From a virus: 43,487 bases of DNA. Location of the stretch: IMG/VR virus record IMGVR_UViG_3300036760_000354, positions 1 through 43,487 of that record; one strand, 5' to 3'. Made by a program: the position numbers and the translations under genes. The notes under the pieces are model-generated. The model saw only the letters and a list, made by a program, of their open reading frames with translations. It had not been told where the DNA came from and ran no database searches. The stretch's first letter is position 1. Every line of letters starts with the position of its first letter. Below, piece by piece: positions 1 through 43,487 of this stretch.

Positions 1-505
1 CGAGCGTGTTCTCGGCGGCGAGCCGGATCGCCTTGTCGGCCGGGATGCCCTGCGCGAAGTACGCCTGCGCGACGATCGTCGCCTGCTCCCGGTCGAACTC
101 GCCGATCCCGACCCGCCCGGATGCCGGGTCGCCCTTGGCGATCCGGTCGAGCTCGCCGACGACCATCTCCTTGCCCTTCTCCTTCGCGACGTCGTTGAGG
201 ATCGGCTCGAACGGGGCGAAGCGCTCCTTGTAGAGCTGCTCCGCACGCTGGTTCGCGACGGTCTCCATGAACGCCCGGGCCTGCGCCGGGTCGGTCAGGT
301 TCGGCAGGTCGGGCGTGACGGGATCTCCGGTGTCGGTGTCCTCGGCGAGCGCGTCGAGGATCAGGCTCTGGAAGCCCATCACGTTCTGCCACTCCTCCTG
401 CGACGGCCCCTGCCAGCCTGCGGGTGGTGCCGGCGGGGTCGGGTCGGCACCGACGTCTCCGTCGAGAACCGTCTCGAACTCGAAGATCCTGTCCTTGTCG
501 CGCAT
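1..505 (-). CDS. Capsid scaffold-like protein, cut by the window start
   Basis: The gene starts at ATG 503-505 behind a GGAAGGAG ribosome site and runs off the left edge with no stop. The visible 168 residues are acidic and helical, with Pro-rich residues 19-28 and long predicted helices after residue 70, as in podoviral scaffolds; I recognise no catalytic motif. The leftover base at position 1 completes a Gly codon with the two bases at 43487-43486, so the gene probably continues at 43487-43444 and ends LAKSQTRGPSPVG, giving 182 residues. The next gene would then be the major capsid protein, the usual scaffold-capsid order. The scaffold role is inferred from position and composition, not from a recognised domain. 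Confidence 0.6.
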   Translation of the reverse strand, partial: MRDKDRIFEFETVLDGDVGADPTPPAPPAGWQGPSQEEWQNVMGFQSLILDALAEDTDTGDPVTPDLPNLTDPAQARAFMETVANQRAEQLYKERFAPFEPILNDVAKEKGKEMVVGELDRIAKGDPASGRVGIGEFDREQATIVAQAYFAQGIPADKAIRLAAENTL

Positions 506-538
506 GATGTGCTCCTTCCCCTGGTGGAGTGGTCTTTC

Positions 539-1519
539 CTAGTTGGCGGGCAGGCCCGTCTCGATCGCGTCGGTCAGGTAGTTCGACCAGACGTCGGTCG
601 CGTGGCCGGTGAACCCGCCGGCCGGGTCGAAGTCGGCGGCGGCGATGTTGAACACGTTGCGGACGATCGCGTTGCCCCCGGTGCCACCGCTCGTGACGAG
701 CCCCGGCGTCGTGGTCTTGACGACCACGTTGTCGGTGATCTCCCACGAGTTCCCGTTGAACGTGTCGATCCACTTCGCGTTGCCCTGGAAGCGGTTGCCC
801 TTGATCTGCCAACGGTACGAAGCGGCGATCCCCGCCCCAGCCGTATGCTTGATCGCGTAGTCGGTCAGGTCGTGGAACGAGCAGTCGTAGATGCCGACGT
901 TGTAGGCGCCGCCGGACGACTCGATCCCGTTCTTCCCGGACGCGAACCGGCAGCCGATGATCTCGGCGTGGGAGGCGTCACGTTCCGCGTTGCCTGCCCC
1001 GCCGTCCCGGAACAGCAGCACGGAGGCCGAGTTGGACGGTCCGGCGAAGAGGATGTTCACGAACCGCCAGCCCTGCTGCATCACCTTCACGAGCGGAGTG
1101 GTGGCCGCCTCGACGGCCGTGGTCGTCCAGGTGGCACCGTACTCGCTGCCGACCGGTGCGGCGTCCGCGTGCCTCGGCCGATTCGACGCACCCACGATCG
1201 TCACGTCGAACTTCTGCACCGGGCACGTCAGCTGCTCCTTCACCTTCCCGTAGAAGAACACGGTGTCTCCGGAGTCGAGCGACGTGAACGCCTTGCTCAT
1301 CGTCGCGAACGGCGAGTCCCAGGAGAGACCGGTGTTGCTCGTGTCGTCCCCGAGGTCGGGGTTGACGTACCAGAACGTGCCTCGGAAGCCGAGCCCGAGC
1401 GTGAGCTCCGCCTCGTTCTGCGCGTCGTCCTGCACGTAACCGATCGACACGCCCTTCCCCTCGAGGAAGTTGAGCCGGTTGAACGAGAACGTCTTGCCGC
1501 TGTTCTTGCGAATGTCCAT
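539..1519 (-). CDS. Parallel beta-helix virion protein
   Basis: This 326-residue protein has the short repeated turns of a right-handed parallel beta-helix (pectate-lyase-like fold), with runs such as ASHAEIIGCRFASG, YNVGIYDCSF and WQIKGNRFQGN between residues 150 and 290. Folds of this type form phage tailspikes, fibres or capsid decorations. The first 40 residues read like a virion-attachment segment. It starts at ATG 1517-1519 behind GGGAGGATC and ends in TAG. It lies between a small unknown gene and the scaffold, away from the fibre genes at 37-42 kb, so a decoration role is as possible as a spike role. No catalytic residues are recognisable. Confidence 0.6.
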   Translation of the reverse strand: MDIRKNSGKTFSFNRLNFLEGKGVSIGYVQDDAQNEAELTLGLGFRGTFWYVNPDLGDDTSNTGLSWDSPFATMSKAFTSLDSGDTVFFYGKVKEQLTCPVQKFDVTIVGASNRPRHADAAPVGSEYGATWTTTAVEAATTPLVKVMQQGWRFVNILFAGPSNSASVLLFRDGGAGNAERDASHAEIIGCRFASGKNGIESSGGAYNVGIYDCSFHDLTDYAIKHTAGAGIAASYRWQIKGNRFQGNAKWIDTFNGNSWEITDNVVVKTTTPGLVTSGGTGGNAIVRNVFNIAAADFDPAGGFTGHATDVWSNYLTDAIETGLPAN

Positions 1520-1531
1520 TTGATCCTCCCG

Positions 1532-1864
1532 TTACCCGTTGAAGACTTCGGTGACGAGGACCCGGACCACGACGTTCGCGAGGTTGTTCTCGCCGACCTG
1601 GACCTCGTCGAGGTCGCCGCCGTCGGCGCCGGCCTCGTACACCTTCAGCAGCTGGTCGGGATGGTCGAACGCGAAGACGTACCCGATCGGGTTCTGCTCG
1701 AAGCCGACCACGACGAGCATGTCGATCGTGGAGAGCAGCCCGCAGTCCTGCGGGTCGAGCGTCCAGCCGTCGGCCGGGTAGTCGGTGTCGAGCGTGATCT
1801 CCACGAGCCGTTCACGGCAGTTGCCGCGCGCGATCCGCTTCTTGATTGCGTAGGTCAGGGCCAT
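1532..1864 (-). CDS. Small structural-module protein of unknown function
   Basis: A 110-residue protein of mixed alpha/beta character. The centre (residues 45-75) holds hydrophobic strands such as MLVVVGFEQNPIGYVFAFD, and the C-terminus (NNLANVVVRVLVTEVF) is another strand. There is no signal peptide or cysteine motif. It is followed 12 bases later by the beta-helix gene and is probably co-transcribed with it. The stop is TAA, a minority in this late module. I do not recognise the family; its position suggests a capsid-associated or head-completion role. Confidence 0.6.
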   Translation of the reverse strand: MALTYAIKKRIARGNCRERLVEITLDTDYPADGWTLDPQDCGLLSTIDMLVVVGFEQNPIGYVFAFDHPDQLLKVYEAGADGGDLDEVQVGENNLANVVVRVLVTEVFNG

Positions 1865-1977
1865 CTGTGTCAGAGCTCCCTTCCGCTCAGAGTGATTCCA
1901 CGCTCACGAGGGTAGAGGAGATGCCGGATGTCACCCGTCCACCTCCGTTCTGCCACGGTTGAGCCGGGCGAGGGCGA

Positions 1978-2256
1978 TCACGAGTTAAGTTCCTTCCGGA
2001 TGAGCGCGGCGCAGACACGGACGACGAGCCGCGCAGCGTTGTCCTTCTGCCCGGCCGTGAGTCCCGCCCAGTTCGTGTCAGCCTGCTCCAACAGCGCGAG
2101 CGCGGCTATCAGTTTGCCGTTGAGCGCGTCGGAATCGCGCGACTGCACGCCTGCTTTCGCCTCGAAGATCGAGCGGGTCGTCGCGTTGTCGAAGCTGTAG
2201 ACGTGCTCGATGTAGTCGCCACGGTCAACATCAACGAGTGAGGTTTGGGCGGGCAT
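1978..2256 (-). CDS. Small helical protein of unknown function
   Basis: This 92-residue protein is probably largely helical, with Ala/Leu-rich segments at residues 46-60 and 70-88. It starts at ATG 2254-2256, directly against the TAG stop of the preceding gene (TAG then ATG with no base between), so reinitiation by the terminating ribosome is likely. Downstream there are 113 bases before the next gene, holding no feature I can name with confidence. The family is not recognised. Confidence 0.6.
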   Translation of the reverse strand: MPAQTSLVDVDRGDYIEHVYSFDNATTRSIFEAKAGVQSRDSDALNGKLIAALALLEQADTNWAGLTAGQKDNAARLVVRVCAALIRKELNS

Positions 2257-3243
2257 CTAATAGAACCCGATGTACTGGCCGTTAGCCAAAGAGGTCATTG
2301 TGAGCGAGTTGCCGACCGCCGGCAGATCCGTTTGTCCAGCCCAGGAAAAGCTCGGAGTGACGTTTCCGCCAACCGCTCCCGAACCCGCTAGGCCCGAAGT
2401 ACGATTCAGCGTAGGCTGCGTCGTTCCCCAGGTGCCGTTGACGACGAAACACGCGAAATAACCGCCGTCTGCGAGCACAGTGTATGGGGCGGTCAGGGCT
2501 CCGAGCACGCCGCCGACCGGCCAACTAGCGGCAGCATTGATGTTGCCGCTCAGCGCGAGAATCACCCCCGCCGAGTTGGCAATCCCAAAGCGGGCGGTAG
2601 TCGGCGCGGTTCCCGCTGCCGCTACAGCCGACCGCAACAGAATCCCGGTGACAACATCGCCCGCCCGGAGTCCGAGAAGGTAGCCGAAAACCACCTGCGA
2701 TGTAGGAGCATTGCTAGAGGTGGCGACGTATGGGGGGTAATTTTCGCTGATCACCCCCGCCGCAGTCTGCGCGAGCTGCGAGCGTGCCACCACCCGCGTC
2801 CAAGTCCCCGGCGACCCGGCCGTCACACAAACGAAGACCGTGCCGTTCAAGGCGACAACAAAGTCCCCAGCAGCGAACGTGCCCGTGGTCGGGGCAACCG
2901 AGGCGACGCCACCGACATAGCGCGTGGCGGAGACGGCACCCGTCAGGGCGCGTGGCAAACCGACCGCCGCGTCCAACTCGGCCTGCGTCGCAAGGTCTGT
3001 CCAGACCATCGCGCCCAAGCCTGCGTCGTAGACCCAGCCCTTGCCGGTGCCCGCCGACCCGCTAAGAGGGAGGCTGCCGGTGCCGGAGACACCGATCGTG
3101 ACGTCGACCTCCTCGTTGGCCGGGTCGTCGGCGACCTCGATCGAGGCGTTCGCGCCCGCGATCAGGTTGAGGGTGCGCCGGTCACCGCCGAGGACGGAGG
3201 CGAGCGCGACGCGGGTGCGCTCACCAGGCTCGAAGCGCGGCAT
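2257..3243 (-). CDS. Fibre-like or minor tail protein
   Basis: A 328-residue protein rich in Gly, Ala, Thr and Ser. The first 30 residues look like an attachment segment; residues 55-100 are Gly-rich with GSAGTGKGWVYDAGLGAMVW, a pattern common in phage fibre and appendage proteins. Residues 170-328 form a beta-rich, jelly-roll-like C-terminal region ending ANGQYIGFY, plausibly a receptor-binding or trimerising head. It overlaps the preceding small gene by 23 bases and ends in TAG joined directly to the next ATG. A receptor-binding role is inferred; I see no carbohydrate-binding signature. Confidence 0.55.
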   Translation of the reverse strand: MPRFEPGERTRVALASVLGGDRRTLNLIAGANASIEVADDPANEEVDVTIGVSGTGSLPLSGSAGTGKGWVYDAGLGAMVWTDLATQAELDAAVGLPRALTGAVSATRYVGGVASVAPTTGTFAAGDFVVALNGTVFVCVTAGSPGTWTRVVARSQLAQTAAGVISENYPPYVATSSNAPTSQVVFGYLLGLRAGDVVTGILLRSAVAAAGTAPTTARFGIANSAGVILALSGNINAAASWPVGGVLGALTAPYTVLADGGYFACFVVNGTWGTTQPTLNRTSGLAGSGAVGGNVTPSFSWAGQTDLPAVGNSLTMTSLANGQYIGFY

Positions 3244-3472
3244 CCACGATCCAGTCGAGAGCGAGGGCGACCACCACGGCGGCTTCGAGGACCCGCAGGC
3301 GTGCCCGGCCGGGAGGCATGACCGGCGGCACGATCAACGGGGGCGGGGCGGGCAGGTGCATGGGGGCGGGCTGCCGGAGCGACTTGCCGGTGACATGTGC
3401 GATCTCGCTGCCGTCGTCGAGGGTCTCCAGGACGACCCCCGGCCGGTCGGCGCCCATCCGAAGATGCGGCAT
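3221..3472 (-). CDS. Small protein with one membrane segment
   Basis: An 83-residue protein. Residues 33-55 are proline-rich (PAPMHLPAPPPLIVPPVMPP), followed by a hydrophobic helix at about residues 59-80 (LRVLEAAVVVALALDWIVDA). It begins four bases after the stop of the preceding gene and overlaps the following fibre-like gene by 23 bases. Coding is supported by the tight spacing and G/C third positions. A single terminal membrane helix in the structural module could anchor a virion component; function is unknown. Confidence 0.45.
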   Translation of the reverse strand: MPHLRMGADRPGVVLETLDDGSEIAHVTGKSLRQPAPMHLPAPPPLIVPPVMPPGRARLRVLEAAVVVALALDWIVDAALRAW

Positions 3473-3476
3473 GCGG

Positions 3477-3794
3477 CTAGACCCCGTAGAAGGCGATGTG
3501 GAGTGTCGCGTCCGCTGTCTTGCGGATGAACTCGATCATGTTCAGGTTGCCGTCGTACTCCAATGTCACCCCGGACGAGAGCACGATCCCTTCGGTGGCG
3601 GCCGGTGATGTCCCGTCGTCGCGCCAGCGGACGTCGTTCGCCTCGCACGAGATCAGGGCGATCACCGATCCGCGCGGCACCCCGACCTGGGTGGCGTCGG
3701 CAGGGTCTTCGGCGTCCGCGAGGGAAACAACCGCGGTCGAGACGGCGAGCTCCCGGTAGCCGAGCGGGCGGGTCTTGGTGTGGACTGCTCCCAT
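3477..3794 (-). CDS. Small beta-rich phage structural protein
   Basis: A 105-residue protein with strands alternating with short turns and the segment ANDVRWRDDGTSPAATEG (residues 52-69). Similar RWRDDG-type small proteins recur near portal genes of many tailed phages, where they are usually called hypothetical or head-associated. It lies just downstream of the portal gene and ends in TAG. A minor capsid or decoration role is inferred from location only. Confidence 0.6.
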   Translation of the reverse strand: MGAVHTKTRPLGYRELAVSTAVVSLADAEDPADATQVGVPRGSVIALISCEANDVRWRDDGTSPAATEGIVLSSGVTLEYDGNLNMIEFIRKTADATLHIAFYGV

Positions 3795-3825
3795 GCGCGA
3801 GACGGTAGCCCGAACGTCGGACGGA

Positions 3826-5979
3826 CTACTTGCCGCCCTCCGTCATCTGCTGGCCGGCGCCGCCCATCAGCGCCATCATCATCGGGTCGAGTCCCTGCCC
3901 GGCGTTCGCGGCCATCGCCTGCGGCCCGCCGAGCGCGCCCATGTCGCCCTGCATCCCCGGCACGCTCGTCACGAGCTGCTGCTGCGACTGCATCCCCTGC
4001 TGGTGCGCGGCCATGTGCATCTGCACCTGCGACGCGACCTCCGGCCGGCCGAAGATGACCGCCTGCTGCAACGCGAGCTGATGCTCCTCCATGTGCAGGA
4101 CGTGATCGTCGAGCGGGCTGACCGTCGCGGGCATCCCCTGCGCCATCAGCATGTTCTCGAGCTGCGCCTTCTCCTTCTGCAAGGTGTTCACGTCCTCCGG
4201 GAACGGCAGCGCCTTCCCGGCGTTCAAGCTGTCCATCAGCCACTGCATCCCGAGCGGCCTGCCGCTCGACACCGACCGGTCGTAGATGTCGAAGATCTTC
4301 TGGATCTCCGCGGCCTGCGACCGGGGTGCGGGCGCGCCCTTCCCGTACCGGAAGTACACGTCGTCGGGAAGCTGGGCGGCGTTGTAGACGAACGCCTGCG
4401 TCTCGTTGTCGGGGCCGGAGAGCGTGACGTGCTTGTCGGTCGGCCAGTAGCGCTTCATGCAGAACGCGGTGTAGCGGCTCATCTCGACGAGCGAGCCGCG
4501 GAAGCGGGCCATGATCGGGCCGACCCTGCGGTCGTCCTGCTCGGCCTGCAGCGCGAACGCCGCGTAGGCGGTGACGCCGCGCATCGCCTCGCTGTTGACA
4601 GGGTCACGGAAGCCCATCACCTTCTCCATGTCGGCGTCGTTCATCTCGACCTCCGCGCTGATCCACGGGCCGGGCGACACCCCCGACGTTTCGGTCGGCA
4701 TGTCCGCCGCGGCCTTCACCTCGATCAGCTCCATGATCTTCCCGACCGGCAGGTTCGACTCCGACAGGGACCCCTTGCGGGCGTACACCCGGCCGAGGTT
4801 CTTGTCTTTCATTTCGATGTACTGGGAGCGCGCCCGGTTCCGCTGCCTCTGCGGGCCAACGCCGGGCTCGACAAGACCGAGCGACCAGAAGCGGCGGGGC
4901 AGCCGGTGGTAGTGGAAGAACGCGATCCCGACGCGGGGCTCGCCGCCGACGGTGACCGGCAGCTCCTCCCGGTGGGCGAGCAGCCTGTCCTGCGACCAGA
5001 CGACGGTGCGGCCGGCCGGGTACTCCGGGCAGGGCGGCTCGAACATCGACGAGAGCAGCGTCATGTCCCGCAGCTTCGCGGTGCCGCCCAACGGGTCCTC
5101 GGAGCTCGACACCTCCCGGTCGCCGATCAGGTCGACCGACTGCACATCCTGCTCGGACAAACCCTGGGCTGCTTCTCCGTAGGCGTTGCGGACCTCGCTC
5201 AGAAGCACCGGCCGCTCAATGATGATCCATGGGAAGTCACGCTCGCGCGGGACACCGGGCGGCGGCAGGATGTTGAAGGGGGACAGGACGTCCCATTCGA
5301 TCTTCCCCTCCCACGAGTTCTTGAACTGCACCGACGGGTCGCGCGCGTTGATCTTCTCCATCAGGTCGCCGTAGCCGGGATCGGACTCGTTGACGCTGAT
5401 GATCCGGCCGTTCTCGTCGACGGGCACCTCACCGAGGAACTTGCCGCGTGTCGAGTTGAACAGCACCCGGCCGGCGCAGGTGCCGTACGCGAGCATCTCC
5501 GTGAGGATGTCGTCGATCACTTCCTGCGCGCCGATCTCCTCCTCCCAGGCGTACTCGAAGGCCGTGACCGAGTGCTTCGTGAACTGCTGCGCCTCGAAGT
5601 CGGGGCGGGCGAACTCGATGTTTGGCATGAAGTTGTCGTCGTACAGCTTCCCCTTCGCCGTGTTGAAGAACTGGGTGAGCACGTTCACGGTGTGCCGCTC
5701 CCGCTTGCGGACGTTGCGCTCCTCCACGACCCGGCCGGTGCGCCTGGTGATCCCGACCCACTGGCGTCCGGCGAGGAACGACTGGCAGAGCCTCCACATC
5801 GGCTCGTAGCGGCGGCGGTCGTCGCGGGCGGCACGGCGCCGCTCCTGCATCTCCGTGACGATCTGCTCCTCGCTCACCCTCCTGCCGCCCGAGGTGGTGA
5901 TCTGCTCTCGCGCCTGGTAGGCGCGCGGGTCCACCCCTTCGACGGAGTCGCGGAGCGCGTCGTAGGCGTACACGCCCAT
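3826..5979 (-). CDS. Portal protein, P22-like podoviral type
   Basis: This 717-residue protein has the size and layout of podoviral (P22 gp1-type) portals, the dodecameric ring through which DNA enters and leaves the head. Visible signs are the N-terminal RRYEPMWRLCQSFLAGRQW, the core KLYDDNFMPNIEFARP, the segment IEWDVLSPFNILPPPG, and a long Gln/Met-rich helical C-terminus (residues 590-700) typical of the barrel region. The C-terminal 40 residues are low-complexity Gly/Ala/Met. It starts at ATG 5977-5979, abutting the TAG of the small upstream gene. Together with terminase and the nozzle-type protein it supports a short-tailed virion. Confidence 0.9.
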   Translation of the reverse strand: MGVYAYDALRDSVEGVDPRAYQAREQITTSGGRRVSEEQIVTEMQERRRAARDDRRRYEPMWRLCQSFLAGRQWVGITRRTGRVVEERNVRKRERHTVNVLTQFFNTAKGKLYDDNFMPNIEFARPDFEAQQFTKHSVTAFEYAWEEEIGAQEVIDDILTEMLAYGTCAGRVLFNSTRGKFLGEVPVDENGRIISVNESDPGYGDLMEKINARDPSVQFKNSWEGKIEWDVLSPFNILPPPGVPRERDFPWIIIERPVLLSEVRNAYGEAAQGLSEQDVQSVDLIGDREVSSSEDPLGGTAKLRDMTLLSSMFEPPCPEYPAGRTVVWSQDRLLAHREELPVTVGGEPRVGIAFFHYHRLPRRFWSLGLVEPGVGPQRQRNRARSQYIEMKDKNLGRVYARKGSLSESNLPVGKIMELIEVKAAADMPTETSGVSPGPWISAEVEMNDADMEKVMGFRDPVNSEAMRGVTAYAAFALQAEQDDRRVGPIMARFRGSLVEMSRYTAFCMKRYWPTDKHVTLSGPDNETQAFVYNAAQLPDDVYFRYGKGAPAPRSQAAEIQKIFDIYDRSVSSGRPLGMQWLMDSLNAGKALPFPEDVNTLQKEKAQLENMLMAQGMPATVSPLDDHVLHMEEHQLALQQAVIFGRPEVASQVQMHMAAHQQGMQSQQQLVTSVPGMQGDMGALGGPQAMAANAGQGLDPMMMALMGGAGQQMTEGGK

Positions 5980-6156
5980 CTAGCCTCGGCTTCCCTTGCG
6001 CGGGGTCTCGCCGTGCGGGCCCATCATCGACGCCTTGCAGATCTTGATGGCCGCCACCTTGCCATGCCCGTCTTGCATGACGCGCTTCACGCAACGCTCC
6101 ATCCTGGCGTCCATCTCGGCGTCCTCGCCCATGCTCTTCGGCATCCCGTACGGCAC
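5980..6156 (-). CDS. Small phage protein with conserved GHGK-ICKAS motif
   Basis: A 58-residue protein reading MPYGMPKSMGEDAEM at the start and HGKVAAIKICKAS in the middle. Peptides of this pattern (a CV-x-VM-x-GH-x-K-x-AI-x-IC-x-AS helix-turn-helix-like unit) occur near capsid and portal genes of many uncultured tailed phages; their role is unknown. The start chosen is GTG 6154-6156, directly after the TAG of the upstream gene, because zero-gap TAG-start junctions are the rule here; ATG 6142-6144 is the alternative. It ends with TAG joined to the portal ATG. Confidence 0.7.
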   Translation of the reverse strand: MPYGMPKSMGEDAEMDARMERCVKRVMQDGHGKVAAIKICKASMMGPHGETPRKGSRG

Positions 6157-6309
6157 CTAGACCCTGGCCTTCTCGCACCCGACGCACATCGTCGCGCCCG
6201 AGGCCGCCCGGTCCTGCGCGACGAACCCGCCGCACTCCTCGCAACGGTCAACGTCCGGGCGCTTCCGTTTGCAGCCCGCGTTCGTGGCGCCGTTCCAGAC
6301 CTTCACCAT
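6157..6309 (-). CDS. Small zinc-ribbon protein
   Basis: A 50-residue basic protein with two Cys pairs, CEEC (residues 23-26) and CVGC (residues 42-45), spaced as in a zinc ribbon, plus a further Cys at 13. The start ATG 6307-6309 abuts the TAG stop of the gene before it, and its own TAG abuts the next start, so three genes in a row are joined stop-to-start. Such small ribbons often bind nucleic acid or a protein partner; its place between a membrane protein and the portal does not settle its function. Confidence 0.7.
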   Translation of the reverse strand: MVKVWNGATNAGCKRKRPDVDRCEECGGFVAQDRAASGATMCVGCEKARV

Positions 6310-6639
6310 CTAGAACACCGCCCCCTCGGTCTCCTCGAGCGGCTCGAGCTCGGGGAGCTCGCCGATGTATGAGAGGTCGTAGTCGAGCTCTTCCCCGTCC
6401 TCCTTGGACGGCTCGCGCGCGGGCTCCGGCTCGGCGGGCGGCTCCGCCCACGGCTTGTCGTAGGCGTGCGCGAGACGGTCGAGCAGCATGTCCTCCCGGT
6501 ACTCCCGCAGCCGCGCCTGCCTGTCCGACTCACGGATCAGACGGCCGGCGCTCAGGCGTTCCGCGTGGACGAGCGCGACCGCGCACGCGAGCACCGCCGC
6601 GAACGCGAAGCAGACGGTGATGATGGCGATGGTCAGCAT
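6310..6639 (-). CDS. Single-pass membrane protein with acidic tail
   Basis: A 109-residue protein with an N-terminal hydrophobic helix at residues 2-26 (LTIAIITVCFAFAAVLACAVAL), a basic middle with RxxR motifs (residues 36-50), and a strongly acidic, Pro-rich C-terminus (residues 64-109). The N-terminus fits an uncleaved signal anchor. The stop TAG is joined to the next ATG. A late gene of this shape might act in lysis or at the membrane during infection, but I do not recognise the family. Confidence 0.6.
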   Translation of the reverse strand: MLTIAIITVCFAFAAVLACAVALVHAERLSAGRLIRESDRQARLREYREDMLLDRLAHAYDKPWAEPPAEPEPAREPSKEDGEELDYDLSYIGELPELEPLEETEGAVF

Positions 6640-6690
6640 GGCTACCCCCTGGTCACGGTTCCGTGTGGATCATGCCCGCCCGAACGGACG

Positions 6691-6861
6691 TTACCGCCGT
6701 CGCATCTGCATCAGCATCTGCGCGAGCAAAGGCCGCGCGCGTGCCTTCGCGGGGGGTGTCCTGCGCGGCGCCGCCGACGGGACCTTGCGGACACCCGGGG
6801 CGGCGAGCGCGTGCAGCCCCGCCCGCAGCAGCTTCTTGTGCCTGCCGCCGTCATGCGACAA
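6691..6861 (-). CDS. Small highly basic protein with TTG start
   Basis: A 56-residue Arg/Lys-rich protein, MSHDGGRHKKLLRAGLHALA at the start and LLAQMLMQMRRR at the end, ending in TAA. No ATG fits; the best start is TTG 6859-6861 behind AGGGGG at six bases' spacing. It overlaps the 3' end of the HNH gene by 11 bases. The codons have strong G/C third positions, unlike the HNH gene, which suggests this is an original phage gene whose upstream region was replaced when the HNH gene arrived. Function is unknown; nucleic-acid binding would fit the charge. Confidence 0.5.
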   Translation of the reverse strand: MSHDGGRHKKLLRAGLHALAAPGVRKVPSAAPRRTPPAKARARPLLAQMLMQMRRR

Positions 6862-7276
6862 GAGGCACCCCCTGAGTTCGGCGACTTCGACTCCGCTCTA
6901 CTTCGCACAGTCGGCATCGGCGTCTTCCGCGATCAGCCGTTAGGTTCTCGGCAACGAGAGCATGTCCCTTGTTGCATCGCAACCTCCTAGCATGGCGAGC
7001 CGCTGGACTTTCTCCACGAAGAACATTCTCTCTGTGCGTGACTGCCTCAAGATGAGCGGGGTTGACGCAGGAATGGCTCCGGCAGAGATGGTCGATCTCA
7101 GTTGGGTAGTAGCCGTGATGGAGGAAGTACGAAAAGCGATGTGCGAACTCGATCTTCCTATCAACGTTGAAGCGCCCGTAGCCGCTGAAGCTACGGCATC
7201 CCAGCCATTCCCAGCAGTCGCCGATGGTGACTTGGACCTTCGACCAGAATCTGTCTTCGGTCGGCTGACGGCTCAC
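6851..7276 (-). CDS. Free-standing HNH homing endonuclease
   Basis: A 141-residue HNH_3-type nuclease with the family marks CWEWLG (residues 21-26), YGRFNVDRKIEFAHRFSY, the core EIDHLCRSHSCVNPAHLEAVT (His-Asn-His) and ENVLRG, followed by a C-terminal zinc ribbon (CNKGHAL, CRLCE). Enzymes of this group nick or cut DNA at specific sites and spread their own genes. Base composition is clearly more A+T-rich than in the flanking genes, a sign of recent arrival. It overlaps the gene before it by four bases (ATGA) and sits between terminase and portal, a common site for such insertions. Confidence 0.88.
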   Translation of the reverse strand: MSRQPTEDRFWSKVQVTIGDCWEWLGCRSFSGYGRFNVDRKIEFAHRFSYFLHHGYYPTEIDHLCRSHSCVNPAHLEAVTHRENVLRGESPAARHARRLRCNKGHALVAENLTADRGRRRCRLCEVERSRSRRTQGVPLVA

Positions 7277-7587
7277 GACAGCGCCCCGGCCACACCGGCA
7301 CGGATCGAGTCGAGATGGCTCTCGAGCGTGCGCTGTGCCTCCTCGGCGGCGACCGTGCGCCGCTCCAGACTGCGGCGTCCTGCCGGGGTGAGCCCGCCGA
7401 TCGCCTGTGTGATCGCGCCGGCGCAGCCGGTCTCCCGGCGTCCCGCCGCCTGCGGCGCGCAGAGCAGGATGATCCGGCCGGTCGGATCGAAGGTCTGCAA
7501 GTTGACAAACGGACCTTCATGAGAGTGACAGCAATAGCAACTTTTTGGACTAACCTCGGGGTTGGTCTGAAGCATGAACTCGGGCAT
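7273..7587 (-). CDS. Small Cys-motif protein next to terminase
   Basis: A 104-residue protein. The N-terminal half has CYCCHSHEGPFVNLQTFDPTG and a later Cys (residues 17-43), resembling a small zinc knuckle family seen in actinobacterial phages (CYCC-x-SHEGPFV). Residues 64-104 form an amphipathic Arg/Glu-rich helix. It starts 15 bases after the terminase stop and ends overlapping the HNH start by four bases. The role is unknown; the conserved place beside terminase suggests a structural or packaging accessory. Confidence 0.65.
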   Translation of the reverse strand: MPEFMLQTNPEVSPKSCYCCHSHEGPFVNLQTFDPTGRIILLCAPQAAGRRETGCAGAITQAIGGLTPAGRRSLERRTVAAEEAQRTLESHLDSIRAGVAGALS

Positions 7588-7602
7588 CGGGGCCTCCCCT
7601 GG

Positions 7603-9084
7603 CTAGTAGACGATCTCGTCGTCTTCGGTGGCTTCACGGATCCGCTTGCGAGCATACGCCTCACGGGGGTCGGACTCGATGTCGTCCTCGGGCTCGAGCG
7701 GTGTCGGCGGCCGGGCGTTGATCCCGTAGCGGAGAGCGTCGAGGGCATGGTCGGCTTGTTTCTCGATGTCGTTGGTGCCCTCCTTGATCTTCGCGTTCGG
7801 GAGCTCACGCACGATCTGGCTGACCCGGCCGCGGAAGAAACGGAGGCGCGGCACCCGGGAGCCTTCCTCGTCCCCGGCGGTGTGCGGATCACCGGGCACC
7901 TCTTCGGTGAGCAGGTCGTCGATGCGGTCCCAGCCGGAGAGACGGTCGGTGCGGGCGGGGCCGCACTCGAGGTCCCCGACCTCCTCATCGTTGAACTGGG
8001 CGGCGATCGACGGCTCCTCCGACCGGGTCGCCCAGGCGTCCGGTGCCAGCCACCGGTCGGACGGGGGGGCGCCCGCGTCGGCTTCCATCGCCTTGATCCC
8101 GGCGGCGAGCGACCGGACCGACGACTGGTTCGCGCTGAACTCGCCGACCGCGTAGTAGCGGCCGCCGTGGTCGATCGCGAGCAGCATCTCGACGGTGTCG
8201 TCGTGCCAGCCGTAGTCGATCCCGGCGAAGACATCCCAGGACTGGGGGACCGGGAACGGGGCGATCAGGTGCCGGTCGGGGTTCCAGGTGCGGAAGCGTT
8301 TCCCGCCGAACGCGCCCCACTCGCCAAGGCAGAACCGCTTGAACCACATCGGGTCACGCTCACCGCGGCGTTCCTGCCGGCGCAGGTAGGAGAGCGGCAG
8401 CTTCGTCTGCGGGAACACCGGCGGGAAGTTGTCGTAGATCGTGACGTTGATGAAGCGGGTCTGCGGCTCCCGCTCGTCACTGTCGGGATGGAAGCGCTTG
8501 TACGCGAAGTGCGTTGTCGGGCCGGGGTTCGCGACCGCGATCAGCTTCCGCGGCCCGCGCGGATCCGACAGCCGCGACAGCCATGTTTCGTACAGCTCCG
8601 GGTCGGCGTCCCGGTCGAACTCCTCGATCTGGTCGACGAAGATGCTCGCGAGGGTGACGTTGCGGACGTTCTTCATCGCCTCCTGCGGGTCGTCGGCGGA
8701 ACGGAAGATCAGCTTCGACCGGTTCTTCAGGTGGATCTCCCAGTCCCCGATCTTCGTCTGCGCGATCAGCTCGTCGGGGATCGCGGCGGGCATCCCACCG
8801 TCGCCGCTCTTGAACAGCGGCCAGGTCGAGTCGCGCAGCTGCGGGTACGTGCGCCGGACGACAAGGTGGGTGGTGCCCGGGTACTCCCACGCCCAGCGGA
8901 CCTGCTTCTTCGCGGCCGCCTGCGACTTGCCCGCACGGATCGAGCCGCTGAACATGACCTCCTCCGCCCCGGCCTCCTCGCAGACCTCCGCGAACAGCCG
9001 CTGCTTCGGGTTCGGCGTGATCCCCGCCCGCGTCCAGGTGTCAACGACACGGAGGGTCTTCTTGTCGGCGACGGTGCTACTCAC
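7603..9084 (-). CDS. terL: Terminase large subunit
   Basis: The 493-residue packaging motor. Walker A is GSIRAGKS at residues 47-54, Walker B IFVDQIEE at 148-155 and the coupling motif AVANPG at 183-188. The C-terminal RNase H-like nuclease begins FAGIDYGWHDDT with Asp290 and has the late acidic motif ADHALDALRYG. The reading frame is open further upstream, but those codons are the antisense-phase shadow of the small subunit; the start chosen is GTG 9082-9084, overlapping the small subunit by eight bases. It cuts and pumps DNA into the prohead through the portal. It ends in TAG. Confidence 0.95.
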   Translation of the reverse strand: MSSTVADKKTLRVVDTWTRAGITPNPKQRLFAEVCEEAGAEEVMFSGSIRAGKSQAAAKKQVRWAWEYPGTTHLVVRRTYPQLRDSTWPLFKSGDGGMPAAIPDELIAQTKIGDWEIHLKNRSKLIFRSADDPQEAMKNVRNVTLASIFVDQIEEFDRDADPELYETWLSRLSDPRGPRKLIAVANPGPTTHFAYKRFHPDSDEREPQTRFINVTIYDNFPPVFPQTKLPLSYLRRQERRGERDPMWFKRFCLGEWGAFGGKRFRTWNPDRHLIAPFPVPQSWDVFAGIDYGWHDDTVEMLLAIDHGGRYYAVGEFSANQSSVRSLAAGIKAMEADAGAPPSDRWLAPDAWATRSEEPSIAAQFNDEEVGDLECGPARTDRLSGWDRIDDLLTEEVPGDPHTAGDEEGSRVPRLRFFRGRVSQIVRELPNAKIKEGTNDIEKQADHALDALRYGINARPPTPLEPEDDIESDPREAYARKRIREATEDDEIVY

Positions 9085-9499
9085 CGGAGGCGACCGGGGC
9101 GGGCTCGTGCTCGGCGAGCACGTACTCGATCCGCTCGACATGGTCGGTCTCGACCCGCTGCGTCGGCTGCCCCTTCGTGTACGCGAGCAGCCGGAACGCG
9201 CCGTCACGGCGGATCTTCACGTCCTCGTCGTAGAGCATCTCCTCGATCACCTGCAGCGCGCGCGGCTCGAGCTTCTTGAGCGCGTCTTCGGTCACATCGG
9301 AGATGCGCGGGCGGCGGCGACGACCTCCGAAGCCGGCGTGATGGTCCCCGGTCTCCTCGGCCTTCGCCCGCCGTGCCGCCTGCAGCTGCTCGATCTGCTC
9401 AGGGGTGAGCTTCCGGCCGGCCGCACCGTGCAACGGCTTGCCGTTCTTGCCGACCAGGCCGTTCCCGATCGGCACGACGTTGTCGGTCTTCTCGCCCAT
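9077..9499 (-). CDS. terS: Probable terminase small subunit
   Basis: A 140-residue protein immediately before and overlapping the large subunit, the usual small-subunit position. The N-terminus is basic (KNGKPLHGAAGRKLTPEQ), residues 35-60 are an Arg-rich linker, and residues 68-110 form helices (VTEDALKKLEPRALQVIEEM) plausible for oligomerisation. No clear helix-turn-helix motif is readable, so the call rests mainly on position and size. ATG 9497-9499 was chosen; a GTG sits three bases upstream. The 100-base gap before it would carry the promoter for the late module. Confidence 0.65.
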   Translation of the reverse strand: MGEKTDNVVPIGNGLVGKNGKPLHGAAGRKLTPEQIEQLQAARRAKAEETGDHHAGFGGRRRRPRISDVTEDALKKLEPRALQVIEEMLYDEDVKIRRDGAFRLLAYTKGQPTQRVETDHVERIEYVLAEHEPAPVASGE

Positions 9500-9577
9500 C
9501 ACCGGAAGGGTAGACGCTCAGACGGACGGCCACAATGCGAAGAGCCGCCACAGGGACGGCTCAGCGCAGACCGCGGA

Positions 9578-9598
9578 GGTCGCCGTCAGGCGGCGGAC
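9578..9598 (-). terminator. Imperfect hairpin after the small-gene cluster
   Basis: GGTCGCCG and CGGCGGACC face each other around a TCAGG loop, with one bulged base. The element lies four bases past the stop of the last gene of the leftward small-gene cluster and before the terminase genes. It may separate the two transcripts. There is no clear T-run, so termination is uncertain. Confidence 0.35.
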
Positions 9599-9601
9599 CC
9601 C

Positions 9602-9796
9602 TCACTCTTCGGACGATAGCACCTTTGAGGGACGGTCGGACACGGGCGGGGCGAGAACGACGTCGGCCAAGCCGTCGATCGCGTCCCGGTAGAAGTCCGA
9701 CAGTTCCTTCAGCCCGAGCGCGGTCGCCGCCTGCCGCCAGCGGGCCTTCTGCGTCGGTGTCGCCCGGAAGTCCACCCGTACCGTGCGGTTCTCCAT
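9602..9796 (-). CDS. Small ribbon-helix-helix-like protein
   Basis: A 64-residue protein starting MENRTVRVDFRATPTQKARW and continuing with LGLKELSDFYRDAIDGL. A short beta strand followed by two helices is the layout of ribbon-helix-helix DNA-binding proteins (Arc/CopG-like). The frame is open upstream, but ATG 9794-9796 has GGGAGG nine bases before it and overlaps the previous stop by one base. It could regulate the neighbouring late promoter. The fold is inferred from pattern only. Confidence 0.55.
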   Translation of the reverse strand: MENRTVRVDFRATPTQKARWRQAATALGLKELSDFYRDAIDGLADVVLAPPVSDRPSKVLSSEE

Positions 9797-10296
9797 CACG
9801 CCTCCCCGGGTGCCCAGGTGGCGACGCGCCAGCCGAGCGCGGTCGGCACGAGGATCCGCCACCCGCCCGGGCTCGTGACGACATCCGGCGGCGCCTCGAA
9901 CCGCTCGAGCGTGTCCAGGTCGTCCTCGCACGGCTTGTCCACGGACACCGTCCACTCCCCGTCGAAGCGGAGCGTGACGACCAGATGCAGATGCTGGGAG
10001 CCCGGGTCGAGCGAGAAGGCGGCGACCCGGCTCATCGCGTCGTGGAACTCGTCATGGTCGATCGTCAGGTAGCACTTCCCCGCCCCATCGTCGGTGCCGT
10101 ACCGGTAGACGAGCGCGGCGAGAGCGCGGGTGAGCCCTTCGTTCTCAGCGCTGATTGTGACACGGTCGCGGAGCGCGAGCTCACGGGTCTGCGCCATCAT
10201 CATCAGCTCGTCTCGGAACGCGGCGGCCTCCCGTGGGCCGAGGCCTTCCTTCAGACCGGACAGGTCGACGGCGCCGACGAGCGGTGTGTCCTTCAC
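9796..10296 (-). CDS. Unknown protein of the leftward small-gene cluster
   Basis: A 166-residue protein. The N-terminal 60 residues look helical (PREAAAFRDELMMMAQTRELALRD); residues 90-166 look like a beta sandwich (QHLHLVVTLRFDGEWTVSVDKPC). It overlaps the next gene by one base and the previous gene by four, so the cluster is translated as a unit. No catalytic motif is recognised. Confidence 0.6.
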   Translation of the reverse strand: MKDTPLVGAVDLSGLKEGLGPREAAAFRDELMMMAQTRELALRDRVTISAENEGLTRALAALVYRYGTDDGAGKCYLTIDHDEFHDAMSRVAAFSLDPGSQHLHLVVTLRFDGEWTVSVDKPCEDDLDTLERFEAPPDVVTSPGGWRILVPTALGWRVATWAPGEA

Positions 10297-10574
10297 GGCA
10301 GGGTCCCTTCCTCGACGGTCTCTTCGTGGACGCGGATGCCGAGCTCGAACGCGGCGAGGAACACCTGCGCGACGTGCTGCACGATCACCCGCTGCCGGCG
10401 CGCGGAGAGGTCGGGGTAGCGTCCCTGCGCGCTCGCGCCGGCGAAGTTGAGCGCGACGTCCCGGACACCGTCCACGTTGAGGCTGTGGGCGGGGAAGAAC
10501 TCGTCGTACGGGGTCGGGAGCGCGGCCCGCATAATCCGTTCGACCTCCTCGACCGTCTCGGCTCTGTCACGCAT
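10293..10574 (-). CDS. Unknown small helical protein
   Basis: A 93-residue protein with acidic N-terminal helices (ETVEEVERIMRAALP) and a central Ala-rich helix (RQRVIVQHVAQVFLAAFELG). Coding is supported by a four-base overlap with the following gene and G/C third positions. A GAAAGGAAGCG ribosome site precedes the ATG; the same string precedes the gene at 10614-10871. The family is not recognised. Confidence 0.6.
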   Translation of the reverse strand: MRDRAETVEEVERIMRAALPTPYDEFFPAHSLNVDGVRDVALNFAGASAQGRYPDLSARRQRVIVQHVAQVFLAAFELGIRVHEETVEEGTLP

Positions 10575-10613
10575 CGCTTCCTTTCGTCGTGGGGGTCAGG
10601 TCGCCCTAGTTTT

Positions 10614-10871
10614 CTAGGGGTTGTCTTCGAGGTAGCAACGCTCGCACTCGACCGCGGCACGCATCAGGTTCTTGGCACGCGCGACGAGCGTGTCGAGGCG
10701 TTCGATCCGACCGTCGGCGTCCTCCGGCACGTACCACGGCTCGTTCTTTGCGATCTTCGTCGCGTCGAACAGCAGGTCCCCGGCCTTGTCGCGGAGGAAC
10801 TCCGCGAGGTCGAGGGGTGTGACGCCGAGTGTGTCGGCGACAGCACGGGGGTCAAGCTGTGTTGCGTTCAT
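10614..10871 (-). CDS. Unknown small protein with helical repeats
   Basis: An 85-residue protein. The N-terminus (LDPRAVADTLGVTPLDLAEFL) resembles a helix-turn-helix, residues 45-55 carry EPWYVPEDADG, and a C-terminal helix ends in a CERC pair. The start ATG 10869-10871 has the AGGAAG site; a longer open frame upstream to 10925 reads through the neighbouring gene and is not used. It ends in TAG, the only such stop in this small-gene cluster. Confidence 0.55.
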   Translation of the reverse strand: MNATQLDPRAVADTLGVTPLDLAEFLRDKAGDLLFDATKIAKNEPWYVPEDADGRIERLDTLVARAKNLMRAAVECERCYLEDNP

Positions 10872-11007
10872 CGCTTCCTTTCGTCGTGGGGGCAGGCGCG
10901 GGGCTGGGCGTGGGGACGAACTCACGGCAGTAGCAATGCATCCGCCCGCACACCGATCCGGGCATGTGGAGGCGCACGTCGTGCCCGCACTTCGCGCAGA
11001 CGGCCAT
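10852..11007 (-). CDS. 51-residue zinc-ribbon peptide
   Basis: The peptide begins MAVCAKCGHDVRLHM and continues CGRMHCYC, giving pairs C4-C7 and a second Cys cluster around residues 24-31, followed by a Pro/Thr-rich tail. Its start region is an 18-base exact copy of that of the next upstream gene (see the repeat entry), so the two peptides share the same first four residues. It overlaps the upstream stop by one base. A Zn-binding role is inferred; function is unknown. Confidence 0.5.
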   Translation of the reverse strand: MAVCAKCGHDVRLHMPGSVCGRMHCYCREFVPTPSPAPAPTTKGSDERNTA

Positions 11008-11013
11008 CAGGAG
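10996..11013. repeat. Copy 1 of an 18-base start-site repeat
   Basis: This 18-base string is identical to 11082-11099. Read on the minus strand it is the last bases before, and the first codons of, a small Cys-rich gene (CTCCTGATGGCCGTCTGC). The two downstream genes each begin MAVC, so a start module or whole zinc-ribbon gene has been duplicated. Confidence 0.8.
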
Positions 11014-11093
11014 GAGGCTCGCCCCGAGCCCTTGCATAGCAGGCACTCCCTGACAACACGGCCACGGATCAGACACCACGGGCAGACGGCCAT
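11007..11093 (-). CDS. 28-residue zinc-knuckle peptide
   Basis: A very short gene, MAVCPWCLIRGRVVRECLLC plus GSGRASS. It has two CxxC pairs at residues 4-7 and 17-20, the minimum for one zinc site. The ATG lies behind GGAGG at ten bases. The stop of the gene before and its ATG overlap by one base (TGATG), as do its own stop and the next ATG, so three tiny genes are coupled. Alone it would be easy to dismiss, but the phase, spacing and duplicated start argue for translation. Confidence 0.45.
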   Translation of the reverse strand: MAVCPWCLIRGRVVRECLLCKGSGRASS

Positions 11094-11099
11094 CAGGAG
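11082..11099. repeat. Copy 2 of an 18-base start-site repeat
   Basis: This is the exact copy of 10996-11013, placed around ATG 11091-11093. The flanks outside the 18 bases differ, so only the start module is now conserved between the two genes. Confidence 0.8.
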
Positions 11100-11293
11100 C
11101 ACGCCTCCGCGGGCGCAGATAGCGTCTCGCGATGATGCGAAGCAGGAGCGCCGTCGCACGAGCGCCCTGACCCGATCAGCACCCGATCGCACTCCTCATC
11201 GAGGCAGCCGTGAACGTGAATGTCCTGCAGGCCGTACGGCCCGAAGTGCCACCAGAGCGCGGTGAACTCGTGCCGGTGTCGCTTGCCGCTCAC
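11093..11293 (-). CDS. Small Cys/His-rich phage protein
   Basis: A 66-residue protein, MSGKRHRHEFTALWWHFGPY at the start, then GCLDEECDRVLIGSGRSCDG. The C-x4-C plus later Cys and the GSGR-x-C pattern match small Zn-binding proteins found in actinobacterial phages. It overlaps the gene before by four bases and the gene after by one. Function is unknown. Confidence 0.6.
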   Translation of the reverse strand: MSGKRHRHEFTALWWHFGPYGLQDIHVHGCLDEECDRVLIGSGRSCDGAPASHHRETLSAPAEACS

Positions 11294-11568
11294 GTCCCCT
11301 CCTCCGTGAAGCGCGCGAGGGCGGCGTACAGGCGGTCAAGTCCGCACCTGCACTCGATGATCGGCGGGTCGCCTTCCTTCCAGCCCTTCTCGGCGGTGCG
11401 GTACTCACAGCGCCAGGAGTGCCCGCCCTCGCCGTACTCAAGCTGCGCCTCGACCGCCTCAACCAGCGCGGCGACTTCGGCGGGGTCGAGTTCAACGAAG
11501 TAGAGACTCCGCCGCCTCGTGACGGGCCTCTTCAGCAAGTCCCGCAGGCTGATCGTTGGCTCACTCAT
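11290..11568 (-). CDS. Unknown small protein
   Basis: A 92-residue protein. Residues 1-20 are basic, residues 24-45 form a helix (VELDPAEVAALVEAVEAQL), and residues 52-76 carry three Cys and Trp residues (SWRCEYRTAEKGWKEG, IECRCG). The final helix is Leu/Ala-rich. It overlaps both neighbours (four bases downstream, eight upstream). The family is not recognised. Confidence 0.55.
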   Translation of the reverse strand: MSEPTISLRDLLKRPVTRRRSLYFVELDPAEVAALVEAVEAQLEYGEGGHSWRCEYRTAEKGWKEGDPPIIECRCGLDRLYAALARFTEEGT

Positions 11569-11971
11569 CGGTGTCTCCCTTCGTGGGGGCAGCGAGAGCG
11601 GCGGCGCGAGGGTTGCCGTGCTCGTCGTTCAGGATCTCGTCCAAACGGGCGGCAGCCGCCATAGCCGGCTCACGGTGCTCGGGCAGCCCCGAGTAGTAGT
11701 CGGTGATGAGCACACGCACGTCGTCCAAGAAACCCGGAGATGGCGCAGTGCGGGCGGCGTCTCGTTGGCGACGCAGACCGTTGCTGTCTTTGTGCGCTTG
11801 CGTAACACACTCTTCGGCTTCGTCGCGTTCCCGAATCAGCCTCTCCCGCTCCGCGAGGAGGGCGGGGAGCAAGAGGTTGAGCGCCGCCAGGGCGTCGGGG
11901 GATGCAGGAGCGATGCCACGACCAATGCGCCGCTCAAGCTCGGCGACACGTTCGGGGGTGAGGTCAGTCAT
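11561..11971 (-). CDS. Coiled-coil protein, paralogue of the gene at 12160-12603
   Basis: A 136-residue protein. It starts MTDLTPERVAELERRIGRG and contains LLLPALLAERERLIRERDEA, a long heptad-like helix (residues 8-80), then an Ala-rich tail. ATG 11969-11971 is preceded by AGGAAGGAG; a longer open frame upstream is the shadow of the neighbour. The same start and the PALLAERER block recur in the gene at 12160-12603, and 22 bases are identical between them, so the pair arose by duplication. Function is unknown. Confidence 0.55.
   Translation of the reverse strand: MTDLTPERVAELERRIGRGIAPASPDALAALNLLLPALLAERERLIRERDEAEECVTQAHKDSNGLRRQRDAARTAPSPGFLDDVRVLITDYYSGLPEHREPAMAAAARLDEILNDEHGNPRAAALAAPTKGDTDE
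11839..11860. repeat. 22-base repeat within paralogous genes, copy 1
   Basis: This stretch is identical to 12393-12414. On the minus strand it encodes the LLAERER block of the coiled coil. It marks the best-conserved part of a gene duplication. Confidence 0.75.
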
Positions 11972-12167
11972 CGGGGGCTCCTTCCTGATGCACGGGGCAA
12001 TGGCGCGCGTTGATCTCGCCGCAGACACACTCGGCCTCCTCGACAAGACGGACGACCTGTCGCGCGAGGAACCCACGCTCACTGTCCTCGTCTTTGTAGG
12101 CGCGGGCTAACGCAAGGGCGTCTCGCGTGTTGTCGCGGCGGATGCGGGTGTCAGTGGGCTCAGGCAT
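11964..12167 (-). CDS. Small helical protein with Cys/His pairs
   Basis: A 67-residue protein, probably helical (NTRDALALARAYKDEDSERG, then VVRLVEEAECVCGEINARHC). CVC at residues 47-49 with the later HCPVH could bind metal. The start ATG 12165-12167 overlaps the gene before by eight bases. It lies between the two paralogous coiled-coil genes and may belong to the duplicated unit. The family is not recognised. Confidence 0.5.
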   Translation of the reverse strand: MPEPTDTRIRRDNTRDALALARAYKDEDSERGFLARQVVRLVEEAECVCGEINARHCPVHQEGAPDD

Positions 12168-12603
12168 CGGTGTCTCCTTCCGCAAGGGCGCGAACCTGCC
12201 CCAGCAACGCCCCGGAGCGATCAATATGCACGTCACACAGACGGCCGATGGCTGCGCGCCCAGCCTGATCGCTCTCTCGGTAGGCACCCGCCAGCGCCGC
12301 CAGCAGCCGTTCGTTCTCGGCCCGCAACGCATCGCGCTCGCGGCGCACGTCTTCGGTTCCCAAGCGAAGCTGCCGCTTGAAAGTCTCCCCCTGCCTCTCC
12401 CGCTCCGCGAGGAGAGCAGGGAGAGCGTTGGTGGCGACGACGTAGAAAGCAGCATCCTCTCGTCGCACGAACGCTCCGACGTGCCTTCCATTCTTGGACA
12501 CGATCTCGTTCAGGGAGACTCCGCCAATGAACGTCGTCTGCACCGGCGTCGCCTCCTTCAGCAGCCGTTCAAGCTCCGCGACACGCTCGGTGAGGTCAGG
12601 CAT
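12160..12603 (-). CDS. Coiled-coil protein, paralogue of the gene at 11561-11971
   Basis: A 147-residue protein. It starts MPDLTERVAELERLLKEATP, has a beta-rich middle (residues 22-55) and a second coiled coil (residues 60-112, ALLAERERQ and RRERDALRAENERLLAALAG). The start, the PALLAERER block and a 22-base DNA stretch match the downstream paralogue. The middle segment is missing from the paralogue. Function is unknown. Confidence 0.55.
   Translation of the reverse strand: MPDLTERVAELERLLKEATPVQTTFIGGVSLNEIVSKNGRHVGAFVRREDAAFYVVATNALPALLAERERQGETFKRQLRLGTEDVRRERDALRAENERLLAALAGAYRESDQAGRAAIGRLCDVHIDRSGALLGQVRALAEGDTDA
12393..12414. repeat. 22-base repeat within paralogous genes, copy 2
   Basis: This is the exact copy of 11839-11860, encoding the same residues in the second coiled-coil gene about 550 bases away. 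Confidence 0.75.
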
Positions 12604-13114
12604 CGTGTGTTTCCCTGACCCGGTCGAACGCCTCGACGGCGGCGACGGCGACGGCCGCGACGATCACGAGCTGCCGGCGGTACGGGTCCCAGTCGTTGTT
12701 GAGTGCTGCGCCGGCCGCCCGGCCGGTGTGCTTGCCGAGCACGGTCAGCCAGTCGCGCGCGTCGTGTGTGTCGTCGTGCCGCTGCCCCCATTCGGTGTCT
12801 TGGGCGCGTCGTTCGACGAGGACCTCGCCGAGCACCATCGCGGCCCGGCCCGGGGTTCTGGCGAGCCGTTCCGCGTCCATGCGCGCGCTCAGGAGCTCGT
12901 ACTCTCCGCTGACGGCGGTGAGGGCGTTCACGCCCTCGGCGATCAGCGCTTGCGCGCGCCGGGCGAGGGTGCCCATGAGCTCCGCGGCGAGGTCCCGTTC
13001 CGTGTCGTTATCGCAGACGACGGGGAGCACGACCGGGGGTGTGGCGCCGCCCAGGTTGACGGTCGCGACGATCCCGACCTCGGTCCGCTGGATCTGCACG
13101 TCAGGGTCGCTCAT
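12596..13114 (-). CDS. MazG-like protein lacking the usual metal-binding glutamates
   Basis: A 172-residue protein. The C-terminal half (VERRAQDTEWGQRHDDTH, DWLTVLGKHTGRAAGAAL, YRRQLVIVAAVAVAAVEAFD) follows the helix order of phage MazG-like NTP pyrophosphatases, which normally carry an EExxE helix and a downstream ExxD/E. Here those positions read KHTGR and QLVIV, so metal-dependent hydrolysis is doubtful. The N-terminal 75 residues have no recognised domain. ATG 13112-13114 lies behind GGAAAGGAG. Binding without catalysis, or a divergent active site, are both possible. Confidence 0.55.
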   Translation of the reverse strand: MSDPDVQIQRTEVGIVATVNLGGATPPVVLPVVCDNDTERDLAAELMGTLARRAQALIAEGVNALTAVSGEYELLSARMDAERLARTPGRAAMVLGEVLVERRAQDTEWGQRHDDTHDARDWLTVLGKHTGRAAGAALNNDWDPYRRQLVIVAAVAVAAVEAFDRVRETHDA

Positions 13115-13337
13115 CGCCGGCTCCTTTCCGTAGCAACGCTTCGGCGGCGGCCGCGTCGATCTCAAGGGCTGCCGCGCCCATCCTGACGCTCTCCGCGTGC
13201 GTCACTAAGCCCGCGGTCTCGAGCGTCTCGGCGGCCTCGTCGAGCTGGGCCTGCGCGCCGACGATCAGCTCGCGCGCCCGCGTGACCGCCCGCCGCTCGT
13301 CCCCGCCGAGCCGTCTCACCGGTCCGGCCACCGCCAT
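13101..13337 (-). CDS. Unknown small helical protein
   Basis: A 78-residue Ala-rich protein, helical throughout (RAVTRARELIVGAQAQLDEA and ESVRMGAAALEIDAAAAEAL). The start ATG 13335-13337 is preferred because the longer upstream frame overlaps the neighbouring gene extensively. It overlaps the MazG-like gene by 14 bases. Function is unknown. Confidence 0.45.
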   Translation of the reverse strand: MAVAGPVRRLGGDERRAVTRARELIVGAQAQLDEAAETLETAGLVTHAESVRMGAAALEIDAAAAEALLRKGAGDERP

Positions 13338-13714
13338 GTGCCCGCCCCCGACCCCGCCCCGAAAGGCACGTTCGAGGCCGGCCTCACCGGTGACGCGAGC
13401 CGACCGAAGATCGGGTCCTGCCCGCCCGCGTAGAACACCGCCAGATGACACCGCTCGCGCCCGTCGTCGGTCAGCAACGGCCAGTCCAGAAGCCCCAGCT
13501 CCTCCGGATCCTCCACAGCCGCGAGCGACCCGACCGTCGCGACCACGACCGCCGGCAAAACCAGCCCCACGATCGTCTCATGCGCGAACAGCACGACCCG
13601 GCCCGGCGTCGGCAGAACCGCCACAGCCCCCGGCCCCCCCGGCCCATGAGCCATCCGCTCAAGCCCCTCGAGCCCGGCCTCCGCCGCCAACTCCCGCACC
13701 CGACCCCGCCCCAT
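13316..13714 (-). CDS. First full gene of the leftward cluster, unknown function
   Basis: A 132-residue protein. Residues 25-60 contain hydrophobic strands (AVLPTPGRVVLFAHETIVGL) and residues 75-95 an acidic LLDWPLLTDDGRERC block. Codons from ATG 13712-13714 onward have strong G/C third positions, whereas the open frame further upstream to 13828 does not, so that extension is rejected. The ATG overlaps the stop of a 16-codon leader ORF. No family is recognised. Confidence 0.5.
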   Translation of the reverse strand: MGRGRVRELAAEAGLEGLERMAHGPGGPGAVAVLPTPGRVVLFAHETIVGLVLPAVVVATVGSLAAVEDPEELGLLDWPLLTDDGRERCHLAVFYAGGQDPIFGRLASPVRPASNVPFGAGSGAGTWRWPDR

Positions 13715-13764
13715 CAGACCCAACCCCACGCGGCTTGCGCCACCACCGACCCGACCACACGCAT
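13714..13764 (-). CDS. 16-residue leader peptide ORF
   Basis: MRVVGSVVAQAAWGWV, starting at ATG 13762-13764 five bases after GGGAGGGGGG, the strongest ribosome site in this area. Its TGA overlaps the ATG of the next gene (TGATG), which itself lacks a ribosome site, so this short ORF may feed ribosomes to it. Whether the peptide itself matters is unknown. Confidence 0.4.
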   Translation of the reverse strand: MRVVGSVVAQAAWGWV

Positions 13765-13820
13765 CACAACCCCCCTCCCGAAGTTCCCACCACCCTAACA
13801 CACTGACCCGACAATGTACA

Positions 13821-13852
13821 CACACCACCAGAAAATGAAATCAATACAGGCC
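13821..13852 (-). promoter_or_regulatory. Possible leftward promoter
   Basis: On the minus strand TTGATT is followed, 20 bases later, by TACATT (or 18 bases later by TGTACA), inside the only A+T-richer patch of the control region. It would drive the leader ORF at 13764. The spacing is imperfect, so this is a weak call. Confidence 0.25.
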
Positions 13853-13900
13853 CGAGCCGCCTTTAGCGCGCGCGCGCGTCCGCGAGCCGCCCCCCTCGGG

Positions 13901-13930
13901 GCTCGCGCTCGCGCTCGCGCTCGCGCTCGT
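13901..13930 (+). repeat. GCTCGC hexamer array
   Basis: Four exact GCTCGC units followed by a fifth reading GCTCGT. It is flanked on both sides by alternating GC dinucleotides, which could adopt left-handed DNA under supercoiling. It lies at the centre of the divergent control region; repeats of this sort often mark origins or protein-binding arrays. Confidence 0.75.
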
Positions 13931-14220
13931 GCGCGCGCGCCGCGCCTGGCGGGGTGGAGGTGTAGGGAGCGCGGAGGGGGAGGGCGTCGTCGCCGCATCG
14001 CCCGGGAGAGGAGCCCCGGTCGCGTCATGGTGACGCGCATATCGGCGGATCGGGGAGCGTTCCCCCGCGTTTCGGAAGGCTCCCGCCCTCGCCGGCGCCC
14101 TCGTCCCGCATGGCTACGCGGATGCGGGCCGCGCCACTGTGACGCATCCCCCGGATACGCGGGGAAGCGCGAACGATCACAAGCCGAAGCGGGCGGGCGC
14201 CGCGCCCATTGCGCTCGCGC

Positions 14221-14360
14221 GTGGTCTGGTTGTTCCGTGGCGTGGTGTGGCGTGGTTTCTGGTTATTGGGGTCGCGGTCGCGGTCGCGGTGGTGGCGGGT
14301 GGGTGGGCGCGGGGTCGCGGGTTTCGTGTCGTTTCGTGTCGTGGTGGGGATGGGGGCGGC
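14221..14360 (+). other. G/T-rich, A-poor strand-asymmetric stretch
   Basis: I count only two A residues in 140 bases on the plus strand, with several GGG and GGGG runs and internal repeats: GGTCGC units near 14271-14289, and TTTCGTGTCG twice near 14331-14350. No gene fits. Such strand asymmetry favours single-stranded, R-loop or G-quadruplex structures. Confidence 0.6.
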
Positions 14361-14367
14361 TTTCGGG

Positions 14368-14387
14368 GGCGGCCTCTGCAGGCCGCC
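14368..14387 (+). terminator. Perfect 8-bp hairpin
   Basis: GGCGGCCT and AGGCCGCC pair around a CTGC loop, just after the G/T-rich stretch and 56 bases upstream of the first rightward promoter. No T-run follows. It could insulate the promoter from transcription entering the control region. Confidence 0.45.
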
Positions 14388-14443
14388 TACCATCCGCTGT
14401 AGGGACGCGCGCTCGCCGTCGCAAGCCTCGAGCTCGGATATCG

Positions 14444-14472
14444 TTGCGCGGGCTAACGGCTTCTGCTACGAT
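14444..14472 (+). promoter_or_regulatory. First rightward early promoter with operator-like motif
   Basis: TTGCGC (14444-14449), a 17-base spacer and TACGAT (14467-14472) preceded by TGC, an extended -10. The spacer contains GGCTAAC, part of a 15-base motif (14443-14457) matching 11 of 15 positions with the palindrome at 17025-17039. It would drive the gene at 14512 and the DprA-like gene. The -35 box is weak, so an activator or the extended -10 may matter. Confidence 0.45.
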
Positions 14473-14511
14473 TCGGTGTGCACGGTAAACCCCGTCGACC
14501 GCGGAGGAACC

Positions 14512-14703
14512 ATGTCAGTCATCGTCCAGCTCGAGGACGCTACCGAAGCTCAGCGCGCGGCGATGGCGCAGGGCTCGCACTACGACTACGTCGTGCAGGA
14601 ATGGCGCGACGGTCACGATCACTACCATCGCGACGATTGCGGACAGTGGTACTGCGGCGCGGACCTCGCGACGTGTCGCCCCGACTACGGAAGGTCAGCA
14701 TGA
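14512..14703 (+). CDS. First rightward gene, small Cys/His-rich protein
   Basis: A 63-residue protein, MSVIVQLEDATEAQRAAMAQ at the start, then HDHYHRDDCGQWYCG with a later Cys. The Cys/His cluster (residues 37-55) could bind zinc. ATG 14512-14514 follows GACCGCGGAGG, a ribosome-site module that also precedes the gene at 17068. It overlaps the DprA-like gene by four bases, so the two are co-translated. Function is unknown. Confidence 0.6.
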   Translation: MSVIVQLEDATEAQRAAMAQGSHYDYVVQEWRDGHDHYHRDDCGQWYCGADLATCRPDYGRSA

Positions 14704-15401
14704 CCGAGCAAGTCATCACTCTCGCCGACGTTCCCGCGCGGATGCGGACGATTCACGATCCGCCCGCGTGTCTATACGTGCGCCACAGCGGCGTGCGGCT
14801 GAACCCTCTTCCCGCGCTGCTCGCGCGTCCGACGGTCGCTATCGTCGGCGCGCGCGCTTGCTCGCCGTACGGGTTCGCGGTCGCTCAGAAGTTGGCCGGG
14901 ACCCTTGCGGCGGAGGGCGTCGTGGTCGTGTCAGGCCTCGCGCGCGGCATCGACGCTGCGGCTCATCGGGCGGCTCTTCCGTTCCCCGCTGCGACCATCG
15001 CCGTTCTCGGCTGCGGCATCGACCGCGACTACCCTCATGTCCATGCGGACCTAGCCTCACGGATCGTCACATCCGGCGGTCTCATCGTGAGCGAGTATGA
15101 GCCGGGGACCGAGCCTGCACCGTGGCGGTTCCTCGCGCGGAATCGGATTATCGCGGGACTCGCGGACGTCGTCGTCGTCGTGGAAGCGCGCGAGCGGTCC
15201 GGCGCGCTCATCACAGTGGACCTCGCGATGGAAGCGGGACGCCCCGTGCTCGCCGTCCCGGGAAAGATCACGTCTTCACTCTCGGAGGGGACGAACCGGT
15301 TGCTTCAGTTGGGCGCGGCACCGTGTCTCAGCGTCGCCGATGTCATGGACGCATTGACGCGGCATAGCGTCGCCGTCCCCCGTCCCGCTGAGTGCCGCTG
15401 A
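14700..15401 (+). CDS. dprA: DprA/Smf-like DNA recombination mediator
   Basis: A 233-residue protein with the Rossmann-fold core of DprA: VAIVGAR (46-52), VSGLARGIDAAAH (77-89), AVLGCGIDRDYP (101-112), SEYEPG (131-136), RNRIIAGL (147-154), VVVVEARERSG (157-167), GRPVLAVPG (180-188) and GTN (197-199). Bacterial DprA binds single-stranded DNA and loads RecA. This copy is shorter than the usual 300-370 residues and lacks both the N-terminal SAM and C-terminal winged-helix domains. ATG 14700-14702 overlaps the previous gene by four bases. In a phage it may assist the Red-beta pathway encoded downstream. Confidence 0.88.
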   Translation: MTEQVITLADVPARMRTIHDPPACLYVRHSGVRLNPLPALLARPTVAIVGARACSPYGFAVAQKLAGTLAAEGVVVVSGLARGIDAAAHRAALPFPAATIAVLGCGIDRDYPHVHADLASRIVTSGGLIVSEYEPGTEPAPWRFLARNRIIAGLADVVVVVEARERSGALITVDLAMEAGRPVLAVPGKITSSLSEGTNRLLQLGAAPCLSVADVMDALTRHSVAVPRPAECR

Positions 15402-15436
15402 TGCCGATCCGGCTCGCGTAGCCGACGTAGACGGGA

Positions 15437-15460
15437 CCCCAGCGGGGCGAGCCGCTGGGG
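15437..15460 (+). other. Intercistronic hairpin 1 (GGCGAG loop)
   Basis: A 9-bp stem, CCCCAGCGG with CCGCTGGGG, closes a GGCGAG loop, 35 bases after the DprA-like stop. It belongs to a set of hairpins found in each gap from 15.4 to 17.1 kb, at least one other of which has the same loop with a different stem. There is no T-run. Confidence 0.7.
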
Positions 15461-15499
15461 TGACGCCTACGCCGACCGGCGCAGGAGACAAGGAGAAGG

Positions 15500-16141
15500 A
15501 TGGAAACGCACGGGTTTACGCGTACGTACACTGTCGGGACGATCGACACAGGGCGCGCGCGTCGCGCCGTCGTCGAGGTCAAGGTCGAATACACCGCGCC
15601 CGGGGAGCTCCGCCACGGGCAGGAACGGCCGAACGGGACGCTCGGCATTACCGCGTCGGCGCAGCGGCCCGGGGCTCGAGACTGGGACGCAGGCGGGCAA
15701 ATGGACGACGAGCTGCGAGCTGAGATGGCGCGCGGCGGGATCGAGTACCGCGAGGGATGGGACGCGGAAACCCTCGCGCGGCTGCTTGACGCCTGGGACG
15801 CCTGGCACTTGAACGACATGCGCGCAGGCTGCGAGCATCAGCGCGCGGCCGGATGGAAGGTGTGCCACGGGTATCACTCGCCCGGCCTGACATGCAAAGA
15901 AGAGCCGAAGCCGGGCGCCGCGTCGCCGGAGGATGTCGCGGCCGCGCTCGACCGGCTTCGGACGGACGGAATCGCGCTCGTGGGCGGCGGCGGCCGCGCG
16001 CAGCGCTGCGAGCTCGACGCGATCGGCCGGCCGTGCCCGGAGTGCGGATACAAGTACGGGACCGCCTGGCTCTCCGAGCCGGTGCCCGCGGACGTGCTCG
16101 CGTTCCTACGCGACCCGCACGGGACAGGGGAGGTCGACTGA
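15500..16141 (+). CDS. Conserved phage protein with WHLNDMRAGCEHQ motif
   Basis: A 213-residue protein. Residues 1-60 form beta strands; residues 98-111 read DAWDAWHLNDMRAGCEHQ, and residues 173-199 give a Cys pair and GYKYGTAWLSEPVPADVLAFL. The HLNDMRAGCEHQ and CGYKYGTAWL blocks recur together in many phage and plasmid proteins of unknown role; the conserved Cys and His residues suggest metal binding. ATG 15500-15502 has AGGAGAAGG upstream. It is followed two bases later by a small membrane protein. Confidence 0.65.
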   Translation: METHGFTRTYTVGTIDTGRARRAVVEVKVEYTAPGELRHGQERPNGTLGITASAQRPGARDWDAGGQMDDELRAEMARGGIEYREGWDAETLARLLDAWDAWHLNDMRAGCEHQRAAGWKVCHGYHSPGLTCKEEPKPGAASPEDVAAALDRLRTDGIALVGGGGRAQRCELDAIGRPCPECGYKYGTAWLSEPVPADVLAFLRDPHGTGEVD

Positions 16142-16142
16142 A

Positions 16143-16292
16143 ATGCCGGACTGGAGCGACGACCCGAACGGCGATCTTATGACGTGGCCGCTAGTGGTCG
16201 CGATCATGGTCGCGCTGACGATCGCGGGCTACGTACTGTGGCTCGTGCTCTCGCTGCTTTTCGGGCTACCGCTGACAGGGTTCTCCGACTAG
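16143..16292 (+). CDS. Small single-pass membrane protein
   Basis: A 49-residue protein. Residues 1-12 are acidic, and residues 13-40 form a long hydrophobic helix (TWPLVVAIMVALTIAGYVLW, then LVLSLLFGL). ATG 16143-16145 lies one base after the preceding TGA. Its stop is TAG. It may alter the host membrane or superinfection; nothing in the sequence decides. Confidence 0.6.
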   Translation: MPDWSDDPNGDLMTWPLVVAIMVALTIAGYVLWLVLSLLFGLPLTGFSD

Positions 16293-16302
16293 TGCGCCGG
16301 GA

Positions 16303-16329
16303 CCCCGCACGCCGGCGAGGCGTGCGGGG
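16303..16329 (+). other. Intercistronic hairpin 2 (GGCGA loop)
   Basis: An 11-bp perfect stem, CCCCGCACGCC with GGCGTGCGGGG, closes a GGCGA loop, 11 bases after the stop of the membrane protein gene. The flanks GGGACCCC and GGGGTGACG are shared with hairpin 1, while the inner stem differs and still pairs. Confidence 0.75.
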
Positions 16330-16381
16330 TGACGGGACCCTAGACGGTACAGGGCTCCAACGACCGCAGGAGGTGAGACCG

Positions 16382-16579
16382 ATGGCCGCCACGACCGCGG
16401 ATGTCCAGGTCGAAAACCACGGTTCGATTGTCCTAGTCCGCCCGCTCTCCGACGAGGCCGCGAGCTGGCTCCATGAGAACACAGACGGCACGTGGTGGGG
16501 CGGCGCGCTCGCCGGCGAACCGCGCTACGTCGACGATCTGCTCGAGGGGATGCTCGGCGACGGGTTCGAGCTCTCATGA
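16382..16579 (+). CDS. Small conserved protein, ENHGSIVLVRPL family
   Basis: A 65-residue protein. VENHGSIVLVRPLSDEAASW and TWWGGALAGEPRYVDDLLEG match a small family common in phages and mobile elements (ENHGSI-LRPL, then WWGGALVVEPRY), of unknown role. ATG 16382-16384 follows AGGAGGTGAGACCG, a third relative of the GACCGCGGAGG ribosome module. It overlaps the next gene by four bases. Confidence 0.7.
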   Translation: MAATTADVQVENHGSIVLVRPLSDEAASWLHENTDGTWWGGALAGEPRYVDDLLEGMLGDGFELS

Positions 16580-16707
16580 GCCGCCGGCGACGGGCCGATG
16601 TCGAGTTCCGCCCGCGTCAGGCCGGGACGATGCGGAAGCGCTCAGGGATGCGCCGGCCGGGGGAGGTGAGACGCCCGACGATCCCGAAGCACCTCACCTG
16701 GATTTAG
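16576..16707 (+). CDS. Small basic protein
   Basis: A 43-residue, strongly basic protein (MSRRRRADVEFRPRQAGTMR at the start, IPKHLTWI at the end) with about a quarter Arg. It starts in a four-base overlap with the preceding gene and ends in TAG, 15 bases before the next hairpin. Nucleic-acid binding is possible; no family is recognised. Confidence 0.45.
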   Translation: MSRRRRADVEFRPRQAGTMRKRSGMRRPGEVRRPTIPKHLTWI

Positions 16708-16721
16708 ACCGCGCGCCGTTG

Positions 16722-16749
16722 ACGCTCCCGCCATTCAGGGCGGGGGCGT
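16722..16749 (+). other. Intercistronic hairpin 3 (different loop)
   Basis: An 11-bp stem with one wobble pair, ACGCTCCCGCC with GGCGGGGGCGT, closes an ATTCAG loop in the gap after the small basic gene. It keeps the position and size of the other hairpins of this region but not the GGCGA loop. Confidence 0.6.
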
Positions 16750-16791
16750 GAGCGACGAGACAGTCGCCAGTCCACAAGAGAAGGAGGCAGG

Positions 16792-16971
16792 ATGTCCGTC
16801 AAGGTCACAGTCACCAGCTCGAGCGGTCGCGACTCCTACACGGTGCCCCGTGACGAGTGGCGCGCCGAGGTCGCCCGCTTAGTAGCCAACCCCGACGTGC
16901 GCCAAGTAACGGCGAGACAGGTCGAGGAGTTCGTCCACTACGCCTACAACCGGCCGCCGAAGGCGCGCTAG
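16792..16971 (+). CDS. Small protein of unknown function
   Basis: A 59-residue protein, MSVKVTVTSSSGRDSYTVPR at the start, then EVARLVANPDVRQVTARQVE and a C-terminal VHYAYNRPPKAR. A short beta hairpin followed by two helices is likely. ATG 16792-16794 lies behind AAGGAGGCAGG. It sits between two intercistronic hairpins and ends in TAG. The family is not recognised. Confidence 0.55.
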   Translation: MSVKVTVTSSSGRDSYTVPRDEWRAEVARLVANPDVRQVTARQVEEFVHYAYNRPPKAR

Positions 16972-16981
16972 ACCGCGAGCG

Positions 16982-17007
16982 GCGGGCGTCCGGCGAGGGG
17001 CGCCCGC
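16982..17007 (+). other. Intercistronic hairpin 4 (GGCGAG loop)
   Basis: A 10-bp stem, GCGGGCGTCC with GGGCGCCCGC (one wobble pair), closes a GGCGAG loop identical to hairpin 1. It begins 11 bases after the preceding stop and ends just before the second early promoter, so it may end one transcript while the promoter begins the next. Confidence 0.7.
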
Positions 17008-17017
17008 TTGCCGCGTC

Positions 17018-17039
17018 TGCTATTGTTAGTCCGGCTAAC
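17018..17039 (+). promoter_or_regulatory. Second early promoter -10 with palindromic operator
   Basis: TGC-TATTGT (17018-17026) is an extended -10 box with no good -35. It runs into the perfect palindrome GTTAG-tccgg-CTAAC (17025-17039), which covers the expected transcription start. A related motif lies at 14443-14457 in the first early promoter, so one regulator may control both. It would drive the operon starting at 17068. Confidence 0.5.
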
Positions 17040-17067
17040 CCCTCTACTTGACCGCGGAGGTGACACG

Positions 17068-17394
17068 ATGATCGAGACCGCCACCCTCGAGACCGACGAG
17101 GGCACCATCACGCTCCGGCTCGTCGGCTACATGGGAGCGGAGAGTCTCCGGCACACCGAAGAGACCGGGGACTGGACGTTCACCGCGAGCATCAGCGACG
17201 ACGCGCTCGCCGAGCTCGACCGTGCGCTGCAGTCCTGGCGCGACCACATCGCGGAGGGAGAGTCCATCCGCAGGGAACGGCTCGCCGCCGGCGACCCCGC
17301 CGACGGCTACCCGCCCGACGATCCGAAGCATCCCGGCTACCGGGACCGGATGATCGAACGGGCCGAGAGGATGGGCGACCATGCCGATCTGTAG
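17068..17394 (+). CDS. Unknown protein, first gene of the recombination operon
   Basis: A 108-residue protein. The N-terminal half is beta-rich (TLETDEGTITLRLVGYMGAE, WTFTASISDDALAELDRALQ); the C-terminal half is charged, with YPPDDPKHPGYRDRMIERAE. ATG 17068-17070 follows GACCGCGGAGG, the module shared with 14512. It overlaps the next gene by 14 bases. No family is recognised. Confidence 0.55.
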   Translation: MIETATLETDEGTITLRLVGYMGAESLRHTEETGDWTFTASISDDALAELDRALQSWRDHIAEGESIRRERLAAGDPADGYPPDDPKHPGYRDRMIERAERMGDHADL

Positions 17395-17623
17395 CCGCTG
17401 TGGCCGTGGGCCCGTCGCGTCCGTCGAGCTCCGCCGGACCCCAAAGAACGGGCCGGTCTGCAAGGACAAGCTCCCGTGCAACGCACGCCGGAAGATGGTG
17501 CAGTCCGCACGCCGGTACGGCGCCCCGCGGCTCGTGCAGGAACACGCGAGGGCGCTGGCCGCGACGCATCACGGAAGGTGGCTTCGAGTGCTCGAAGCCG
17601 AGATCGAAAGGAGGAAGGGATGA
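17381..17623 (+). CDS. Small basic zinc-finger protein
   Basis: An 80-residue protein. Residues 4-33 carry CSRC and a second pair of Cys (VCKDKLPCNARRK), and the C-terminal half is a basic helix (RWLRVLEAEIERRKG). This suits a small nucleic-acid-binding zinc ribbon. It overlaps both neighbours (14 and 4 bases). Function is unknown. Confidence 0.6.
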   Translation: MPICSRCGRGPVASVELRRTPKNGPVCKDKLPCNARRKMVQSARRYGAPRLVQEHARALAATHHGRWLRVLEAEIERRKG

Positions 17624-17808
17624 CGACGATGCAGGGACACGGCAACTCGCCCGCATGGGTGAAAGCCGAGGCCGAGAGGCTCCATCCGCTCGACCTTGCC
17701 GCACGGGTCAAGTGGATGATCGACATGGCCTACGCGAGCGCGAGCGAGGACGACCGGCACGAGATCCTGACCGAGGTCCGGCGGATCCGCAACGGGACCC
17801 CGCGATGA
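17620..17808 (+). CDS. Small helical protein of unknown function
   Basis: A 62-residue protein with helices WVKAEAERLHPLDLAARVKW and ASEDDRHEILTEVRRIRNG. ATG 17620-17622 overlaps the previous stop (ATGA) behind AGGAGGAAGG, and its own TGA overlaps the next ATG. It is part of a run of four-base-overlap genes leading to Red-beta. The family is not recognised. Confidence 0.6.
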   Translation: MTTMQGHGNSPAWVKAEAERLHPLDLAARVKWMIDMAYASASEDDRHEILTEVRRIRNGTPR

Positions 17809-18029
17809 ACGACGTGCTCCCCGACACCGCCGCCGCCCTCCGTCGGCTCGCCGCGAAACGCGACCGGCAGGAGGAGGCGCTACGTGAGACCCGCCGGACG
17901 ATCGGCCGGGCGATGCACAAGGCGATCCGCGCCGAGGGCGCGTCACCGACCGCTGTCGGGAGGCTCGCGGGGATCAGCCGCGTGCAGGTGTGGAAGACGA
18001 TCAAGCGAGTAGACGGAGGTGCGACATGA
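17805..18029 (+). CDS. Small helix-turn-helix protein
   Basis: A 74-residue protein. The C-terminal half, ASPTAVGRLAGISRVQVWKT (residues 46-65), reads as a helix-turn-helix of the sigma-factor region 4 or resolvase type; the N-terminal half is a charged helix (LRRLAAKRDRQEEALRETRR). It could regulate early promoters such as 17018-17039. It overlaps both neighbours by four bases. Confidence 0.6.
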   Translation: MNDVLPDTAAALRRLAAKRDRQEEALRETRRTIGRAMHKAIRAEGASPTAVGRLAGISRVQVWKTIKRVDGGAT

Positions 18030-19099
18030 CCGCGAAGAGGACGCCGCCGGAATCACCGGCAACGAGTGGGGCAGAGCAGCCGACGCTGCTCGAGGGAGAG
18101 ACCGCCGAGCCGGAGGCGCAGGCCGACGGCGCTGGGGGAGGCGAGCCGCCGAAGTTGGCACCGCCCACCCCGGAGGAGCGGCGGGAGGAACTGCTCGCCG
18201 CCCCCATCACGTTCAGAGGTCTAGAAGTCGACGCTGGCCTCGCCGTGATCGAGCCGGGCGGGGCGCTCGAGGCGCCGATCCCCGGCATGACGTGGACGCG
18301 GGATCAGGTCGAGCTCGTGAAGAAGACCGTCGCCAAAGGCTCGAGCGACGACGAGCTGCGGCTGTTCATGCACGTCTGCTCCCGCACCGGACTCGACCCG
18401 TTCGCGAAGCAGATCTACTTCATCAAGCGCTGGGACTCGCAGGCCCGGACGGAGGTGTTCCAGCCGCAGACCGCGATCGACGGGCTCCGCCTGATCGCGG
18501 AGCGCACGTCGGAGTTCCGTGGCCGCCTGGGTCCGTGGTGGTGCGGCGAGGACGGCGACTGGAAGGAAGTGTGGACAGACGCGAAGGTGCCGGCCGCGGC
18601 GAAGGTCGCCGTCGTCAGGGAGGGCCGCGAGCCGACCGTCGGGGTCGCGCTGATGAGCGAGTTCCGGCAGACGAAGGACGGCAAGCCGATCGCCCAGTGG
18701 CGGGACGCGCCGAACGGGATGCCCGTGCACATGCTCGCGAAGTGCGCCGAAGCGCTCGCGCTCCGCGCGGCGTTCCCGCAGGAGCTCGGGGACGTCTACA
18801 GCTTCGAGGAGATCGCCGCCCCGGCAGGGCAGGGCGACCGGGCAGACGAGACCGTCGAGAACGGGACGGTCGTCGAGGGTGAGGTCGTCGAGGACACGCT
18901 CGCCAGCGACGCGGAGCTCGACGCGCTCGAGGCGGCGATGCGCTCCCTGACCGACCAGGGGCAGACCGGCTGGGATGAGAACGCGATCATCTTCGCCGCA
19001 GCCCAGCAGTTCAGCAGGCAGATCACGAGGCTCGCTGACCTGCGCTCGTCCGAGGTCGCGAAGATCCTGGCGGCCGCGAAGCAGCGAGGCGCGTCGTGA
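18026..19099 (+). CDS. bet: Red-beta/RecT-family single-strand annealing protein
   Basis: A 357-residue protein. After a disordered acidic N-terminus (residues 1-60) comes the family core: LFMHVCSRTGLDPFAKQIYF (113-132), QTAIDGLRLIAERT (148-161), GPWWCGEDGDWKEVW (169-183), AKVAVVREG, then KCAEALALRAAFPQELGDVY. This matches phage Bet-type annealing proteins, which coat single-stranded DNA and anneal it to a complement. The partner exonuclease is encoded three genes later. ATG 18026-18028 overlaps the previous TGA. Residues 275-357 form a variable helical tail. Confidence 0.92.
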   Translation: MTAKRTPPESPATSGAEQPTLLEGETAEPEAQADGAGGGEPPKLAPPTPEERREELLAAPITFRGLEVDAGLAVIEPGGALEAPIPGMTWTRDQVELVKKTVAKGSSDDELRLFMHVCSRTGLDPFAKQIYFIKRWDSQARTEVFQPQTAIDGLRLIAERTSEFRGRLGPWWCGEDGDWKEVWTDAKVPAAAKVAVVREGREPTVGVALMSEFRQTKDGKPIAQWRDAPNGMPVHMLAKCAEALALRAAFPQELGDVYSFEEIAAPAGQGDRADETVENGTVVEGEVVEDTLASDAELDALEAAMRSLTDQGQTGWDENAIIFAAAQQFSRQITRLADLRSSEVAKILAAAKQRGAS

Positions 19100-19269
19100 G
19101 CCAGTCACCGGAGGAGATCGCCCGGCAGATCGTCGAGGGCGACGTGTTCACCGACGACGACGCCGTTCAGGTCGCGCAGGCGTACGTCAAGCTGCTCGAG
19201 GAGGACGACTGCTGCTGGATCGGTGACGAGTGCCCGATCCACAACCCACCGGAAGGAGGGACCGAATGA
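19096..19269 (+). CDS. Small acidic protein with Cys pairs
   Basis: A 57-residue acidic protein. The C-terminal segment EEDDCCWIGDECPIHNPPEG has three or four Cys plus His. The start is GTG 19096-19098, overlapping the Red-beta stop (GTGA). It is placed between annealing protein and exonuclease, so it may modulate either one. No family is recognised. Confidence 0.55.
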   Translation: MSQSPEEIARQIVEGDVFTDDDAVQVAQAYVKLLEEDDCCWIGDECPIHNPPEGGTE

Positions 19270-19481
19270 CCGATCACGTCAACACAGCCAAGGGGATGCT
19301 CACCATGGCGGCCACGGCGCGCAACAGCGACGGATGGGTGGGGGACAGGAACGCGGACTCGCAGGCACTCGGTGTCTGCGCGCTCGCGCACGCCGCTGTC
19401 GCCATCGTCGAGCGGCTCGACCCGCTCCTCGAGCGAATGGAGCGCTCGTTCGTCGTCGTCACGAAGGCGGACAGGCCGTGA
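19266..19481 (+). CDS. Small helical protein of unknown function
   Basis: A 71-residue protein (MTDHVNTAKGMLTMAATARN, then ALGVCALAHAAVAIVERLDP and a charged end). Two amphipathic helices are likely. ATG 19266-19268 overlaps the stop before it and has GGAAGGAGGGACC upstream; its TGA overlaps the exonuclease GTG. It belongs to the recombination operon; function is unknown. Confidence 0.55.
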   Translation: MTDHVNTAKGMLTMAATARNSDGWVGDRNADSQALGVCALAHAAVAIVERLDPLLERMERSFVVVTKADRP

Positions 19482-20446
19482 CCGAGCTTGCGTTCACACC
19501 GCAGTCCGTCACGGAGATGGCCGGGGAGTGGCCCGCCACCGTCGAGCACCTCTCCGCGTCGGGGCTGAAGCTGTTCTCGAAGTGCCCGGAGCAGTACCGT
19601 CGGCGCTACCTGAAGGGCGAGAAGATCCCGCCCGCCGCCACGCTCATCCAAGGCCGCGCCGACCACACCGCGATCGAGCACAACTTCGTCAAGAAGATGG
19701 AGACCGGTGAGGACATTCCGGTCGCCGACGTGCAGATGATCTTCGCGGAACAGATCGACCATGAGGTCAGCCAGGCCGGTGGCGCCGGCGAGGTCGACCA
19801 CGGCAAGACGGTGCGCGGGAAGGTCGCCCGGCGGAAGGCGACGGCGGCGATGAAAGACAACGGGGTTCGGCTCGTCACCGCCTACCGCACCGAGCTCTGC
19901 CCCGTGCTCGAGCCGCTCGCCGTCGAGGAGGAGTTCTCGGTGATGGTGCCCGGCGTTCCGGTCCCGATCATCGGGTTCCTCGACTTGGTCGCCCGCCAGC
20001 ACGAGCCGTTCACCCCGGCCGGCACACCGGAGCCCAGGCTGAAGATCATCGACCGGAAGACGAGCGGCCGGACGATGAAAACACCGGAGCCGGAATGGCG
20101 GGTGCAGGCGGGGATCTACATGCTCCACCGCTGGCTCCCGCACGAGTGGCACCTGAGCGTGAAGACGAAGGAGCCCAGGATCGTCACGCCGGCGAGCGAG
20201 GAGGGCTTGGTGCTGAAGCCGTCGCCGCTGCTGAAACGGCAGGTCACGATGCAGCTCCGCTACCTCGCCCGCCAGGTCGCGTTCTGCCACGTCGCCTACG
20301 GGCCCGACCAGCCGTGGCCGGGGGCGATCCTGCATCAGTGGGCGTGCGGCTACTGTGGCTTCCGAGATGGTGGAACCGAGCCCTGCGCTTGGTGGCATCA
20401 GCCTTCCGACCTTGCGCGCCGAGGTACTGTCCGAGGTGGTAACTAA
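19478..20446 (+). CDS. RecB/Cas4-like PD-(D/E)XK exonuclease
   Basis: A 322-residue nuclease, the probable partner of Red-beta, resecting double-strand ends. The opening SASGLKLFSKCPEQYRRRYL (26-45) is typical of RecB/Cas4-type nucleases; active-site residues are Asp169 (GFLDLV), Asp192 and Lys194 (IIDRKT), with Gln210 and Tyr214 (QAGIY). One Cys near the N-terminus (36) and three near the C-terminus (290, 293, 303) have the spacing trend of AddB/Cas4 iron-sulfur clusters. The start is GTG 19478-19480 in a GTGA overlap. The last 25 residues look atypical and abut an HNH gene, so the end may have been altered by its insertion. Confidence 0.85.
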   Translation: MTELAFTPQSVTEMAGEWPATVEHLSASGLKLFSKCPEQYRRRYLKGEKIPPAATLIQGRADHTAIEHNFVKKMETGEDIPVADVQMIFAEQIDHEVSQAGGAGEVDHGKTVRGKVARRKATAAMKDNGVRLVTAYRTELCPVLEPLAVEEEFSVMVPGVPVPIIGFLDLVARQHEPFTPAGTPEPRLKIIDRKTSGRTMKTPEPEWRVQAGIYMLHRWLPHEWHLSVKTKEPRIVTPASEEGLVLKPSPLLKRQVTMQLRYLARQVAFCHVAYGPDQPWPGAILHQWACGYCGFRDGGTEPCAWWHQPSDLARRGTVRGGN

Positions 20447-20458
20447 CATGATCTCATC

Positions 20459-20971
20459 ATGCCACCACACGGGTATTGCCAATGCGGGTGCGGCCAGAAG
20501 ACGGCTGTCTCGAACCGCAACGACTACCGGGACGGATACGCGAAGGGCGACCCGCGCAAGTTCGTCCGCGGTCACGCCGCACGCCTGCGCGTCCCTGGAC
20601 CTCGCAAGGGACGGGACGAAGCCCGTCGCCTCTACACCCTCGGCCCTTGCGAACGATGCGGCGCTCTCGCCGTTGACCGCCACCACAAGGACGAAAACGT
20701 GGACAACAACGACGCCAGCAACATCGAGATCCTCTGCCGGCGTTGTCACATGCGCGTCGATGGGCGGCTGGAGAAGCTCCGGGAAATGCCCGGCCGCTCG
20801 AAGGAGCCCCCGAAGCCATGCTCCAACTGCGGGAGGCCGTACAAGCCCTTGCGAAGAAGGAGGTGCTCTCCCTGCCGCACCTACTTCGACAAATACGGTA
20901 GAGAGCGGCCGCAGAGGTTGTGGAAGAACGGTGCTCCCCGTATCGAGAAGTCCTGGCGGAAAGGCGTGTGA
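20459..20971 (+). CDS. Free-standing HNH endonuclease with zinc ribbons
   Basis: A 170-residue protein. The N-terminal ribbon has CQCGCG, the HNH core reads CERCGALAVDRHHKDENVDN then NIEILCRRCHMR, and the C-terminal ribbon has CSNCG and CSPC. This is a homing-type nuclease common in phages. It lies 12 bases after the exonuclease stop, interrupts the otherwise overlapping operon, and uses more A/T-ending codons than its neighbours, pointing to insertion. Confidence 0.85.
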   Translation: MPPHGYCQCGCGQKTAVSNRNDYRDGYAKGDPRKFVRGHAARLRVPGPRKGRDEARRLYTLGPCERCGALAVDRHHKDENVDNNDASNIEILCRRCHMRVDGRLEKLREMPGRSKEPPKPCSNCGRPYKPLRRRRCSPCRTYFDKYGRERPQRLWKNGAPRIEKSWRKGV

Positions 20972-20976
20972 GACCG

Positions 20977-21189
20977 ATGGTCGCTGACGTTCTCGTCTTC
21001 GTCGCGCTTGTCTTCTTCGCGAGCGGCTTCTTCCTGGCCGGCTACCTCACCGGCCGCGAGGTCGCGGCACGGCGCGAATGGAAGATCGAACGGGCGATCC
21101 TGAAGGAAGTCCAGACGATGCCCGAAGCGAGGATCACGAACATCACCGCCGCCCGCGGGTTCCCGCGCAGCCGGAAGCCGCACAAGTGA
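20977..21189 (+). CDS. Small membrane protein
   Basis: A 70-residue protein. Residues 2-25 form a membrane helix (VADVLVFVALVFFASGFFLA, then GYLTG), followed by a basic, charged cytoplasmic tail. The ATG 20977-20979 lies five bases after the HNH stop, with a weak AAAGG site. It overlaps the next gene by four bases. Function is unknown. Confidence 0.55.
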   Translation: MVADVLVFVALVFFASGFFLAGYLTGREVAARREWKIERAILKEVQTMPEARITNITAARGFPRSRKPHK

Positions 21190-21380
21190 AGAGCGAGAAG
21201 ATTTCCATAACGCTCTCGCGGTGCCCCAAATGCGGGGCACGATCCGCCTCACACCCTGTCATCGGGGAGCACGACGGTGGACTGATTCGAGAGTGCCCGT
21301 GCGGTGGGCGTTACGACTCCGGGATTCTGGCGGGTCCCGAGATCGCTCCTTGGAGTGAAGAGCGCGGGCCGCACAAGTGA
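21186..21380 (+). CDS. Small zinc-ribbon protein
   Basis: A 64-residue protein with a classical two-knuckle ribbon: RCPKCGARSASHP (12-24) and ECPCGGRYDSG (36-46). GTG 21186-21188 overlaps the preceding TGA. The bases around its start (CGCACAAGTGAAG) recur exactly at its own end, where the next gene begins. Function is unknown. Confidence 0.6.
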   Translation: MKSEKISITLSRCPKCGARSASHPVIGEHDGGLIRECPCGGRYDSGILAGPEIAPWSEERGPHK

Positions 21381-21454
21381 AGGCCGAGGCGCTCGTCTCC
21401 GCCCTCATCATCGTCATGGCCGCGGTCGAGTTCGCCCACCGCCGCCGCCGTTGA
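21377..21454 (+). CDS. 25-residue membrane peptide
   Basis: MKAEALVSALIIVMAAVEFA followed by HRRRR: one short hydrophobic helix and a basic tail. GTG 21377-21379 overlaps the previous stop (GTGA). It is the last gene before the intergenic promoter region at 21.46-21.65 kb. Its small size makes it uncertain. Confidence 0.45.
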   Translation: MKAEALVSALIIVMAAVEFAHRRRR

Positions 21455-21460
21455 ACACAC

Positions 21461-21508
21461 GCGCCCCCACCGTTGACCTTGACAGTCGTCCGGTGGGGGC
21501 GCTAGTGT
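21461..21508 (+). promoter_or_regulatory. Promoter with -35 box in the loop of a 12-bp inverted repeat
   Basis: GCGCCCCCACCG (21461-21472) and its exact complement (21491-21502) enclose an 18-base loop. The loop holds a consensus TTGACA (21479-21484); 18 bases later, immediately after the right arm, lies TAGTGT (21503-21508). This is the best promoter in the window and would drive the replication initiator and helicase loader. A dimeric regulator binding the palindrome would cover the spacer, so the element also looks like an operator. Confidence 0.6.
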
Positions 21509-21652
21509 CGCCGCTTGCGGTCAGCCTTCGGAAGGATGGAGGAACGCTCGGATGGACATGCTGGGTTGGACAGACGTCACCTGCCGACGGGCAACGCGGG
21601 CTCCATCCCCCGCGCCTGAGCGGGTGGCGTCTGTCGAGCCCGGGAGCATCGG

Positions 21653-22690
21653 GTGAGCGCGAAGCTGATGGGCGAGTGCTTCGAACTCGACCTCTCGCGG
21701 CTAGCTGAGGAAGGGACGATGGTGTCCGTCCAGGCGATGAAGTGGACGCTGATGGCGCTCGCTGACCATGCTCACGCCGACGGGGGCAGCTCGCGTCCAT
21801 CCGTTCCGTTCATAGCTTGGAAGACGGACCTCGGGGTGAGAACGGTGCAGCGTGCGCTCACCCAGCTCGAGGCGTGCGGGATCATCGAAGCCCAGGGGAC
21901 ACGGAAAGGAGGGGGCCGCGGAACACCGACCGAGTGGAAACTCCATCTGGACAGAGCCCCGCGCAAGGAAGGCTTCTCGAACTTCGCGAATACGCCGCCC
22001 ACAGGTCTAAGAGAGAGCGTCATCGCCGACTCTGCCATGACGTGCTTCTTCTGCGGCGGCACGGGAGATGAAGAGCTCGGCCCCGACGGTCGCGCGTGGC
22101 ACATAGATCGCCTCGTTCCTGAGAAAAGAGGTGGGCACTACATCGAAGGGAACGTGGTGCTCGTGTGCGCCGCATGCAACCTCTCGAAAGGTCCCCGCGC
22201 GACACCCAAACCTCGCGCCATAGTGACGCGGAAACCCCGCCACGATGACGGGGCGTCAAACTTACGCCCTGACATAGAGACCGAGTTGGGGGTGCCAGTA
22301 GTGGCCGACGAACCAAGAACAGAACCAAGAGCTAAGCAAGAGCCTTCGGCTCTTGCGGCAGAAGGCGAGCAGGACACGCTCATGCCGGTTGAGGAGCAGC
22401 GGCCTAGGAACGTCGTGTGGGACGCGCTCAGTGAGCTCCTCGGGGAGCCGAGTACGAGGCAGGCGATGACCGCCCGCGGTCGGGCCGTGGCCCTGCTGAA
22501 GGCGGCCGGGGTGGATAGCGCCCGGAGGGTCGAGGAGCTCGCGGTCGAGTACCGCCGCACGTTCGACGGGGCCGCGTTGACGCAGCACGCCTTGGCGAAG
22601 CACGCCGACCAGCTCGTCCATCAGATCCGGCAGCGGAAGGAGGAGGCGCATGGCGCACAAGACGATCTCTCCCGCTACACCCAGGCCTGA
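21653..22690 (+). CDS. Replication initiator-like protein with embedded HNH domain
   Basis: A 345-residue protein. Residues 25-98 form a winged-helix domain of the phage replication-organiser type (SVQAMKWTLMALADHAHADG, GVRTVQRALTQLEACGIIEA). Residues 128-182 are a complete HNH unit (CFFC, AWHIDRLVPEKRGGHYIEGN, VCAACNLSKG). Residues 220-345 form a helical C-terminus resembling DnaD-like tails. The next gene is a DnaC-like loader, the usual pairing. The HNH section is more A+T-rich than its surroundings, so it looks like an in-frame insertion into a linker. The start is GTG 21653-21655 behind GGGAG; ATG 21668 is an alternative. Confidence 0.8.
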   Translation: MSAKLMGECFELDLSRLAEEGTMVSVQAMKWTLMALADHAHADGGSSRPSVPFIAWKTDLGVRTVQRALTQLEACGIIEAQGTRKGGGRGTPTEWKLHLDRAPRKEGFSNFANTPPTGLRESVIADSAMTCFFCGGTGDEELGPDGRAWHIDRLVPEKRGGHYIEGNVVLVCAACNLSKGPRATPKPRAIVTRKPRHDDGASNLRPDIETELGVPVVADEPRTEPRAKQEPSALAAEGEQDTLMPVEEQRPRNVVWDALSELLGEPSTRQAMTARGRAVALLKAAGVDSARRVEELAVEYRRTFDGAALTQHALAKHADQLVHQIRQRKEEAHGAQDDLSRYTQA

Positions 22691-23420
22691 CAGTGAGGAG
22701 AGCCGCCCCTGCCCGACGTGTAAGCGCGGCAGGGTGATCCCGGTCAGGATGCCGTGGGGGGAAACGATGTGGCCGCCACGCTGCGGCGCCTGCGCCCGCG
22801 GGCTCGAGCAGGACGAGAAAGCCGAGCAGGCCCGGCACCGTGTCGAGCAGATGCTCGCCCGCTCCGGCATCACCGCCCGGCTCGCGCCGCTCACGCTCCA
22901 CACCTACCCGGCCGACAACAGCGGGCAGGCCGCGTTGGACGTCGCCGGCGGATGGCTGCGCGACTACCTCGAGCACGACAGCCGCGCGAACCTGCTGCTC
23001 TTCGGCGGTGTCGGGGTCGGCAAGACCGGGCTCGCGTGGGGGATCGTCCGGGAACTCTGCGAGCGCGGCCGGTCGGCGACGCTCGTGAACTTCCGGCTGC
23101 TCCTGCACGAGCTGCGGGAGGGGATCCGGCAGGACGCCCCGAACACGCTGATCTCGAGGTGCCGACGTGTCGAGGTGCTCTGCCTGGACGACCTCGGCGC
23201 CGAACGCGCGACAGACTTCGCCCGCGACAGCCTCGCCACGTTGGTCGAGTACCGGTACGGGGCGAGCCTGCCGACGATCGTCACGTCGAACTACGACCCG
23301 GGGAAGCTCGCGGAACGGCTCGGCCATGATGATGTGATGGTCGGCCAGCGGATCGTGTCGCGGCTCGTCGAGGGGGCGGTGCAGCACCGGATGCTCGGCC
23401 CTGACAGGAGGCTCCCGTGA
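22650..23420 (+). CDS. dnaC: DnaC/IstB-like helicase loader ATPase
   Basis: A 256-residue AAA+ protein. An N-terminal zinc finger (Cys21, 24, 45, 48) precedes the ATPase: Walker A GGVGVGKT (119-126), Walker B VLCLDDLGAE (176-185), sensor 1 TSN (212-214) and a C-terminal arginine helix GQRIVSRLVEGAVQ. Such loaders open the host DnaB ring onto phage DNA. It overlaps the initiator gene by 41 bases, starting at ATG 22650-22652 behind AGGAGGAGG, which suggests tightly matched production. Confidence 0.92.
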   Translation: MAHKTISPATPRPDSEESRPCPTCKRGRVIPVRMPWGETMWPPRCGACARGLEQDEKAEQARHRVEQMLARSGITARLAPLTLHTYPADNSGQAALDVAGGWLRDYLEHDSRANLLLFGGVGVGKTGLAWGIVRELCERGRSATLVNFRLLLHELREGIRQDAPNTLISRCRRVEVLCLDDLGAERATDFARDSLATLVEYRYGASLPTIVTSNYDPGKLAERLGHDDVMVGQRIVSRLVEGAVQHRMLGPDRRLP

Positions 23421-23512
23421 GAGCGTGGCTGCGCCGGGTCTGGAGGAACCGGCCGCGCCCGCTGCGCGAGCTCCTGGACGCGATCGACGACTACGGGATG
23501 TGGAACGAGTGA
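23417..23512 (+). CDS. 31-residue basic peptide
   Basis: MRAWLRRVWRNRPRPLRELL followed by DAIDDYGMWNE: a basic, amphipathic N-terminal helix and an acidic end. GTG 23417-23419 overlaps the loader stop, and its TGA overlaps the next GTG, so it lies in an unbroken chain of coupled genes. G/C third positions support coding. Function is unknown. Confidence 0.45.
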   Translation: MRAWLRRVWRNRPRPLRELLDAIDDYGMWNE

Positions 23513-24075
23513 ACGTCCCCTACCTCACCGACCCGGACGTGACGCTATACGTGGGTGACGCGCTCGAGGTACTGGCCGGTCTGCCGGACGAGTCGGTGGA
23601 CGCTGTCGTCACGGACCTCGCGGCAGGCACGGCGGGCGAGCATCTCGTCTGCGCTGACCTTCTGCTCAAGGGCTTCCGTGCGTTCCGCGCCGAGCAGGTG
23701 TGCCCGTACGACGTCGCCGTTGATGCTGGCCGTCTCGTTCGGATCCAGGTCAAGACCACTCGCGCACCGCGCGCGATCCCGCAGCGGGTGAACCATCGCG
23801 CGGGGTACCTCTGGAATATCGCTCGCACTGGCAAGGGCGGGCGCCGGACGTACGGCATCGACGATTTCGACCTGCTCGCTCTCGTCGCGCTGGACGTTCG
23901 ACGGATCGCCTACCTGCCGCCCGGCTACCAGCCTCGGACGATCTCGATTCGCACTCACGAGGATCCTGGCCCGACTCCTGGGCGTGGGGGCAAGACAGGT
24001 CGCATCTTCTCCGACTTCCCCTTCGACCGCGCTCTGCGCGCTCTGCTTGAGGGAGGTGAAGCCCCGTGTCCGTGA
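23509..24075 (+). CDS. Methyltransferase start fused to a PD-(D/E)XK homing-type nuclease
   Basis: A 188-residue chimera. Residues 1-38 (TLYVGDALEVLAGLPDESVD then AVVTD) are the beginning of a DNA adenine/N4-cytosine methyltransferase, up to the Asp that should open the DPPY catalytic motif. From residue 39 it becomes GEHLVCADLLLKGFRAF, YDVAVDAGRLVRIQVKTT, matching group I intron-type PD-(D/E)XK endonucleases (Asp in YDVAVD, QVK catalytic strand). Codons of the second part are more T-rich. The fusion cannot methylate; it presumably expresses a nuclease whose insertion point is the conserved motif. GTG 23509-23511 overlaps the previous stop. Confidence 0.75.
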   Translation: MNVPYLTDPDVTLYVGDALEVLAGLPDESVDAVVTDLAAGTAGEHLVCADLLLKGFRAFRAEQVCPYDVAVDAGRLVRIQVKTTRAPRAIPQRVNHRAGYLWNIARTGKGGRRTYGIDDFDLLALVALDVRRIAYLPPGYQPRTISIRTHEDPGPTPGRGGKTGRIFSDFPFDRALRALLEGGEAPCP

Positions 24076-24227
24076 ACCTCATCCTCGGCGACTGTCTCGA
24101 GGAGTTGAAAGCGCTGCCCGATTGCTCGGTCGACGCCGTCGTCACGGATCCGTTACCGCCCTACGGGATCAACTTCATGGGCAAGGCGTGGGACGGAAGG
24201 GCGATCGAGGAGGCCGCTGATGGCTGA
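24066..24227 (+). pseudogene. Truncated DNA methyltransferase remnant
   Basis: A 53-residue ORF reading GDCLEELKALPDCSVDAVVT then DPLPPYGINFMGKAWD before a TGA. It is the N-terminus of a DNA N4/N6 methyltransferase, normally 200 or more residues, and stops right after the GKAWD region. The catalytic motif is DPLPPY rather than DPPY, a two-residue insertion. Its start (GTG 24066-24068) lies behind GGAGGTG and overlaps the chimera. It is a second, independent methyltransferase start 0.5 kb from the first, so duplication or insertion and deletion at this locus is likely. Confidence 0.65.
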
Positions 24228-24396
24228 CCCGGCCAAGGTCGAGTGCGTCCGAGAGCTTCATAGCTCGACGGGAGCCGTGACGGTCGAGCGGGTCACGCTG
24301 CACCTGCCGCTCATGCTCGACGTCGTGACCGCAGTAGCAGTCGCACTCGCACCGTTCGGATTCGAGATCCGATGGGAGGACGAGCCCGATGCCTGA
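24220..24396 (+). CDS. Small protein of unknown function
   Basis: A 58-residue protein, MADPAKVECVRELHSSTGAV at the start, then LHLPLMLDVVTAVAVALAPF and an acidic end. Residues 28-48 are strongly hydrophobic but contain charged flanks, so a membrane helix is uncertain. It overlaps the truncated methyltransferase by eight bases and the next ORF by eight. Third positions are less G/C-biased than in its neighbours. Confidence 0.45.
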   Translation: MADPAKVECVRELHSSTGAVTVERVTLHLPLMLDVVTAVAVALAPFGFEIRWEDEPDA

Positions 24397-24454
24397 CCCG
24401 TTCCCTCGTCCCATCCGCCCCTGCCCACCACGGCCGTCCGGGAGCCAGCGGTGA
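24389..24454 (+). CDS. Tiny proline-rich ORF
   Basis: MPDPFPRPIRPCPPRPSGSQ plus Arg, 21 residues. ATG 24389-24391 overlaps the preceding gene and TGA overlaps the following GTG. A coupling ORF is possible, but so is chance; no family is recognised. Confidence 0.25.
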   Translation: MPDPFPRPIRPCPPRPSGSQR

Positions 24455-24912
24455 AGCGCTCGCCGATGCCGCGCCGGAAGCAGGCGCTCCGCGTGAAAGG
24501 CCGAGGGGTCCGCACCATGAAACGGAAGGGCCGGATCGTCGCCGCCTCCCAGGACTACGCGGCGCTCGTCTGGACCGTCTGCTTCGGCGCCGAGTGCGCG
24601 TGCGGCTGCGGCCGCAAGGCCGAGACCGCCCATCACCTCGTGCCGCGCTCGCAGGGCGGAGACGACATCATCGACTGCCTCGCCCCGCTCGCCGGCGACG
24701 GAACCCGCCTCTGCCACGGCGCGTTCGAGACCAAGCAGCGCACCTACGACCTCGACGCTCGAACCTACGTCGAGCCGGAGCAGGTCGCCTACGGGATCCG
24801 TGACTACCTCGAAAGGCCCGCGCAGCGCCCGAAACGCGCGTACATCGTCCGCAAGGCAGGGCAGGCTTTCCTGGACGCGAAGTACCCGAGACGGAAGGAG
24901 GAGACGCTGTGA
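24451..24912 (+). CDS. HNH-type nuclease of the replication module
   Basis: A 153-residue basic protein. Residues 1-30 are Arg/Lys-rich; the HNH core is CACGCGRKAETAHHLVPRSQ (50-69) followed by a Cys and the CHGAFE block, a layout of phage-encoded HNH nucleases used in recombination or DNA processing rather than homing. Its codons match the phage average, unlike the homing-type genes. The start is GTG 24451-24453, overlapping the previous ORF; it overlaps the next gene by four bases. Confidence 0.75.
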   Translation: MKRSPMPRRKQALRVKGRGVRTMKRKGRIVAASQDYAALVWTVCFGAECACGCGRKAETAHHLVPRSQGGDDIIDCLAPLAGDGTRLCHGAFETKQRTYDLDARTYVEPEQVAYGIRDYLERPAQRPKRAYIVRKAGQAFLDAKYPRRKEETL

Positions 24913-25331
24913 GCGACCACGACCCGTTCTTCGGCGCCGACGACGAGGAGGAGGAGACCCCGATCGTCCCGCCGCACATGGAGGAGGTGTCCCCGGGGCT
25001 GAGCTCGTTCTTCGTTGACCTCCGTGACCCCGACGGGCTAGACAAGCTCCAGGAGATGCAGCAGGAGGCGTTCGCGCAGGCCCGCGAGATGCTCGAGGCG
25101 GCGAAGCAGGAGGAGCGGGAGACGCTCCGCCGTGCCCGCCAGCCGGGCTTCTTCGCGTTCATCCTCGACCGTGACGGCGGCGAGATGAAGGGCCAGTGGA
25201 AGGGCTGGTTCCTCGCGGCGTCCGCGCTCGAACGCCGGGTCGCAAAGATGGAGGAGCTGATGGTGCGCCGGATGATGGACACCGACGTTGACATCGAGGC
25301 GCTCAGGTCGGAGCCGGAGCATGGTGGGTAG
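24909..25331 (+). CDS. Acidic helical protein of unknown function
   Basis: A 140-residue protein. Residues 1-25 are very acidic (DDEEEE), residues 42-78 form a long coiled helix (LDKLQEMQQEAFAQAREMLE), and residues 82-105 contain FFAFILDRDGGEMKGQWKGW. The start is GTG in a four-base overlap; the stop TAG lies directly before the C5-methyltransferase ATG. No domain is recognised; an acidic helix could act as a DNA mimic, but that is speculation. Confidence 0.6.
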   Translation: MSDHDPFFGADDEEEETPIVPPHMEEVSPGLSSFFVDLRDPDGLDKLQEMQQEAFAQAREMLEAAKQEERETLRRARQPGFFAFILDRDGGEMKGQWKGWFLAASALERRVAKMEELMVRRMMDTDVDIEALRSEPEHGG

Positions 25332-26468
25332 ATGCGCGCCGGCAGCCTCTTCAGCGGGATCGGCGGACTCGACGCGGGGCTCGCCCGAGCAGGGCTTGAG
25401 CATGCTTTCCTCTGCGAGTCCGACGAGTGGCGACGGGGCGTCCTGCGCGAGCGGTTCCCCGGAGTGCCCATCTACGACGACGTGTGCGACGTTCATTCGG
25501 GCGACGAGGCCACATGGGGCGCGGGATGGCTCGCAGGACGACGAACGCTGGGAGGAGAGCCCGGTCACGCCTCCGCTGACACCGCACGGTCAGGGGTCGG
25601 TAGATCCGGCACTCGTCGTCTCGATCTCCTCTGCGGAGGCTTCCCCTGCCAGGACGTGTCAGTCGCCGGACAACGGGCCGGGCTCGCCGGGGAACGATCC
25701 GGCCTGTTCTTCGAGTTCGCCCGTGTCGCCGGGGCTCTTCGACCCCGATGGGTTCTCGTCGAGAACGTACCCGGCCTCCTCTCCTCGAACGGCGGTCGGG
25801 ACTTCGGAAGCGTGCTTGGAACGCTGGCCGACCTCGGGTACGGCCTGGCCTGGCGGATTCTCGACAGCCGTTACTTCGGAGTGCCGCAGCGACGACGCAG
25901 GGTGTTCATCGTCGGAACCCTCGCTGACGGAGATCCTCGAGCCGCCGCAGCGCGTGCCGGCCAGGTACTTGCTGTCGGCACGCGCTGCCCAAGGCATCCT
26001 GCGGCGCGCGGAGAAGCGCGGGCGGGTGCTGCCGTCGCATCTCTCAGCGGCCTTGGAACAGGTGGCCCGGATGACAACGATGGGCAAGGAGGGCGGCTCG
26101 TGAGCTACGCGCTGAACGCGAAGCGGGGCAACCGGGACGACGGGGAGAGCGAGACGTTCATCCCTTACACGTTCGACTGGCAGGCGGGCGGCAGTGGCGA
26201 CACATCTTGGCGCGGCAAGTCTCGTCAGTGGATAGACGACAAACCGGGCAACCCCGCACGGTCGCTCGTCAAGAACAAGACGCTCGCCGTCCACGAGGCG
26301 ACCGCTGTCCGGCGTCTCCTGCCCGTCGAGTGCGAACGCCTCCAGGCGCTACCGGACGGGTGGACGCTCCCCGGCCCCGACTCCCGACGCTACGCGGGGC
26401 TAGGCGATGCGGTGACGGCGAGCGTCGGCGAGTGGATCGGCCGTCGGCTTCTCATGGAGAGCGCATGA
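25332..26468 (+). CDS. dcm: C5-cytosine DNA methyltransferase
   Basis: A 378-residue enzyme with the ordered motifs of the Dcm family: motif I FSGIGGLDAGL (7-17), motif IV GGFPCQ with the catalytic Cys106, motif VI ENVPG (144-148), motif VIII QRRRR, motif IX RLLPVECERLQALPDGWT, and motif X GDAVTASVG at the C-terminus. It methylates cytosine at C5, probably shielding phage DNA from host restriction. The segment between motifs I and IV (residues 54-96) and the target region (about 200-290) are unusual and decide specificity, which I cannot read. No cognate restriction enzyme is evident. Confidence 0.95.
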   Translation: MRAGSLFSGIGGLDAGLARAGLEHAFLCESDEWRRGVLRERFPGVPIYDDVCDVHSGDEATWGAGWLAGRRTLGGEPGHASADTARSGVGRSGTRRLDLLCGGFPCQDVSVAGQRAGLAGERSGLFFEFARVAGALRPRWVLVENVPGLLSSNGGRDFGSVLGTLADLGYGLAWRILDSRYFGVPQRRRRVFIVGTLADGDPRAAAARAGQVLAVGTRCPRHPAARGEARAGAAVASLSGLGTGGPDDNDGQGGRLVSYALNAKRGNRDDGESETFIPYTFDWQAGGSGDTSWRGKSRQWIDDKPGNPARSLVKNKTLAVHEATAVRRLLPVECERLQALPDGWTLPGPDSRRYAGLGDAVTASVGEWIGRRLLMESA

Positions 26469-26761
26469 CGCCGCGCCAACGCGACACACTCGCTTTCGTC
26501 GAAGACTTCACCTCCCGCCACGGCTTCCCGCCGACGGTCAGGGAGGTGATGGCAGGGCTCGGACTCAGGTCGCCGGGCACGGCGCACGAGCATCTCCGGG
26601 CCCTCCGCGTGCAGGGACAGCTCACCTGGAACCCGAGGTGCCCCCGCACCGTCCATGTCCCCGAGAAGGAGAAGACGGTTGAAAGTCCTGCTGATAGTGG
26701 TGACGCTCGCGATCTTCGTGACGCCGGCGTCCGCGACAACCGAACGCGAGCCGCAGCATGA
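26465..26761 (+). CDS. LexA-type DNA-binding domain without peptidase
   Basis: A 98-residue protein. Residues 1-65 match the LexA winged-helix domain: MTPRQRDTLAFVEDFTSRHG, PPTVREVMAGLGLRSPGTAH, LRALRVQGQL. The serine-protease half of LexA is missing; residues 66-98 are a charged tail. It could bind host SOS-box-like operators without being cleavable by RecA, or regulate phage genes. ATG 26465-26467 overlaps the methyltransferase stop; its end overlaps the next gene by 83 bases. Confidence 0.75.
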   Translation: MTPRQRDTLAFVEDFTSRHGFPPTVREVMAGLGLRSPGTAHEHLRALRVQGQLTWNPRCPRTVHVPEKEKTVESPADSGDARDLRDAGVRDNRTRAAA

Positions 26762-27158
26762 CCTCGCTCTCGAAGCGAGGCGTGTTGCTCTGCACGGAGG
26801 GATCACCGGCAGCTGCTACGGCTGCGCGACCCCGCTGATGAAGAAGCTCATGCGACAGGTCTACCGGGCACGCTTCAAGAGCCGCGGCAGCGAAACCGCT
26901 GTCTGCCTGATGATGGCCGAGTCCGGGGGCAACCCGGGCGCTGTGAGCTCCGGTGGTGACCACGGGGGCCCGCAGATGAACCGGTCGGCGCACGGACGGG
27001 CACACCCGGAGTGGTGGCGTCCCGGCCGGGGGTTCCGCTACCTGATCTTCGACCCGTGGTACGGGGCGTCGGAGATGTGGGCGATGAGCGGAGGCGGCCG
27101 CTGGTGGACCGCCTGGACAGGCACCTACGGCCGAGGCATGTGCCGAGGCCTCAACTAA
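26679..27158 (+). CDS. Secreted transglycosylase-like protein
   Basis: A protein of about 159 residues with an N-terminal signal peptide (VLLIVVTLAIFVTPASA) and a C-terminal lysozyme/transglycosylase-like domain: TAVCLMMAESGGNPGAVSSG, GGPQMNRSAH, WWRP, LIFDPWYGASEMWAMSGGGR and WTAWTGTYG. The Glu of AESGGNP would be catalytic. The start is either TTG 26679, seven bases after AGGAG, or ATG 26655 with no ribosome site and an Arg-rich extension; TTG is preferred. It stands in the early arm, apart from the lysis genes, so it may modify the cell wall early in infection. Confidence 0.65.
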   Translation: MKVLLIVVTLAIFVTPASATTEREPQHDLALEARRVALHGGITGSCYGCATPLMKKLMRQVYRARFKSRGSETAVCLMMAESGGNPGAVSSGGDHGGPQMNRSAHGRAHPEWWRPGRGFRYLIFDPWYGASEMWAMSGGGRWWTAWTGTYGRGMCRGLN

Positions 27159-27178
27159 AACCCAGGGGGAGGAAACTC

Positions 27179-27781
27179 ATGGGCAACATCGCATACCGCG
27201 CGCACCTCGTCGGGCTGGAGGCGAGCCGTGACTACGTCATGGGCGAGGCGGAGGACCTCGAACGGGAGGTCGCCACGTTACGGACGGCGCTGGCCGCGCT
27301 GACGTTGCAGGAGGGCGGCGCTGTTTTCATCACGCAGGAAGCGTTGCGGGCAGCGCACGGGCACGGGGTCGTGTCCAGCCCGGGGCCGGGCGGGGTGATC
27401 GTCTCCTACGCCGAGAGCGACGACTGGGTCAGGGAGGCGGCGCCGGAGGAACGGACGGTCACGACGGAGGCTCGGTCCGCCCCGCCTGCGACGATCCCCG
27501 TGGACACCGAGGAGGAAGACGACGTGGAGCTCATCGAGGACGACGGCCCGGAAGCCCGGGCGGAACGGTATCTCGCCACCCGAGGGCAGACTGGCGCGCG
27601 CGTCCACACGGGCCCTGTCAGGCCGTCGCTGCGCCCGTGGGACAGCCCGGAGGATCTCGCGTTCCAGGAGGTCGCTCAGGGCCGGGTGGAGCACCTGCGG
27701 CCCGGAGACCCAGGGTACGAGGAGGGACGTCCGGCCGAGCTGATGCAGAACGACGGCTCGATCGGCGTGTCGGTGCGATGA
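27179..27781 (+). CDS. Unknown acidic protein
   Basis: A 200-residue protein. Residues 14-45 form a coiled helix (EASRDYVMGEAEDLEREVAT), residues 90-130 are acidic (TEEEDDVELIEDDG), and the C-terminus is Pro/Gly-rich. ATG 27179-27181 follows GGGGGAGG. It overlaps the VRR-NUC gene by four bases. No family is recognised. Confidence 0.6.
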   Translation: MGNIAYRAHLVGLEASRDYVMGEAEDLEREVATLRTALAALTLQEGGAVFITQEALRAAHGHGVVSSPGPGGVIVSYAESDDWVREAAPEERTVTTEARSAPPATIPVDTEEEDDVELIEDDGPEARAERYLATRGQTGARVHTGPVRPSLRPWDSPEDLAFQEVAQGRVEHLRPGDPGYEEGRPAELMQNDGSIGVSVR

Positions 27782-28092
27782 CCGAGGCCGTTCTTCAGGA
27801 AGCGATCATCGAGTGCGCCCGCACGCTCGGCTGGCTCGTCTACCACACGCACGACTCGCGGCACTCTGCCAAGGGATTCCCCGACCTCGCGCTCGTCCGT
27901 GACGGCCGGCTGGTCTTCGCCGAGTTGAAGGCGGAGGGCAAGAATCCGACGCTCGACCAGGAGGCGTGGCTGCTCGAGCTCCGCACGGTAGGCACGCTCG
28001 CTCGCCCTCACAATGAGGGCCCGCGCGTGCAAGCGTTCCTGTGGCGGCCCGACGATTGGCTGTCAGGCCGGATCGAGTCTGTTCTCCGATGA
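27778..28092 (+). CDS. VRR-NUC domain nuclease
   Basis: A 104-residue stand-alone VRR-NUC nuclease of the PD-(D/E)XK superfamily: LQEAIIECARTLGWLVYHTH, KGFPDLALVRDG with Asp36, FAELKAE with Glu49 and Lys51, and LDQEAWLLEL. Phage members act on branched or structured DNA and can serve as resolvases. It overlaps the gene before by four bases and ends 19 bases before the last gene of the arm. Confidence 0.88.
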   Translation: MTEAVLQEAIIECARTLGWLVYHTHDSRHSAKGFPDLALVRDGRLVFAELKAEGKNPTLDQEAWLLELRTVGTLARPHNEGPRVQAFLWRPDDWLSGRIESVLR

Positions 28093-28111
28093 ATCGAGGG
28101 AGGTGAAGAGC

Positions 28112-28423
28112 ATGGCAAGGAACAAGGAGGAGAAGGCGCCCGTGGTGGAGCCGGAGCCTGCGGCGGACGTCCCCGCGGAGCCCGCAGCGGACGCCGAGCC
28201 GAAGGAGCCCGAGGCGCCAGTCGAGCTGCCCGTCGTGGCGCTCGCCGACGATCACGTCCTCGACGCGATCGAGGCGAGGCTGCTGGCGGTCGAGAAGGCC
28301 GTCGGGATCGACAGCCGGGCACCGTCGCTGAAGAAGGTGCGGCACTCGGCCGGCACCCCGGCCCGGGCGGACCGGGTCGCCCCGGACGCGCTCGTGGCGG
28401 AGACCACAGCGCTCTCCTCATAG
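28112..28423 (+). CDS. Last rightward gene, disordered acidic protein
   Basis: A 103-residue protein rich in Pro, Glu and Ala in its first half (EPEPAADVPAEPAADAEPKE) with one helix at residues 46-66 (DDHVLDAIEARLLAVEKAVG). ATG 28112-28114 lies behind GGGAGGTG. It ends in TAG eight bases before the convergent hairpin. Function is unknown. Confidence 0.55.
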   Translation: MARNKEEKAPVVEPEPAADVPAEPAADAEPKEPEAPVELPVVALADDHVLDAIEARLLAVEKAVGIDSRAPSLKKVRHSAGTPARADRVAPDALVAETTALSS

Positions 28424-28431
28424 GAAGTGCG

Positions 28432-28460
28432 GGGGGACGGCCGCCGGTCGGCCGTCCCCC
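28432..28460. terminator. Bidirectional hairpin between converging arms
   Basis: An 11-bp perfect stem, GGGGGACGGCC with GGCCGTCCCCC, around a seven-base loop, placed exactly where the rightward and leftward arms meet. Its last base is shared with the stop codon of the leftward gene. The near-symmetry suits termination in both directions, although no T-run follows. Confidence 0.75.
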
Positions 28461-28651
28461 TACACGACGATCTCGAACGCGAGGTGCTGCTCGCAGCCGA
28501 GCTCGATCAGCTTCTCGAGCAGGTTGAGGTCAGCGTCGCTCTCGGCGAGCAGCTTCGCCTCCAACGGCATGTAGCCGAGGTCACGGCAGCGCTTCTCTCG
28601 TGAGCGGTGGATCTGCGCGAGCTCGTGCGGGGAGAGAACCTCTGCCGCCAC
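28460..28651 (-). CDS. Last leftward gene, small unknown protein
   Basis: A 63-residue protein, AAEVLSPHELAQIHRSREKR then CRDLGYMPLEAKLLAESDAD and a hydrophobic C-terminal end. The start is GTG 28649-28651, five bases after the preceding TAG. It lies after the holin-like and endolysin genes, so it may belong to the lysis cassette. The family is not recognised. Confidence 0.55.
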   Translation of the reverse strand: MAAEVLSPHELAQIHRSREKRCRDLGYMPLEAKLLAESDADLNLLEKLIELGCEQHLAFEIVV

Positions 28652-28656
28652 GGGAG

Positions 28657-28851
28657 CTACCCCTTCTTGAACGCTCCGACCAGGCTGTTGAGCGGGGTGA
28701 ACACCTCGAGCGCGGCGAACCCTGCGGCGACGAGCAGCGCCCGGAGCGTCTCCGTGTCCCACGCCGGGGCCTGCTCAAGCCCGACGACGAGGACGGCGAG
28801 GCCGGCGAGCAACGCACGGGCGGCCAGCCGGACGATCGGCTTCTTGAACAT
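28657..28851 (-). CDS. Small holin-like membrane protein
   Basis: A 64-residue protein with a basic N-terminus (MFKKPIVR) and two hydrophobic segments, about residues 9-25 (LAARALLAGLAVLVVGL) and 37-53 (LRALLVAAGFAALEVF), ending AFKKG. Size, two helices and the position directly after the endolysin suit a class II holin. Its ATG abuts the endolysin TAG with no gap. No signature distinguishes it from other small membrane proteins. Confidence 0.6.
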   Translation of the reverse strand: MFKKPIVRLAARALLAGLAVLVVGLEQAPAWDTETLRALLVAAGFAALEVFTPLNSLVGAFKKG

Positions 28852-29562
28852 CTACTTGCCCTCCCTGATGTCGATGGTGACAGCGTGCTTGGCACGCAGG
28901 ATCAGCCTGGGCAGCCGCGCCAGGAACTTCTCGCTGTCGAGCCGCTGCGCGCGCAGCACGAGTTCTCCGTCGACGGCGACGTCGCAGCGGCGTATCCGCG
29001 AGCTCGGGCGCGGCTCCGGCGCCTGCCCGGTCGTCCTCGCCACGGGCTCGGGGTTCTTCAGCGACTCACGCGGATCACGGACGAAGAGGACACGGCCGCG
29101 GCGGAACGTGCGCCTGCGGAAGTAGAAGCCGCCGCCCTCGTCCTGCGAGCCGGCGGCGCTCGAGCTCGTGTTCGCCTCGACCGTGTCGACCGTGAACAGG
29201 AGGCCGCCCCAGGAGATGACCTTGCGGACCATCCCTGCGTGGTCGGGCCACGTGTCACCGTCGAGCTGCCAGGCGAAGGCGTCGCCGCGGAACGGGCGGG
29301 TGTGGAGCCAGCCCTTGTCGCGCGCCCACTTCTCGAGGTAGCCGACGGAGGCGTCGCCGAGGGTGCCGCCGAAGTCGCTGATGCCGGCGGCGACCTTGAA
29401 CGCGAACGCGATCGCGGCGGCGCAGTAGGGTGAGCCGACCGGCACGCCGGCGGACTGGTTGATCCGGTCGATCAGCGCGGAGCGGTTCGCGCCCGCGCTC
29501 TCCCGCTCCCCCGCCCGGGCCCACCGTTCCATCTGCTCGAGTGCCTGCAAACGCGCCAGCAT
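28852..29562 (-). CDS. CHAP-domain endolysin or virion hydrolase
   Basis: A 236-residue protein. Residues 39-150 form a CHAP-type papain-like amidase/peptidase: GVPVGSPYCAAAIAFAFK with the catalytic Cys, GDAFAWQ, and TWPDHAGMVRKV with the His. The C-terminal 70 residues (RRCDVAVDGELVLRAQRLDS) may form a wall-binding or attachment part. It cuts peptidoglycan peptides at lysis. There is no signal peptide, so a holin is needed; the adjacent small membrane genes fit. Confidence 0.8.
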   Translation of the reverse strand: MLARLQALEQMERWARAGERESAGANRSALIDRINQSAGVPVGSPYCAAAIAFAFKVAAGISDFGGTLGDASVGYLEKWARDKGWLHTRPFRGDAFAWQLDGDTWPDHAGMVRKVISWGGLLFTVDTVEANTSSSAAGSQDEGGGFYFRRRTFRRGRVLFVRDPRESLKNPEPVARTTGQAPEPRPSSRIRRCDVAVDGELVLRAQRLDSEKFLARLPRLILRAKHAVTIDIREGK

Positions 29563-29591
29563 GACGCGAAGGCTACGAGGATGATCGGACG

Positions 29592-29960
29592 TTACGGGCG
29601 CTCACCGAGCGTCTCTGCGATCCCCTGCAGGACAAGGGTGTTGGCTCGCAACGACGCCACGAGGCCGTCCCCGAGGTCGCTCATCCGCTCGTCGTGCGCG
29701 GCCATCAGCGTGTACAGCCGTTCGATGTCGGGGAGCGCCTCAAGGTCAGCGACTCGCGCCCTCGCGGCGGCGAGCTCCTTCTCCGCCCGCTCCCGAGCGA
29801 TCCTCTGCGCCGTCCGCTCCTCCCGGTACAGCCGCAGCGCCTGCGAACGGAGAGCGAGCACGGCAAGGATGATCGCGCTCGCGAGCACGACCAGCGCCTG
29901 CGGGTCAAGACCTACGGCGGCAGCGAACGCGATGGGGAGGAGAGACTTCACCAAGTCCAT
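29592..29960 (-). CDS. Membrane protein with coiled coil, possible holin or spanin-like
   Basis: A 122-residue protein. Residues 6-37 are hydrophobic (LLPIAFAAAVGL, ALVVLASAIILAVLAL) and may span the membrane once or twice; residues 38-80 form an Arg/Glu-rich coiled coil (REERTAQRIARERAEKELAA) and the end is helical. It lies directly upstream of the endolysin. Either a pore-forming or an inner-membrane spanin-type function would fit. Confidence 0.55.
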   Translation of the reverse strand: MDLVKSLLPIAFAAAVGLDPQALVVLASAIILAVLALRSQALRLYREERTAQRIARERAEKELAAARARVADLEALPDIERLYTLMAAHDERMSDLGDGLVASLRANTLVLQGIAETLGERP

Positions 29961-29961
29961 G

Positions 29962-30012
29962 TCAGGAGGCAGCGTTGCCCGAGTTGTAACAGACGGTCAG
30001 GATGACCTTCAT
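29962..30012 (-). CDS. 16-residue coupling ORF
   Basis: MKVILTVCYNSGNAAS, starting in the TGATG overlap with the end of the large virion protein and ending one base before the next ATG. It would carry terminating ribosomes to the membrane-protein gene. It is too short to call on content alone. Confidence 0.3.
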   Translation of the reverse strand: MKVILTVCYNSGNAAS

Positions 30013-33000
30013 CCTCGGCTGCCGATCGGCTCGGCGTGCCACGGCTCGTTCCCGAGCGGGAACCAGACCCCGTACTCGCGGGCGACCCGGTGCGCCCAAG
30101 CCTGCGCCTCCGGGCTCCCCCAGGAGATGTCCGCGGCCATCCCCGTCTCATGCTTCGAGTGGCCCGGCGGGGCAACCCACTTGCGGGCCTCCGCGACCGA
30201 CCCGTACTTCATCAACGCCGCGTTCCACAGCTGCGTCTGCCTCTCCGTCGAACGACGGCCCGACGTGAGCTTCCCACCGGTCGCCTTCAGGAACGCCTGC
30301 AAGCGCTCGACGAAGCCGGCGTCCAGGCCGCTCGGGGCCGCACCAGCACCGGAGACACTGACCGCGCCGGTGCCGACATCCGCGAGCGAGAACCCCGGGC
30401 TCGAGGGTGCAGCGCCGCGGCGCTGCATCAGCGTCTGCAGCATCATGTTCGTGTCGAGCCGCCCGCTCGGGCCGGTGCTCCCCAGCAGCGCCAGCGCGAG
30501 ATCCCGACGGGAACCCCTCGTCGCGCCAGCGTTTCCACGTGATTGACCCTCAACCAAACCCTCACCCTCAACCCCTAGTCGAGCTAGAGCGTTGCGGACG
30601 CTCGTGTCCGGATCCTTCGGTCGCTCGAACCGACGGACGATCGCGTCGATCGCGGCGGCGCCCCGCAGGCCATTCGCGCCGGCCCCGGCCATCCGCCCGA
30701 GCGCGTAGTCCACACCCGGATCCGACCACGCCCACGAGTCGGCCGCACCGGGGTTCCCGGCGAAGCGGCGGGGGAGCGCGCCGCCCTCGTGCAGCTGGAA
30801 CGGGCCGAAGCTCGTGCCCCCATCGCCGACATCGCCGGCGCGGTTCTCGAAGCCGCCCTCCCCTCCCGCGACGGCGAGCACGGCGGACGGGTCGAGCCCG
30901 AACCGGAGCGCGGCACGGCGGAGGGGCACCGAGAACTCGATCACGCCCTGCCGCACGGCGCGCTCCGCGCCGGAGAGGACTCCGCTCATGAACACCGACC
31001 GGCCGATCTGCGTGATCCGCTGCTCCACCTGATAGCGGGTGCGCGGGTCCGCGAACGCCCGGGTCGCCATCTCAGACTCAACCTTCGCCCGAGCCTCAGA
31101 GATCACGTTCATGCCGACCGCGGTCTGGATGTCGGCGAGGTAGTTCTCGAGCGAGCCCATCTTCCTCACCCCGTGCTCCCGCTTGTAGTCGAGCCGGCCG
31201 CGCTTCCGCTTCTCCCACAGGCTGATCGCCCGGTCGACGGCGGCGGGCAGCTTGCCGTTCTCGAGCGGCAGGTTCGCCTTCTTCGCGCCCGCGAGGATCT
31301 GCTCGCGCATGTAGGCGACGTCGTCGGTGATCTTCTCGGAGGGGGTCAGCATCGACCGGCGCTCCTTCCGTGCGGTGGCGGCGGCGGCCGAGAGGATGAC
31401 GTCGCGTTTGCGGCCGGAGCCGAGGAACGCCTGCCGGAGCGCTGCGGCGACACCGGACTGGGGCAGGTAGGCGGGCAGGCTGGACGGGCTCTTCCCCGCG
31501 AGCGAGCTCGTGTCCTGCTTGCGGAGCGCTGTCTTGAACGCCTCCGCCAGCGGGAACCCCTCCGTCGTCGCCGAGAGCAGGATCTCGAGCGGCCCCTTGT
31601 CGGCCGGGTAGGGGGCGCCGAGGAACGAGTTGTAGCCGGTCGTCGCTTCGACCGCACCTCGGAGGGGCGGGCTCAGGTACTGGATCGGAAGCTCGGAGGT
31701 CGGCATCCGGCGGCCGGAGAGGAGCCCGCCGATCGTGCGGAAGGTGTTGGCGGCGGTGCCGATCGGGGTGATCCCGACCGGGTTGGCCGCGCCCTGCACC
31801 TCCACCCCGCGGACGGTCCTGCGGCCGCCCTGCCCGAAGAGCGAGCGGAGCGGCTCCGGCAGCTTGCCGACCGGCACGAGCCCATCCATGTAGGAGGCGA
31901 GCGCGCCGAACACACGGAACATCTCGTCGGCGCCTTCACGGCCGAGGTTCGCGATCAGCTCGGCACGCAGCGGATGGTCAACGCCGAGCCGGAACCCGTA
32001 GCGGCTCGCGCCCTTCACCCACCGGTACACGAACAGGCCGCGCGACGCGAACTCCCGCTCGAACTGGTTGAGCCCGCGGAAGCGCACCAATCCGTTCTCG
32101 GCCTCCTCCGCGATCTGGTTCAGGACGTGCCGCTTCGCCGGGTCGTTCAGCAGGCGCAGCGCGGCCGCGTCGTCCTTGACCCCGATCTTGTAGAGCGACC
32201 CGATCATCGACGCGCGCCGGGGCAGCAGGTCAGCGGCGGCGCTCGAGACGTGCGCGACCTTCTCGGCGGCCTTCCCGACGATCGTGTGCCCGGACTCACG
32301 GCCGAGCGCCTCCGCCGCGCCGGAGCCGACCTCCAGGTCGTAGCGGTGGAGGACAGCGTCGCTGAACGGGCCCTTCCCCGCCCAGGCGGGCCGGAGGCGG
32401 GAGGGGAGCGCGTCGAGCATCAGCTTCGGGAGCAGCACCGGATGCTTGATCCCGAGGAAGACCATGTTCGAGGAGAAGTTGAGCGGGATGTACGAGCCCT
32501 TCACGTACACGAAGCCGAGCCGGGCGATGTCGTTCGAGATGTCCAGCAGGTCGACGGGCGCCTGCAACCAGACCGGGTAGTTGCCCCGCCCGGTCGGCCG
32601 GGTGAGCTTGTCGAGGAAGTCCTCGTCGATCTGCCTGAGCACCGACTTGGCAGGCTGCGAGCCGACCTCCTTCGCGAGCTCCGACAGGTCGCTGATGTCC
32701 TCCCGGGTGAGCCGTTCGCCGCTGCCGTGCGGCAGCCGTCCGACCGCGGGTGGGAGCGGCTGATAGCCGGGTGACGGACGACCGGCCTGCGCTGCGGGGA
32801 TCGGGACGCTGAGGTCCTCCGCGAGCTGCCGGCGCATCCGCTCGTCCAGGTGGCGGGTGACCTCCAGGAACGCCTGCTTGGTTGCCTCGGGGCCGCGGAC
32901 GGCACGGCCGGACAGGAACAGCACCTGCTGGCTCTCCTGCACGAGCTTCCGCTTCTTCAGCGACCGCTTGCCCGCGAACAGCGACCGGAGCCGGCGGGAG

Positions 33001-34694
33001 CTGATGTCCTTCCCGTAGAACGCCCCCGCGCCCGGCGGCTCGCCGCCCTCGATGACCCGCGCCGTCTTCTCCTGCCCGAGCGCGCGCTTCAGCAGCAGCG
33101 CGGCCTCCTCCAACGTGATCTCCCCCTGCGTGATCGCGTCCTGCAGTACCTCGATGGTGTAGGCGGCGTCGGACTGCTGCTCGACCATCCGGCCGCCCGT
33201 CACGAGCCTGCTCCTAGCCTCCACCGCCTTCGCCGCCGTCTCCGGCAGCAGCGCGCCCTCCGCGAGCTTGATCCGCTCCCCGTACTCGGTCAACGCCCGC
33301 CCCTTCCCGAGCGCGTCCGTCACCTGCTCGGTCGGCTTCGTGAGCAGCGGGGCGACCTCGAGCAGCCGGTCGATTAGCTTCCGCTGGTCGCGGCGCTCTA
33401 GCAGACTGACCTTCTTCCCAAGGCCCATCTCCTGCCGGAACCCAGGGTCGGACAGGAGCCTTTCGCGCAGGTCGATCTCCCCGAGCGCCCGCTCCGGCGC
33501 CTTCGGCCCGTGGCTGCGGAGGAGGTCGTAGGCGAGCTTCTCGTCACCCGACAGTTTGCGGGCGGCGACGGAGAACTCGGTGCCCGGCTCGAGCAGCCGG
33601 TCGCGCTCCCGCTCGAGCATGTAGTTGAGCCTGTGCCCCACCCGGGCGCGGGCGCCGACGACGGGCACACCGGGGATCGTCTCGGAGAGCCGGTCGATGC
33701 CCTGCTGGGCCTTCGCGGCCAGCTCGTTCGGGGAGCGGAAGAACTGCACGCCGCCCTTGCCGGACTCGGCGGCGGCGACAGCGGCACGGGCGGACTCCGC
33801 CTCCCCGACCACATCGGCCGCCTTCTCCGACCCGCTCCTGACGGCCGCCTGAGCCCGCGCGTCGGCTGCCTCCGCTCTCGTGCGGAGCGTCGGCATGTCC
33901 GGCCGTCCGCCCTCCGGGTACACGAACCGGTACGGCGGAGCCTTCAGCCCAGGCTTGGCGAGCGTGCCGAGCTTGAACCCGGCGCTGCCCACAAGCCCGA
34001 CGTCGAGCGTGGTCCCGAACGGGTCAAGCGACATCTGCGTCAGCGTCTCCCGCAGATCACCCGACCCGTACTTCCGCACATAAGCGTCCTTCATGCCCGA
34101 GATAACCGACTTCGGCTTGTAGAGGAGCGCGGCCGCGCCGGCGGGGGCGCCGATGAACGCGGTCGCCGCGCCCTCAAGGAACCGTCCGGGAAGCCCGGTC
34201 GCGAGGCCGCTCTTCTCGATCATGGAGCGCTGCTGCTGCTCCCGGTAGGCGGCGGCCGCGTCGAACTCCGGTGTCGTGCCGGTGAGCGGCGCGATCCCCT
34301 TCTGCCAGACCCGGCCGGTGAGCTCGAGCGCCCGCCGGACGGACGCGAACCTGTCGCCGAGCGCGCCGACGAGTGACCCCCTGAACACGTCGCGTTCGGC
34401 CGCGCGCGCGTCCATCTCGGCGAGCTCGCCGGCGCTGAGACCGCGCAGCTTCGGCACGTGCCTGTCGATCTCCGCCCACCTGGTGGCTGCGACCTCCGCG
34501 CGGGACGGGACGCTCGCCGCCGCCCGCAGAGACGTCACCCCGGCGACCGAGGTGCCGCCGATCGGGGCGACCTTGCCGACCTCCGGCCGGGACGTGCGAA
34601 CACCGCGGGTGCCCTCCTCCGGGCGCCGGTCGAGCGCCCGCCGGATCCTCGCCTTCGCGCCCGGCGAGATCGCGATGCCGCCTCGCGCGGCCAC
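30009..34694 (-). CDS. Giant virion ejection protein with two peptidoglycan-cutting domains
   Basis: A 1561-residue protein, the largest here. The long helical N-terminal and central parts resemble podoviral internal or ejection proteins. Near residue 1270 a transglycosylase-like segment appears (LDPSAVLAVAGGEGGFENRA, GGTSFGPFQLHEGGALPRRF). The last 100 residues form a VanY/D-Ala-D-Ala carboxypeptidase-like zinc peptidase (SGRRSTERQTQLWNAALMKY, HSKHETGMAADI, NEPWHAEPIG). Such proteins open the cell wall for DNA entry. The start is GTG 34692-34694 just after the upstream TAA; the open frame continuing to 34862 is an out-of-phase overlap and is rejected. Confidence 0.85.
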   Translation of the reverse strand: MAARGGIAISPGAKARIRRALDRRPEEGTRGVRTSRPEVGKVAPIGGTSVAGVTSLRAAASVPSRAEVAATRWAEIDRHVPKLRGLSAGELAEMDARAAERDVFRGSLVGALGDRFASVRRALELTGRVWQKGIAPLTGTTPEFDAAAAYREQQQRSMIEKSGLATGLPGRFLEGAATAFIGAPAGAAALLYKPKSVISGMKDAYVRKYGSGDLRETLTQMSLDPFGTTLDVGLVGSAGFKLGTLAKPGLKAPPYRFVYPEGGRPDMPTLRTRAEAADARAQAAVRSGSEKAADVVGEAESARAAVAAAESGKGGVQFFRSPNELAAKAQQGIDRLSETIPGVPVVGARARVGHRLNYMLERERDRLLEPGTEFSVAARKLSGDEKLAYDLLRSHGPKAPERALGEIDLRERLLSDPGFRQEMGLGKKVSLLERRDQRKLIDRLLEVAPLLTKPTEQVTDALGKGRALTEYGERIKLAEGALLPETAAKAVEARSRLVTGGRMVEQQSDAAYTIEVLQDAITQGEITLEEAALLLKRALGQEKTARVIEGGEPPGAGAFYGKDISSRRLRSLFAGKRSLKKRKLVQESQQVLFLSGRAVRGPEATKQAFLEVTRHLDERMRRQLAEDLSVPIPAAQAGRPSPGYQPLPPAVGRLPHGSGERLTREDISDLSELAKEVGSQPAKSVLRQIDEDFLDKLTRPTGRGNYPVWLQAPVDLLDISNDIARLGFVYVKGSYIPLNFSSNMVFLGIKHPVLLPKLMLDALPSRLRPAWAGKGPFSDAVLHRYDLEVGSGAAEALGRESGHTIVGKAAEKVAHVSSAAADLLPRRASMIGSLYKIGVKDDAAALRLLNDPAKRHVLNQIAEEAENGLVRFRGLNQFEREFASRGLFVYRWVKGASRYGFRLGVDHPLRAELIANLGREGADEMFRVFGALASYMDGLVPVGKLPEPLRSLFGQGGRRTVRGVEVQGAANPVGITPIGTAANTFRTIGGLLSGRRMPTSELPIQYLSPPLRGAVEATTGYNSFLGAPYPADKGPLEILLSATTEGFPLAEAFKTALRKQDTSSLAGKSPSSLPAYLPQSGVAAALRQAFLGSGRKRDVILSAAAATARKERRSMLTPSEKITDDVAYMREQILAGAKKANLPLENGKLPAAVDRAISLWEKRKRGRLDYKREHGVRKMGSLENYLADIQTAVGMNVISEARAKVESEMATRAFADPRTRYQVEQRITQIGRSVFMSGVLSGAERAVRQGVIEFSVPLRRAALRFGLDPSAVLAVAGGEGGFENRAGDVGDGGTSFGPFQLHEGGALPRRFAGNPGAADSWAWSDPGVDYALGRMAGAGANGLRGAAAIDAIVRRFERPKDPDTSVRNALARLGVEGEGLVEGQSRGNAGATRGSRRDLALALLGSTGPSGRLDTNMMLQTLMQRRGAAPSSPGFSLADVGTGAVSVSGAGAAPSGLDAGFVERLQAFLKATGGKLTSGRRSTERQTQLWNAALMKYGSVAEARKWVAPPGHSKHETGMAADISWGSPEAQAWAHRVAREYGVWFPLGNEPWHAEPIGSRG

Positions 34695-34695
34695 G

Positions 34696-35961
34696 TTAGC
34701 CCCTCGTCTGCTTGGGCGGGTAGCCGGCCTGCTGGAGGATCTGCTCGGTCCGCTGCCTGAGCGTGGCCTGACTCTCACCGGGCAGGCGGGAGGCGAGCAT
34801 CGCGTAGACCTTGTTGAACGCCCGGCCGCGGATGCCGTTGACAGCACCGAGCCCGGCCGCACTCAACAGCGCTTCCTTGTCGCCGCCGACCATCCAGCCG
34901 CCGACCGCGCCCGGTGGGCCGTTGTAGAGCGTCTGCGCCTGCTTGAGCGCCCCGTTCAGCACCGTGTTCCGCTGGCTCTGCGTCAACGGGGCATTCCCCT
35001 TCGCCGCGAGCGTGTTCGCCGCCCGCTGATTCGCGCCGGTGATCGACGAGAGCGCAGCCTCGAAGTCGAGGTTCTGCCCGCGCATCGTCGTGTCCAGATG
35101 CGCCCAGTCCACATTGAAGCCGGCCTCCGCGATCTGCTTCTTCAGCTCCTGATCCGTCATCCCCTGGTACAGCGACGACGCGAGCTGCGCCCGGTTGCCC
35201 TGAACGTCCGCGCGGGTCTTCGCCCTGTCGGCGTTCTCGGCGTAGTAGGTCTGGAAGAGGTTCTGCGCGAGCCCCGGAGCCTGCGCGTCGATCCCGGCGA
35301 TCGCCTCATCCCGTGAGGCGCCGATCCCGGCGAGGTATCCGCTGAGCGTCTGCCCGCCATGGAGCACACCGATCCCGGGCATCTGCGCCGCGAACGCCTC
35401 CTGCGCGGTGCCCTGATTGCTCATCCGGTCGAGCTCGGCCGCCGACAACGCCCGGGTCGTCCCGGCGTTGTTCTGCGCGAGCTGACCCTGCTGCGCGACG
35501 GTTCCCTCCACGTCCGGTGCGCCGATCGCCCGCAACGCCTGCTCGAGCGAGCCGACCCCCGCTGCGCCCGCGCTGCCCTGGTAGTCGCTGAGCGCGTCGC
35601 CGACGGCGGCGGTGCCTGCCCGCTGGTTCGCGTACGCGCTGCGGACCTGCCCGGGCACCTGCGCGAGCCGGTCGGTGAAGAAGTCGGTGTAGCCCTTGAT
35701 CGCCTCGGTGCCCTGCGCGCTCCGCGCCTGGTAGGCGCTCTCGGCCTTGGCCCGGTACGGGTCGAGGATCGCGGCCATGTCCGCCCCGGCGCGGGCGCGG
35801 ATGTCCTTCTCGGAGCGCGGCTGGAACGACGGGTCGTTCGGGTTCGGCATCATCCCCAGGATCTGAGCGATGTACCCGAGGTAGCCGGTGTCGCTCTTCA
35901 CGGGCGTCTTCGGCTTCACGGGGGCTGTCGCCCCGTGCGAGAGGTAGGGGATCACGCTCAC
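34696..35961 (-). CDS. Helical virion protein, probable ejection protein
   Basis: A 421-residue Ala/Gln-rich, mostly helical protein (IRARAGADMAAILDPYRAKA, TVAQQGQLAQNNAGTTRALS). No signal peptide or catalytic motif is seen. Long helical Ala/Gln proteins upstream of the transglycosylase-bearing protein are typical podoviral internal proteins that leave the head with the DNA. It starts at GTG 35959-35961, three bases after the previous TAG, and ends TAA one base before the giant gene. Confidence 0.65.
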   Translation of the reverse strand: MSVIPYLSHGATAPVKPKTPVKSDTGYLGYIAQILGMMPNPNDPSFQPRSEKDIRARAGADMAAILDPYRAKAESAYQARSAQGTEAIKGYTDFFTDRLAQVPGQVRSAYANQRAGTAAVGDALSDYQGSAGAAGVGSLEQALRAIGAPDVEGTVAQQGQLAQNNAGTTRALSAAELDRMSNQGTAQEAFAAQMPGIGVLHGGQTLSGYLAGIGASRDEAIAGIDAQAPGLAQNLFQTYYAENADRAKTRADVQGNRAQLASSLYQGMTDQELKKQIAEAGFNVDWAHLDTTMRGQNLDFEAALSSITGANQRAANTLAAKGNAPLTQSQRNTVLNGALKQAQTLYNGPPGAVGGWMVGGDKEALLSAAGLGAVNGIRGRAFNKVYAMLASRLPGESQATLRQRTEQILQQAGYPPKQTRG

Positions 35962-35964
35962 GGG

Positions 35965-37230
35965 CTAGAGCCCCCAGGTGAGCGACGCGAACGCCTGCTC
36001 GAGACGCTTCTTCCGCGCCTCCTCCTCCTGAGCCGACGCGGCGATCGCTACCGGGTTCACACCGAACGTGCCCCCCTGCGTGATCGCGCCCAGCCCGCCG
36101 GACATGCCCGCCTGCGCGACCGGGTTCACGTTGACCACGCCTCCCTGTCCGACCGGGCCGACACCGCCGGTCCGGGCGGCCATCTCGACCGGGTTCACGT
36201 TGACCGTTGCGCCCGGCGTGATCGGACCGAGGCCGGGCGGCAGCGGCGCCCCTCCGATCTCGCCCTTTCCCGTGTCGACGACCGGCGGGGGCGTCAGCGT
36301 CTGAGTCTCGGACGGTGTGGTCGGGGTGCCACCCGGGGTGCCACCCGGGGTGCCGCCCGCGAGCGCCGCCGCGCTCAGCGCCGCCGCGAGGGCGCGCTGG
36401 TAGGCGTTGCCTTCCTCACCGAGCATCCGTGACCTCCATTCGTCCTCGAGCCCGGACGTGTCGCCGCTCAGCCCGGCGAGCTGAGCGTACAGGCTCTGCG
36501 TCGCCGCGTTGACGTCACCCTGGTTCTGGTAGTCGAGGTTCCGCAACGCGCGGGCGTGCGCGCCCGAGTAGTAGAGGTTGCCCTCCTGGTTCATCTGCGC
36601 GGTCGTGCTCCGCTGGCTCTCCCGGGCGGCCCGCCGAAGCTGCGCCATCGTGGACTGCGACGTGTCCGGGTTGTCGCTGATCGCCGCGACGATCGCCGCG
36701 AGGCTGTCGGGCAAGGTGTCGCCGGACGGGACGCCGAGCGCGTCAGCGTACCCGCTGTCTTTCACGCGGGCGCGGAGGAGCTTGTCGGCGATCTCACGGG
36801 AGCCGAACCCGAGCAGCAGGTTCTTCTCGGAGGCGACCTGCGAGCCACGGCGGCTCTTCAGCGCCGTGTCTCGTTCCGCGATCGCACGCTGGTACATCGG
36901 GTCGGTCAGGTAGCTCCGCTTCGCCTGACCTTCCGGGGACTGGTCTCCGGGATCGTTCGGTGTCATCGGCAGCGCCGCCGACGGCCCGGCCGGGGTGTCG
37001 AAGCTCGGCATCTCCGGCGCGGGCTGCACACCGCCGACACCGCTGCCGCCCTGCAGCAGCGACAGGTAGCCCTGCCGGTTCACATCGCCGCCGGCGAGGT
37101 AGGCGGCGACGGCCGGATGCACGTTCGGGGTTTCCGGCTGCAGGAAGCCGCTGAAGACGCCCTCGCGGCGACGCAAGCGGCCGCGAAGGCTCGGCTGCGT
37201 CCCCTGCTCCTGAACGTCAAGAAAACTCAT
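35965..37230 (-). CDS. Virion protein with C-terminal repeats
   Basis: A 421-residue protein. The N-terminal 270 residues are helical and charged; residues about 290-302 are GGTPGGTPGGTP, encoded by a 12-base tandem repeat. The C-terminal region carries three copies of a G-x-G-x-I/V-x-x-G-x-x-VNPV unit (ITPGATVNVNPVEMAA, VGQGGVVNVNPVAQAG, ITQGGTFGVNPVAIAA), followed by a charged helix. Position suggests an ejection or internal protein. ATG 37228-37230 lies behind AAGGAA. Confidence 0.6.
   Translation of the reverse strand: MSFLDVQEQGTQPSLRGRLRRREGVFSGFLQPETPNVHPAVAAYLAGGDVNRQGYLSLLQGGSGVGGVQPAPEMPSFDTPAGPSAALPMTPNDPGDQSPEGQAKRSYLTDPMYQRAIAERDTALKSRRGSQVASEKNLLLGFGSREIADKLLRARVKDSGYADALGVPSGDTLPDSLAAIVAAISDNPDTSQSTMAQLRRAARESQRSTTAQMNQEGNLYYSGAHARALRNLDYQNQGDVNAATQSLYAQLAGLSGDTSGLEDEWRSRMLGEEGNAYQRALAAALSAAALAGGTPGGTPGGTPTTPSETQTLTPPPVVDTGKGEIGGAPLPPGLGPITPGATVNVNPVEMAARTGGVGPVGQGGVVNVNPVAQAGMSGGLGAITQGGTFGVNPVAIAASAQEEEARKKRLEQAFASLTWGL
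36326..36361. repeat. 12-base tandem repeat, three copies
   Basis: Three consecutive units of GGGGTGCCACCC (the last with GCCGCCC) encode the GGTP repeats of the minus-strand virion gene. Copy number could change by slippage without breaking the frame. Confidence 0.75.
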
Positions 37231-37276
37231 CGTGGGTTCCTTCCCGGAGTGTGCCTGTCAGAGCGGACGGTCTCCA

Positions 37277-37396
37277 TCACAGGTACGCGCACACCGCGCG
37301 GATGATGGTTTTGGAGAGGTCGCCCCGGTTGTAGATCGCCTGCTGGTTCGCCGTCACCGTTCGCGTGTTCAGGTACAGCGAGGTCTTGGCCGCCAT
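37277..37396 (-). CDS. 39-residue protein of the fibre region
   Basis: MAAKTSLYLNTRTVTANQQA then IYNRGDLSKTIIRAVCAYL. ATG 37394-37396 lies six bases after GGAAGGAG, a very strong site, and third positions suit the genome. It stands alone between the collar-domain fibre and the ejection genes. Function is unknown; a small fibre-associated or assembly peptide is possible. Confidence 0.5.
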   Translation of the reverse strand: MAAKTSLYLNTRTVTANQQAIYNRGDLSKTIIRAVCAYL

Positions 37397-37414
37397 CTAG
37401 TTCTCCTTCCCCCC

Positions 37415-38257
37415 TCAAACCTTGATGATGTAGTTGACGGTGAGGTAGGCGGGGGCGTCATCGACCGGCACGTTCGTCTGCGGGCCGACGGTGCCGCCTG
37501 TGATGTCGGGGAACGTGAAGGACGTTTCACCCGCACCACCTGGGTTGCGCTCCACGAACACGTCACCGATCGAGCCCGTTGCACTCGTTTTCAGAGCTGT
37601 TCCCATCGTCGGCTGGACGACAGTGTGCTTGTGCTTCGGACGCCGAGAACCGACCGTGGCCTGCCCGTCGGAGTCACCGAGCGTATTGCAATCGCCATGT
37701 GTGCCTCGCCCGACGGGGAACCGTCCGCGCATGTCCGGCACGTTGAAGTGCGTCCCGTCCGCCGACCCGTAAGCCGTGTCGATGGACGTGAAGAGGGCCG
37801 CGTAGTCGGCACGCAGGTACGAGGTTCCGTCGCAGAGCAAGTATCCGGCCGGGGCCGCTGCCCCACCGTACATTTGGATGACACCAGCCGGTACCACGCC
37901 AGCAGTCGTCGCCACAGTCGCGTCCGGGAACTCGATCCCGCCCGAGCCGAGCTTGAGCGTGTCGTCGGACCCGAGGGACAGCTTCGAGGCGGCGCTCCGC
38001 TCCAGCGACGTGTCCGCCGCACCCGACCCTGGCCCCCACGACATCTTTCCCGACTCGAGCAGCGCGAACCTGTCCGCGGCGTCCCCGGTTACCTTGCCCC
38101 GCACGATCTGCTCGGTCGCGGCGGCACCGATCTTGAAGTTCGCGTAGTCGAGCCCGTTGACGACATCCTCGATCGCCTGCAGGCCGTTCGCGACCTGGTT
38201 CGCGTCCGCCCCGGTCGCCGCGACCGGCTTGTAGCTCTCGATGTCGAGGACGGGCAC
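37415..38257 (-). CDS. Fibre protein with phage tail collar domain
   Basis: A 280-residue protein. Residues about 125-180 form a tail collar (microcystin-dependent-like) domain: AGVIQMYGGAAAPAGYLLCD, YAALFTSIDTAYGSADGTHF, VPDMRGRFPVGRG. The C-terminal part is beta-rich and ends in YLTVNYIIKV, typical of these receptor-contacting fibres. The N-terminal helical part probably attaches to the tail. It starts at GTG 38255-38257, overlapping the preceding TAG by one base. Confidence 0.8.
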   Translation of the reverse strand: MPVLDIESYKPVAATGADANQVANGLQAIEDVVNGLDYANFKIGAAATEQIVRGKVTGDAADRFALLESGKMSWGPGSGAADTSLERSAASKLSLGSDDTLKLGSGGIEFPDATVATTAGVVPAGVIQMYGGAAAPAGYLLCDGTSYLRADYAALFTSIDTAYGSADGTHFNVPDMRGRFPVGRGTHGDCNTLGDSDGQATVGSRRPKHKHTVVQPTMGTALKTSATGSIGDVFVERNPGGAGETSFTFPDITGGTVGPQTNVPVDDAPAYLTVNYIIKV

Positions 38258-39786
38258 TAGAACCCTCCGAGCCGGATGTGGTCGATGAGCATGCTGTACA
38301 CCGCGAACGCCCCGATCTCCCGTGCGTAGCCGTCGCCGAGTAGCTTAGGTGCCGTCGCGGACGTAGTGCCTGTGTGCGTGAAGCGGAACCCGAACGCGCG
38401 GGCGACACCGAGACTGTAGATCGGAAGGAAGTCCTCGTACTGGATCGGCCCCCACACGGTGCCGTCGTTCCAGTTGAAGGCGTTCCAGACCCCCGCGTTG
38501 CCTTCCAGGTTGACAGCGGTCAGCGTGCCCTGCCCCTGCTCGTAGTTGCGCTTCACGTACAGGTTGAAGCTGCCGCGGCCGCCGAGCAGCAGCCGCCTGA
38601 CCCGAGTCTCCGCGCCCTCGTTGAAGCGATACCAGGGGGTCTGGAAGTGCGACGTGACCGCCGCACCCTCATCCGCCCCGGACGCGAACGTGCGGCGCAC
38701 ATACCCGGCCGTCGGGGACGCGGACAGGAGCCGCTGCGCGCCCTTCGAGTAGACCGCGAAGCAGGAAGCGCCGAAGTTATGGGGCATCACCCAGCCGTCC
38801 TTCGGCTGGTACTCGAGCGTGAAGTTGTTCGTGGCCTGCGCGGAGCCGCGCGGGATACTGAAGACGACACGGTCCTGGTAGACGCCGCCGGCGGCCGCTT
38901 TGAGGGTGGTGAAGTTGAGCTCGTTCTCGGTGAAGAGCGGCTCGATCCGCTGCGACACCCGCTCCGGCTCCTTCACCCCGTCGGTCACCCACAGGCCGCG
39001 GCGGTTCAGGAACACGGTGATCCCGAGCACCGTCGCGAGCGACAACGGTCCCTCCGCGCCGGCGTCCCGGTGCATCAGCGTGTACGCGAGCGTCGAGGAG
39101 TCGTAGATGCGGGCGAGCTGGCCGCCGCTCTTCGAGATCAGCAGGCCGGGACGGCCGAGCACGTCCATGTTCTGCCCGACGCCGATCGCGCTGATCCCGG
39201 AGTCGTCACCGTCACGGATGTCAACCCAGTCGCCGGTCCCGGATGTGTCCCAGGTGGTGACGTCACCGATCGCCGACCTCCACACCCGCGGGCTGTCGGG
39301 CCCGCCGACCCACACGTAGTTCAACCAGACGTCAACGGCCTGCCCTTTCACGGTCGAGTTCCGGTTCGTCCACACGTCCCCGGTCGTGTAGGTGAAGACG
39401 CCGTCGTAGCGGTGCACGACGATCAGGTCGCCCTTGAACTCGGCGAACCCGACGGTGTCGCTGGTGCTCATCGCGACCACGTTCGGGCAGACCGCCCATG
39501 TCGCGCCACCGTCGGCGCTCTCGTAGAGGCCGGTGCCGACCTGCGCGACGACGACGTCGGCGGTCTTCCAGTAGAACTGGTTCTTCGGTGACGACGCGAG
39601 CGCGGAGGCCCCATTGAGGCGTTGAAGGCCCAGTCGTTTCGAGGCGCCGCCGCGCTCGTCGAGGGTCATGTTGATCGCGTCGGGGGTCTCGTTGTCGGCG
39701 ACCTCCTCCGGCGCGTCACGGCAGTTCCAGCCGCCGCTGAAGTCAGCGATCGGCCGCTGCAGCTTCTCCAGCTCGACCGTGCTCAC
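38257..39786 (-). CDS. Tail nozzle / DNA stabilisation-type protein
   Basis: A 509-residue beta-rich protein. It opens with DFSGGWNCRDAPEEVADNET then DAINMTLDERGGASKRLGL, the GGW-x-P-x-NE-x-P-x-N and GG-x-KRxGL pattern of P22 gp10-like and related nozzle proteins, which form a beta-propeller and close the portal channel. The remainder repeats short beta blades (VWLNYVWVGGPDSPRVWRSA). It starts at GTG 39784-39786, two bases after the previous TAG. It supports a podoviral tail. Confidence 0.75.
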   Translation of the reverse strand: MSTVELEKLQRPIADFSGGWNCRDAPEEVADNETPDAINMTLDERGGASKRLGLQRLNGASALASSPKNQFYWKTADVVVAQVGTGLYESADGGATWAVCPNVVAMSTSDTVGFAEFKGDLIVVHRYDGVFTYTTGDVWTNRNSTVKGQAVDVWLNYVWVGGPDSPRVWRSAIGDVTTWDTSGTGDWVDIRDGDDSGISAIGVGQNMDVLGRPGLLISKSGGQLARIYDSSTLAYTLMHRDAGAEGPLSLATVLGITVFLNRRGLWVTDGVKEPERVSQRIEPLFTENELNFTTLKAAAGGVYQDRVVFSIPRGSAQATNNFTLEYQPKDGWVMPHNFGASCFAVYSKGAQRLLSASPTAGYVRRTFASGADEGAAVTSHFQTPWYRFNEGAETRVRRLLLGGRGSFNLYVKRNYEQGQGTLTAVNLEGNAGVWNAFNWNDGTVWGPIQYEDFLPIYSLGVARAFGFRFTHTGTTSATAPKLLGDGYAREIGAFAVYSMLIDHIRLGGF

Positions 39787-39788
39787 GG

Positions 39789-40427
39789 CTAGACGCCCTC
39801 GTCCCGCCCGTACTCACGGTTCGTGCCGCCCGAGTCCGGGAGGAGCGCGGCGAGCATCGCGTCGAGCGCCCGCCCGTGGCTGCGCGCGATCTCCGCGTAG
39901 GACGGGTCGGACTCGTTCTGCATCCCGATCATCTGCGCCTCGAACACGGCGACGAGGTGATGCTCGGCCGGCCAGCCCTCATCGGCAAGGTCGTCGGTGT
40001 CGTCGACGAGGGTGGGGGCGCTCCGGTTGAACGAGGCGGTGCCGCTCCCCGACGCGGCGGGGGTCGGGCCGAGCCGCAGCTTCAACGTGGACCCGGCACC
40101 GTACGTCGTGTACGACTCGGGGGTGCCCGGATCGGCGCCCTGGTAGGTCGCCTCGAACTCCTCATTCGTGAGCGGCCGGAGTTCCACCCCGTCGGCGTCG
40201 TAGACGTGCAGGATTTCCTCCACCCCCGCTGTCGTCAGGTTCGTGATGACCGCGTCGGGTGTGCTGGCCGTCCAGGTGAACGCGGTCGGCGGCTCCCGCT
40301 TGAACGCCCACGCATAGAGCGCCCACAGGTTCGAGATGCCCGTGTTGATCCACGCCTTCGCGTCGGTTCGTTTCGTCTCCCCGAACCTGTCCGACAGCGT
40401 CCGGGTCTGCATCGTCGCGTAGTCCAT
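39789..40427 (-). CDS. Probable head-to-tail adaptor
   Basis: A 212-residue protein. The N-terminal helix LSDRFGETKRTDAKAWINTG and the ISNLWALYAWAFKRE segment resemble adaptor proteins that dock under the portal in short-tailed phages; a beta-rich middle (residues 60-125) and a C-terminal helix follow. It sits directly before the nozzle gene, the expected order. ATG 40425-40427 abuts the preceding TAG without a gap. The adaptor call is by pattern and position. Confidence 0.6.
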   Translation of the reverse strand: MDYATMQTRTLSDRFGETKRTDAKAWINTGISNLWALYAWAFKREPPTAFTWTASTPDAVITNLTTAGVEEILHVYDADGVELRPLTNEEFEATYQGADPGTPESYTTYGAGSTLKLRLGPTPAASGSGTASFNRSAPTLVDDTDDLADEGWPAEHHLVAVFEAQMIGMQNESDPSYAEIARSHGRALDAMLAALLPDSGGTNREYGRDEGV

Positions 40428-40595
40428 CTAGCCGCTCCTTCCCACCAGGAAGTCCTCGAGCTCGGCGATCTCCTCGAGCAGCACGCGGGCGCGCTCGAGC
40501 GTGTCGGCGCGTTCGAGCCGGAGCAGGTTCGCCTTCTCCTTCAGCTGTTCCAGCTCCTCCCGTTTCTGCTCAATCTGCACGGTCAGACCGGCCAC
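40428..40595 (-). CDS. Small coiled-coil protein
   Basis: A 55-residue protein, almost wholly a charged heptad coiled coil (LTVQIEQKREELEQLKEKAN then LLRLERADTLERARVLLEEI). GTG 40593-40595 lies two bases after the preceding TAG and behind GGAGGGTA; its own TAG abuts the adaptor ATG. The tight joins and the pattern support a real gene. It may help assemble the tail. Confidence 0.6.
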   Translation of the reverse strand: MAGLTVQIEQKREELEQLKEKANLLRLERADTLERARVLLEEIAELEDFLVGRSG

Positions 40596-40597
40596 GG

Positions 40598-41077
40598 CTA
40601 CCCTCCGAGCCCGAGCGAGCGGCGCCTCTCCCGCGACCGGCGCAGGTGCGGGCCCCGGTGCAGCACCGCCGAGTGGCCGGCGCTCTTGATCCTGGGGATG
40701 ATGTCGTTCGCGATCTCCTCGTAGGCGGCGTGGGTGCGTTCCGCGCGCAACGTGCGGGTGCGTTCGTTGTCGGCGCGGATCGAGTCGCGCAACGCGAACG
40801 GGTCACGGCCCTCCCGCCGTTTCACCATCAGCCACAGGCCCCAGGAGAGATCCAGCGGCCGGCGGGTGTCCGGGTCGCGCCAGTCGGCGATCCACGCCGG
40901 GGCCTGACCGGCGCCCATGTGGTACTTGACCGTCCAGACGAGGCAGTCGAAGTCGGGGTCCATCTCCGGGTCGAGGAACAGCCGGTCGTCGAGCTTGCGG
41001 AGCTCACGGTCGATCTCACGGCTCTGCGGTGTCCGCTCGGAGATCGAGATGAAGTCGAGTGTGGTGCGGGAGAGCAT
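40598..41077 (-). CDS. Unknown late protein
   Basis: A 159-residue protein. Residues 25-95 hold acidic and Trp-rich segments (DDRLFLDPEMDPDFDCLVWT, WIADWRDPDTRRPLDLSWGL); the C-terminal 60 residues are charged and basic. ATG 41075-41077 is used; a GTG lies three bases upstream. It is the first leftward gene after the tRNA gap and precedes the coiled coil and adaptor. The family is not recognised. Confidence 0.6.
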   Translation of the reverse strand: MLSRTTLDFISISERTPQSREIDRELRKLDDRLFLDPEMDPDFDCLVWTVKYHMGAGQAPAWIADWRDPDTRRPLDLSWGLWLMVKRREGRDPFALRDSIRADNERTRTLRAERTHAAYEEIANDIIPRIKSAGHSAVLHRGPHLRRSRERRRSLGLGG

Positions 41078-41110
41078 CACCGGGAAGCGTAACCGGGAGG
41101 GCGGATGTGC

Positions 41111-41139
41111 TTGCGTCTGTCCGGGCGCGGGGTTATCCT
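41111..41139 (+). promoter_or_regulatory. Rightward promoter for the tRNA
   Basis: TTGCGT (41111-41116), a 17-base spacer and TATCCT (41134-41139). Transcription would start about seven bases later, at or next to the first base of the tRNA (41146). It opposes the surrounding leftward genes. Confidence 0.5.
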
Positions 41140-41145
41140 CGCCGT

Positions 41146-41191
41146 AGCGCCGTAGAGAAGCTGGCTTATCTCGCAGCCCTCATAAGGCTGA

Positions 41192-41220
<29 letters not shown>
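41146..41220 (+). tRNA. tRNA with CAT anticodon (Met, or Ile2 if modified)
   Basis: The 75-base cloverleaf is complete: acceptor AGCGCCG with CGGCGCC, D stem GAGA/TCTC, anticodon stem CAGCC/GGCTG around CTCATAA (anticodon 41181-41183), variable loop AGACC, T stem GCGGG/CCCGC around TTCGAGT, discriminator A. CCA is not encoded. The first pair is an A1-C72 mismatch; initiator tRNAs have C1-A72 and three G-C pairs at the base of the anticodon stem, which are missing here, so this is not an ordinary initiator. An elongator Met or a lysidine-modified Ile tRNA is most likely. It is antisense to the late operon. Confidence 0.9.
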
Positions 41221-42003
<783 letters not shown>

Positions 42004-42044
42004 TCAAGTGTCACAGAGCGAGCGGACAAACCGGGCTTCGGAAG

Positions 42045-42075
42045 CCGAGAGGGGCGGTCAGGCCGCCCCTCTCGG
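42045..42075 (-). terminator. Strong hairpin after the capsid gene
   Basis: A perfect 13-bp stem, CCGAGAGGGGCGG with CCGCCCCTCTCGG, with a five-base loop, 23 bases beyond the capsid stop. On the leftward transcript it is followed by a small second hairpin (GGCTTC/GAAGCC) and a short T-run (TTTGT). It probably ends most capsid transcripts, allowing high capsid expression. Confidence 0.75.
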
Positions 42076-42097
42076 ACTCTCCACCAGGGGGAGGAGG

Positions 42098-43273
42098 CTA
42101 GTCGGCCTGCGCCATCTTGCCGATCTTCACGAAGCTGTTGCACCGGTGGAAGCCGAACTGCAGCATCCACACGAGCCACGCCTCGACCGGCAGCTTGCGG
42201 CTGAACCGCTGCATGATCGAGCCGGTCTTGTCGTCCCAGTCCGGGCCGTCGTCGAGCGTGTAGATCGTCACGTCGTCGCGGGCGATCCCGAAGATCGTCT
42301 TCGACGGCATGTCGAAGTCGTCGATCAGGGCCTTGCCGCGGTACTCGATCCCGACGAAGCCGGACTGCAGCTTCATCTTGTCGCCAGCCCACCGTGCCTG
42401 CGCGTGCAGGCCCTGCTCGTACTTGTCGAGCACGGCCGGGTCGCAGATGTAGTAGTCCGGCGTCGAGCCGGCGTACTGGCGGGCCTTCCGCTCGGCCTTC
42501 GCGAGCACCGACATCTGCGGGTCGGTCTCGTTCGTCGGCGTGACGTCCGTGCCCTGCCACACCTTCACGGCCGCCTTGTCGACGCCCTCGAACGTGCCGG
42601 TCACCGCGACCGCCTGTCCGACACCCTGGAGCGCGTTCCCACGCGACCCCTGAATGTAGACGCTGTCCGCGCTGGTCGTCTGGAAGCTGCCGTTCACGGT
42701 GATCGTGCCGGCCGACTCGCTGTAGTCGCTGATCTTCACGCCGAGCGCGACCGTCGCACCGGACGAGGTCACCTGCACGTCCACGACACGGCCGACGTAC
42801 AGCTGGTAGAAGTTCGCGGTCGTGCCGACGTTGATGTTCTGCGTCGCCGCACCGGACGCCGCGGTGGTGCCCGCGACGACAGCGAGGACCGCGTTGCCCG
42901 CGCCGAGCGCCTGCTCGTTGATGACGCGGCCGATGACGTCCTCGGCGAGACGCATCTTCGTCGGCACGACCTGCGCCCACGAAGTGTCGTCCTGCTTGGC
43001 CGCCTCGATCACCTGCGTCGAGAACGAAATGGCGATCTCGATGATCGCGGACGTGATCGTCGCCTGCTCGGTGTCGAGCACCTCCGGCGACGTCAGCGTT
43101 GAGGTCTCACCGATCATGCTCGCGCCCTGCTGCGGCGCCTCGATGATCGGGATGGTCACCTGCTTGCCCGCCCACCTGCGCGGGTTCTTGTCCCTGCGCG
43201 TCTCCCCGAGGAACACCGTCTTGTAGCGGAGCCCCTCGATCAGCGGACCCTTGCTCTCACGGAGCAAGTCCAC
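42098..43273 (-). CDS. Major capsid protein, HK97-like
   Basis: A 391-residue protein of the size and composition of an HK97-fold capsid. The N-terminus GLRYKTVFLGETRRDKNPRR then AGKQVTIPIIEAPQQGASM, the E-loop-like segment, and the C-terminal GFVGIEYRGKALIDDFDMPS and FGIARDDVTIYTLDDG are typical of this group. It follows the scaffold-like gene across the window ends and is closed by a strong hairpin. The only ordinary start codon in frame is GTG 43271-43273, which has no ribosome site; the frame stays open and codon-like for nine further codons to an ATC at 43298-43300 behind GAGG (see findings), so the true N-terminus may be longer. Confidence 0.85.
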   Translation of the reverse strand: MDLLRESKGPLIEGLRYKTVFLGETRRDKNPRRWAGKQVTIPIIEAPQQGASMIGETSTLTSPEVLDTEQATITSAIIEIAISFSTQVIEAAKQDDTSWAQVVPTKMRLAEDVIGRVINEQALGAGNAVLAVVAGTTAASGAATQNINVGTTANFYQLYVGRVVDVQVTSSGATVALGVKISDYSESAGTITVNGSFQTTSADSVYIQGSRGNALQGVGQAVAVTGTFEGVDKAAVKVWQGTDVTPTNETDPQMSVLAKAERKARQYAGSTPDYYICDPAVLDKYEQGLHAQARWAGDKMKLQSGFVGIEYRGKALIDDFDMPSKTIFGIARDDVTIYTLDDGPDWDDKTGSIMQRFSRKLPVEAWLVWMLQFGFHRCNSFVKIGKMAQAD

Positions 43274-43332
43274 CCATGAGGTAGTGGTCTCGTCGGCGAT
43301 GGCTACTGCCCTCGATTCATGTTGGATTCAGT

Positions 43333-43348
43333 CCCCGCCTGAGCGGGG
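43333..43348. other. Short hairpin upstream of the capsid gene
   Basis: CCCCGC and GCGGGG pair around CTGA in the capsid leader. On the leftward transcript it lies about 33 bases before the possible ATC start. It may stabilise the capsid messenger or mark its processed 5' end. Confidence 0.55.
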
Positions 43349-43393
43349 GTGATTGTCTGCCGCGAATGGAAGCATCCCCGTCGGACGGACGCA

Positions 43394-43422
43394 AGAGAGG
43401 CGCCCACCAGGAGCGCCCCTCT
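43394..43422 (-). terminator. Hairpin after the scaffold-like gene
   Basis: A 10-bp stem with one mismatch (AGAGGGGCGC with GCGCCTCTCT on the leftward strand) begins 22 bases after the scaffold stop. It could partly terminate or protect the scaffold transcript, separating scaffold and capsid levels. Confidence 0.45.
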
Positions 43423-43443
43423 GCTCTACGAGCCCCGGAGCTT

Positions 43444-43487
43444 CTAGCCGACCGGGGACGGCCCGCGCGTCTGACTCTTCGCGAGCC
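43444..43487 (-). CDS. End of the scaffold-like protein, cut by the window end
   Basis: The leftward frame reads LAKSQTRGPSPVG and TAG. It has no start within the window and begins with two spare bases, which complete the codon left open at base 1. It is therefore best read as the C-terminus of the gene at 1-505. Confidence 0.6.
   Translation of the reverse strand, partial: LAKSQTRGPSPVG

Follow-up and report, generated by a model that had tools for sequence, protein, structure and literature searches.

A fused nuclease gene in a viral genome and a probable phage homing cassette that targets methyltransferase motif IV codons and carries a replacement gene start

Methyltransferase (MTase) genes of phages are, on the sequence comparisons described here, probably the target of a homing cassette that goes to the codons of motif IV and brings along a divergent replacement 5′ end for the gene. 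The window, the DNA analyzed here, comprises 43,487 bases of an IMG/VR virus record, and as read from its sequence it carries a remnant of this arrangement, namely a gene in which an MTase stub leads into a nuclease whose active-site residues are intact, followed by a dead MTase start (Table 1).

Table 1. Features of the interrupted methyltransferase locus in the window
Feature	Position	Strand	Basis
ORF fusing an MTase N-terminal stub to the nuclease	23509..24075	+	GTG start
MTase stub, 36 codons, ending GTCGTCACGGAC (VVTD) before the expected motif IV (DPPY)	23509..23616	+	phrog_67 and mycobacteriophage matches
Nuclease core	23617..24072	+	Conserved E44, D68, Q80, K82 (ORF numbering), profile, fold
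GGAGGTGA, Shine-Dalgarno-like site inside the nuclease ORF	24052..24059	+	Read from sequence
Second MTase start (putatively cassette-borne N′) with truncated body, 53 codons	24066..24227	+	phrog_67, E = 7.7e-14; complete counterparts in relatives
Altered motif IV, GATCCGTTACCGCCCTACGGG (DPLPPYG)	24147..24167	+	Read from sequence

The fusion ORF opens with a GTG that overlaps the stop codon (TGA) of a short ORF lying upstream (23418-23512), and its product begins as an MTase, MNVPYLTDPDVTLYVGDALEVLAGLPDESVDAVVTD, continuing across the junction as LAAGTAGEHLVCADLL, with CPYDVAVD and RIQVKTT further on. The original prediction of an MTase start that runs to VVTD and passes in frame into a PD-(D/E)XK nuclease was borne out by matches to phrog_67, PDDEXK_5, and the I-Ssp6803I fold. 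The stub had been placed at residues 1 to 38; MTase homologues do align there, but its length is 36, the span over which the phage MTase profile phrog_67 matches (E = 1.2e-9) and mycobacteriophage DNA methylases are 67 to 72% identical. The in-frame fusion and the start codon overlapping the upstream stop are consistent with a nuclease able to borrow the MTase start signals, as had been proposed. Within the nuclease, E44 and D68 (codons at 23638 and 23710) are invariant and Q80 and K82 (23746 and 23752) are at least 90% conserved among 41 sequences. PDDEXK_5 (PF11645) matches the window protein alone from approximately residue 39 with E = 0.0014, under the Pfam cut-off, and matches 39 of the 41 family members at E ≤ 0.001; a profile of the 41 relatives matches I-Ssp6803I (PDB 2ost; E = 0.0014). 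An AlphaFold2 model of the fusion ORF (mean pLDDT 83, low in the stub) returned 2ost as the top fold in Foldseek (9.4e-8), and comparison of the model with 2ost by VIA gave Z 14.9 over residues 33 to 183 (137 aligned, rmsd 2.8; next fold, Z 9.6). By sequence and modeled fold, the nuclease belongs with the I-Ssp6803I-like PD-(D/E)XK homing endonucleases, and its E, D, and QxK residues would be equivalents of the I-Ssp6803I active site, judging from a YD/QVK alignment. I-Ssp6803I is encoded in an intron. In the phage case no intron was found; the nuclease gene is instead fused to coding pieces of its target gene or overlaps them, sitting exactly at MTase motif IV, in keeping with the predicted homing-type nuclease at a methylase catalytic motif.

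The second ORF overlaps the fusion ORF by 10 bases, stop codon included, and its GTG lies 6 bases downstream of the end of GGAGGTGA. It carries VVTDPLPPYGINFMGKAWD, retains VVTD, and has six additional bases between GATCCG and CCCTACGGG in motif IV; nearly all of the MTase body is absent, the ORF ending after GKAWDGRAIEEAADG, 20 residues past the Y of PPY. A second MTase start over the nuclease end, with DPLPPYG and an early stop, was thus present as described earlier. The accompanying claim that insertion itself destroyed the methylase did not hold, as many relatives keep the downstream MTase open and full length. On sequence grounds, the loss in the window is a further, local decay, and rescue appears to have failed there because the body is gone; with the nuclease still present, it would have outlasted the gene meant for rescue. 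The six extra bases, seen on a single contig, may be a repair scar, a product of chance, or a sequencing error. Truncation of the MTase, its altered motif IV, and its occurrence on one contig only would also fit a decayed relic in which neither nuclease nor MTase works. This is unlikely, as the nuclease ORF is full length and keeps E, D, Q, and K, its I-Ssp6803I-like model is confident, and pN/pS against its relatives, an average over the whole branch, is 0.32 to 0.39 (range among nuclease relatives, 0.06–0.39).

Searches with the window protein and a seven-sequence alignment recovered approximately 80 loci in viruses, along with two genome contigs. At many of these, an MTase N-terminal stub is followed by the nuclease and then by an MTase with a complete N terminus beginning at or just before the nuclease stop. 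This order was observed with DPPY MTases (window, L001, L002, L004, L016, and L029), with MT-A70-type DPPW MTases (L056, L060, L063–L065, L067, and L073), and with a third MTase type (L008). Both halves seen in the window are supported statistically, and the order is found again in unrelated phages. Stub and nuclease are in frame in the window and at L001, L011, L016, L056, L060, L063–L065, and L092; at L002, L004, and L029, the stub is out of frame or interrupted by a stop and the nuclease has its own start. Such variation among stubs, together with the position of the stub outside the confident part of the window model, led us to reject an ordinary two-domain enzyme family. Relatives with the same in-frame fusion do exist (L001 and L016), as such a family would require, but their recurrence points instead to a mobile cassette rather than a one-off accident. 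Across 38 nuclease clusters, the upstream sequence resembled the cluster's own downstream start (mean 41.2) more than the starts of other clusters (28.5), a likeness reached in 0 of 100,000 permutations. Among the same 38 clusters, no recognizable stub was found at L019, L020, L040, and L061, and among the loci examined, no MTase lay downstream of the nuclease at L010, the L036 group, L069, and L074. MTase relatives seldom have a nuclease neighbor. As a separate observation, in the named, inducible Klebsiella phage KO-TP1 (PQ571297.1; L258:2477-3642), a gene annotated as PDDEXK_5 overlaps one for a DNA methyltransferase, next to the regulator and DUF1317 genes that also occur in the E. coli prophages described below.

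The borders of the cassette were placed in an enteric clade, where E. coli prophages without the nuclease (L174, L175, and L177) represent the empty allele of the L080 region and the insertion occupies a defined site. L080 and L174 are approximately 92% identical in the left flank through the MTase start codon and again approximately 92% identical in the right flank, resuming exactly at the DPPW codons. Between these flanks, L080 has 536 bases (the nuclease plus MPNQKYSLIMA) and L174 has ten codons (MTAKYSLLYV), which argues from the alignment that the enteric cassette is the nuclease plus a replacement 5′ end and not a whole second MTase. The suggested comparison with uninterrupted MTase genes therefore placed the junctions in this clade; for the window none was found, a search with the helicase loader giving no relative in viral_contigs and, among phage records, distant ones only (<60% identity).

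Comparison of 15 enteric loci revealed mosaic cassettes. Between L079 and L081, the nuclease is 98% identical and the replacement N terminus (N′) 100% identical, with MTase bodies at 82% and unrelated upstream DNA (23%); the reverse was seen for L081 and L084, with nucleases at 76% and bodies at 95%. In L077 and L084, as in other such pairs, N′ is 96 to 100% identical at the DNA level while nuclease and body are both at 76%, and codon columns of invariant residues vary at 2 of 7 positions in N′ as compared to 35 of 41 in the body. This nucleotide conservation may also reflect translation initiation. The mosaics are indirect evidence that nuclease and N′ were transferred together, a pattern shown in the enteric clade and presumed for the others: N′ meets the old body at DPPW and travels with the nuclease. 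In the window, the corresponding ORF is broken.

These junctions also bear on a reading in which two MTases stood in tandem, the nuclease invaded the first, the remainder of that gene was deleted, and the MTase now found downstream is the other member of the pair. The window and L063 lack a close uninvaded relative among those found, leaving the origin of their bodies unplaceable at the DNA level, and the nearest uninvaded MTase body to that of L063 is only 63% identical, as tandem genes would allow. However, from the DPPW codons on, the enteric body is a continuation of the gene present at the empty site, one cluster after another has a stub and a downstream start that agree in MTase class and in sequence, and the interval from stub to nuclease showed no trace of an MTase body; we regard tandem MTases as quite improbable and retain the homing cassette as the preferred reading.

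In the MT-A70-type group, MTases that are related to that of L063 but uninvaded have N termini like MTDPFADLPRGHYGAILADPPW, as the L063 stub would read if continued. Where stub and N′ have identical residues, the codons agree at 45 of 115 positions over eight loci, as compared to 43.8 expected from codon usage (window alone, 10 of 18 versus 6.6 expected). Because shared codons match the codon-usage expectation, N′ does not read as a recent copy of the stub, and the second start appears to be cassette-borne. Local duplication of the MTase start, part of the original prediction, was set aside as a general reading on this ground and because the enteric second start travels with the nuclease. A different case is L128:740-1420, considered as another insertion and rejected: an MTase start (MELIHGNCLD...DPPYGLSFMGKKWDYDV) is present twice, approximately 510 bases apart, around an unrelated ORF.

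The residues beside motif IV also differ between invaded and uninvaded genes. The motif I[LY]x precedes DPPW in 0 of 12 invaded clusters versus 108 of 113 uninvaded (48/49 and 60/64, the latter minus the query locus; Fisher 3.5e-13). The baselines are matched to the subfamilies of L063 and L040, and the match is poorer for the others; within the enteric cluster, a single member (L085) carries I[LY]x. At loci of the L001 type, N′ has ACITD, ACVTD, or GVCTD, and the uninvaded L260–L279 keep V-V/I-T-D. A pooled DPPY comparison (1/11 versus 55/59) is unusable as such, since the DPPYH subfamily varies without a nuclease, only 9 of 41 such members having the usual residues before DPPY. For this reason “altered VVTD” was given up as a signature valid for all DPPY MTases. 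DPPYH MTases with no nearby nuclease (L363–L441) have SCVT, SVVC, SAVM, and others before motif IV. Where they occur, altered residues beside the cut probably confer immunity to self-cutting. The restored MTase of L084, L086, L087, L090, and L091 has DPAW, not DPPW; these enzymes may be impaired in catalysis, or the cut site may have been changed further.

Overlapping nuclease and MTase ORFs at many loci, and the PD-(D/E)XK fold that many restriction enzymes also have, would suit a compact restriction-modification pair of the phage, in which unmodified DNA is cut by the nuclease and the MTase protects the phage, but we give this reading hardly any weight, as it leaves the MTase stub, the DPPW insertion border, and cassette borders inside the MTase unexplained, the nuclease occurs with three MTase classes whose relatives are mostly without it, no stable link to one cognate protecting MTase was found, PADLOC returned no restriction-enzyme match and a weak homing-endonuclease match for L080 only, and in the window, the nuclease is intact and the MTase broken.

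Under the homing-cassette reading, the nuclease would cut at motif IV, or close to it, in an MTase gene that has not been invaded, and the break would be repaired from the invaded copy, with the upstream flank as left homology and the MTase body from the DPPY or DPPW codons as right homology, a putative step whose borders are seen in the enteric clade. The recipient would then carry the old N-terminal stub, the nuclease, and an overlapping new start with the replacement N terminus joined to the old body. The nuclease, often in frame with the stub, would use the MTase start signals, and the MTase, whose anatomy is seen in many relatives and whose activity is putative, would stay a complete ORF after insertion. 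The replacement end has other codons and often one or two residues changed beside motif IV, so that the cut site would not be rebuilt, and the cassette would spare itself. A wider proposal, which we hold tentatively at somewhat less than even confidence, is that of a widespread, natural home-and-rescue drive of phages, in which the catalytic codons of several unrelated MTase classes are targeted, N′, conserved as nucleotide sequence, provides immunity, the PD-(D/E)XK nuclease can outlive its target, and the six bases in the window are possibly its own repair scar.

Homing nucleases prefer conserved sites, and the cost of insertion is otherwise removed by an intron, an intein, or gene splitting; replacing the damaged gene end would be another natural way round this cost. 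In fungal mitochondria, mobile ORFs (Glomus atp6, atp9, cox2, and nad3; Allomyces atp6) supply a replacement C terminus (PMC3630166). These share with the phage cassette an endonuclease ORF in a conserved gene and a divergent end copy that keeps the gene intact (PMC3630166). In the fungal case, the C terminus is replaced, the atp6 endonuclease is of the LAGLIDADG type, and the setting is a mitochondrial genome (PMC3630166), whereas the phage cassette involves the N terminus, a PD-(D/E)XK nuclease, phage genomes, and MTase motif IV codons. The homing endonucleases that split genes in T4-type phages (mobE in Aeh1 nrdA and mobA in T4 gene 60) are likewise phage homing endonucleases in a functionally critical gene region, but there the gene is split into two cooperating polypeptides (PMC2988022), in contrast to the single ORF with a replaced end seen here. 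The engineered HomeR drive follows the same logic, in which a conserved site of an important gene is cut and a restoring piece is carried along (PMC7968924). HomeR is synthetic and uses Cas9 in Drosophila (PMC7968924), whereas the phage cassette is natural, with a protein nuclease and putative cutting and drive; with its three MTase classes, it would be a natural counterpart of home-and-rescue drives. A literature search of open-access text turned up no description of such a cassette in phage MTase genes. In E. coli-type prophages, empty and occupied alleles are both available in clean form, which makes cutting, drive, and self-immunity directly testable, and the cassette would explain fusions of MTase and nuclease that might be misannotated as restriction systems or as bifunctional enzymes.

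Several further features were noted. In the window, an HTH_36 protein with an embedded HNH domain (21653-22690), upstream of the DnaC-like helicase loader, is possibly another nuclease insertion; two more HNH-like ORFs (20459-20971 and 24451-24912) have weak Pfam matches, and the window therefore holds several candidate homing nucleases. A C-5 cytosine MTase (25332-26468; DNA_methylase, 1.3e-53) lies near the broken N4/N6-type MTase. Among the relatives, the nucleases at L051:4001-4615 and L060:4001-4591 have a Cys/His-rich C-terminal tail, which we take to resemble the zinc modules of phage HNH nucleases. The stubless nucleases of L036, L039, L041, L043, L059, and their relatives have N termini such as MQQSLFEHLGF and QLTLFDA, presumably resembling sliding-clamp-binding peptides.
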